From the NCBI GenBank assembly GCA_913009315.1, contig CAJVZA010000009.1, positions 1-39,970 on the forward strand: a stretch of 39,970 nucleotides of DNA. The letters are read 5' to 3'. The notes under the pieces are model-generated. The model saw nothing but the letters and a program-made list of their open reading frames with translations. It was not told where the DNA came from and did no database searches. Every line of letters begins with the position of its first letter. Position 1 is the first letter of the stretch. The stretch is from an uncultured Hippea sp. Its GTDB lineage: Bacteria > Campylobacterota_A > Desulfurellia > JAADFJ01. Positions 1 through 39,970 of the stretch are shown here, piece by piece. Both the position numbers and the translations under genes were made by a program.

Positions 1-148
1 CTCATAAAGCCCGCAGGGAAGTCAAATAAAGGGCAATCTTCAGGAAATTAAAATTCTCAAACTAACCGGTTAGTACCTCAAATTTTAATTTCTAAATCTC
101 ACCCTTTCTTTGACTTCTGTGTATCTGTTTATTGTGCAGTGGTCTCAT
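1..148. repeat. Right part of a palindromic MITE-like element cut by the window start
   Basis: Bases 21-114 form an imperfect palindrome of about 47-bp arms centred on ACCGGT (64-69). The left arm starts GTCAAATAAAGGG, the right arm ends CCCTTTCTTTGAC, and inner arms AAATTAAAATT/AATTTTAATTT pair. The symmetry continues weakly outward to the window edge. Bases 123-148 carry a terminal motif, ATCTGTTTATTGTGCAG followed by TGGTCTCAT, whose first 17 bases recur exactly in reverse orientation at 25844-25860 in another small inverted-repeat element. I infer one non-autonomous element family; the left end lies outside the window. The rest of 149-312 shows no gene, only a weak TCGCTT/AAGCGA inverted repeat near 154-193. 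Confidence 0.55.
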
Positions 149-312
149 TATTGTCGCTTATCGCTCAGGATGCCGTCTGATGCGCAAAAGCGAGTTTATA
201 AGATAAATTTGAACTCTCGATTTGAAATACATAAAATTAGTAGAAATATTCTTAAGTCTTTTTAAGATATTTTTGGTTATTATAAATCTTAAAAAAATAA
301 TTTAGGATTTCA

Positions 313-340
313 TTGACAAAAAATACTTTATAAGTAGAAT
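313..340 (+). promoter_or_regulatory. Sigma-70 type promoter for tupABC
   Basis: A perfect -35 hexamer TTGACA (313-318) is followed after 16 bases by TAGAAT (335-340), one mismatch from the -10 consensus. It sits 38 bases before the tupA start codon, so it should drive the tup operon. No ModE-like or riboswitch structure was recognised around it. Confidence 0.6.
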
Positions 341-377
341 TTATTACGATAAAATAAATCATTTTCAGGGGGTAAGT

Positions 378-1190
378 ATGACAAGAAAATCTGTTATGAT
401 TTTTATGGTAGTATTGGCATTAACCATAGCGAACAGCAGTTTTGCAAAAATGTTAAAGCTATCAAGCACTACAAGTACTCAAAACACAGGGCTATTGGGG
501 TTTCTTTCAAAACAGTTCAGGACTGACACCGGATACACGCTTGCGGTTATCGCCGTCGGCACCGGGAGGGCTTTGAAATTGGCTCAAAATTGCGATGTTG
601 ATGTTACCTTGGTACATGCGCCTTCTTTGGAAAGAAAATTTGTGGCAAACGGCTACGGCATTGATAGACGAATCGTGATGGCTAACTATTTTGTAATCGT
701 GGGACCGAAATCTGACCCTGCTGATATAAAAGATGCAAGTTCGGCAAAGAATGCATTTACAAGAATAGCACACTCAAAATCGACTTTTCTATCCAGAGAC
801 GATAACTCAGGCACTAATGTAAAAGAAAAGACTATCTGGAAAATGGCAGGCATTGCACCGGCCGGTTCATGGTATGAGAGAATCGGACATGGAATGGGTG
901 CTACACTTATGATGGCATCGGAAAAAAACGCCTACACACTTTCAGATATCGGAACCTATCTAAAGATGAAAAATAAATTGGATATCGTGCCGCTCTATGA
1001 CAGGAAAAGCAGGTTACTGTATAATCCCTATCATGTAATGGCCGTAAATCCCAACCACTGCAGCAATGTAGATTATAAGGGAGCTCTAAAATTCGACAGA
1101 TGGATAACATCAAAAAGGGTACAGAAACTCATAGCAGGCTACAAAGATTCTGAAGGAAAAACTTTGTTTACACCTCTTGCAATCTATTAA
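378..1190 (+). CDS. tupA: Tungstate ABC transporter, substrate-binding protein TupA
   Basis: Periplasmic oxyanion-binding component of a tungstate importer. Residues 1-23 look like a signal peptide (MTRK start, hydrophobic core, SFA before the likely cleavage site) with no lipobox, so a soluble periplasmic protein is expected. Family hallmarks follow: SSTTST at 29-34, GTGRAL at 61-66, DVTLVHAP at 75-82, FVIVGP at 105-110 and SRDDNSGT at 139-146; the Ser/Thr-rich loops are those that hold the oxyanion in TupA/ModA-like proteins. Length (270 aa) is normal. The ATG has a GGGGG ribosome-binding site (368-372) and a good promoter upstream. It is first in tupA-tupB-tupC. The TupA-type motifs favour tungstate; molybdate cannot be excluded from sequence. 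Tungsten would feed formate dehydrogenases or aldehyde oxidoreductases, none of which is in the window. Confidence 0.9.
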   Translation: MTRKSVMIFMVVLALTIANSSFAKMLKLSSTTSTQNTGLLGFLSKQFRTDTGYTLAVIAVGTGRALKLAQNCDVDVTLVHAPSLERKFVANGYGIDRRIVMANYFVIVGPKSDPADIKDASSAKNAFTRIAHSKSTFLSRDDNSGTNVKEKTIWKMAGIAPAGSWYERIGHGMGATLMMASEKNAYTLSDIGTYLKMKNKLDIVPLYDRKSRLLYNPYHVMAVNPNHCSNVDYKGALKFDRWITSKRVQKLIAGYKDSEGKTLFTPLAIY

Positions 1191-1210
1191 ACAACGATAG
1201 ACGGTGAAGC

Positions 1211-1891
1211 TTGTTTTTATCATCCTTTAAAAATGCGATAGATCTGATATTATCAGGTGATGCTGCTACATATCAGGCTATATTTCTATCCATAAAAGTA
1301 GGTTTTACCGCAACCGCAATCGCAACGATAATAGGTTTGCCAATTTCACTTATACTTTCCACTAAACAGTTCAGGGGCAGAAACTTTTTAATCACAATTT
1401 TCAACGCTCTAATGGGACTTCCAAGTGTAGTGGTTGGTCTGTTAGGCTATGGATTGTTGTCACATAACGGTATTCTGGGAATGCTCAATATTCTTTTTAC
1501 GCCGACTGCTATTATTATAGGTGATGTGCTGCTTGGCATACCGACTGTGGTCGCAATAGCTGAATCTGTTCTCTCGGATTATCACAAGAAGATAGACGAA
1601 ACCATAAAAACATTGGGCGTTTCTCCTTTTAAGGGTCAAATAGTTTTGCTCAAGGAATCGATATACGGAATTATGGGAGCAATTAGCGCAGGTTTTGGAA
1701 GAATCTTCGAGGAGGTCGGTGCGGCAATGATGATTGGCGGAAATATTTTGGGTCTCACCAGAACAATGACAACGGCGATCGCGCTTGAAACAACAAAAGG
1801 GGAATTTGCCAGAGGCGTAGCTCTAGGAATAATACTTTTATCCATATCAGTTTCGGTTAATATTGCATTACAATGGTTCAAAAAGCGATAG
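1211..1891 (+). CDS. tupB: Tungstate ABC transporter, permease TupB
   Basis: Inner-membrane permease of the tungstate importer, 226 aa with about five hydrophobic segments (roughly 20-50, 60-82, 93-120, 150-175 and 200-222). The cytoplasmic EAA-like loop that contacts the ATPase is visible at 130-142 (ETIKTLGVSPFKG). It is followed by GRIFEEVGAAMMIGGNI (163-179), which is very characteristic of TupB. The start is a TTG preceded by GGTGAAG; no closer ATG fits. It lies 20 bases after tupA and overlaps tupC by 19 bases, so the three proteins should be co-translated. Function follows from family and context; confidence is high. Confidence 0.9.
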   Translation: MFLSSFKNAIDLILSGDAATYQAIFLSIKVGFTATAIATIIGLPISLILSTKQFRGRNFLITIFNALMGLPSVVVGLLGYGLLSHNGILGMLNILFTPTAIIIGDVLLGIPTVVAIAESVLSDYHKKIDETIKTLGVSPFKGQIVLLKESIYGIMGAISAGFGRIFEEVGAAMMIGGNILGLTRTMTTAIALETTKGEFARGVALGIILLSISVSVNIALQWFKKR

Positions 1892-2871
1892 AACTAAAAA
1901 ATATAGCGCTTAGCTACAATAAAAATTGGAGACTTTCGCTGAAAAGCGTAGATATAGCGCCATCGTCGATTGTTGCTTTTTCAGGAGCAAACGGTTCGGG
2001 AAAAAGCACTCTTCTGCGATCCATAGCTGTTTTATTCAAACCGGTATCGGGTCAAATAAAGATTTTTGGACAAACAGCTTTTCTGAGTAGAAAAACAGAT
2101 AGAGTAATTAGAGAATCTATCACAATGGTACACCAAGACCCGTATCTGTTCAAAGGAACCGTGAAAAACAATATAATGCTTGGATTAAAGGCATCAGGCA
2201 GAATGAAGAATTATTCTCAGGCAAAAAATTTACTTAAACTGCTTGAAGAGGAAAATATTGAAAATGAAAAGACAGATCAGCTTTCAGGCGGACAAAGACA
2301 GAAAGTAGCACTTATAAGAGCGCTTATAATGCCTGTAAAAATTTTTATATTTGATGAACCGTTTGACAGTCTTGACGAGGCATCAAGAGCTGTTTTTTTA
2401 GATATATGTAAAAAAATAGCTCAATCAGGCAAAACTATTCTGATATCAAGTCACAAAACCGAAGAAGTTATAAAAATAGCAGATAAAATATACAATCTTT
2501 CTAACGGAAATCTTTTCCAGGGAAGTCCTGAAAATAATTTCAGAGGAAAACTGATAGAACAAGACGGTTCGTTTTATTTTGATACCGGAAGAGCTGTGTT
2601 TGCCACTCTAAATAAACCCGGCGCTACCACTGCATTGATAGATCCGGATGCCATATCGCTATCTTTAACAAGACAGCACAGCAGTATGAGAAACTGCTTA
2701 AAGGGGAAAATCAAAAAAATTATACAGGAAAAAGATTTTGTATCCGTAATTGTAGAGGCGGGTGAAACATTTTCAGCAATAATAACAGATAAAAGTGCAC
2801 AACAATTAATGCTAAAACCCGGTGACGAGATATATCTTGGATTCAAAGCAAGCTCTGTAAAGCTATTTTAA
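1873..2871 (+). CDS. tupC: Tungstate ABC transporter, ATP-binding protein TupC
   Basis: ATPase that energises TupAB. Walker A GANGSGKST lies at 38-46, the Q-loop glutamine near 88, the ABC signature LSGGQ at 137-141, Walker B IFIFDEP at 157-163 and the H-loop histidine near 194. The ATPase core ends around residue 215. Residues about 274-331 (CLKGKIKKII..., then GDEIYLGFKASSVKLF) look like a TOBE/MopI-type oxyanion-sensing domain, as in molybdate/tungstate ATPases, where anion binding can inhibit transport. The 332-aa length includes this extra domain. The start ATG is inside the tupB tail (19-base overlap). Last gene of the operon; a hairpin lies about 70 bases downstream. Confidence 0.88.
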   Translation: MVQKAIELKNIALSYNKNWRLSLKSVDIAPSSIVAFSGANGSGKSTLLRSIAVLFKPVSGQIKIFGQTAFLSRKTDRVIRESITMVHQDPYLFKGTVKNNIMLGLKASGRMKNYSQAKNLLKLLEEENIENEKTDQLSGGQRQKVALIRALIMPVKIFIFDEPFDSLDEASRAVFLDICKKIAQSGKTILISSHKTEEVIKIADKIYNLSNGNLFQGSPENNFRGKLIEQDGSFYFDTGRAVFATLNKPGATTALIDPDAISLSLTRQHSSMRNCLKGKIKKIIQEKDFVSVIVEAGETFSAIITDKSAQQLMLKPGDEIYLGFKASSVKLF

Positions 2872-2942
2872 CAATGTTTTATGGTATTCACGAAGTCATA
2901 TTTTATAGCCTTTTGACAACCCTCAACTTACTTTGAGCCGTC

Positions 2943-2978
2943 AATAGCAGCGGATTTGATAACAAAATTGCTGCTATT
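2943..2978 (+). terminator. Possible terminator after tupC
   Basis: AATAGCAGC (2943-2951) pairs perfectly with GCTGCTATT (2970-2978) around an 18-base loop, 72 bases after the tupC stop and followed by ATTTC. The U tract is poor and the loop long, so it may be an mRNA 3'-end hairpin rather than an intrinsic terminator. Confidence 0.35.
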
Positions 2979-3006
2979 ATTTCTAATATTCTCCAAATAT
3001 ATAAAG

Positions 3007-3183
3007 TCAAGATATTTTTGAGCCGCCCTCACCAATATTCATTGTTCTCTGTTTATCCTTCTTCTGCAACTCCTGCCGTTCATATTCAATATAACGGCGT
3101 TGTGTGTTCCTGTCCGGTAAGACCGTTGTCAGAGTCTTGCCATGAAATATTTTTCCATTCCGAAAAATCAAGGTTTGCTGTTG
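3007..3183 (-). pseudogene. Coding-like remnant of unknown family
   Basis: An open frame of 58 codons on the minus strand ends at TGA (3007-3009) and begins directly after an in-frame TAA, without a convincing start codon. Its translation is protein-like: FRNGKIFHGK, then LPDRNTQRRYIEYERQEL, then a charged KKDKQR tail. That composition suggests the C-terminus of a real protein whose upstream part has decayed. I do not recognise the family. The plus-strand frame over the same DNA (3018-3242) looks like its shadow. The stretch lies downstream of panE and the dispersed repeat, between convergent genes, where debris tends to persist. Alternative: chance open frame. Confidence 0.3.
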
Positions 3184-3243
3184 TTACAGTGCTCTTGGTT
3201 TCGTATCTTATGGCTGTATTGAAACTTACGCAAAAAAAGTGAC

Positions 3244-3288
3244 AAAAAGCCTGCGTACTCTTACTGATACATGCCCTATCGGCTTTTT
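3244..3288. terminator. Possible terminator hairpin in the tupC/panE intergenic region
   Basis: AAAAAGCC (3244-3251) pairs with GGCTTTTT (3281-3288) across a 29-base loop. In plus orientation it ends in a T run; in minus orientation it also ends in a T run, so it could end transcription from either convergent gene. The loop is long, hence the modest confidence. Confidence 0.35.
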
Positions 3289-3307
3289 ATCTATGCCTTT
3301 TTAGGAG

Positions 3308-3625
3308 TTTTACGATAGCAATTCGTTGATATCCTTATTCCCGGTTCTAAATATAATGCCTGCTGAATTATTTCAGAATTTGAAGTCTGCCTTATATTAT
3401 TGATATACGTTCAGCCATCAGCATGACTCAAGAAACGTGAAAAACCGCTGCGCTTCCGTCAAGGGATAGAGATACCGTCCGAGAACAGCGATAATAGGAG
3501 GTCTGCTGAAGATAAATATAGATTTGGTCATATTTCCCATTATTCTCGTTAAATATATCCTGTACTTGCCTCAGACAATGGAAAGATCTGTCTCAAATCA
3601 ACTTTCTTCTCACTGCAACTCTGCT
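3308..3625 (-). repeat. Dispersed repeat, copy A
   Basis: Read on the minus strand this segment matches two other intergenic places. Its distal part (plus 3317-3480) aligns with 22380-22540: both hold the equivalents of AGCGGTTTTTCACG, CTTGAGTCATGC, TTCTGAAATAAT, TTTAGAACC and ATCAACGAATT in the same order. Its proximal part (plus 3510-3625) aligns with 34785-34905 in opposite orientation, sharing TTGAGAC, TATATTTAA and a CAGCAGA block. In the coding-like reading the segment ends AQRFFTFLESC-stop, but similarity continues for about 100 bases past the stop. It lies immediately downstream of panE. Confidence 0.6.
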
Positions 3626-3644
3626 CTCGGACAGCGTTCGGGAA

Positions 3645-4589
3645 TCAAATATCGAACTTAACCTTGCCTCTTGCATGCAGCTCAAGCGGCAGCAGACTGG
3701 AATAGATAAAGCTGTTAACGGGTGTTGCGACAGCTGCTTCCTTTCCAAGCCGCACCACTGCACCGTTTTGAGATTCCAGTTCGGATGGTCTTCCATTCAT
3801 TATATCCCGCTGCATTGATGCTGTTCCTTCCTGCGGCAAATCATCGATAAAAGCCAATGTCTTATTAACGCTATCTTGCGGCAGAGCGATGTTGTGTGCA
3901 TGAGCTACATCTAATATCTCCTGCATTGCTTGTGTCAGCATGCTGCGCGTTTCAGGAAGGCTGCGAAAGATGCCGATGGGCACACGAGTTACGGCGCCTA
4001 TGCCGCTCAAGGAAGCAATAAACAAAAATTTGCTCCACATGGCAATTTGAATATCTGAAGGAACAGTTGCTTTTACTCCTTTAGTCTGTTCAAAAATACG
4101 GAGCAGCGTTTTCACGCGTTCGCTGTGTTCGTTGTTTAATTCACCGAATTGAATCGAAGGATAGATGCCGGCATGACATATATGACCGGGTTTGGTAATA
4201 TAGCTTATGATATGACATAATCCGCCCAGCACATGTTTTTCGCCGATTATTTTTGACAGCTGTATAGGAGCCTCAACACCGTTTTCCAGCGAAATTACAA
4301 AAGTTTCCGGGCCAATCATCGGCCGCATAGCCTGAGCCGCATCAGAAACCTGCCATGCCTTTACAGTGACCAGAATTATATCTACTATCCCTATATCTGA
4401 CGGATTATTTGTCACCTGCACCGGATTTATAATGAAATCGCCATTTATACTTTTTACCTTTAAACCATCTTCTCGAATAGCTTCAAGATGTTTACCGCGG
4501 GCAACAAAAACAGTGTCGAATCCTGCTTCAGCCAGACGTCCGCCAAAATACCCGCCTACGCCTCCTGTTCCAAATATTGCAATACGCAT
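3645..4589 (-). CDS. panE: PanE/ApbA-family 2-dehydropantoate 2-reductase
   Basis: NADPH-dependent ketoreductase of the ketopantoate reductase family, which makes pantoate for pantothenate/CoA; some relatives act on other 2-keto acids. The N-terminal Rossmann fold has GTGGVGGYFG at 7-16. K76 in VTVKAW, the probable catalytic lysine K187 in MWSKFLF, and the C-terminal NGRPSELESQNG (265-276) match the family's active-site positions. Length 314 aa is normal. It directly abuts the peroxiredoxin-like gene (0-base gap) and is the last gene of the TetR-headed redox cluster. No panB or panC is nearby, so a role as a general keto reductase in this cluster is equally possible. Confidence 0.78.
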   Translation of the reverse strand: MRIAIFGTGGVGGYFGGRLAEAGFDTVFVARGKHLEAIREDGLKVKSINGDFIINPVQVTNNPSDIGIVDIILVTVKAWQVSDAAQAMRPMIGPETFVISLENGVEAPIQLSKIIGEKHVLGGLCHIISYITKPGHICHAGIYPSIQFGELNNEHSERVKTLLRIFEQTKGVKATVPSDIQIAMWSKFLFIASLSGIGAVTRVPIGIFRSLPETRSMLTQAMQEILDVAHAHNIALPQDSVNKTLAFIDDLPQEGTASMQRDIMNGRPSELESQNGAVVRLGKEAAVATPVNSFIYSSLLPLELHARGKVKFDI

Positions 4590-5255
4590 CTAAGAATCCT
4601 CATATTTATTTTTGATTGTCTCAAGAGCTTTGATCGTTTCCTGCGGTTCTAATCGTTTCGTGTAATCCGCATCAGCAAAAGAAAGGGCTATGATTCCTTT
4701 GGAATCCACTACATAGGTAGCAGGAATCGGCAGCTCATAGCTGTCATCGCCATTCTCAGCCGGCAGATCAATGCCGAAACTTTTATATATCGGGCGCAGC
4801 TCTTCTGCTAAAGTAAATACCAAACCGAACTTTCTCGCTATCTTATTTCCAACATCGCTCAAGACATCAAATGTCAATTCCTTTTCTTTTACAGTTGTCA
4901 GCACTTTATCCGGAAGATTGGGTGATATTGCAACAAATCTGGCACCAAGTTGTTCTATCCTGTGCAGCACATTCTGAAATGCTCTTATTTCCAGATTACA
5001 ATACGGACACCATCCGCCGCGATAAAAATTTATTACTATGGGTCCATTCATCAACAGCTCCGAAGATGATACCGGATTGCCTTGTGCATCGGGCAGTGTG
5101 AACGGCGGCATTTTGTCGCCCTTTTTTAAGACGTTTTTGACAATACCGGATTCTTGAAGCCTTTTTGTCGCAGACAACATAACTTTTAAGGTTTCTTTCG
5201 GTATCTCAGGAATGTGAGTTTTTTGAAACTCTTCAATCTGTTCAGTTAAATTCAT
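4590..5255 (-). CDS. Peroxiredoxin-like (AhpC/TSA, PRX-like2) protein
   Basis: Thioredoxin-fold peroxidase-like protein. After a helical N-terminal extension (1-45) the fold begins KGDKMPPFTLPDAQG (45-59), followed by the active-site segment FYRGGWCPYCNLE (77-89). It has two cysteines (C83, C86), a CxxC arrangement typical of the PRX-like2 branch rather than classical 2-Cys AhpC. IPATYVVD near 190 is the expected cis-Pro strand. It probably reduces peroxides or disulfides in the cytoplasm; no signal peptide is seen. It lies 2 bases after the luciferase-like gene and abuts panE, so the three are surely cotranscribed. Confidence 0.8.
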   Translation of the reverse strand: MNLTEQIEEFQKTHIPEIPKETLKVMLSATKRLQESGIVKNVLKKGDKMPPFTLPDAQGNPVSSSELLMNGPIVINFYRGGWCPYCNLEIRAFQNVLHRIEQLGARFVAISPNLPDKVLTTVKEKELTFDVLSDVGNKIARKFGLVFTLAEELRPIYKSFGIDLPAENGDDSYELPIPATYVVDSKGIIALSFADADYTKRLEPQETIKALETIKNKYEDS

Positions 5256-5257
5256 CT

Positions 5258-6253
5258 CTATTCTCCTCCATTATTTTTCAGTATATCAAGAAGTTTTTCA
5301 ACATTTTGCAGTTCTTTAAAAGTTGGAGTAAGCTGCAATAAAACATGATCTATTCCTATCTCTTTTAGACGCTTTATCTTTTCTGCTACCGCAAGAGGTG
5401 AACCCACCAGTCCGGTATCAAGCGTACGGTCAAGCAGATTCTTTCTGCCTCCTGTTATTTTTTGCAGCTGTTTCTCGGCTTCTTCATCGGTATCTCTTAT
5501 AAAAGTTAGTGCAGGAATAGCGAATTCCATCTCGTTCCTTCCTCTCTTTTTCAAGCGTTTTTTCATGTCGGTAATATTATCTCGCGTCTCCTCAAGGCTG
5601 CATCCGCGCATCAGCCAGCCGTCGGCTTCGGCAGCTGCAAGATTGCGGGAAGCTTCCGACATTCCTGCATACCATATTGGCGGCAGCGGGTTCGGTTTTG
5701 GTTCAAGAGTACCGTTTTTTATTGAGTAATATTTTCCGTTAAATGTGACGCAGTTTTCTTTCCACAACCGCTTAATAATCTGAATCGCTTCGGTTGCCCG
5801 ATCCACCCGATCATCATGTTCGTAAAATGGTAGTCCATAGGCTTCGTATTCTCTTTTAAACCAGCCGGCACCAATACTAAGCCAAAATCTTCCGTTACTA
5901 ATGTCAGTGAGCGCAGCCGCCTGTTTCGCCAGAACTGCAGGATAACGAAATGCCTCACAAAGCGTAGTCTGGGCAATATTCACCTTACTTGTCACTGCTG
6001 CAACTGCCGAGGCGATTGTCCATGACTCAAGCGAAGCTGCCGTTTCGCCTTTTATCGGATTTAGCAGATGATCGGGAATCCATAAAGAGTCTATACCGAT
6101 TCTCTCTGCTTCTACGGCAACCTGTTTTACATATCTGTAGGTAGGCAGCTCTTCGTTTTCGTTTACAAACTCTGTCTCATCGTCTGTTTTTCCGGAATTT
6201 GATACGGGAAGCCATCCTCCGTAAACGGGCAGGTATAGACCGATTTTAATCAT
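5258..6253 (-). CDS. LLM-class flavin-dependent oxidoreductase (luciferase-like, FMN or F420)
   Basis: TIM-barrel luciferase-like monooxygenase or F420-dependent oxidoreductase, 331 aa. Visible family segments are LYLPVYGGW (7-15), IDSLWIPDHLL (54-64), SNGRFWLSIGAGW (119-131) and PPIWYAGMSEASRNLAAAEADGW beginning at 191. The C-terminal VAEKIKRLKEIGIDHVLLQL is also typical. The substrate cannot be told. Its start overlaps the PPOX gene by 8 bases, which suggests translational coupling; PPOX-fold proteins often bind FMN or F420, so the pair may share a cofactor. It sits in the TetR-controlled cluster with a nitroreductase, which fits detoxification of small electrophiles (inference). Confidence 0.82.
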   Translation of the reverse strand: MIKIGLYLPVYGGWLPVSNSGKTDDETEFVNENEELPTYRYVKQVAVEAERIGIDSLWIPDHLLNPIKGETAASLESWTIASAVAAVTSKVNIAQTTLCEAFRYPAVLAKQAAALTDISNGRFWLSIGAGWFKREYEAYGLPFYEHDDRVDRATEAIQIIKRLWKENCVTFNGKYYSIKNGTLEPKPNPLPPIWYAGMSEASRNLAAAEADGWLMRGCSLEETRDNITDMKKRLKKRGRNEMEFAIPALTFIRDTDEEAEKQLQKITGGRKNLLDRTLDTGLVGSPLAVAEKIKRLKEIGIDHVLLQLTPTFKELQNVEKLLDILKNNGGE

Positions 6254-6770
6254 TGTATATATATTTGACTTTTTCCACTGTAAGAGGCTGTTGATAAATG
6301 TCGTTACTGTGAATAGAATGACGAAGCAATCTCAAAAAACGTTGACAATAAAGGGATTGCCACGCACCTTTCGGTGCTCGCAATGACAAATAGGAGTTTT
6401 TCAACAGGCTCGTAATAATCAAAACGCCTCTTGATCCCGGAAATTTTGTTTTTGTAAGTTCTGCCTGATTACCGGAAGTTTGAATTTCACCTTTTCCCAA
6501 TAATAAACAACCTTGTCCAAGTTTGCCGGAAGGGCGTTTTACATTTTTTGAAGCAATCAGCAATTCTATACTGCTGTTTTTCTTAAGATTTTTTTCAGTT
6601 TTATGATAACCGTATGCAGGTATTCTTATTTCAGCACCTTCGCTGTCGAGCTTTTTCACATAATTACCCCAAGTGCCGACTGTATGGGCGCCATCATCGC
6701 CTGTTGTAGCGATACTGATAAATTCTGTTTTATCCAGCACTTCTTTCCATTGTTCTTTAAGTTTTTCCAT
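6246..6770 (-). CDS. Pyridoxamine 5'-phosphate oxidase-fold protein with an in-frame MITE insertion
   Basis: FMN/F420-binding split-barrel protein. The N-terminus (FISIATTGDDGAHTVGTWG, 18-36) is typical of this fold. The reading frame is 174 aa, but residues about 121-163 are encoded by a 128-bp mobile element plus one target duplication (132 bp, 44 codons). The element has added codons without a stop or shift. Removing it joins GVLIIT directly to VEKVKYIYND, restoring a 130-aa protein of usual size. The insert falls before the last strand, so folding or activity may be changed; whether the extended protein works is unknown. The start is decided by GAGGATC just upstream of ATG. It overlaps the LLM gene by 8 bases. 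Confidence 0.75.
   Translation of the reverse strand: MEKLKEQWKEVLDKTEFISIATTGDDGAHTVGTWGNYVKKLDSEGAEIRIPAYGYHKTEKNLKKNSSIELLIASKNVKRPSGKLGQGCLLLGKGEIQTSGNQAELTKTKFPGSRGVLIITSLLKNSYLSLRAPKGAWQSLYCQRFLRLLRHSIHSNDIYQQPLTVEKVKYIYND
6284..6411. mobile_element. 128-bp MITE with 4-bp target duplication
   Basis: Terminal inverted repeats GAGGCTGTTGA (6284-6294) and TCAACAGGCTC (6401-6411) differ at one position. The element is flanked by the direct repeat GTAA (6280-6283 and 6412-6415), the signature of transposition with a 4-bp duplication. Internally it contains a GCACC/GGTGC stem (6364-6377), which on the minus strand has a GAAA tetraloop. It encodes no protein and must have been moved by a transposase elsewhere. 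The same left terminus recurs at 30139. Confidence 0.85.
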
Positions 6771-6862
6771 AATGATCCTCCCGAAATTTGAAAAAAGGAC
6801 ACAAAAACCTCAAAATTTTTTAATACAGCTGAACAACAATGGATATAAATAGTTGGGGGGTT

Positions 6863-6889
6863 GGAGAAGCGCCTGAGAGACGCCTCTCC
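6863..6889. promoter_or_regulatory. Hairpin between nitroreductase and PPOX gene
   Basis: GGAGAAGCG (6863-6871) pairs with CGCCTCTCC (6881-6889) with one mismatch around a 9-base loop. Neither strand has a U tract after it, so a classical terminator is unlikely. It lies about 95 bases before the PPOX start and may be an mRNA processing or leader structure that separates two halves of the minus-strand cluster. Confidence 0.35.
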
Positions 6890-6960
6890 AAAATGTTTAG
6901 TTTCTTTGAACAAAACACAATATAAACACCTCTTTCCGTTTGTCAAGCTGTTTTTTGAGA

Positions 6961-7629
6961 TTATTCAAAAAAGATTGTAAATTTATCCACAGGCATTCTC
7001 GGCATTCTCGGCATCTTGTTTAAAAATGCAGATTCATCCGGATATCCAAGTGCTATTCCGAACAGTATCAGCTTGTTTTCCGGGATGTTAAGTACCGAAT
7101 GAGTGATATCAGCATATTGAGAAACAGAAACTTGAGGGCAGGTACCCAGACCCAAGTCAAGCGCAGCAAGATATAATGATTGCGAAAAAGCTCCTATATC
7201 GATAAATGCGCCTTCTCCGATGCCACTTTCCGTCATAATGACAAGCTCTGCCGGTGCATCGAAAAATTTCAGATTTTCTTCAAGATGAGGTGCCAATTGC
7301 GACCAATTTTTAGGATCTATGCCCCTATATTCAAAAACGATTTGGTTGCATGTATCGCCGTTCGCCTTTAAATGATTGGGGAGCTCTTTTGCCATATAAT
7401 TATAATCAAAATGACGATGTGCTCTGTTGTGAAGTGCATCAAGAAGGGCGTTTTTCAGCTTTTCAAGTGCCTCTCCTGTTACAACAGCTACTTCCCATGG
7501 CTGCATATTATGACTTGACGGTGCCATTCTTGCTATATCAAGCAGCCTGACTATATCCTTTCTTGATACCGGTTTTTCGAGAAAACCTCTAATGCATTTC
7601 CGTTTTTTGATAGCCTCGATTGTATTCAT
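6961..7629 (-). CDS. Nitroreductase-family FMN oxidoreductase
   Basis: FMN-dependent NAD(P)H oxidoreductase, 222 aa. The N-terminal IKKRKCIRGFLEKPV (7-21) and APSSHNMQPWEVAVV (36-50) are the FMN phosphate-binding and dimer segments of the family. GAFIDIGAFSQSLYLAALDLGLGTCPQ and FGIALGYPD near the C-terminus complete the fold. Members reduce nitroaromatics, quinones or flavins in the cytoplasm; the substrate here is unknown. It follows the first PPOX gene by 93 bases and precedes the second by 190 bases. Together with the TetR repressor this looks like an inducible detoxification set. Confidence 0.85.
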   Translation of the reverse strand: MNTIEAIKKRKCIRGFLEKPVSRKDIVRLLDIARMAPSSHNMQPWEVAVVTGEALEKLKNALLDALHNRAHRHFDYNYMAKELPNHLKANGDTCNQIVFEYRGIDPKNWSQLAPHLEENLKFFDAPAELVIMTESGIGEGAFIDIGAFSQSLYLAALDLGLGTCPQVSVSQYADITHSVLNIPENKLILFGIALGYPDESAFLNKMPRMPRMPVDKFTIFFE

Positions 7630-7722
7630 AAATTCATCCCTCCTGTAGTTTTATAAGCAGATAATTTGATAATGAGACACAGTACAATAAATACTGTATT
7701 TCCCGTAATTTCCCCCTGATAA

Positions 7723-8235
7723 CTATAGTTCTGTCATTTCAGAATTTGCAATTTCCATTATTTCCTTTAAAACCGCCTTTTCGTATTCGGCCGCCTTGTC
7801 GCTTCTCGGCTTTGTTTTTATACCTTCTATTATCATTTGAGCCGGAGAAGTATCCCGTTTTACCGATTGAACATCAATTCTTACCGCGGCGGTTTTGCCG
7901 TTTGATTCAAGCGGCTCTTTAATTACTGTTGCCTTTGCCGATATGCCGAAGCTTATATCACCGGCATATACCGTTTCGATTATTATTCTTCCGTCTCTTT
8001 TGATGTTTTGAATAGTTGTCGAATCGGTTACTATTCCGGCATAGATGATTTTCTTGTTAGGGCAGTAAAATAGTGAAATCGGAGCGGTGTTTGGAGAGCC
8101 GTCCTCATTTGTCGAGCCGACAATATTTACTATCCTGTTCGGATTTTCATTAAAAAGCCTTGCCAGATCGATAATCTTTTCTTTACCCCTGTGAGATAGT
8201 TTCAGAACAAGACTATCGGATACTATTTTTGCCAT
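7723..8235 (-). CDS. Pyridoxamine 5'-phosphate oxidase-fold flavin/F420-binding protein
   Basis: 170-aa split-barrel protein distinct from the one at 6246-6770. NPNRIVNIVGSTNEDGSPNT (31-50) and the following APISLFYC are the usual first strands; the TIQNIKRDGR segment lies at the dimer/cofactor face. The protein is cytoplasmic with no signal peptide. The start is set by GGAGA five bases before the ATG and lies inside the tail of the TetR gene (23-base overlap), so regulator and first target gene are cotranscribed. The cofactor (FMN, F420 or haem) and reaction cannot be decided from sequence. Confidence 0.72.
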   Translation of the reverse strand: MAKIVSDSLVLKLSHRGKEKIIDLARLFNENPNRIVNIVGSTNEDGSPNTAPISLFYCPNKKIIYAGIVTDSTTIQNIKRDGRIIIETVYAGDISFGISAKATVIKEPLESNGKTAAVRIDVQSVKRDTSPAQMIIEGIKTKPRSDKAAEYEKAVLKEIMEIANSEMTEL

Positions 8236-8827
8236 GCATTTCTCCTTTAAATATCAATAATATAATAGAATTTAAAACCGTTTCCAGGTGATGATAATCC
8301 CTTCCTGTTTTTGAAAGCATAATTCCTCCTTCAATTGCTGCAACGATGGTTTTTGATAACTTTTCGGTTTCATTTTCTAATTCGTTATTCAGATCTCCCT
8401 CCTTTGCGGCTTCTTCGAGCAGATTTTCAATAAGTTTTTCCCACTTTTCGAATACGGCTTCAACAGCTTTTCTTATCCCTTCACTGCCGTTAGCCATCTC
8501 CAGCGCTATGTTTCCAAAAATACATCCGAATCTGCACCGGGTTCGTTTATGATAATTTAGTATTGCAGTAAACTGACCAACTATCTTTTCAACTGCAGTT
8601 TTTCCGGTCGATGAGCTGTTTAAAAATTTCATAAACTCTTCTTCGGCTTTTTTTATAACCTCGAAGCCAAGAGTTTCTTTATCGGAGAAATAGTAATAAA
8701 TTCCGCCTTTCTGAACACCGGTTTCATCAATTATTTTCTGTAATGATGTATGATTGTATCCATCAAGATTAAAAAGTTTCTTTGCGCTTTTGACGATTCT
8801 TTCCTTTGTCTGCAAATTATCCTCCAC
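8213..8827 (-). CDS. TetR/AcrR-family transcriptional repressor
   Basis: 204-aa one-component regulator. The N-terminal helix-turn-helix spans about 8-50: TKERIVKSAKKLF, then TSLQKIIDETGVQKGGIYYYF, then KETL. The C-terminal ligand domain contains CRFGCIFGNIALEM (97-110), a cysteine-bearing motif typical of one TetR subgroup whose ligands are electrophiles or multidrug compounds. A 20-base perfect operator lies 10 bases upstream of the start codon, so it should repress itself and the downstream redox genes. It overlaps the first PPOX gene by 23 bases. The inducer is unknown; nitro or quinone compounds are a reasonable guess from the neighbours. Confidence 0.87.
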   Translation of the reverse strand: MEDNLQTKERIVKSAKKLFNLDGYNHTSLQKIIDETGVQKGGIYYYFSDKETLGFEVIKKAEEEFMKFLNSSSTGKTAVEKIVGQFTAILNYHKRTRCRFGCIFGNIALEMANGSEGIRKAVEAVFEKWEKLIENLLEEAAKEGDLNNELENETEKLSKTIVAAIEGGIMLSKTGRDYHHLETVLNSIILLIFKGEMHGKNSIR

Positions 8828-8836
8828 GGCTGCCTT

Positions 8837-8856
8837 ATACCGACTGGTCGGTATAT
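8837..8856. promoter_or_regulatory. TetR-family operator
   Basis: TATACCGAC (8837-8845) and GTCGGTATA (8848-8856) form a perfect 9-bp inverted repeat around TG, directly between the promoter and the start of the TetR gene. The ACCGAC...GTCGGT symmetry is the usual shape of TetR-family operators, and its position would block initiation of the whole minus-strand cluster. Confidence 0.8.
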
Positions 8857-8857
8857 A

Positions 8858-8885
8858 TAGTAAGCATATTTATAACCTTGTCAAC
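8858..8885 (-). promoter_or_regulatory. Promoter of the TetR-headed redox cluster
   Basis: On the minus strand a perfect TTGACA (about 8880-8885) is followed after 16 bases by TACTAT (8858-8863), with an alternative TATATA two bases further on. The operator begins at the downstream edge of the -10 region, which fits repression by steric block. Confidence 0.55.
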
Positions 8886-9067
8886 TAAAGATGCTGATTT
8901 ATGAAATATGCAAGTTTAAATACGCAAGACAGACAGTAAATCGTAAATAAACAGATTTTCTATCAAGCTTTCTATTTATAATATTTTTGCTAAAATATCA
9001 TAAGGTTTTGAGAAATGCGTCAGATCGAAGCATTTTTTAGAAAATATTTGCGATTTGGGAGTGATGA

Positions 9068-11683
9068 GTGAGCGAACTGGACAAGCCGTATAATCCGTCA
9101 AATTTCGAGACAAACTGGTACAAACTTTGGGAAGAACAAGGGCTTTTTGAGCCGACGGAAACAGGAGAACCGTTTTGTATGGTGCTGCCTCCGCCGAATG
9201 TAACAGGAGTTCTTCATATAGGACATGCTTTAAATCAAACACTCCAGGATATTATAGCAAGATATAAGCGCATGAAAGGTTACGATGTTCTGTGGGTGCC
9301 GGGAACCGATCATGCCGGGATAGCAACTCAGAATGTTGTCGAAAAAGAACTGGCAAAAAAAGGTATAAGCAGATTTGATCTCGGCAGAGAAAAATTCATA
9401 GATGAAGTGTGGAAATGGCGTGCCGAATATGGCGATAGAATAGTGGATCAAATAAAGCATCTCGGATCATCTCTTTCATGGAAACACCAGCGTTTCACTA
9501 TGGATGATGACATGAGCATGGCGGTTAAAACCGTTTTTGTCTCTTTATATAACAAAGGTCTTATCTATAAAGGCAATCGTATGATAAACTGGTGTCCAAG
9601 ATGCTTAACAGCATTATCGGATCTTGAGGTTGAACATACCGACAAGTCAGGTTTTTTGTGGTACATTAAATATTGCTTAAAAAACGATAATTCAAAAAGT
9701 ATCATTGTTGCAACAACAAGACCTGAAACACTTTTTGGCGATACGGCAGTTGCAGTCAATCCGACTGACGACAGATACAAAGAATTTATCGGCAAAACCG
9801 TTCTGGTTCCATTTGTAAATCGAGAAATTCCGGTTATTGCCGATGATTATGTTGATCCTGAATTTGGAACAGGCGCACTCAAGATTACTCCCGCTCATAG
9901 CCCAAACGATTTTGAGATAGGAAAAAGGTTTAATCTCCCTGTAATTTCTGTTTTCACGGATGATGGAAAAATGAACAACCAGGCATCAAAATTTGAGGGT
10001 CTTGATCGCTACAGCTGCAGAGAACTGGTTGTAAAAGAATTAAAAGAAGCAGCACTGCTCACCGGCGAAGAACAATATATGCATAGCATAGGTCATTGTT
10101 ACAGGTGCAAAACCGAGACAGAGCCGAAAATAAGCGAGCAATGGTTTGTAAAGACAAAAGAGATGGCTAAAACGGCTAAACAGGCTATAATAGAAGGTGA
10201 GGCACGTTTTGTTCCGGCCCAATGGGAAAAAACATTTTACGAATGGATGGATAATATTTATGATTGGTGCATATCACGCCAAATCTGGTGGGGACATCGT
10301 ATTCCGGCATACTACTGCGACGATTGCACCAAAGTAGTAGTTGCAGCAGAACCGCCTGAGAAATGCCCGATATGCGGCGGAAATATGCATCAGGATGAAG
10401 ACGTTCTGGACACGTGGTTTTCATCGGCACTGTGGCCTTTTTCTACCTTAGGATGGCCGACAGACACGAAACTGCTTGAACGATTCTATCCGAATTCAGT
10501 AGTTGTCACAGGATTTGATATAATCTTTTTCTGGGTGGCAAGAATGATGATGATGGGGATAACCTTTATGAATAAGGTTCCATTTCGTAATATTTATATA
10601 CATGCACTTATTAGAGATAAACATAAACAAAAAATGAGTAAGTCAAAAGGCAATGTTATTGATCCTCTTGTTGTTATATCTAAGTATGGTGCGGATTCTG
10701 TGCGCTTTACCCTCGCCGCTTTATCTATTCAGGGACGGGATATCCTGCTTTCGGAAGAAAGAATTGAAGGATTCAGACGTTTTGCCAACAAAATATGGAA
10801 CGCATTCAAACTGATTAAAAAGCTTTTGGACGGCAGGATCGTACCCGACATTATGCCGCAGCACAGCACAACAACGGCAAGCTGCTGGATCATAACCGAA
10901 GCAAATCAAACCGTTGAACAGATATCTTATAATTTGGATCGCTATCATTTTCATGAGGCTGCAGATGCCATTTACGGTTTTATATGGCATAAATTCTGTG
11001 ATGTTTATCTTGAGATAGCCAAAAAGGAGATTAAACGGCATCCGAATGAAACGATCTTTACTCTTGCCGGTATTGCCGGAGTAGTTTTGAAGAGCCTGCA
11101 TCCGTTTATGCCGTTCGTAACCGAAGAAATCTGGTCTTCCATGCGCGAAATTCTGCAAAACGGACAAACAACCTATCTGATGAAAACCCGATTTCCAAAA
11201 TCGGGAAATGGCTTTCTTGCAGACTATAAAGACGAACATAAAAATATGGAGTCCGTACTCGATGCAGTCAAACTTATAAGATCTCTCAAAAGTGATCTTG
11301 ATATTTCAACAAGAGAGATCGTTGATGTCAAACTTATATCTTCCGATAATTCTGTTTTTTACAAATGCAGGCAGTATATTGAACAGTTGGCATTTGTGCG
11401 TATTGTTGATGACAATCTGACTGGTGCGCACAGAATAGGTGATTCTGTCGAGATTATTATTGAAGCGACCGGCAAAGAAAAAAAGAAGGCGGCATTAAAA
11501 ATTGACAAAGAAGCTGAAAAATTGAGAAATAGAATTGTTCAGCTTGAAAAAAGGCTTAATAACAGTGGATTTCTGGAGCATGCGGAACACTCTGTTGTTA
11601 TTGATATAAAAATAGAGCACAAGCACGATCTTGAACAGATCAGACAGCTTGAAAAGAAAATACTGGAGATTGATAAATTATGA
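9068..11683 (+). CDS. valS: Valyl-tRNA synthetase
   Basis: Charges tRNA-Val with valine, class I synthetase, 871 aa. PPPNVTGVLHIGHALN (41-56) contains the HIGH motif at 50-53; KMSKS lies near residue 522 in KQKMSKSKGN. The editing (CP1) domain lies between, with TTRPETLFGDTAVAV. DWCISRQIWWGHRIP marks the ValS/IleS/LeuS group. The C-terminal 70 residues are the ValS coiled-coil arm that touches tRNA (EKEKKKAALKID, then LEKRL). The start is a GTG; GGGAG lies 5-9 bases before it, and the ATG four bases upstream is in another frame. First gene of a long plus-strand run; it overlaps the next gene by ATGA. Confidence 0.97.
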   Translation: MSELDKPYNPSNFETNWYKLWEEQGLFEPTETGEPFCMVLPPPNVTGVLHIGHALNQTLQDIIARYKRMKGYDVLWVPGTDHAGIATQNVVEKELAKKGISRFDLGREKFIDEVWKWRAEYGDRIVDQIKHLGSSLSWKHQRFTMDDDMSMAVKTVFVSLYNKGLIYKGNRMINWCPRCLTALSDLEVEHTDKSGFLWYIKYCLKNDNSKSIIVATTRPETLFGDTAVAVNPTDDRYKEFIGKTVLVPFVNREIPVIADDYVDPEFGTGALKITPAHSPNDFEIGKRFNLPVISVFTDDGKMNNQASKFEGLDRYSCRELVVKELKEAALLTGEEQYMHSIGHCYRCKTETEPKISEQWFVKTKEMAKTAKQAIIEGEARFVPAQWEKTFYEWMDNIYDWCISRQIWWGHRIPAYYCDDCTKVVVAAEPPEKCPICGGNMHQDEDVLDTWFSSALWPFSTLGWPTDTKLLERFYPNSVVVTGFDIIFFWVARMMMMGITFMNKVPFRNIYIHALIRDKHKQKMSKSKGNVIDPLVVISKYGADSVRFTLAALSIQGRDILLSEERIEGFRRFANKIWNAFKLIKKLLDGRIVPDIMPQHSTTTASCWIITEANQTVEQISYNLDRYHFHEAADAIYGFIWHKFCDVYLEIAKKEIKRHPNETIFTLAGIAGVVLKSLHPFMPFVTEEIWSSMREILQNGQTTYLMKTRFPKSGNGFLADYKDEHKNMESVLDAVKLIRSLKSDLDISTREIVDVKLISSDNSVFYKCRQYIEQLAFVRIVDDNLTGAHRIGDSVEIIIEATGKEKKKAALKIDKEAEKLRNRIVQLEKRLNNSGFLEHAEHSVVIDIKIEHKHDLEQIRQLEKKILEIDKL

Positions 11684-13545
11684 AAAATATATTGAAACTG
11701 CTGCTTGCAGTCATCTTTGTTTTATTTTACGATTCTGCTTACGCCGGATATATCGGAACTCTGAGAAGCGACATTGAAAAAATTGTAGCGCCTGTATCGG
11801 GAAAAATTACAAACGCAAACAAGAAGTATATCGTGATTGATAAGGGATCTGCCGATAATATCAGACCGGGGGCTGTTATTTCAGTTTTCAGAAATTACGG
11901 AACTTATAAGCAAGACGGCAAAATCATACATCTTAAAAAAGTTGTATGCTACGCAGTCGTAGAAAAAGTAAGTAATGACAGATCTGAAGCTAAACCGATA
12001 TATGGAGTAGATGAAAAAGAGCATACCCTCTTATATATTATTCCTGACGGCTGGAAATATAAGAATCTTAAAGTACAAAAAGGTGATCTGTTTACTCTTA
12101 ACTCCGGCAGACAAAAGGTTGCAGTACTCACTAAAAATCCCGCACTTTACAACAAATTGAAGAATGGGCTTAAAAATGTAGATTTTGTTGACAAAGATTG
12201 GCTTGATACCAACAGGGTTGATCTAAAAATTTATGGTACCGATTGGAAGCGTCTGCCCGACCTTGCTTTTAAACTCGGCATTGATTATTTTCTGATTCCA
12301 AGACTTGTTCGAAAACAAAATAAAGCAGCTCTGAATCTTACGGTTATTGCCGGCATGTCGGGAAAAAGAATAGGCAATATCTCGGTTTCACTAAATAACA
12401 TTCAATATGCTGCCCTAAAGAAAAAGATGAAAAAATCGGAAATTTTAATAAATCCAAATAATATTACAGTTAGCAGTCTTGATCTTCAGTACAGACAAAC
12501 TCTTATTGATAAGCTTTTGGGCAAAGCCGGTATAAGCCTGCATCACGGCAATTATCAGATGGCAATTGCCGGACTTAATCCCATTGCAATTCTAAAAGAT
12601 ACATCTGTGGCAACAGATCTAACAATCGGCGGCATAAACGGAGATGAAAATTACCGGATTGTCGTAGCATCAGACGGATCGGCAACAATTTATAGCTATC
12701 AAAACGGTGACGTGCAAAAACTTCAGGAGCTCTCACCGATAAATGTTGCGGCTGTTGATCTATTCAAAAGTCTCCTGATAATTTCAGGTTTCAATCGTTA
12801 TGGTGCGATAAAATCAATAATTTATAGATATAGAGACAAAACAAATAGGTTTGTTAAGTTATCGGAAACGGATTCATGGATGAGATTTGTTCATTGGAAC
12901 GGCAAGGTCGTAGTTGCAAGCCAATCCGGCAGTATCGATCGATTATTTACTTCCAGGCTGTATCTCTATGCGATAAAGAACAATCGACTTGTAAAATTTG
13001 CAGATGTCAGCTACATCTCAAAGATGGCATCATTTTTCAATTGGGACAGTTTCACGCGTGGGAATAAGCAGTTTCTTATATATCTTTCCGAAAACGGCAA
13101 TATAGTCATAAGAAATGATGGAAAGGTTATTCGCAAGACAAATTCTGTTTTTGGTTTCGGCAAAAACAGAATAGTACGTTATCCCAATTCTCAAACAACG
13201 GAAAATCCGCAGGACGGGACCGTTTTGATGAGCAGGCCTATAAAATTCTTTTCGAATAAAAACGGTCTTGAAATAACCGTAGTAAGAAATTACAGAACCG
13301 CCGTCATCAATTCACTTTTCAGCAATATATCAAACGGTTCAGCTTTTATGGTCTATAATTTTGATAAATATGGTTTGCACAGGAAATACACATCAGGAAA
13401 TATCTATGGACGATTAAGCGCAATATCGGGAATAAACGATTTGCTTTTGATCGGAAGGGCAGTACCGTCTGATTTTCTGAAACGGCTATGGCAGGGTGAA
13501 AAAGAAAAAGGCGTAATAACCCTAAACCGTATGGAAACCCAATGA
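11680..13545 (+). CDS. Secreted protein of unknown function with FlgT-C-like segment
   Basis: 621-aa protein with a clear signal peptide (1-22, hydrophobic core, AYA before the cleavage site), so periplasmic or outer-membrane associated. Residues about 45-115 (KYIVIDKGSADNIRPGAVISV...) resemble the small beta-barrel seen in FlgT C-terminal and related envelope proteins, with the GS.D.I..G pattern. Residues 140-260 may be an alpha/beta domain (KVAVLTKNPALYNKL...). From about 275 on, repeated short strands such as IVVASDGSATIYSYQNGDVQ suggest a beta-propeller or VCBS-like fold. I do not recognise a named family. It overlaps valS by ATGA and argD by 4 bases, so it is part of the operon. Confidence 0.6.
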   Translation: MKNILKLLLAVIFVLFYDSAYAGYIGTLRSDIEKIVAPVSGKITNANKKYIVIDKGSADNIRPGAVISVFRNYGTYKQDGKIIHLKKVVCYAVVEKVSNDRSEAKPIYGVDEKEHTLLYIIPDGWKYKNLKVQKGDLFTLNSGRQKVAVLTKNPALYNKLKNGLKNVDFVDKDWLDTNRVDLKIYGTDWKRLPDLAFKLGIDYFLIPRLVRKQNKAALNLTVIAGMSGKRIGNISVSLNNIQYAALKKKMKKSEILINPNNITVSSLDLQYRQTLIDKLLGKAGISLHHGNYQMAIAGLNPIAILKDTSVATDLTIGGINGDENYRIVVASDGSATIYSYQNGDVQKLQELSPINVAAVDLFKSLLIISGFNRYGAIKSIIYRYRDKTNRFVKLSETDSWMRFVHWNGKVVVASQSGSIDRLFTSRLYLYAIKNNRLVKFADVSYISKMASFFNWDSFTRGNKQFLIYLSENGNIVIRNDGKVIRKTNSVFGFGKNRIVRYPNSQTTENPQDGTVLMSRPIKFFSNKNGLEITVVRNYRTAVINSLFSNISNGSAFMVYNFDKYGLHRKYTSGNIYGRLSAISGINDLLLIGRAVPSDFLKRLWQGEKEKGVITLNRMETQ

Positions 13546-14741
13546 ATACCGATCAGCTTGCCGTTATGAGCAGCAAATATCTTATGAACACATACCGGCG
13601 CCTGCCCGTATCGTTTGTTAAGGGAGACGGCTATAAATTGACTTGCAGCGACGGCAAAACATATATTGATTTTCTCGCCGGAATTGCGGTCAACAATCTT
13701 GGATATTCAAATGACAAAATAGTTGAATCGATAAAAAAGGCTTCCGAAAGACCGATTCATGTTTCCAATCTGTATATGATAGAAGAGCAGGCAAGGCTTG
13801 CTCAAAAATATATAGAAAACTCATGTCTTGATAAAGCGTTTTTTGGAAATTCCGGCGCAGAAGCCAATGAAGCGGCAATCAAGCTTGCAAGAAAATACAG
13901 CGAAGATCATTACGGTCACAACCGATATAAAATTGTAACTCTCGAAGGCTCCTTTCATGGAAGAACAATGGCTACAATTACCGCTACCGGACAAAAACGT
14001 TTTCATAACTATTTTAATCCGTTTCTGGATGGTTTTATCTATGCCGAACCTGATAATTTTGAGAAAACTATTGCTCTAATCGATAACAGTATCGCTGCCG
14101 TTATGGTTGAACTTGTGCAGGGGGAAGGCGGTATAAGACCGCTTTCAAAAGTATATGTAGAAAATCTTTATCAATACTGCAGAGAAAACAATATAATTTT
14201 TATGGTTGACGAGATTCAGACGGGAATGGGAAGAACCGGAAAACTGTTTGCATATCAGCACTATAATATAGAACCTGATATTATAACCGTTGCTAAAGCT
14301 GCCGGAGGAGGTCTGCCTATCGGTGTTATGCTCGCAAAAGAGAAATATGCAGAAAGCTTTACACCCGGAACACACGCCTCAACTTTTGGCGGCAGCCCGT
14401 TTGTATGTTCTGTTGCGTGCTCCTTTTTTGATGAACTGATATCCGGAGGGTATCTTAAAAACGCAGAAATTATGGGAAAGTATTTAATCGGTCAATTGAA
14501 CGATCTTAGAGAACGCTTTAAAGAAAAAATTTTAGATGTAAGGGGACTTGGTCTGCTTATTGGGGTAGAAATGACAGGAACATTGGCTTCAGAATTTTAT
14601 CGATTTGCGTTTGATCACCGGCTGCTTATAGGCACTGCCGGCAGCAATGTTGCCCGTTTTGAACCACCCTTAATGATAGATAAGACCGCCGCTGATTTTG
14701 CAATAACACTTTTAGAGAGATTTTTGAATGGAAAAGATTGA
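13542..14741 (+). CDS. argD: Acetylornithine aminotransferase (class III PLP transaminase)
   Basis: Converts N-acetylglutamate semialdehyde to N-acetylornithine in arginine synthesis; some members also act on succinyl-diaminopimelate. Fold type I PLP enzyme, 399 aa. FFGNSGAEANEAAIKLARKY (100-119) and GSFHGRT (136-142) bind the cofactor phosphate region. MVDEIQTGMGRTG (221-233) carries the PLP-ring aspartate, and K252 in ITVAKAAGGGLPIG is the Schiff-base lysine. Length and motifs match ArgD; other ornithine/4-aminobutyrate aminotransferases are longer. No other arg genes are nearby. It overlaps the upstream secreted protein gene (4 bases) and pgpA (14 bases). Confidence 0.9.
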   Translation: MNTDQLAVMSSKYLMNTYRRLPVSFVKGDGYKLTCSDGKTYIDFLAGIAVNNLGYSNDKIVESIKKASERPIHVSNLYMIEEQARLAQKYIENSCLDKAFFGNSGAEANEAAIKLARKYSEDHYGHNRYKIVTLEGSFHGRTMATITATGQKRFHNYFNPFLDGFIYAEPDNFEKTIALIDNSIAAVMVELVQGEGGIRPLSKVYVENLYQYCRENNIIFMVDEIQTGMGRTGKLFAYQHYNIEPDIITVAKAAGGGLPIGVMLAKEKYAESFTPGTHASTFGGSPFVCSVACSFFDELISGGYLKNAEIMGKYLIGQLNDLRERFKEKILDVRGLGLLIGVEMTGTLASEFYRFAFDHRLLIGTAGSNVARFEPPLMIDKTAADFAITLLERFLNGKD

Positions 14742-15186
14742 GTTCTTCAGAAATTTAAAACTTAGCATCGCCTCTATGGGCGGTATCGGTTTCTCTCCAT
14801 ACGCTCCCGGAACGCTCGGAAGTATCGCCGCAATTCCTATTGTCCTGGTTTTGTCGAATCATCATTGGTGGTATATTTTTATAACGTTATCCCTTTTTGT
14901 TGTTGGAACGGCTGTCGGCAACGAGGCCGAAATAATCTATCGTGAAAAAGATCCGGGGTGGGTTGTTGTAGACGAAACGGTCGGAATACTTATCTCTTTT
15001 TTTCTCGTGCCTGTTGGTTGGACTACCATAATTATCGGCTTTATCCTGTTCAGGCTGATAGATATTTCTAAGGTTTTTCCGCTGAAATTGTTAGAAAATG
15101 TGCCGGGAGGGCTCGGTATAATGCTTGATGATGCAGTTGGAGGTATAATGGTTAACATAATACTGAATATAATATCTTCTTTATGA
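14728..15186 (+). CDS. pgpA: Phosphatidylglycerophosphatase A
   Basis: Removes the phosphate from phosphatidylglycerophosphate to give phosphatidylglycerol, in the inner membrane. 152 aa with several hydrophobic segments. YAPGTLGS (25-32), DPGWVVVDETVGILI (75-89) and GGLGIMLDDAVGGI (127-140) are the conserved PgpA signatures; the acidic residues probably bind Mg2+. The start ATG lies inside the argD tail and the stop overlaps the next gene (ATGA), so expression is tied to both. Confidence is high. Confidence 0.93.
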   Translation: MEKIEFFRNLKLSIASMGGIGFSPYAPGTLGSIAAIPIVLVLSNHHWWYIFITLSLFVVGTAVGNEAEIIYREKDPGWVVVDETVGILISFFLVPVGWTTIIIGFILFRLIDISKVFPLKLLENVPGGLGIMLDDAVGGIMVNIILNIISSL

Positions 15187-15845
15187 AAAATTCTTTGATT
15201 TATCTGTTTGTCGATATAGATATCGGTGATATATTGAAACAATTCAAAACCGTTGATTTTACTATAAATGATGCGGGAGATTATAAGGAACTTTCTATGC
15301 TTACTAAAATAGGCGAAAATGACAGCATAGAAAAAATAAAGGCGACTTTTGCCGAACGCGCAGGAAAAGATGTTTGTTTTGACGATCCGTTTTACCTGAC
15401 ATCCGAACTTCTGCTTAAGGCCGGTTTAACGCTATCTACAGTTGAATCATGCACAGGAGGGTTGATAGGGAAAAGGCTAACGGACATACCGGGCAGTTCA
15501 CGCTATTATGACGGAGGCTTCATAACATACAGTAATGCCGCGAAAGCAGCACTTGGGGTAGATAAAAACATAATAGAAAAGTACGGCGCAGTAAGTGAGC
15601 AAACGGCATATCGGATGGCAGAGGCTTGTCTGAAAAATTCTTCAGCAGACATCTCTGTCTCGGTTACGGGAATTGCCGGACCGGATGGTGCGATTGAAAA
15701 TAAGCCTAAAGGTCTTGTCTGCTTTGGACTGGCAACCGTTAACGGCATCAAAACATATAAAAGACGATTCTTAGGATCAAGAGCGTTAGTCAGAAAAGCA
15801 AGCGCCAACTTTGCAATTAATCTTGTGAAAAAACAACTGATATGA
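15183..15845 (+). CDS. CinA C-terminal domain protein (nicotinamide-nucleotide amidohydrolase, PncC-like)
   Basis: 220-aa protein. Residues about 70-218 form the CinA C-terminal domain: TVESCTGGLIGKRLTDIPGS (87-106), GFITYSNAAK (112-121), SVTGIAGPDG (160-169) and GSRALVRKAS near the end. In known members this domain deamidates nicotinamide mononucleotide. Residues 1-65 look like the linker/KH-type region of full-length CinA, but the N-terminal MoCF (molybdopterin-binding-like) domain of about 250 residues is absent. The gene may thus be a naturally shortened CinA. It overlaps pgpA by 4 bases and thpR by 4 bases, and precedes recA, the classical CinA neighbour. Confidence 0.85.
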   Translation: MKNSLIYLFVDIDIGDILKQFKTVDFTINDAGDYKELSMLTKIGENDSIEKIKATFAERAGKDVCFDDPFYLTSELLLKAGLTLSTVESCTGGLIGKRLTDIPGSSRYYDGGFITYSNAAKAALGVDKNIIEKYGAVSEQTAYRMAEACLKNSSADISVSVTGIAGPDGAIENKPKGLVCFGLATVNGIKTYKRRFLGSRALVRKASANFAINLVKKQLI

Positions 15846-16384
15846 TAAGATGTTTTGTTGCAACAAAGATACCTGACGATATATCGAAAGAGATAGCAGG
15901 TTTTTGTAATCGGTTTTTGGTTAAATCTAACTTGAAGCTCAAAAGCGTACCTCCTGATAACTATCATATAACACTAAAATTTCTGGGGGATACCGGAGAA
16001 GATATAATTCTGCCTATAGAATCTGAGTTGGATGCTGTCTCGCTGGAATTAGAAACTCTTTCCGTATCATTGGGAGACCTACTGTTTTTTCCTTCAGGGC
16101 GCGGCAGAGGCTCTATTGTTATAAGGGTCGATGGCAACCTAAGATCAGTTGCGGAATTGGTAAACGAGAAAATGGAGAAATTCGGCTATAAAAGAACAGG
16201 AAATTTTGCTCCTCATGTAACGGTTTTTAGACTAAAGGAAAGCGGTGTTCCGTTATTAAAGGACTACAATCTAAATAAGTTACGATTTCGGGTAGATTCG
16301 TTTTCGCTTTTTGAGAGTACTCTGACCTCAAAAGGTTCGATATATAAAGAACTTTCAACTTTTAGATGGAGGAAAAATGAATGA
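15842..16384 (+). CDS. thpR: RNA 2',3'-cyclic phosphodiesterase (LigT family)
   Basis: 2H phosphoesterase, 180 aa, that opens 2',3'-cyclic phosphate ends on RNA (family name ThpR/LigT; its biological substrate is uncertain). Both catalytic H-x-T motifs are visible: HITLKFLG at 42-49 and HVTVFRLK at 125-132. [13 protein letters not shown] at the N-terminus is also typical. It sits between the cinA-like gene and recA with overlaps on both sides (4 and 8 bases), an order known in several bacterial lineages. The start is the ATG overlapping the upstream stop codon. Confidence 0.92.
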
Positions 16385-17402
16385 TAGAGAAAATGCACTC
16401 AATCTTGCAATAAAAAAAATAGAGAAAAATTTTGGAAAAGGGGCTGTAATGAGGCTTAAATCAGGATTTGCTTTGAATATTGAATCAATATCAACCGGAT
16501 CGCTCGGCCTGGATGTCGCTCTCGGTATAGGAGGCATACCAAGAGGCAGAGTAACTGAGCTATACGGTCCTGAAAGCTCAGGAAAAACTACTCTTGCTCT
16601 GCATATAATTGCAGAGACTCAGAAAATGGGTCTTACGGCTGCATTTATAGATGCCGAGCATGCACTGGATATTAACTATGCCGAGGCGCTTGGCGTTGAT
16701 ATCGGGAAACTCCTTGTAAGTCAGCCCGACAGCGGTGAGCAGGCTTTAGAGATTACCGATACTTTGGTGCATTCCGGAGCAGTCGAACTTATCGTTGTCG
16801 ATTCGGTTGCCGCTCTTGTTCCTGAAGCTGAAATTGCAGGAGAGATGGGAGATGCGCAGATGGGGCTTCAGGCGAGGCTTATGAGTCAGGCCCTGAGGAA
16901 AATGGCCGGAGCAGTGAGCAAATCCAAATCGGCCATTCTGTTTCTGAATCAACTCCGTCAGAAAATAGGCGTTTATTTCGGCAACCCGGAAACAACCACC
17001 GGAGGAAATGCACTTAAATTCTATGCATCTGTACGGCTTGACATAAGAAAGAAGGAATCAATCAAAAAAGGTGATGCAATCGTAGGCATCGGAGTGAGAG
17101 TCAAGGTAGTTAAGAATAAGGTTGCCCCGCCTTTCAAACAGGCTGAGTTCACGGTTATGTACGGCAAGGGCATTGACCGCGAAGATGAGCTTCTGCGTTT
17201 AGGTGTCGACAATGATCTGATTGAAAAAAGCGGTGCATGGTATTCCATCGATGATTTAAGGATAGGACAAGGCAAAGAGGCGGCTGCGCAATTTCTCAGA
17301 GAACATCCTGATTTATCGACTGATATCGAAAAAAAACTGAGAGCAAAACTCGGAATAGCCAATAAAGACAAAGAACAAAAGGCGGAAAATGAAAAACTTT
17401 GA
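16377..17402 (+). CDS. recA: Recombinase A
   Basis: DNA strand-exchange protein and activator of LexA self-cleavage, 341 aa. Walker [10 protein letters not shown] (64-72), Walker [11 protein letters not shown], loop L1 [14 protein letters not shown] and loop L2 [21 protein letters not shown] are all intact. The C-terminus is charged as usual ([12 protein letters not shown]). The ATG at 16377 has GGAGG a few bases upstream and overlaps thpR by 8 bases. No SOS box was recognised directly upstream because the gene is embedded in an operon. It overlaps pilT by 14 bases. Confidence 0.98.
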
Positions 17403-18492
17403 TGATATTTTCAGAGTATCAAAAGACAAGGATGCATCCGATATACATTTTAAAGTGGGAAATTTTGTTACGATGCGGATTCATGGCAATTTACAAAAGA
17501 TCGAAGAATTTGGCATTTTATCTATTCTTGATACCGAGGAACTGGCTAAACTTGTATTAAAGGAGAGGCAGCTTAAAAAGTTTAACGATGATTTAAATAT
17601 CGACGCAGCGTACGGAGTTAGAGGCGTAGGACGCTTTCGAATGAACTTTTTTTATCAGAGAGGAACGATTACCGTTGCCGCAAGAAGAATTCCTTCGGAT
17701 ATCCCGTCTCTGAAAGAGCTGAATCTTCCGGATATTGTCGGCAAGATTGCTGCATTTTCCAGAGGATTGATCATTGTTACCGGAATCACCGGCTCAGGTA
17801 AATCAACAACGGTTGCCTCTATTATTGATCTTATCAACCACACCTCCTCAAAAAATATTATAACAATAGAAGATCCCATAGAATATCTTTTTCATGATAA
17901 TAAATCGATTATCTCTCAACGACAGATTGGCAACGATGTTTTGGATTTCAATGCCGGTCTTAAGGCTGCATTAAGAGGAGATCCTGACATTATTATGATA
18001 GGTGAAATGAGAGACAGGGAAACCATTGAAACAGCTCTCCTCGCTGCCGAAACCGGTCACCTTGTTATTTCAACATTGCATACTCTGGATGCCAAAGAGA
18101 CTGTCAATAGAATAATTTCGGCATTTCCTATAGAAAATTCTTATTCTATGCGCCATCAGATTGCAAATGTAATGCAGGCAATCATATCTCAAAGATTATT
18201 AAAAAGATCTGATATTCCCGGCATGATTCCCGCATTGGAGATTCTTTTGTCCACCGAGCACATCAGGGAATGTATAATGGACCAGGATAAAACAGGAGAT
18301 ATAACCCATGTAATCGAACTCGGTCATACGGAATATGGAATGCAGACATTCGACCAGTCTATTATGGAGCTTTATAGATCAAAACATATTTCCAGAGATG
18401 AAGCTATACTGAACGTATCAAATCTAACAGATTTTGAACTTAAACTCAAGGGCGTTACGAAAGGCTCAAATGGAAGAATCGAACGATTTTAA
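17389..18492 (+). CDS. pilT: PilT-type twitching motility ATPase
   Basis: Hexameric ATPase that retracts type IV pili, 367 aa. Walker [10 protein letters not shown] (132-140), the Asp box around 161-170 (EDPIEYLF), Walker [11 protein letters not shown] (200-209) and the His box HLVISTLHT (224-232) are present. The N-terminal PAS-like domain starts [10 protein letters not shown]. The C-terminal retraction motif resembles the usual AIRNLI form only loosely ([17 protein letters not shown]), so it may be a PilT/PilU-like paralogue. No other pilus genes are in the window. It sits between recA and recX, overlapping both, an order I associate with deltaproteobacteria. Confidence 0.9.
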
Positions 18493-18916
18493 AAAAGCCG
18501 TCGGCATGACTTTAAAACTGCTTTCAAGAAGCGATAAAACTATCCTTCAGATAAGGCAGAAGCTTACTGAATTCGATGAAAAGACTGTCAGCAATGTCAT
18601 TGAATATTTAAAGAAAAAGAGATTTGTAGATGACGAAAGATTCGCAGAGCAATATTATCAGAGTAGAAAGAAAAAAAAATGGGGCAGTCTCAAAATCAGA
18701 TTATCCCTCAAAAATCTTGGAATACTCGATGAAATCATTGATTGTACAATGAAAGACATAGATAGTTATGAAAGAGAGGCCGCTTTAGAGCTTTTAAAAA
18801 AAAGGAAGAAAACCGACAATAGGGATAAAAATATTCGCTTTTTGTTATCTCGCGGTTTCAGCTATGAATCAATTATGAATATATTGAAAGATGATTCAGG
18901 TAACGTTACCAATTAA
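18470..18916 (+). CDS. recX: Regulatory protein RecX
   Basis: Small helical protein that binds RecA filaments and limits their activity, about 148 aa. LLSRSDKTILQIRQKL near the N-terminus, then YLKKKRFVDDERFAEQYYQSR, then LSLKNLGILDEIIDCTM, and the C-terminal FLLSRGFSYESIMNIL are the triple-helix repeats of RecX. The ATG at 18470 (MEESNDF) is preferred over a more upstream TTG (18434), because that would add residues deep inside pilT and no family member needs them. It overlaps the pilT stop by 23 bases. Proximity to recA supports the call. Confidence 0.87.
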   Translation: MEESNDFKKAVGMTLKLLSRSDKTILQIRQKLTEFDEKTVSNVIEYLKKKRFVDDERFAEQYYQSRKKKKWGSLKIRLSLKNLGILDEIIDCTMKDIDSYEREAALELLKKRKKTDNRDKNIRFLLSRGFSYESIMNILKDDSGNVTN

Positions 18917-18936
18917 TAGCGCAATTTGGAGGAAGA

Positions 18937-21537
18937 TTGAACTCATATCAGGTAAGAGAGAAGTTTTTATCATTTTTTGAAGAAAAAGGGCACACGAGGG
19001 TAAAAAGTGCTCCTTTGGTACCGCACAATGATCCGTCTTTGCTTTTTGTCAATGCGGGAATGGTTCAATTTAAGGACTGTTTTTTAGGAAATGAAAAGAG
19101 GGACTACAATAGAGCAACAAGCTGCCAAAAATGTGTTCGTGCGGGAGGAAAACATAACGATCTGGAGCAGGTAGGATATACCGCTCGTCATCACACATTT
19201 TTTGAAATGCTCGGAAACTTTTCATTTGGAGATTATTTCAAAAAAGAGGCTATCGAATTTGGATGGGAATTTATAACAAAGACTCTTCTTATGCCTCCTG
19301 AGAAGTTATGGATAACTGTTTATAAAGAGGATGACGAGGCTTTCAAGCTCTGGCACGAGAATATCGGACTGCCCGAATCCAGAATAATTCGTATGGGACA
19401 GAAGGACAATTTTTGGTCGATGGGTGATACCGGACCCTGCGGGCCATGTTCTGAAATACATATAGATCAGGGAAAATCTGTCGGCTGCGGCAAATCCGAA
19501 TGCAGCGTAGATTGTGAATGCGACCGGTTCCTTGAACTTTGGAATCTTGTTTTTATGCAGTTTAATCGCGACAAAGAGGGCAACATGATCAAACTACCGA
19601 AGCCTTCAATTGACACAGGGCTTGGCCTTGAGCGTGTTAGTGCCGTAGTGGAAGGCGTAAAAAGCAATTTTGACACAGATCTGCTGCTTCCGATTATAAA
19701 GAAAATAGCGTCCTTAACCGATACGGAATACGGTTATGATGACAGAAATGATGTTGCTATGCGCGTTATAGCCGATCATCTGAGAGCATCGGTATTCTTG
19801 TTGGCAGATGGTGTTTTTCCGGATAAATCGGGCAGAGGGTACGTGCTGAGAAGAATAATCAGGCGTGCCGTAAGATATGGAAAGATTCTGAGGTTCGATG
19901 AACCGTTTATCTATAAGTTTGTAGAATTTTTTGATAAAATGATGTCACCGGTTTATCCTGAACTTATTCAAGCACAGGAACTTGTGATCAAAACGATTGC
20001 GGGCGAAGAAGAGCAGTTCCACAGAACACTTGACAGCGGTCTGGAAATCCTGGATAGTGAGCTGCTTAAAGGCACAAAACTGGATGCGCAGACCATTTTT
20101 AAGCTATATGATACCTATGGTTTTCCGGTTGATCTGACATGCGATATCGCTAAAGAACATAATGTAGCGGTTGACATGAAAGGATTTGAATTTCTGCTGA
20201 ATGAACAGAAAAATCGATCCAGGATAAGTTGGTCCGGAACTGATGAATCAACTGTCAATCCTATATATTCTAAAATTGCCAAAGAAACAGGCAGTACAAA
20301 ATTTGTCGGGTATGATCTGGATAAAGAGTTCAAATATAAAATAAGAGCATTGATCGTCGGTGGAAAATCTGTCGATATAACAAGAAACGGCGATGTTGAG
20401 GTAGTTTCAGATGAGACGCCGTTTTACGGAAGATCCGGCGGACAGACAGGTGATTCCGGAAAAATTATTTCCAATAAATTCGAGATACGAGTTGATGATA
20501 CGATAAAAGAAGCGGGGATTATAATTCATAGAGGCAAAGTTATTAAAGGAACTCCTGCTGTAGGCGAAATGGTGGAATTTGTTGTTGACAGGCAGAAAAG
20601 AGACAAGATAGAAAAGAATCATACCGCAACACATCTTCTTCAGGCTGCTTTGAGAAAGACACTGGGCAAAACCGTTCATCAGGCAGGATCAATGGTGACG
20701 AGCGACTATTTAAGATTTGATTTTACATATTCGGGTGATATTTCACAAAGCGACATAAGGGCTGTTGAGCTTCTGGTCAATGATGAAATTGCGAAATCAA
20801 CCCTGATTGTTACCAAAATTTCTTCTATTGAGTCGGCATATGAAAGCGGCGCAATGGCGTTATTTGGAGAAAAATATGGAGAAGTGGTGAGGGTGGTCTC
20901 GTGCGGAGAATTCTCAAAAGAGCTTTGCGGAGGAACACATGTTAAAAAAAGTTCCGATATCGGATTGTTTGTAATACAAAGTATAAAATCAATTGCAAGC
21001 GGCATTAAGCGCATAGAGGCAATTACCGGCACAACGGCACTGAATGTTCTGCTTTCATATAAAGATATTACCTACAGCGCATCAAAGATACTGTCGGTGA
21101 AACCTATTGAAATAGAGAAAAAAATTACTGCGCTTTTAGAGACTATCAAGCAGAATGATCGCCAGATAAAAGATTTAAAGATTAATATAGGTACTTCCGA
21201 TGAGGGTAATCTCAAAATTATTCAATCCGGCAAATATAAACTTGCTTTAGTAAAATTAGATAATGCAAATGTGAAAGAAGCAAGGGCATCCGGAGACAAA
21301 TTAAAGCAAAAGATAAAAGATGGAATTGTCTGTATAATTAATGATGCAAAAAAACGATCAATTATGATTATGACTACCGAATCTTCTGTTGATGCTTCAC
21401 TTCTCCTTAAGAACATTATGACAGCGTTTAACGGGAAAGGCGGGGGCAACAGGTATTTGGCGCAGGGAACAATACCCAAAACTGCCGGCATGGATGATAT
21501 ATTTAATCTTCTATCAATTAAGTTATCAAAGATGTAA
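18937..21537 (+). CDS. alaS: Alanyl-tRNA synthetase
   Basis: Charges tRNA-Ala, class II synthetase, 866 aa. The catalytic domain shows SAPLVPHNDPSLLFVNAGM, then RHHTFFEMLGNFSFGDYF. The editing domain has the zinc/active-site HTATH (in KNHTATHLLQ) and CGGTH near residue 665. A C-terminal DHHA1-like domain ends FNGKGGGNRYLAQG. The start is a TTG with a strong GGAGGAAG in front; the N-terminal sequence NSYQVREKFLSFFEEKGHT matches AlaS exactly at this start. It lies 20 bases after recX, the usual recA-recX-alaS order. Confidence 0.97.
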   Translation: MNSYQVREKFLSFFEEKGHTRVKSAPLVPHNDPSLLFVNAGMVQFKDCFLGNEKRDYNRATSCQKCVRAGGKHNDLEQVGYTARHHTFFEMLGNFSFGDYFKKEAIEFGWEFITKTLLMPPEKLWITVYKEDDEAFKLWHENIGLPESRIIRMGQKDNFWSMGDTGPCGPCSEIHIDQGKSVGCGKSECSVDCECDRFLELWNLVFMQFNRDKEGNMIKLPKPSIDTGLGLERVSAVVEGVKSNFDTDLLLPIIKKIASLTDTEYGYDDRNDVAMRVIADHLRASVFLLADGVFPDKSGRGYVLRRIIRRAVRYGKILRFDEPFIYKFVEFFDKMMSPVYPELIQAQELVIKTIAGEEEQFHRTLDSGLEILDSELLKGTKLDAQTIFKLYDTYGFPVDLTCDIAKEHNVAVDMKGFEFLLNEQKNRSRISWSGTDESTVNPIYSKIAKETGSTKFVGYDLDKEFKYKIRALIVGGKSVDITRNGDVEVVSDETPFYGRSGGQTGDSGKIISNKFEIRVDDTIKEAGIIIHRGKVIKGTPAVGEMVEFVVDRQKRDKIEKNHTATHLLQAALRKTLGKTVHQAGSMVTSDYLRFDFTYSGDISQSDIRAVELLVNDEIAKSTLIVTKISSIESAYESGAMALFGEKYGEVVRVVSCGEFSKELCGGTHVKKSSDIGLFVIQSIKSIASGIKRIEAITGTTALNVLLSYKDITYSASKILSVKPIEIEKKITALLETIKQNDRQIKDLKINIGTSDEGNLKIIQSGKYKLALVKLDNANVKEARASGDKLKQKIKDGIVCIINDAKKRSIMIMTTESSVDASLLLKNIMTAFNGKGGGNRYLAQGTIPKTAGMDDIFNLLSIKLSKM

Positions 21538-21541
21538 CGGT

Positions 21542-22300
21542 TTGGAATACATAATTCTTTTTGCAGGCGGTCTTGCCGCCGGTTTTTCTTCTTCTCTGCT
21601 GGGTATTGGAGGCGGATTCATTCTGGTTCCGGTATTTTTTCTTATCGGCGCACATCCGGCCATAGCCGGAGCCAGCAGCATTGCGGTTATTGCTACAGTT
21701 GCGACACTTTCATCAATTCACTATCACAAAAACGGCAAGGTAAACATAAAATCGGCATCTCAGGTGATAGCAGGGACAGTAGTTGGCAGTTTGCTGGGTG
21801 TAATAACCGTTCATTTGATAAAAGATCCTAAATTATTAGAAATTATTATGGAAGCAGGTTTTCTTGTACTTGTTTTCATTATGCTTATAAAAATGATTAT
21901 TGATGTAGGATTTAAAACCAAGCAAAAAAAATTCCCCGCACCCACGGCAACAAAAGGCATTCTGATCGGTTTAATTGTCGGTTTTGTATCAGTTGTCCTC
22001 GGAGTTGGCGGAGGTTTTGCTTATGTACCGATATTTCTATATCTTTACGGTTTGCCTGCGCAAGTTGCGGTTGGTACAAGCCTCAGCGTTATAGCAGTTG
22101 CAAACGGTTTGGCGACTCTTGAAAATCTGTTCATCAATCACACTGTTTCATTATTTTATTATCTGCTCGCCCTTTCAGGCGCAGTAATCGGCATAAGAGT
22201 TTCAACTCACATAGAGCTGTCGGCTCACCTGAGAAAAGTGCTGTTTGTTGCGATTCTTTTGTCGATATTTGTTGAAAATATTCTTAAACTTATATTTTAG
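21542..22300 (+). CDS. TauE/SafE-family membrane transporter (DUF81)
   Basis: Integral inner-membrane protein of the sulfite-exporter TauE/SafE family, which exports organic sulfonates or sulfite, or moves related anions. Seven to eight hydrophobic segments form two internal repeats, each with the family motif: GIGGGFILVPVF in the first half and GVGGGFAYVPIF in the second. An in-frame ATG lies at 21494 inside alaS; I prefer the TTG at 21542, five bases after the alaS stop, because it gives the usual N-terminus LEYIILFAGGLAAGF. The substrate is unknown. It is the last gene of the plus-strand run. Confidence 0.82.
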   Translation: MEYIILFAGGLAAGFSSSLLGIGGGFILVPVFFLIGAHPAIAGASSIAVIATVATLSSIHYHKNGKVNIKSASQVIAGTVVGSLLGVITVHLIKDPKLLEIIMEAGFLVLVFIMLIKMIIDVGFKTKQKKFPAPTATKGILIGLIVGFVSVVLGVGGGFAYVPIFLYLYGLPAQVAVGTSLSVIAVANGLATLENLFINHTVSLFYYLLALSGAVIGIRVSTHIELSAHLRKVLFVAILLSIFVENILKLIF

Positions 22301-22371
22301 CTCATCTCCGTTTTGCGATGCCCTTGACCATCTTCGTCAAAAATAATCTCAAATATGTTGTTTTGGAGTAT

Positions 22372-22600
22372 TTAAGGCAGTAATTCGTTGATATAAGATT
22401 TCTTATTCTTGGTTCTAAATGTAGTACTTGCCGATTATTTCAGAACTTGACGCCTGTCTTATACTGATGCACGATCAGCTATCGGCATGACTCAAGAAGC
22501 GTGAAAAACCGCTGCGTTTCCACGAGGGATATTCCGTCCCGGGCTATAGCAGCAGACAATACACGAATGTTTGGATTAATTCCATAATTCTCGCTGCCTA
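22372..22600 (-). repeat. Dispersed repeat, copy B
   Basis: Second copy of the family described at 3308-3625, same orientation. Alignable blocks, in minus-strand order, are the GAGAATTATGG region, GCAGCGGTTTTTCACG, CTTGAGTCATGC, TTCTGAAATAAT, TTTAGAACC and TATCAACGAATT. It lies between the convergent TauE and SemiSWEET genes. Bases 22301-22371 show nothing recognisable. Confidence 0.6.
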
Positions 22601-22733
22601 TCAAAATACCATTTAGGACATAGAGCAAAATTTGTAGTGCCAACAGCAGCCTATAATCAGAGTTAGGGTGTTGGCAGATAAGGGCTTTTTGAAAGATAAT
22701 GACAAAGATGGGTAAATATTGTATTACTGCCAA
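22479..22733 (-). CDS. Hypothetical 84-aa ORF overlapping repeat B
   Basis: Open frame of 84 codons whose C-terminus reads VETQRFFTLLESCR and parallels AQRFFTFLESC in repeat copy A. The N-terminal 40 residues are hydrophobic (YLPIFVIIFQKAL, then LLLALQILLYVL) and have no counterpart in copy A, and the A copy lacks an open frame upstream. I do not recognise a family. It may be a short remnant of a once larger gene or a chance frame in a structured repeat. No clear ribosome-binding site precedes the ATG. Confidence 0.25.
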   Translation of the reverse strand: MAVIQYLPIFVIIFQKALICQHPNSDYRLLLALQILLYVLNGILIGSENYGINPNIRVLSAAIARDGISLVETQRFFTLLESCR

Positions 22734-22741
22734 AGAAGATA

Positions 22742-22776
22742 AACTAAACTACCCTCGTCTTAAAGACGAGGGTAGT

Positions 22777-22782
<6 letters not shown>
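22742..22782. terminator. Perfect 20-bp hairpin at the end of the SemiSWEET gene
   Basis: AACTAAACTACCCTCGTCTT (22742-22761) and its exact complement (22763-22782) flank a single A. The stop codon of the minus-strand SemiSWEET gene lies inside the stem, and the minus strand continues TTTATCTTCTTT. It is positioned to end transcription of the lpxH-ligA-SemiSWEET operon and possibly TauE from the other side. Similar hairpins border IS200/IS605 elements, but no such transposase is present. Confidence 0.6.
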
Positions 22783-25749
<2,967 letters not shown>

Positions 25750-25834
25750 TTAGTAAGTATACATAAAAAGTATCCGCATTCAACACAACCAATTGCCTCA
25801 TGGTTTCTCTCTTACGGAATATACTTCTGCAGAA

Positions 25835-25935
25835 ATGAAACCGCTGCACAATAAACAGATCCGCAGGAGGCAGGCGTTTTCTCAAGCTGATAAATGGGAC
25901 AAAATGGAAACGGATTTATCATGCAGTGGTCTCAT
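25835..25935. repeat. 101-bp MITE-like inverted-repeat element
   Basis: Imperfect 21-bp terminal inverted repeats, ATGAAACCGCTGCACAATAAA (25835-25855) and the complement of ATGAGACCACTGCATGATAAA (25915-25935), differ at four positions, all transitions. The left end extends to an exact 17-base match, CTGCACAATAAACAGAT, with the element at the window start. It has no coding capacity. It lies in the 284-base gap between lpxH-like and lolC, where no gene is supported; the remainder shows only a weak TTGACT promoter-like box at 25998. Confidence 0.55.
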
Positions 25936-26033
25936 AATGGAAAAAAATAGTAATATCTATTTCATATCAGGGATCAATGGAGATGTTCCTGTATTGCTTG
26001 ACTTTGGCTATTGTTTTAATAATCTAATTTCTA

Positions 26034-27230
26034 ATGCATATACCGTTTGAATTTTCCGTTGCCGTTAGATATCTTTTCAAAAAAAAAGAACGTTTTATTT
26101 CTATCAGTGCCCTCTTGGCAGTTATAGGAATAACAATCGGCACAAGCGCTCTGATTCTGGCTACCAGTCTCACAAATGGTTTTGACGGTGCAATAAGATC
26201 AAAAATTCTGGGTATAGAAACGTCGGCTCAAATAACAAAAAAAAATGGCGGATTGATGATGGAAAATAAAGTTATAATAAAAAAAGTAAGAGCGACCAAG
26301 GGAGTTAAAGCAGCCTTTCCCAGCCTGAGATCAGAAGCTATTCTGTCTTCTTCAAGCAAATTCGGCACTGTTATTTTTCAAGGAGTTACAAATAATTTTA
26401 TAGCTGCGCGCCTTAAGAAATATATACAAGCGGGCTCATTTTCCAATGATGCAATATTGATAGGCAAACCTCTCCTTAAATCGCTTAAACTTCATATAGG
26501 TGATCCGGTAAAACTTATAATTCCGTTCGGCGACATCAGTCCGTTTGGATTGATACCGAAAACCGTAAGCCTAAAAGTATCCGGCGTTTTCCAAACGGGA
26601 TTTTATCAGTATGATCATGCTTTCATTTTTATGCCTCTTTTGACCGCCCAAAAAAGCCTGGGCACCTTAAATATGATAAGCGGTATAGATATAGCGACTT
26701 ACAATCCATATGATGCACCGATAGTCGCAAAAAGATTGTCGAAACAGTTTCAACAGTTTCACATAAGTACGTGGATAAGTCAAAATGCAAATCTTTTTTA
26801 TGCAATGAGACTTCAAAAAGTAATAATATTTATAGTACTTTTCCTTATTCTCGTTGTAAGTAGTTTTGCAATAAGCGCATCATTGATAATGCTTGTTAAC
26901 GAAAAGAAAGCCGATATAGCAATTTTAAGATCAATGGGAGCAAAAAAAGCTCAAATAAGATCTATATTTATTATTGAAGGATTGACGGTAGCATCAGCCG
27001 GCATTATAACCGGAGTTATTACGGGAACGCTGCTGTCTTTCCTGATGGGACATTATCAGTTCATAAAGCTGCCGAAAGATATTTTTTATCTTAATACCAT
27101 ACCTGTCAGCGTAAGTCCTTTTGATGTAGCGCTTACGGTTTTGATAGCTCTTATCATATCATTTTTTTCTACCCTCTATCCGGCATCAAAGGCTGCAGCC
27201 GAAGATATTACAAAGCAGATAAGGCAATGA
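26034..27230 (+). CDS. lolC: Lipoprotein-releasing ABC transporter permease LolC/LolE
   Basis: FtsX-like permease of the Lol system, which extracts outer-membrane lipoproteins from the inner membrane. 398 aa with one N-terminal membrane segment (about 22-46, LLAVIGITIGTSALILATSLTNG), a large MacB-type periplasmic domain (about 47-260) and three C-terminal segments. FAISASLIMLVNEKKADIAILRSMGAKK is the conserved FtsX loop that contacts LolD. There is one permease gene only, so LolC probably forms a homodimer (LolF-like). The ATG has a weak Shine-Dalgarno. It overlaps lolD by 4 bases. Confidence 0.9.
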   Translation: MHIPFEFSVAVRYLFKKKERFISISALLAVIGITIGTSALILATSLTNGFDGAIRSKILGIETSAQITKKNGGLMMENKVIIKKVRATKGVKAAFPSLRSEAILSSSSKFGTVIFQGVTNNFIAARLKKYIQAGSFSNDAILIGKPLLKSLKLHIGDPVKLIIPFGDISPFGLIPKTVSLKVSGVFQTGFYQYDHAFIFMPLLTAQKSLGTLNMISGIDIATYNPYDAPIVAKRLSKQFQQFHISTWISQNANLFYAMRLQKVIIFIVLFLILVVSSFAISASLIMLVNEKKADIAILRSMGAKKAQIRSIFIIEGLTVASAGIITGVITGTLLSFLMGHYQFIKLPKDIFYLNTIPVSVSPFDVALTVLIALIISFFSTLYPASKAAAEDITKQIRQ

Positions 27231-27874
27231 TTTTAGAGGCGTACGGAATCAGAAAAAGCTTTGACCGGGATGTGTTGAGCGATATTGATATAAAACTAAA
27301 AACCGGCAGCATAACCGTGCTTATCGGACCATCGGGTGCAGGGAAAAGCACTTTGCTTGCAATTTTAGGGCTTATTCTTAAATACGATTCAGGTACAATC
27401 AAAATACTGGGTAAATCTATTGAGAATCTTAGCGACAACCGGCTTTCCGATATAAGAAACAGACATATCGGCTTTTTGTTTCAATCTCACTATCTTATGA
27501 AGAGCTTCTCCGTTATGGAAAATATTATTATGCCGGCAATGATTGCAAGACTGAATCGAAACGATGCCTCAAAGAGAGCAAAAAAGTTTTTGGAAAGACT
27601 TGGATTGTCTGATATCGGAGATCGACGTGTTGAAACGCTTTCAGGAGGCGAATCTCAACGAATAAGCCTGCTGCGCGCTATGATAATGAGGCCGGAATTG
27701 ATTCTGGCGGACGAACCTACCGGAAATCTTGATTCACTAAGTTGCAATCAGCTTCTTTCTCTTATAAAATGGGCAAACAAAGCTGGAGAAACCTTTTTGA
27801 TCGCAACACATGATAAAAATGTTGCGTCAATAGCCGATGAAGTTTTAACATTGAAGGATGGAAAATTAATATGA
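27227..27874 (+). CDS. lolD: Lipoprotein-releasing ABC transporter ATPase LolD
   Basis: ATPase partner of LolC, 215 aa. Walker A GPSGAGKST (34-42), Q-loop FLFQSHYL (83-90), signature LSGGE (138-142), Walker B LILADEPTGNLDS (158-170) and H195 are intact. The VLIGPSGAGKST and LSGGESQR forms and the short size are typical of the LolD/MacB/FtsE group; the flanking lolC and bamA settle the assignment. Its ATG overlaps the lolC stop and its stop overlaps the bamA ATG (ATGA both times), so the three are translationally coupled. Confidence 0.93.
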   Translation: MILEAYGIRKSFDRDVLSDIDIKLKTGSITVLIGPSGAGKSTLLAILGLILKYDSGTIKILGKSIENLSDNRLSDIRNRHIGFLFQSHYLMKSFSVMENIIMPAMIARLNRNDASKRAKKFLERLGLSDIGDRRVETLSGGESQRISLLRAMIMRPELILADEPTGNLDSLSCNQLLSLIKWANKAGETFLIATHDKNVASIADEVLTLKDGKLI

Positions 27875-30108
27875 AATACAGACAAATTATTTTAACTGTG
27901 CTGCTCGCACTGTTTGTTTCATTTGAAGCCGATGCCTCTATTATAAAAAAGATCATTATTACCGGAAATGTCAGGATAGACAGCCAGACGATAAAAGATA
28001 AAATCAAATCAAAGCCGGGCGGGATACTTAAACTTTCAACGGTGGATAACGACATAAAACGAATCTTTAAACTCGGGTATTTCAAGCGGATAATCGTAAA
28101 TCAAAAATCTGCAGCCGGTGAAACAATTCTTACATACAAGATATATGAGAAGCCGTCGATACGAAATATCCTTTTTGACGGCAATAATAACATAAAAGAT
28201 AAAAATCTCCTGAAAATTATTGATGTAAAGCCGTATCAGATTTTGGATCGTGAAAAAGTAAAAAGTTCAACAAACAAAATAATATCGCTTTACGCATCAA
28301 AACAACGATTTATGACAAAAGTTCGGGCGGTGATTAAACAAATTAAAGGCAACAGGGTGGATCTGATATTTAATATCAAAGAAGGGAAAAAAACTTATAT
28401 AAAGGCTGTAAATATTTACGGCAACAAGCATATCAGTTCATCTGATATAGAGAAGGTGATGACAAATCATCGAAAAAACGGATGGTCCGTATTTACATGG
28501 CTTCCGTGGTTTTATTCCGGCAGATTCAATCCAAACGCATTGGCGAGTGATCGTGACGCAGTCAGGGACTTATATTTGTCCAGAGGATTTGCAAAAGTAA
28601 AAGTTGACCCTATTAAGATTATGATTGATCCGATAGACGGAAAGATAGTACTCCAGGTAATCATTCATGCGGGCTTAAAATACAGGATAGGGAAAATCAG
28701 TTTTTCAGGTGAAAAACCGCTGAAAAATATCAAGAGTAAGATAGAAACCAAAGAAGGAAAACAGTTCAACGGCGTAGCGCTGAGGCGTGATATTTCCAAA
28801 CTTGTTGATCTTTATGGACAAAAGGGATATGCATACGCAGATATAAATCCGGTAATTGACTTCAACGACAAAAAACGAACTGCGAACATTCAATTTGTTA
28901 TAACTAAAGGCAGCCCTGTTAAGATTAGCAGGGTTCAGATAGAAGGAGACAGCAAAACCGAAGATAATGTTATAAGACGGGAAATGCAGCTTGTTGAAGG
29001 CGACCTCTATAATTCAAAAAAAATCAGAAGGAGCAAACGCGACATAATCAATACTAACTATTTTGAAAATGTAAAAATAAGACAGGTTCCCGGAATTAAA
29101 AAAAATAAGATGAAATTATTGGTGAAGGTAAAGGAAAAAAGTACAGGGGCAGCAAGTATAGGATTTGGATACAGCACCTTTGATAAATTCATGACGAGAG
29201 TTTCAGTTAGTGAGGCAAATCTTGGCGGCACAGGTATACATGCTTCATTATCGGGAACATTATCTGCGAGATCTACCCAATTTGACCTAAATATAGTTCA
29301 GCCGTGGTGGCATAATAAGCCGATATCTGTTGGTTTTCACCTGTACAACATCAAAACCGAGTTCAGCGATTATAAAGATAAAAATTTTGGAGCCAGTCTC
29401 TCTGTGGCAAAACGATATGGCGATGAATACAAGCTTGGAGTAACATATTCAATCAGCGTTGACAAAATAAGTACAACAATCGACAATCCGTCTCAAACAT
29501 TGCTTGATAACACCGGTGATTTTATCAAAAGCGAATTAACACCGTTTGCCTCACATGATTCAAGAGATATTTATCTTTATCCTACAAAGGGAAACAAAGA
29601 AAATTTGTCGATAGAACTTGCAGGCTTTGGCGGAAATATGAAATTCATCAAACCCGCTTTTGACAGCAGAATATATAAGAAAATAGGCGGATCATTTGTA
29701 CTTATGGGAAGATTTTATACTGAGATGATAAGCTCCATAGGTAAAAAACTTCCGCTTTCAGAAAAGCTGTATATGGGCGGTATAGACGATTTTAGAGGAG
29801 CAACATACGCAAAGATGGCACCCAGGGATTCTAACGGGAATCTAATAGGCGGCACAAAAAAAGTTTTGGGAAGCGTTGAGCTGCATTTTCCAATTATGAG
29901 TGCACTGCATTTTTACGGAAAACTGTTCTATGATGTCGGGGATGTATGGGGAAGCGGCGCAAAGATCAGTCTGAAGCAAGCTGTAGGTATGGGTTTCACC
30001 TGGTTCTCACCAATCGGACCTATAGATTTAGCTGTAGGAAAAGATATCGCTCCAAAAAAGGATCAGCCTAAAAGCGCGGTTAATTTTTCTTTCGGAACAA
30101 CATTTTAA
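27871..30108 (+). CDS. bamA: Outer membrane protein assembly factor BamA
   Basis: Omp85-family core of the BAM machine, 745 aa. A signal peptide (1-22) is followed by five POTRA repeats (about 24-395; ITGNVRIDSQTIKDKI, INYGN-like VNIYGNKHISSSDIEKV, ISRVQIEGDSKTEDNVIRREM) and a 16-strand barrel from about 400. GGIDDFRGA near 620 corresponds to the VRGF lid motif, here FRG, and the chain ends in an aromatic residue (FGTTF), the usual outer-membrane signal. The protein acts in the outer membrane. It is cotranscribed with lolCD, an order common in deltaproteobacteria. Confidence 0.94.
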   Translation: MKYRQIILTVLLALFVSFEADASIIKKIIITGNVRIDSQTIKDKIKSKPGGILKLSTVDNDIKRIFKLGYFKRIIVNQKSAAGETILTYKIYEKPSIRNILFDGNNNIKDKNLLKIIDVKPYQILDREKVKSSTNKIISLYASKQRFMTKVRAVIKQIKGNRVDLIFNIKEGKKTYIKAVNIYGNKHISSSDIEKVMTNHRKNGWSVFTWLPWFYSGRFNPNALASDRDAVRDLYLSRGFAKVKVDPIKIMIDPIDGKIVLQVIIHAGLKYRIGKISFSGEKPLKNIKSKIETKEGKQFNGVALRRDISKLVDLYGQKGYAYADINPVIDFNDKKRTANIQFVITKGSPVKISRVQIEGDSKTEDNVIRREMQLVEGDLYNSKKIRRSKRDIINTNYFENVKIRQVPGIKKNKMKLLVKVKEKSTGAASIGFGYSTFDKFMTRVSVSEANLGGTGIHASLSGTLSARSTQFDLNIVQPWWHNKPISVGFHLYNIKTEFSDYKDKNFGASLSVAKRYGDEYKLGVTYSISVDKISTTIDNPSQTLLDNTGDFIKSELTPFASHDSRDIYLYPTKGNKENLSIELAGFGGNMKFIKPAFDSRIYKKIGGSFVLMGRFYTEMISSIGKKLPLSEKLYMGGIDDFRGATYAKMAPRDSNGNLIGGTKKVLGSVELHFPIMSALHFYGKLFYDVGDVWGSGAKISLKQAVGMGFTWFSPIGPIDLAVGKDIAPKKDQPKSAVNFSFGTTF

Positions 30109-30138
30109 CAATCTTTTGTATTAAAGGACATCTCTTAA

Positions 30139-30420
30139 GAGGCTGTTGATAAACTTCTATGTGTCACTGTGAGCGTAGCAGCAATCTCAGTTTCTTCAGT
30201 GTATCATAGGCATCCTGCCTGTGGTGAGGTTGTGAGCGTAGCAGCAATCTCAGTTTCTTCAGTGTATCATAGGCATCCTGCCTGTGGTGAGGTTGTGAGC
30301 GTAGCAGCAATCTCAGTTTCTTTTCCTTTCTTGCTTTTTGAACAACCAAAAATGAGGTCAGGCTAAGTGATACCTGCTGCTGTTTCAGGTGCTTTGCTAT
30401 GAGATTGCCGCTACGCGCAC
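30139..30420. repeat. MITE-derived structure with 63-bp tandem array
   Basis: The left end (30139-30150, GAGGCTGTTGAT) is the same as the MITE at 6284, preceded by TTAA. No matching right terminus is seen. Inside, GTGAGCGTAGCAGCAATCTC (30169-30188) is complementary, with two mismatches, to 30401-30420, so a long hairpin can form around the tandem array. The element lies between convergent bamA and the glutaredoxin gene; the rest of 30109-30446 shows no gene. It may also serve as a transcription end. Confidence 0.65.
30169..30322. repeat. 63-bp tandem repeat, 2.4 copies
   Basis: Units at 30169-30231 and 30232-30294 are identical; a third starts at 30295 and matches for 28 bases before diverging. 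Because 63 is a multiple of three, open frames with a 21-residue repeat run through both strands (for example VYHRHPACGE); these have no ribosome-binding site and are not considered genes. Perfect identity suggests recent slippage or duplication, or assembly collapse with unknown true copy number. Confidence 0.9.
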
Positions 30421-30446
30421 AACCTTATCGTTATTTTTTTGCGGGA

Positions 30447-30692
30447 TTATTCTGCAAATTTCGCCTGTATGTATTTAATTATGTTGCCGCTCTCATACAT
30501 ATAAACATCATCATCGATCATGAACGGAACTTGGGATTTGCCGCCTCTTTCCAGAATAACCGTTCTTCCATGAGTTCCCGGTGCCGCATCGGTCAATCCG
30601 TAGTCGATTCCCTCTTTTAAGTTCAGCTCGTTAATCTTACTTATCACCTTATGACAGTAAGGGCATCCTTCTTTTACAAACAATTTTATCAT
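30447..30692 (-). CDS. Glutaredoxin-like / GST N-terminal thioredoxin-fold protein
   Basis: 81-aa thioredoxin-fold protein with the redox motif CPYC at 10-13 (KEGCPYCHK), a QVPFMIDD segment carrying the cis-proline near 56, and an acidic MYESGNIIKYI end that recalls the glutathione-binding helix of glutaredoxins and the N-domain of glutathione S-transferases. It probably reduces disulfides or glutathione mixed disulfides in the cytoplasm. It lies 12 bases after the ABC permease as the last gene of the gshA-gshB operon, which supports a glutathione-dependent role. Confidence 0.85.
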   Translation of the reverse strand: MIKLFVKEGCPYCHKVISKINELNLKEGIDYGLTDAAPGTHGRTVILERGGKSQVPFMIDDDVYMYESGNIIKYIQAKFAE

Positions 30693-30704
30693 CTTATTTT
30701 CTCC

Positions 30705-31478
30705 CTATGTTTTAATTCCTACTCCATTCTTAATCAGATATAAGTTAACACAAAACAGCACCAAGGCAAATATTACCAGCATTATAAGTCCAAAAAATAT
30801 ATTTATATCCGTTATTCCGAGAAAACCATACCGGAATCCGTTTACCATATATAAAATAGGATTAAGCTTAGACAATTTTTGCCAGAAATCGGGTAGAAGG
30901 GATATCGAATAGAACACGCCGCCTAAATATGTCAACGGTGTTAATATGAATGTAGGAATAATTGAGATATCATCAAAACTTTCCGCCAATATGCCGTTAA
31001 TCATTCCTGCAAGGGAAAATACAATTGATGTGAGCAGAACAAACAGAAATACAATGAATATATTATATATATGAAAGGTTGAAAAAAATAGTGAACCGAT
31101 AGTCACAAGCAATCCTACCAGAATCCCTCTTGTAACTCCTCCGATTGTATATCCGGCTACAATAACCCAGCTCGGAGTAGGAGAAACGAACAGTTCTTCT
31201 ATGCTTTTCATAAATTTGGCACTGTAAAACGATGAGACTACATTCGAGTAGGAATTTGTAATTACAGCCATCATTATAAGACCGGGAACGATAAATTCCA
31301 TATAACTGAAACCGTCAATCTCTCTTATCTGCGACCCAATAAATTCGCCGAAAATGATGAGATATAAACTCATTGTAATAACCGGAGGTATTAATGTCTG
31401 CAGCCAGATTCTAAGCGTCCGTTTTATCTCTCTGTCTGCAAGCGTATACAATGAGATGAGTGTCTCTTTAGTTTTCAT
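30705..31478 (-). CDS. ABC-2 type transporter permease
   Basis: 257-aa inner-membrane protein with about six hydrophobic segments (about 27-47, 62-85, 108-130, 140-165, 175-195 and 225-250) and the ABC-2 layout of exporters such as DrrB and NodJ. TYLGGVFYSISLLPDFWQKLSKLNPILYMVNGFRYG near the C-terminus is the conserved ABC-2 signature region. It forms an exporter with the ATPase encoded just upstream (11-base overlap). The substrate is unknown; position after gshA-gshB and before a glutaredoxin makes glutathione or a glutathione conjugate a candidate (inference). Confidence 0.87.
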   Translation of the reverse strand: MKTKETLISLYTLADREIKRTLRIWLQTLIPPVITMSLYLIIFGEFIGSQIREIDGFSYMEFIVPGLIMMAVITNSYSNVVSSFYSAKFMKSIEELFVSPTPSWVIVAGYTIGGVTRGILVGLLVTIGSLFFSTFHIYNIFIVFLFVLLTSIVFSLAGMINGILAESFDDISIIPTFILTPLTYLGGVFYSISLLPDFWQKLSKLNPILYMVNGFRYGFLGITDINIFFGLIMLVIFALVLFCVNLYLIKNGVGIKT

Positions 31479-32385
31479 TTTCGTTGTTTACAAGGGAAAG
31501 AAACAGCTCTTCGAGTCTATTCGCTTTATTTCTTATACTGTTAATCATGATTCCCTGTTTGTCTAAAAGACGCACCACTTCATTAATGGTCTGATTCTTT
31601 AACATTTCAACCTCTATTGTTATATCATCGATTTGGTCAACTTTGTATCCGTTCAATGGTTTTACTTTTGCCGGAGTCTTTAAATCGAAAATAGCCGTTT
31701 GTTTGTTTGATTTGGATAATAATTCTTTTGTCGAACCGTTTTCAATGATTTTTCCATGATTAATTATCGCAATATTCCTGCAAAGATATTCCGCTTCTTC
31801 TAAATAATGGGTTGTGAGAATGATTGTCCTTCCCTCTTTGTTCAATGCTTTTAAAAAATCCCACATCTCCAGTCTGAGCGAAACATCAACTCCGGCGGTA
31901 GGTTCATCTAAGATAAGAAGTTTGGGCTCATGAATCAGGCTTCTCGCTATCATCAATCTCTTTTTCATTCCTCCCGAAAGAGAATTTGCTTTGGTGTGCC
32001 TTTTGTCCCATAAACCAAGCTGTTTTAAGTACCTTTCAGTTCTCCCTGCAGCTATATTTTTTGAGATTCCATAAAATCCGGCTTGATGAATCAAAATATC
32101 GATTACCTTTTCGAATATATTAAAATTTATCTCCTGAGGAACGGCTCCGATAAATTTTTTTGCCTCATTAAAATCGGTTTCGATATTCTTTTCAAAAATA
32201 GACACTTCTCCGCCTGTTTTGACAACAAGATCTGTAATGATTCCGATTAAAGTTGTCTTTCCGGCTCCATTCGCCCCAATTAAGCCGAAAAAATCACCTT
32301 CTTTTACAGTTAGGTCAATTTTATCCAATGCCAAAATCTTGTTTTTATATATTTTTGTGAGTCCTTTTATATTTAACGCATTCAT
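31468..32385 (-). CDS. ABC exporter ATP-binding protein
   Basis: 305-aa ATPase of the DrrA/CcmA-like exporter group. Walker A GANGAGKTT (37-45), signature LSGGMKKRL, Walker B LLILDEPTAGVD and a switch histidine in TTHYLEEAE are intact; the C-terminal 80 residues form the extra domain common to these exporter ATPases. It overlaps the ABC-2 permease by 11 bases and follows gshB by 7 bases, so it is firmly in the glutathione operon. The start ATG is the first in frame and has a TTGCC-type weak Shine-Dalgarno. Confidence 0.9.
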   Translation of the reverse strand: MNALNIKGLTKIYKNKILALDKIDLTVKEGDFFGLIGANGAGKTTLIGIITDLVVKTGGEVSIFEKNIETDFNEAKKFIGAVPQEINFNIFEKVIDILIHQAGFYGISKNIAAGRTERYLKQLGLWDKRHTKANSLSGGMKKRLMIARSLIHEPKLLILDEPTAGVDVSLRLEMWDFLKALNKEGRTIILTTHYLEEAEYLCRNIAIINHGKIIENGSTKELLSKSNKQTAIFDLKTPAKVKPLNGYKVDQIDDITIEVEMLKNQTINEVVRLLDKQGIMINSIRNKANRLEELFLSLVNNENEN

Positions 32386-32392
32386 GGCAAGA

Positions 32393-33319
32393 CTACTTTA
32401 TCGATTCGGTAAGGTCCGCAAAATAATCGACAACGGTATTCTCCAGCCTTTTGTTTTCTAATCCGTTTATATGCTGCAAACCTGTCGGACATGTGATATT
32501 TATCTCTGTCAGATAACCGTCAATTACATCCAGTCCCGCAAAATGAATACCGTTTTCTCTAAAAAAAAGGGCAAGTTTTTTTGCAATTGCTCGTTCTTGT
32601 TTTGTAATCTCCGTCTCATGTCCGGAACCTCCCTGCCCAAAATTGGATAAATATGATCCCTCTTTTGGAATTCTGTTTACCGCACCCAATATCTCTCCGC
32701 CCAATATCAATATTCTTTTATCGCCATAGACTATATTCGGTAGAAACTGCTGCACCATAAGAGTCATTTTTCCATTCTGAGTAAACTCTGCGATATGCTG
32801 CTGCAGGTTTTTCTCATCTGTGCGAACTCTCGTTATACCCTTTCCCTGATATGAGTCCAACGATTTGATAACCGCAAAATCGCCGCAGCTTTTTATAAAT
32901 TCAATAATTTGTTTTTGATTTGAAGAAACAAGCGTTTCGGGAATCAGTTCGGGAAAGTTGAGTATAATCAATTTCTCATTAAAATCTCTCAAACTTCGAG
33001 GCGCATTGACAACTTTTCTTTCGTTAAACGACAGCAGCTGTGTCGCAAAGTGAAATGCAAAGTCATAAGGCGGATCTTTTCTCATAAATACAAGATCGAA
33101 CGCATCAAGTGAAAACAGTTTCTTGTCGGATATATTAGTTTTACATTTGAAGTCTATTTTTTGTGCGTACAGTTTTGCCTCTTTATCAAAAAACAGGTCG
33201 CTTATCTCTGCAATAAAGGTATCTATCGATCTGAGGGATGCTTCTTTGATAATAGGATAAGTAGTATCGGTTGCTTTATGCAATTTATTCAGCGGATCTA
33301 TGATAAACAGCCATCTCAT
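32393..33319 (-). CDS. gshB: Glutathione synthase (ATP-grasp)
   Basis: Joins gamma-glutamylcysteine and glycine. 308 aa with the three GshB regions: the N-terminal pre-ATP-grasp WLFIIDPLNKLHKATDTT (3-20), the ATP-binding FAVIKSLDSYQGKGI, and the C-terminal metal/substrate part GGEILGAVNRIP, FGQGGSGHE and EINITCPTGLQHIN. These match proteobacterial glutathione synthetases. It overlaps gshA by 4 bases (ATGA) and precedes the ABC exporter genes by 7 bases. Confidence 0.9.
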   Translation of the reverse strand: MRWLFIIDPLNKLHKATDTTYPIIKEASLRSIDTFIAEISDLFFDKEAKLYAQKIDFKCKTNISDKKLFSLDAFDLVFMRKDPPYDFAFHFATQLLSFNERKVVNAPRSLRDFNEKLIILNFPELIPETLVSSNQKQIIEFIKSCGDFAVIKSLDSYQGKGITRVRTDEKNLQQHIAEFTQNGKMTLMVQQFLPNIVYGDKRILILGGEILGAVNRIPKEGSYLSNFGQGGSGHETEITKQERAIAKKLALFFRENGIHFAGLDVIDGYLTEINITCPTGLQHINGLENKRLENTVVDYFADLTESIK

Positions 33320-34533
33320 TTTAGTTCCTCCATTTCATATCCGATTGTTATTGCACCTAATCTTGCAAGAAAACGGTATAATTCGGTTTTTTCTTCCGTT
33401 ATATTTGATTTTGGAATCTTTTTGTCAGTTGAGCCCGGGCACAATATGCTATGTGAAAAGCTCATGCCTCTTGAATTAAGATTCTCTTTGTCCGAACGCA
33501 TAGGATTTATTCTGAAGAATCCTCCCACAGGGGCGTCTCCAACACAATATATAACAGGTTCGGCGACATTTCCGTTAATCCTGTCTATTGACCGAACTCC
33601 TTCCTGGATCATCACCTCGGTTACGATTTTGCCGCCTTTTGATTTATACAGTTTAGTTCTTTCTCTTGAATTTATTTTCAGAAACTCAGATCCTGAATGA
33701 AAAGGGATTGCATTCATACCATAAGTCGATGAATCGCCTTTTACGAAAACGAACGGCTTTTCCGTTATGTTGTATTCATCGTATTTATTTTGAATCTGAT
33801 AAATTACGCTGTCAATTTTTACCGCTATTTCATCGAACTTCTCCCTCGTTTTAAAATTAACCTCGCCAACAAACTCAAAATATGCTCCTATGAAACATCT
33901 GTCGATACCTATTAAGTCTGATAATTCTTTGATAAGACGGTTTTTTATTGCAAAATGTCTGTGTTTCTTTCGTTTGAACCATCCCAATTCAACTGTTGGA
34001 GCTATATATTGGCTGCAGTCCTCAAGCCATGCATGATCGGTAGTTGAAAAATCATCATTCAGGAGTATCAAATCAGGCGTAAAGCCATCGAATGTAAGCT
34101 GCCTGTTTCTTTTTTTTATTACTTTTAGCTTAAGTTCACCTTTTGAAAAGCTCGATATCGCAGCTGTATCTGATAAATCAAAAATACCCGTTTCGGTTTG
34201 AAATCCTGCATTCTCTAAAATGCGTTTAATTGTTATAATATTGTCGTAGTAATAAGAATTTTTTGTGTACTCAGCGATTAGACCAACCGTTTTCACTTTT
34301 TCAAACTGATTTTCTATGTAAAATTTAATATTTTCAGATGCAATATCGCAGGTTTTGCTGCACAGATTGTTGAACCCAGCCGGAAAAGCATTTGAATCAA
34401 CTACAACCGCCTTGTGTCCCGAGTTTCTTATATCAAATGATGAATAGATTGGAATATTTTTGGTTTTCGCTTTTAACCATTTTTCTATTTCATCATGTTT
34501 TTCTTTGATCTTTTTTACCACTTTTTCTATCAT
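33316..34533 (-). CDS. gshA: Glutamate-cysteine ligase, Acidithiobacillus-type (GshA)
   Basis: First enzyme of glutathione synthesis, 405 aa. It belongs to the small GshA class first seen in Acidithiobacillus, unrelated in sequence to E. coli GshA. IYSSFDIRNSGHKAVVVDSN (29-48) and FPAGFNNLC (51-59) near the N-terminus, and FVKGDSSTYGMNAI in the C-terminal half, are family features. The start ATG follows AAGGTGAAACAG. It is first in a five-gene minus-strand operon (gshA, gshB, ABC ATPase, ABC-2 permease, glutaredoxin). The divergent neighbour is an EamA transporter with repeat copy C between them. Confidence 0.87.
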   Translation of the reverse strand: MIEKVVKKIKEKHDEIEKWLKAKTKNIPIYSSFDIRNSGHKAVVVDSNAFPAGFNNLCSKTCDIASENIKFYIENQFEKVKTVGLIAEYTKNSYYYDNIITIKRILENAGFQTETGIFDLSDTAAISSFSKGELKLKVIKKRNRQLTFDGFTPDLILLNDDFSTTDHAWLEDCSQYIAPTVELGWFKRKKHRHFAIKNRLIKELSDLIGIDRCFIGAYFEFVGEVNFKTREKFDEIAVKIDSVIYQIQNKYDEYNITEKPFVFVKGDSSTYGMNAIPFHSGSEFLKINSRERTKLYKSKGGKIVTEVMIQEGVRSIDRINGNVAEPVIYCVGDAPVGGFFRINPMRSDKENLNSRGMSFSHSILCPGSTDKKIPKSNITEEKTELYRFLARLGAITIGYEMEELK

Positions 34534-34564
34534 TCTGTTTCACCTTATATAATCGTTTTCTAAT

Positions 34565-34592
34565 ATAGTATACCCTTATGGTTTAATGACAA
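34565..34592 (-). promoter_or_regulatory. Candidate promoter of the gsh operon
   Basis: On the minus strand TTGTCA (34587-34592) and TACTAT (34565-34570) are 16 bases apart, about 32 bases before the gshA start. The -35 has one mismatch; the -10 is weaker. No operator palindrome was recognised. Confidence 0.4.
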
Positions 34593-34779
34593 CACGAATT
34601 TTGCTTTGTATGTCCGGCGGCATTTCAGTCAGAACATGAAATTCTCCGATGTGCGGGTAAGATATAAATTGAAACAGATGAAGCTCGAACATATATTGCA
34701 GCCGAAGATACTTCTATAATTCCGGGCATCCTGTCAAGAGTCCGAATCCGGCAGAAGTCTGTTCGGAATATAACGGCCG

Positions 34780-34905
34780 TAGCAATAGAAAGCTGATTTG
34801 AGACGAATTGCTCTATTATTTAAGGTGAATGTTGAGTATATTTAATGAAAATAATGAGAAAACATGGTCAAACCAATATTTTCGCAGCAGATTTTCTATG
34901 ATATC
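34780..34905 (+). repeat. Dispersed repeat, copy C (partial)
   Basis: Plus-strand counterpart of the proximal part of copy A: AGAAAGCTGATTTGAGAC near the left end, then AGTATATTTAATGAAAATAA, then CAGCAGATTTTCTATGATATCG. It lacks the distal part shared by copies A and B. It lies just before the EamA gene in the 455-base divergent gap between gshA and EamA; the remaining 34593-34779 shows no gene. Confidence 0.5.
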
Positions 34906-34988
34906 GATACTTCTGCAGATACTCTTGTTATAATTTGTATTATTAGGTCTTTATTTATGAAACATATAGGGTTATAAAAAATGTACTT

Positions 34989-35909
34989 ATGATTACCGAT
35001 TACAAAAAAGGCTATTTTTATCTGACATTTACTATCGTATTAATTTCCGGAATGTATCTGTTGACTAAATTGTCTATCGGGCATGTCAATATTGATTCTT
35101 TTATGCTCGTATTCTTTTTATCTGCTTTTGCGGTCGGTGCTTTTTCAACAACGCTGTTTGCAAAAACCGATCTGACAGGAGAGTTGAGATCTCATTTTTT
35201 GCTTATTCTGATTATCTCGACATTGACGATAATAGGTTCCTATTTTCTGTTTTTATCAGTAGGACGCATCGGAGCAGCTGCCACATCGCTGCTGGCAAAA
35301 CTCCAAACGGTATTTGCCATAATTATAGGTGTGTTGTTTTTGAAGGAGCGATTCAAAAACGGTTCCTGGATAGCCCTGGCCGTAGTAATTTCAGGAAGTA
35401 TCATGGTAGTTTATAAAGGCGGAACATTTGATTTTGTCGGCATCTCATGGATGATTATTTTTGCGGTAAGCAATGCAAGCCAAGCGTATGTAATCAGAAG
35501 ATTTTCAGTGTCACTTGACATGATGGCTGTTAATGTTTGGCGTGCGTTTTTCATAGGAATATTTTTTGCAGCAACAGTTCTGATAAAGTCTAATTTCGAT
35601 ATACCTACAATTAAGTTATTTTTCATAATTGCTATGTCAGGAGTAATGGGAGGATATCTTGCGAGAGGGTTCTCGTATCTTGCGTTCAAATATCTTCCTA
35701 TCTCTATGGTAACAACAATGATGAATGTCGAATCGCTTTTAACCGTTACACTTGCCGCAGTTTTTTTGAATGAGCATTTAAATTCGGTAAATCTTTTCGG
35801 AGGAGCTTTTATGATTTCAGGCGTAGTTCTTCTTATTTTTCTTGAAAGGCAAAATAAATCTCCCAAACAACAAAACAACATTACTGCAGCGCACCCGATC
35901 AAGAAATAA
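34989..35909 (+). CDS. EamA/DMT-family permease
   Basis: 306-aa inner-membrane transporter with about ten hydrophobic segments in two EamA halves. The end of the first half (SLLAKLQTVFAIIIGVLFLKERF, near 100-122) and of the second (MNVESLLTVTLAAVFLNEHL, near 252-271) carry the repeated family signature. Members export amino acids, nucleotides or other metabolites; the substrate cannot be told. The ATG at 34989 follows GGG at a loose distance. An upstream ATG (34981) runs into a stop after three codons. Single-gene unit; codon use like its neighbours. Confidence 0.83.
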   Translation: MITDYKKGYFYLTFTIVLISGMYLLTKLSIGHVNIDSFMLVFFLSAFAVGAFSTTLFAKTDLTGELRSHFLLILIISTLTIIGSYFLFLSVGRIGAAATSLLAKLQTVFAIIIGVLFLKERFKNGSWIALAVVISGSIMVVYKGGTFDFVGISWMIIFAVSNASQAYVIRRFSVSLDMMAVNVWRAFFIGIFFAATVLIKSNFDIPTIKLFFIIAMSGVMGGYLARGFSYLAFKYLPISMVTTMMNVESLLTVTLAAVFLNEHLNSVNLFGGAFMISGVVLLIFLERQNKSPKQQNNITAAHPIKK

Positions 35910-36069
35910 AATTCCGCACCGCTTCCTTGTTATTTTTTTCCTGTTCCTGTTTTAGGTTCAAACGGTTTCTAATGAGTCTTTTTCCATTCAAATCAAAGTA
36001 TTCTTCCATATCAACCTGTCTTCCCGCTGAGCGTTGATTTGGAAAAACTCTCGCCGCATAACTGAGACC
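35899..36069 (-). pseudogene. Coding remnant, probably frameshifted
   Basis: A 56-codon open stretch on the minus strand starts right after a TGA and lacks a start codon. The translation RVFPNQRSAGRQVDMEEYF, followed by a charged LNLKQEQEKNNKEAV tail, looks protein-like. A second protein-like frame (AERVIRMFPNEVSVMRR) lies just upstream in another frame, suggesting one gene broken by a frameshift. The RMFPNE pattern recalls IS256-type transposase ends, but I cannot confirm this. It is located beside the IS1634 element. The rest of 35910-36217 shows no gene. Confidence 0.3.
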
Positions 36070-36217
36070 TCATTGGGAAACATGCGAATCACTCTTTCGG
36101 CCTTTTTTTTGACAATAGAGAGACGGAGTAATAGGATGAATAATGATTGATATATGATCGTTCATCAAAAGAGAGGTTTTGGGTAGAATAATAAGTCAAA
36201 CCAAGACGAGGACACAA

Positions 36218-36286
36218 TGTCAGACTATACGATTTACGCTTTAAAAGGCGGCGCAGACTACTGCAATCTCATTTTTTCATCCTTAC
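36218..36286 (+). pseudogene. Short ORF interrupted by the insertion sequence
   Basis: ATG at 36218 is preceded by ACGAGGAC and opens MSDYTIYALKGGADY before the frame runs into the IS left end at about 36287. On the far side of the IS (38053 on) the sequence CTGGGATTTGCC continues an open frame for a few codons to a stop if the IS is removed. The intact product would be only about 30 aa, so it may be a small protein or the start of an already decayed gene. No family is recognised. Confidence 0.3.
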
Positions 36287-36303
36287 AACCTGCATTCCCG
36301 CCC

Positions 36304-37911
36304 TTATTGTAACGAGGGTGGAGGTTTGACTCCCAACTTTTCGTAAAGCTCCATCTGCCGTTTGGTCATTTCTCCGGCATACGACTTATGGCCGGGCTGT
36401 TCAAAACCTTCAATGATATCCAGCTCATCCAGCAGCTCCTGCATCGTGGTGGTTTTGAACAGACCTGTATTCTGCATCCTCTTCTTGATATAGGATAAAA
36501 CAATCAGGGCGAGAAACTCCACAAACAGTTTTCCATCAAGACTCTGTTCCGAGGACACCGACAGTCTCCGAAGATTCAACCGCTCTTTCAGGTTCCCAAA
36601 AGCCTTTTCAATTAGGTCTTTATTGCGGTAAATCTCCAAAGCTTCTATTGGGTCTTTGATGTCGTTGCTCAAAAGAGCAAAATAGCCGTAGTTCTTTTTT
36701 GCCTCTGCAATAGCTTTTTCTTTTGCCATGACCCTGATGCCTCTTACAGGAGTACGGATTACTTCAAAATAGGCGGCATACAACTTTTCATGATCGGTGT
36801 TTCTTTTTTCGCTTTCCAGTTCAATCTGCAGCTTGTGCAGCAATTTATTGAGCGCCTTCTCATGCTCTAAAGCCCTCTCTGCGGAGTAATACAGATGCAG
36901 ATACATTCTTCTTGTGCTTTTGAATGTATCTTCTTTATAGGGACGAGCTTGTGAATACTCCCATTTAATCGGCACAGCATAAGCATACAGGTCATAGGCA
37001 GGACTGTAATGCTTCCAGCTTCTCAATCTGTCCCGTTGTAAATCAAGTCCTGCTTTTACAATCTTCAGTGATGCCCTTGCAGCAATCAGAAACTTCAGAT
37101 GATTCTTGTACAAAGCGTTAATATTATCTGCACTGTAAAAGCCTCGGTCCATAACCAGTTTGATACGGTCAAATCCCATAAACCGGATATCAGCAAGCAG
37201 TTTCTTTATGGTTTTAACATCAGGGATATGTCCGGCAATCTTCCGGTAATAGAATGGAAGCTCAGAGGTCTGGCCAAACAACATGGCAAGGTTGATCTGT
37301 TCCAGCGGATCATTGTCCTTGTTGAATCCGTATTGCACCTGGTTCAGGCACCTGGAATAGCTGGATATCGAGGTTGTGTCGTATACCCAGTACTCCTTTT
37401 CTGCCCTGCGCTTTCCCTGCAGAAGAAAAAAATGCTCTCTTGCCTCCTCCGTGATGGAAGAAAACAGCTCACTGCTTCTTTGAGAGGGGATTATCTTCCC
37501 GTATGGATGTTTATGAATTGCAGACCATCTCGGGAAACGGCTCAGCGGGTTCTTGTCCTCCAGAATAAGGTAATAAGCGATAGAGAGAAGCTGTTTGTAT
37601 TGTTTGGGAAAGCATTTTTTCAAGTCATCCGCCACACCGATGGTCTCCACAATTTTATCAAACAGATAGGTTGCGCCATAAAAGTTGCGGGATATCCCGG
37701 TGATGGGAACCTGCCACCGCACTCTCTTTTCTTTTGAAGTGTCCGATATTCTTTTCCGTGTAGGAACAATCTTTTTTGTTACGGGATCTACCTTACCGAT
37801 GCATTTTCGTTTTGCCCGAGACTGCTTCTTTTCTTTGTCCCAAAAGGATATTGATTTATAGGCATATATCACACCTGTTTTTTTGTTTGTCTGGTATACG
37901 ATTGCTGCCAT
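36304..37911 (-). CDS. IS1634-family (IS4-like) DDE transposase
   Basis: 535-aa transposase that should move the surrounding element. The DDE residues are visible as D178 (WVYDTTS), D255 (VMDRGFYS) and E435 (LIEKAFGNLKERLNLR, the YREK-like region of IS4 relatives). The N-terminal YQTNKKTGVIYAYKSISFWDKEKKQSR is typical of the IS1634 group. A strong AAGGAGGG lies six bases before the ATG. Length is full and no frameshift is seen, so it may be active. GC and codon use are higher than in nearby chromosomal genes, consistent with recent arrival. Confidence 0.93.
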   Translation of the reverse strand: MAAIVYQTNKKTGVIYAYKSISFWDKEKKQSRAKRKCIGKVDPVTKKIVPTRKRISDTSKEKRVRWQVPITGISRNFYGATYLFDKIVETIGVADDLKKCFPKQYKQLLSIAYYLILEDKNPLSRFPRWSAIHKHPYGKIIPSQRSSELFSSITEEAREHFFLLQGKRRAEKEYWVYDTTSISSYSRCLNQVQYGFNKDNDPLEQINLAMLFGQTSELPFYYRKIAGHIPDVKTIKKLLADIRFMGFDRIKLVMDRGFYSADNINALYKNHLKFLIAARASLKIVKAGLDLQRDRLRSWKHYSPAYDLYAYAVPIKWEYSQARPYKEDTFKSTRRMYLHLYYSAERALEHEKALNKLLHKLQIELESEKRNTDHEKLYAAYFEVIRTPVRGIRVMAKEKAIAEAKKNYGYFALLSNDIKDPIEALEIYRNKDLIEKAFGNLKERLNLRRLSVSSEQSLDGKLFVEFLALIVLSYIKKRMQNTGLFKTTTMQELLDELDIIEGFEQPGHKSYAGEMTKRQMELYEKLGVKPPPSLQ

Positions 37912-37929
37912 TTTGCTCCCTCCTTCTTC

Positions 37930-37970
37930 TTATCCATCGTTACAGCATTATACATTGTAACGATGGATAA
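37930..37970. promoter_or_regulatory. Perfect 15-bp inverted repeat ahead of the transposase gene
   Basis: TTATCCATCGTTACA (37930-37944) and TGTAACGATGGATAA (37956-37970) are exact complements around 11 bases. It lies directly upstream of the transposase ribosome-binding site inside the IS. Such a hairpin could limit read-in transcription or translation of the transposase, or bind the transposase. Confidence 0.6.
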
Positions 37971-38084
37971 TGCAAGGGAAATCTTGGCTAATTGATGAAT
38001 ATCATTGCTTTATCAGTGATTACTCGTTACATTTTAGCGGGAATGCAGGTTATTACTGGGATTTGCCAAATTAAATTAAAAATG

Positions 38085-38112
38085 TTGTATATTATGGCAA
38101 TTTAAGTATAAT
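38085..38112 (+). promoter_or_regulatory. Promoter for the restriction endonuclease gene
   Basis: A perfect TATAAT (38107-38112) has TTGTAT (38085-38090) 16 bases upstream. It lies outside the IS right end and 68 bases before the nuclease start codon, so the gene has its own promoter. Confidence 0.5.
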
Positions 38113-38179
38113 GTATATAAAATGTTCGTTGAATAAATAGTTAGCATGCCCAAGCAACAATCATGTAGGAGATGCAAAA

Positions 38180-39250
38180 ATGGGAAATAGAAGATACTGG
38201 TCAATCAGAACAGATAAAGATAATAGGGAAATTCTTTTTGCTGAATTGGCTCAAGGAAAATTGAGGCAAGGATGGGGATATGATGTGACCCAGGATCTTG
38301 TTAAAATACAAAAAATTGTCAAGCAAGGTGGAAAATGGTGGGAACAATTAACTGATACTCAAAATGCTGCACTTCCAAATATGAGAATGTTATCTGATGC
38401 CGAGGATAGCATAAAAATAGGTGATATAATTTTAACTCCAAACCTACCGGAACAAAATTTTTTCTGCTTGGCTGAAGTAACAGGCGACTATTATTTTGAG
38501 AGGCTCAAATTAAACGAAGAAACAGATGTTAATGATTTTGGATTTGATTATGGCCATATTTTGCCTATCAGGCTTTTAACCACAGCAGGCACAGCAGGCA
38601 TTGATAAATACAATAAACATGTACATGCAGAAATCCGTTCTACTCTCCGAACGCCAATGCGGATGTGGAATTTGGACCCATATTCGCAGAGTATTGAAAG
38701 ACTTTTGACATGTTTTAATCAAGGTGAAGACCTTCTTGTGCCATCGACAGGAGAGGCCAGGTTAAATATTGCTTGGGACAACGCTTTCTCGAAAGCTATT
38801 GAAACATTACAGAAAAAACTTACGGAACAGTTAAATGCAAATTTTCAAGCAGCTGAATGGGAAGAGCCAATTAAAACAGTATTAAGCCAACTTTATCCAG
38901 GTGCAAATGTCAGGTGGACAGGCGGTGCTAATGAGCACGGAGCAGACATTGTAATTCAACTGCAAAATCATTTTGGTGATATACCTTGGTTAATTGTCAT
39001 CCAAGTAAAAAATTATACGGGCGAAATAGGCGAAAATGTTCTTAGTCAGATAAGAGAAGCCCATAATTACTACAGCAAAGAAGGAAAGATAATTTTAGGT
39101 GTCATTCTTACTACTGCTGAAAAAAGGTCATCCTTATTTGATGAAGCAAAAGCAAAACTTGAAAGAGAAATTTCCATGCCTATTGAGCTAATATTACGGC
39201 AGAAATTGATAAAAATTATGACGGAAGGTTTAGCTCGCAAAATAACATAA
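38180..39250 (+). CDS. Mrr-type (PD-(D/E)XK) restriction endonuclease with N-terminal reader-like domain
   Basis: 356-aa probable DNA-cleaving defence enzyme. The C-terminal part (about 222-345) is an Mrr_cat-type nuclease: E229, D256 in NEHGADIVIQ and Q275-V-K277 in WLIVIQVKNY give the D...QxK active site of Mrr enzymes, which often cut modified DNA. The N-terminal 165 residues (YWSIRT at 6-11, GWGY at 31-34, GDIILTP at 81-87, FCLAEVTGDY at 95-104) resemble an EVE/PUA-like modified-base reader, though I cannot name the family. No methyltransferase is adjacent, which fits a type IV system. The start has AGGAG eight bases upstream. An attC-like site follows the stop by four bases, so it may be an integron cassette gene. 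Confidence 0.75.
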   Translation: MGNRRYWSIRTDKDNREILFAELAQGKLRQGWGYDVTQDLVKIQKIVKQGGKWWEQLTDTQNAALPNMRMLSDAEDSIKIGDIILTPNLPEQNFFCLAEVTGDYYFERLKLNEETDVNDFGFDYGHILPIRLLTTAGTAGIDKYNKHVHAEIRSTLRTPMRMWNLDPYSQSIERLLTCFNQGEDLLVPSTGEARLNIAWDNAFSKAIETLQKKLTEQLNANFQAAEWEEPIKTVLSQLYPGANVRWTGGANEHGADIVIQLQNHFGDIPWLIVIQVKNYTGEIGENVLSQIREAHNYYSKEGKIILGVILTTAEKRSSLFDEAKAKLEREISMPIELILRQKLIKIMTEGLARKIT

Positions 39251-39253
39251 AAA

Positions 39254-39377
39254 TGCTAACAATTTTATGCACCTGACTGGCGAGCATGTGCGTTTTCTTG
39301 TGGTTTATCAGCTTGTTGCGTTACGCTCGAAGTTGGCAGTTGAACCCACGGCCAGCAGGTGATAATGGTCGTTGGGC
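39254..39377 (+). other. attC-like integron recombination site
   Basis: Imperfect palindrome directly after the nuclease stop. The outer left box reads TGCTAAC (39254-39260, six of seven matches to RYYYAAC) and the outer right box GTTGGGC (39371-39377, perfect GTTRRRY). Inside, CACCTG-A-CTGGC (39270-39281) pairs with GCCAGCAGGTG (39351-39361), leaving one unpaired A, as attC sites leave extrahelical bases. The length of 124 bp is like the long attC sites of chromosomal integrons. No integrase gene and no second site are in the window, so this is a structural inference. Confidence 0.5.
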
Positions 39378-39395
39378 GGTAACACGGAGAATATT

Positions 39396-39554
39396 ATGAC
39401 TAAGAGTGAACAGGAAACGACAACCACTGAGGCCATGAGGAATGCTGTGATCAGCATGGCAGTTGAATCATGGCGATTTGGCAGGGTATTCATCATGGGA
39501 AAAGAAGGTTTAATTAGGATAGGAACCGTCACTTTGAGGAAGGTGAAATTATGA
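39396..39554 (+). pseudogene. Shortened GrpE-like/nucleotide-exchange-type ORF upstream of hsp70
   Basis: A 52-codon frame opens MTKSEQETTTTEAMRNAV and closes with GTVTLRKVKL at an ATGA overlap with the Hsp70 gene. From memory, longer proteins encoded before stand-alone Hsp70 genes share both this N-terminus and a similar C-terminus with a middle of about 100 residues. Here the two ends are joined at about residue 33 (after WRFGRVF). I infer an internal deletion, so the product is probably non-functional. GC is higher than in the main window. If the frame is in fact complete it would be a small coupled protein of unknown role. Confidence 0.4.
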
Positions 39555-39854
39555 AAAATTTTGTGGGCATTGACTTGGGGACAACAAACAGCACTATCTG
39601 TTCTTACGATGGTTTGGAGACCCGCATCTGGAAAAGTCCCCAACAGAATGATGTGACACCGTCGGCTATCTACATCGACCGACGAGGCAACAAACGGATC
39701 GGATTTAATGCTTACAACATGGCACCACACAGCCCTGACAACTCCGCTATGTTGTTCAAGAGACTTATGGGAACCAGTACGCCAGTTCAACTTTCGGCAG
39801 TAAATCTCACCAAAACTCCAGAGGAATGCTCTGCGGAAGTATTGAAAATGCTTT
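39551..39854 (+). pseudogene. Hsp70-family chaperone gene, 5' part only
   Basis: The first 101 codons of a DnaK-like ATPase: VGIDLGTTNSTICSYDG (5-21) is the phosphate-1 motif, and TPEECSAEVLKML (89-101) is the usual helix before the nucleotide-binding lobe continues. After about residue 101 the homology ends: the frame reads an unrelated tail of some 35 residues, while another frame continues as a nitroreductase. Full-length members are about 600 aa. GC near 50% is unlike the surrounding genes, which points to transfer or to joining of foreign DNA. The upstream ORF overlaps by ATGA. Confidence 0.75.
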
Positions 39855-39970
39855 CGGTCATTTTATGTTTGCCGAGCTTAATACAGATGAGGCCGGAGAC
39901 ACAAGTAGCTGGACAAAGGCACAGACTTATCTTGCCCTTGGAAACACGCTGCATACTTTAGCTCGCCTCA
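39844..39970 (+). pseudogene. Internal fragment of an NfsB-type nitroreductase, cut by the window end
   Basis: In the frame beginning at 39844 the DNA reads ENAFGHFMFAELN, then DTSSWTKAQTYLALGNTLHTL. This matches the central part of NfsB-like nitroreductases (compare W..KQ.YL..GN.L in E. coli NfsB). It is not in the Hsp70 frame and lacks an N-terminus of about 120 residues. The junction with Hsp70 falls within the ten bases GAAAATGCTT (39844-39853). It continues past the window edge. It may be a recombination product or a misassembly. Confidence 0.6.

Follow-up and report, generated by a model that had tools for sequence, protein, structure and literature searches.

An Mrr-Type Nuclease Gene Ending in an attC Site: A Probable Lone Integron Cassette in a Genome with Integrase Relicts

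Positions 38140–39371 of the analyzed stretch of DNA (hereafter the window, 39,970 bp, being contig C9 of a 1.74-Mb draft genome that is 87.6% complete) in all likelihood are, or once were, an integron gene cassette of ~1.23 kb. A single ORF for an Mrr-type nuclease ends here in an attC site, and the present state of the element resembles a reduced CALIN. The site at 39254–39377 is a genuine integron recombination site (attC), and it is very probable that the nuclease gene was acquired as a mobile cassette. Support also comes from outside the genome, as the nearest homologue detected is itself carried as a cassette gene by a plasmid of another bacterium. Against a cassette count the presence of an attC on one side only, a genome-wide E-value of 1.15 for the single site and the fact that no intact integrase is seen.

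The Nuclease Gene and Its attC Site

The nuclease gene (38180–39250, plus strand) is a single ORF encoding 356 amino acids. The attC site begins 3 nt after its stop codon, on the same strand and in cassette-like orientation, spans 124 nt and was recovered by two covariance models (R1 and R2), a scanner, a strict grammar and folding. It reads 5'-TGCTAAC-AATTTTATG-CACCTG-A-CTGGC-(69 nt)-GCCAG-CAGGTG-ATAATGGTC-GTTGGGC, with all elements given on the plus strand. The R'' box TGCTAAC (39254–39260) agrees with RYYYAAC at five out of seven positions and is followed by a 9-nt spacer (39261–39269) that includes an extrahelical G at 39269. L'' (CACCTG, 39270–39275) forms 6 bp with L' (CAGGTG, 39356–39361), an extrahelical A follows at 39276, and an inner stem of 5 bp (CTGGC/GCCAG, 39277–39281 with 39351–39355) closes a loop of 69 nt (39282–39350). 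A second 9-nt spacer (39362–39370) leads from L' to the R' box GTTGGGC (39371–39377), which agrees with GTTRRRY at all seven positions. The first-pass annotation of this DNA had described an attC-like site right after the gene, with an RYYYAAC-like and a perfect GTTRRRY box, and both descriptions are confirmed by the distance to the stop codon, the canonical attC grammar and the two box sequences. Its paired inner arms are present as well, and so is the one extrahelical A that it named, to which G39269 has to be added as a second extrahelical base.

Folded as single-stranded DNA, the bottom strand of the site forms a stem of 4+6+5 bp with two single-base bulges, both on one side, which is the bulged hairpin that the first-pass annotation had proposed to look for. 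The top strand folds into a core of 6+5 bp. The energy of the whole 133-nt hairpin is unremarkable against shuffles (z 0.08 and 0.66), and energy alone is therefore no evidence for an attC. The G+C content rises from 37% in the nuclease gene to 50% in the attC site and amounts to 46% beyond it, in agreement with the higher-GC DNA that had been reported nearby.

The Predicted Nuclease and Its Relatives

Residues 226–347 of the predicted protein match the Pfam family Mrr_cat (PF04471; E 1.9e-8, 34.9 bits against a curated cut-off of 21), and the earlier assignment of the gene as Mrr-type thus stands. The catalytic motif G-A-D256...Q275-V-K277 is intact in this C-terminal Mrr domain, and in an alignment with the homologue from Nitrosococcus both GAD and QVK are conserved, with D256, Q275 and K277 kept. 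The protein thus combines the two marks of an Mrr-type restriction endonuclease, i.e., a PF04471 match above the cut-off and the catalytic D and QxK. In PADLOC, weak and partial matches are obtained to PDC-S02 (E 2.9e-7) and to the Mrr-like nuclease region of ZorD (E 1.4e-5), and an NCBIfam search returned no model for the protein. Residues 1–225 matched no Pfam family. A two-sequence profile of this N-terminal region shows a weak resemblance to ASCH-type PUA-like proteins (E 0.05), which offers no more than a lead to a possible PUA-like fold. The single-sequence structure model is poor (pLDDT 39.8) and unfit for searching. The nuclease is probably a modification-dependent, type IV-like restriction enzyme with a putative phage-defence function. 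The cassette had also been credited with its own promoter, a claim that we cannot uphold as only one weak sigma-70-like match is present versus a mean of 5.1 in shuffles.

A tblastn search against plasmids yielded a full-length relative with 52.5% identity, WP_013028125.1, encoded on pNHAL01 of Nitrosococcus halophilus. Its gene starts 29 nt after the GTTAGGC of an attC-like site (7872–7966), and further attC sites are located at 9462–9581, 10174–10249, 11052–11138 and 13067–13183, with a best score of 38.4 bits. Two tyrosine recombinases near the homologue are not IntI according to NCBIfam. On the same plasmid, 9083–13183 (locus L046) appears to be a cassette array, with the Mrr relative, an HNH-endonuclease gene and no integron integrase nearby. 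A further relative occurs on contig C3 of the genome under study, where a strong attC is followed 39 nt later by an ORF (both within C3:36808–37882) that starts Mrr-like (36920–37003; 54% to the first 28 residues of the nuclease, E 5e-4) and continues as an alpha/beta hydrolase. It represents a cassette gene that was truncated and fused by deletion. Both relatives, on pNHAL01 and on C3, begin directly behind an attC. For a third homologue, in genome G351, the fetched 3.7 kb contain no attC, and the family is therefore not only cassette-borne. No Mrr relatives were found in the genome_contigs, viral_contigs or phages sets, and scans of 193 and 386 whole genomes returned, beyond the own genome, G351 only. 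The distribution of the nuclease is sporadic, with full-length relatives limited to a single plasmid record and a single genome out of 386, next to one truncated copy.

Relatives of the host carry cassettes as well. In a congener (G001), short contigs made up of consecutive cassettes contain six attC sites or more, and a genome of the same class (G015) has a cassette array beside an IntI fragment. Cassettes on G001:C81 and G015:C162 match the candidate defence families PDC-S11 (2e-79) and PDC-S18 (2e-92), and an mREase_IV HNH match (2e-23) is also found among these cassette genes. The lineage therefore carries integrons with some defence-like cargo; going by these family matches, part of what the relatives' integrons hold looks like defence. 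The weak and partial PADLOC matches of the window protein would also be in keeping with a housekeeping or selfish nuclease, a reading that is compatible with cassette status. We consider such a role unlikely, given the intact Mrr catalytic motif, the sporadic distribution of its relatives and the candidate defence cassettes that keep company in the relatives' arrays.

Cassette Boundaries and Flanking DNA

The right boundary of the cassette is clear from the attC site; the left one may be marked by GTTAGCA (38140–38146, plus strand), an imperfect GTTRRRY without an attC upstream. In this candidate recombination core the cassette would start at the first T. The GTTAGC sits 40 nt before the nuclease ATG. 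Comparable layouts are seen elsewhere: on C3, an attC of 40.6 bits (R1) terminates in GTTAGC, with the start codon of the related gene 45 nt further on, and in Nitrosococcus the distance from GTTAGGC to the start codon of the homologue is 29 nt. Based on this comparison, the left boundary would be at 38140. Neither an attC nor an attI was identified to the left of the nuclease gene at 38050–38139.

An IS1634-family element (36289–38049, minus strand; NF033559, E 2.5e-88), delimited by CCTGCATTCCCGC terminal repeats, lies 131 nt upstream of the nuclease gene and is not part of the cassette; it is the IS that the first-pass annotation had placed beside it. Its transposase (NF033559) is encoded at 36304–37911 on the minus strand, its ends were fixed via an internally deleted copy at C14:20741–20868, and no target-site duplication is seen at 36289–38049. 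Downstream of the attC (39399–39961, plus strand), a decayed remnant of an operon comprising a small gene and Hsp70 is present (ORFs 39399–39554 and 39551–39961; Hsp70 E 5.3e-10). Compared to relatives in 35 diverse genomes, ~222 bp were lost in frame from the first gene. The Hsp70 homology stops after ~101 amino acids, 120 nt before the contig end, and these last 120 nt match nothing among the fetched sequences. The contig ends 593 nt past the attC, in apparently rearranged DNA. The Hsp70 operon was also considered as a usual cassette itself and was rejected, as no attC is present just upstream of it in relatives. Since the relatives' operon has no attC in front, entry of the cassette by the Hsp70 operon may have involved a non-classical site. 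The search for an empty site did not bring one to light: congeners have the transporter gene at 34989–35909 but lack the sequence that directly follows, and 38045–38185 has no real match elsewhere. Further upstream in the window, a perfect 63-bp tandem repeat (30168–30322; 2.5 copies) directly follows a BamA-like gene.

The IS1634 element 131 nt upstream, which lacks a visible target duplication, the rearranged operon downstream and the missing left attC would also fit a history in which a real attC was left behind by a lost neighbouring cassette and the Mrr gene became adjacent to it via an IS-mediated or other rearrangement. We deem this history improbable because the attC follows the stop codon at a distance of 3 nt, as in cassettes, and because the homologues on pNHAL01 and C3 also start just after an attC.

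Significance of the Site and Integron Relicts in the Genome

The attC scanner evaluates R boxes plus paired arms, and sites in fetched integron arrays score 15–25. With a score of 18.5, the window site ranks first among 15 hits in 420 kb of DNA that is for the most part not from integrons, and just one other hit there passes 18. The strict attC grammar has a single match in the window, none in 380 kb from elsewhere and none in 12 Mb of shuffled window sequence. This grammar is post hoc, as it was written once the site was known, though from the canonical layout. Applied to the Gemmatirosa array, it identifies 11 sites; most class 1 sites, with their shorter stems, escape it, making it specific rather than sensitive.

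Covariance model R1, trained on 13 attC sites taken from other organisms, has 39254–39377 as its sole hit in the window (18.6 bits; E 0.021, valid for these 40 kb only). Model R2, built from 53 matches with the window's own site left out, likewise has this site as its sole hit (26.1 bits, E 2.6e-4), so that a covariance model trained without the site recognizes it. Applied to 320 kb of sequence that included 21 unrelated loci, R2 matched the window site and the Nitrosococcus array only; a second mixed set gave one hit of 21.8 bits and one of 12.6 bits. In a whole-genome search, the window site on its own is modest (17.7 bits, E 1.15). R1 sites of 15–19 bits in the congener arrays sit at proper cassette boundaries, and the score of the window site is therefore within the range of real sites. 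An Rfam search gave no match, as expected, and the similarity of plasmid DNA to the attC sequence is at chance level only.

Other contigs of the same genome also contain attC sites. R2 detects them on C3 (50.6 bits), C23 (48.2), C1 (41.7), C69 (36.8) and C18 (29.1), with a weaker second attC on both C1 and C18, resulting in pairs. The training set of R2 included the sites on C3, C23, C69 and C1; that of R1 did not, and R1 scores them at 40.6, 35.1, 24.2 and 21.1 bits, respectively. Typical cassette cargo adjoins these sites: an isochorismatase-like protein on C3, a VOC protein on C18 and MazF- and RelE-like proteins on C1 (the proteins on C18 and C1 being named by eye). On C23, the start of an ORF at ~72–152, MKNNNFFFNDTATTEIYTLSLHDALPIS, looks like a translated sequencing adapter, and this contig end is probably contaminated; the C23 attC lies outside the suspected region, at 781–851.

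An IntI relict at C14:32253–33195 is split over three reading frames, in which the R, HxxR, H and Y motifs are all readable and which score 240, 91 and 64 bits against TIGR02249. Both frameshifts might stem from errors in the draft consensus. The upstream side, where an attI would be expected, meets the contig end after 163 nt. C69 holds a C-terminal IntI fragment (723–968). The scan for intI and additional attC sites that had been advised thus returned both, the former as relicts on C14 and C69. No intact integron integrase is visible in the 88%-complete draft, which was covered by searches and by reading the sequence near their hits, and both relicts are located off the window contig. A complete integron, with a functional intI and an attI by the array, is consequently not what these two relicts represent, and the window contig has one attC where a CALIN has at least two clustered attC sites without an integrase.

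Although its 133-nt fold is energetically no better than shuffles and its genome-wide E-value is ~1, the palindrome is very improbable as an ordinary hairpin with a chance likeness to attC: an intrinsic terminator is rejected for want of a T run or terminator-like site and a genome repeat element for its single copy, its spacings, box and extrahelical base are exactly canonical with no strict match in 12 Mb of shuffles, and real attC sites occur elsewhere in the genome. The first-pass annotation had named three findings that would speak against the site, i.e., a missing model hit, the lack of further attC sites or an integrase in the genome and a fold without the bulged hairpin; each was checked, and the site was refuted by none.

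Proposed Mechanism

In the most likely course of events, an integron integrase would have bound the folded bottom strand of the attC and recombined it, with the cut in the R' box GTTGGGC placed between its first G and the following TT. The cassette could then have been inserted into an attI, an attC or a non-classical site. The gene product would probably cut modified invading DNA, and restriction of modified phage DNA is a plausible task for it. Decay of the integrases and scattering of attC sites would have left a lone attC without an integrase, and mobilization would then depend on an integrase supplied in trans. The cassette is now lone and, as the draft shows no intact integrase, probably immobile. 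More speculatively, and with considerable doubt, an Mrr family with a possibly PUA-like reader might spread between phyla chiefly as a cassette, and the lineage might keep dispersed defence cassettes at attG-like, non-attI sites after integrase decay.

Comparison with Known Systems

In 2025, integrons were described as stores of defence genes in Vibrio and in mobile integrons (as reviewed in PMC12409362 and cited in PMC12444791), and defence-gene cassettes are credited to Darracq et al. 2025, Getz et al. 2025 and Kieffer et al. 2025 by the citing articles (PMC12444791, PMC12409362). Among the genes that the review places in integrons are restriction genes of types II and IV that are reduced in size (PMC12409362). 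Insertion at attG sites is attributed to Loot et al. 2024, as cited in PMC12901181. Defence cassettes in integrons are thus already documented, and the window cassette is ordinary in kind; as both mechanism and element class are known, no new field is opened. What it adds is a putative restriction-type defence gene in the integron cassette pool of a small-genome lineage, together with relatives' arrays that contain candidate defence genes and a nearest gene relative that is a cassette in another phylum. This supports the recent view of integrons storing anti-phage genes, outside the well-studied Vibrio and clinical integrons.

With integron cassettes in general (class 1, sedentary chromosomal, CALIN), the window shares the single ORF and the canonical 3' attC, and its site is one of several scattered over its own genome, with arrays in a congener. 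Unlike them, it has a lone attC, neither a left attC nor an identified attI, and integrase relicts only. By default, IntegronFinder 2 reports a CALIN only with at least two attC sites (PMC9024848). The layout of 39254–39377 is that of class 1 integron attC sites (e.g., GTCTAAC-AATTCGTTC-AAGCCG-A-CG...CG-CGGCTT-9 nt-GTTRRRY), with the 9-nt spacers, the 6-bp L boxes and the extrahelical A in common. The homologue on pNHAL01 (WP_013028125.1) is likewise a restriction endonuclease (~53% full-length identity) that follows an attC-like site and has more attC sites downstream; it differs in the ~0.4 kb and small ORF between its stop codon and the next attC, in the attC sequence and in the phylum. With Mrr/type IV modification-dependent enzymes and PDC-S02, the 356-residue protein shares Mrr_cat with GAD...QVK, and it is similar in size to the PDC-S02 models (308–390 amino acids). 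It differs in its N-terminal region, which matches no Pfam family, and the PDC-S02 match is just E 2.9e-7, mostly over the nuclease part. The window cassette differs from the defence cassettes of 2025 in its Mrr type with this particular N-terminal region and in its small-genome lineage. Like those cassettes, it carries a small, single restriction-type gene as its cargo.
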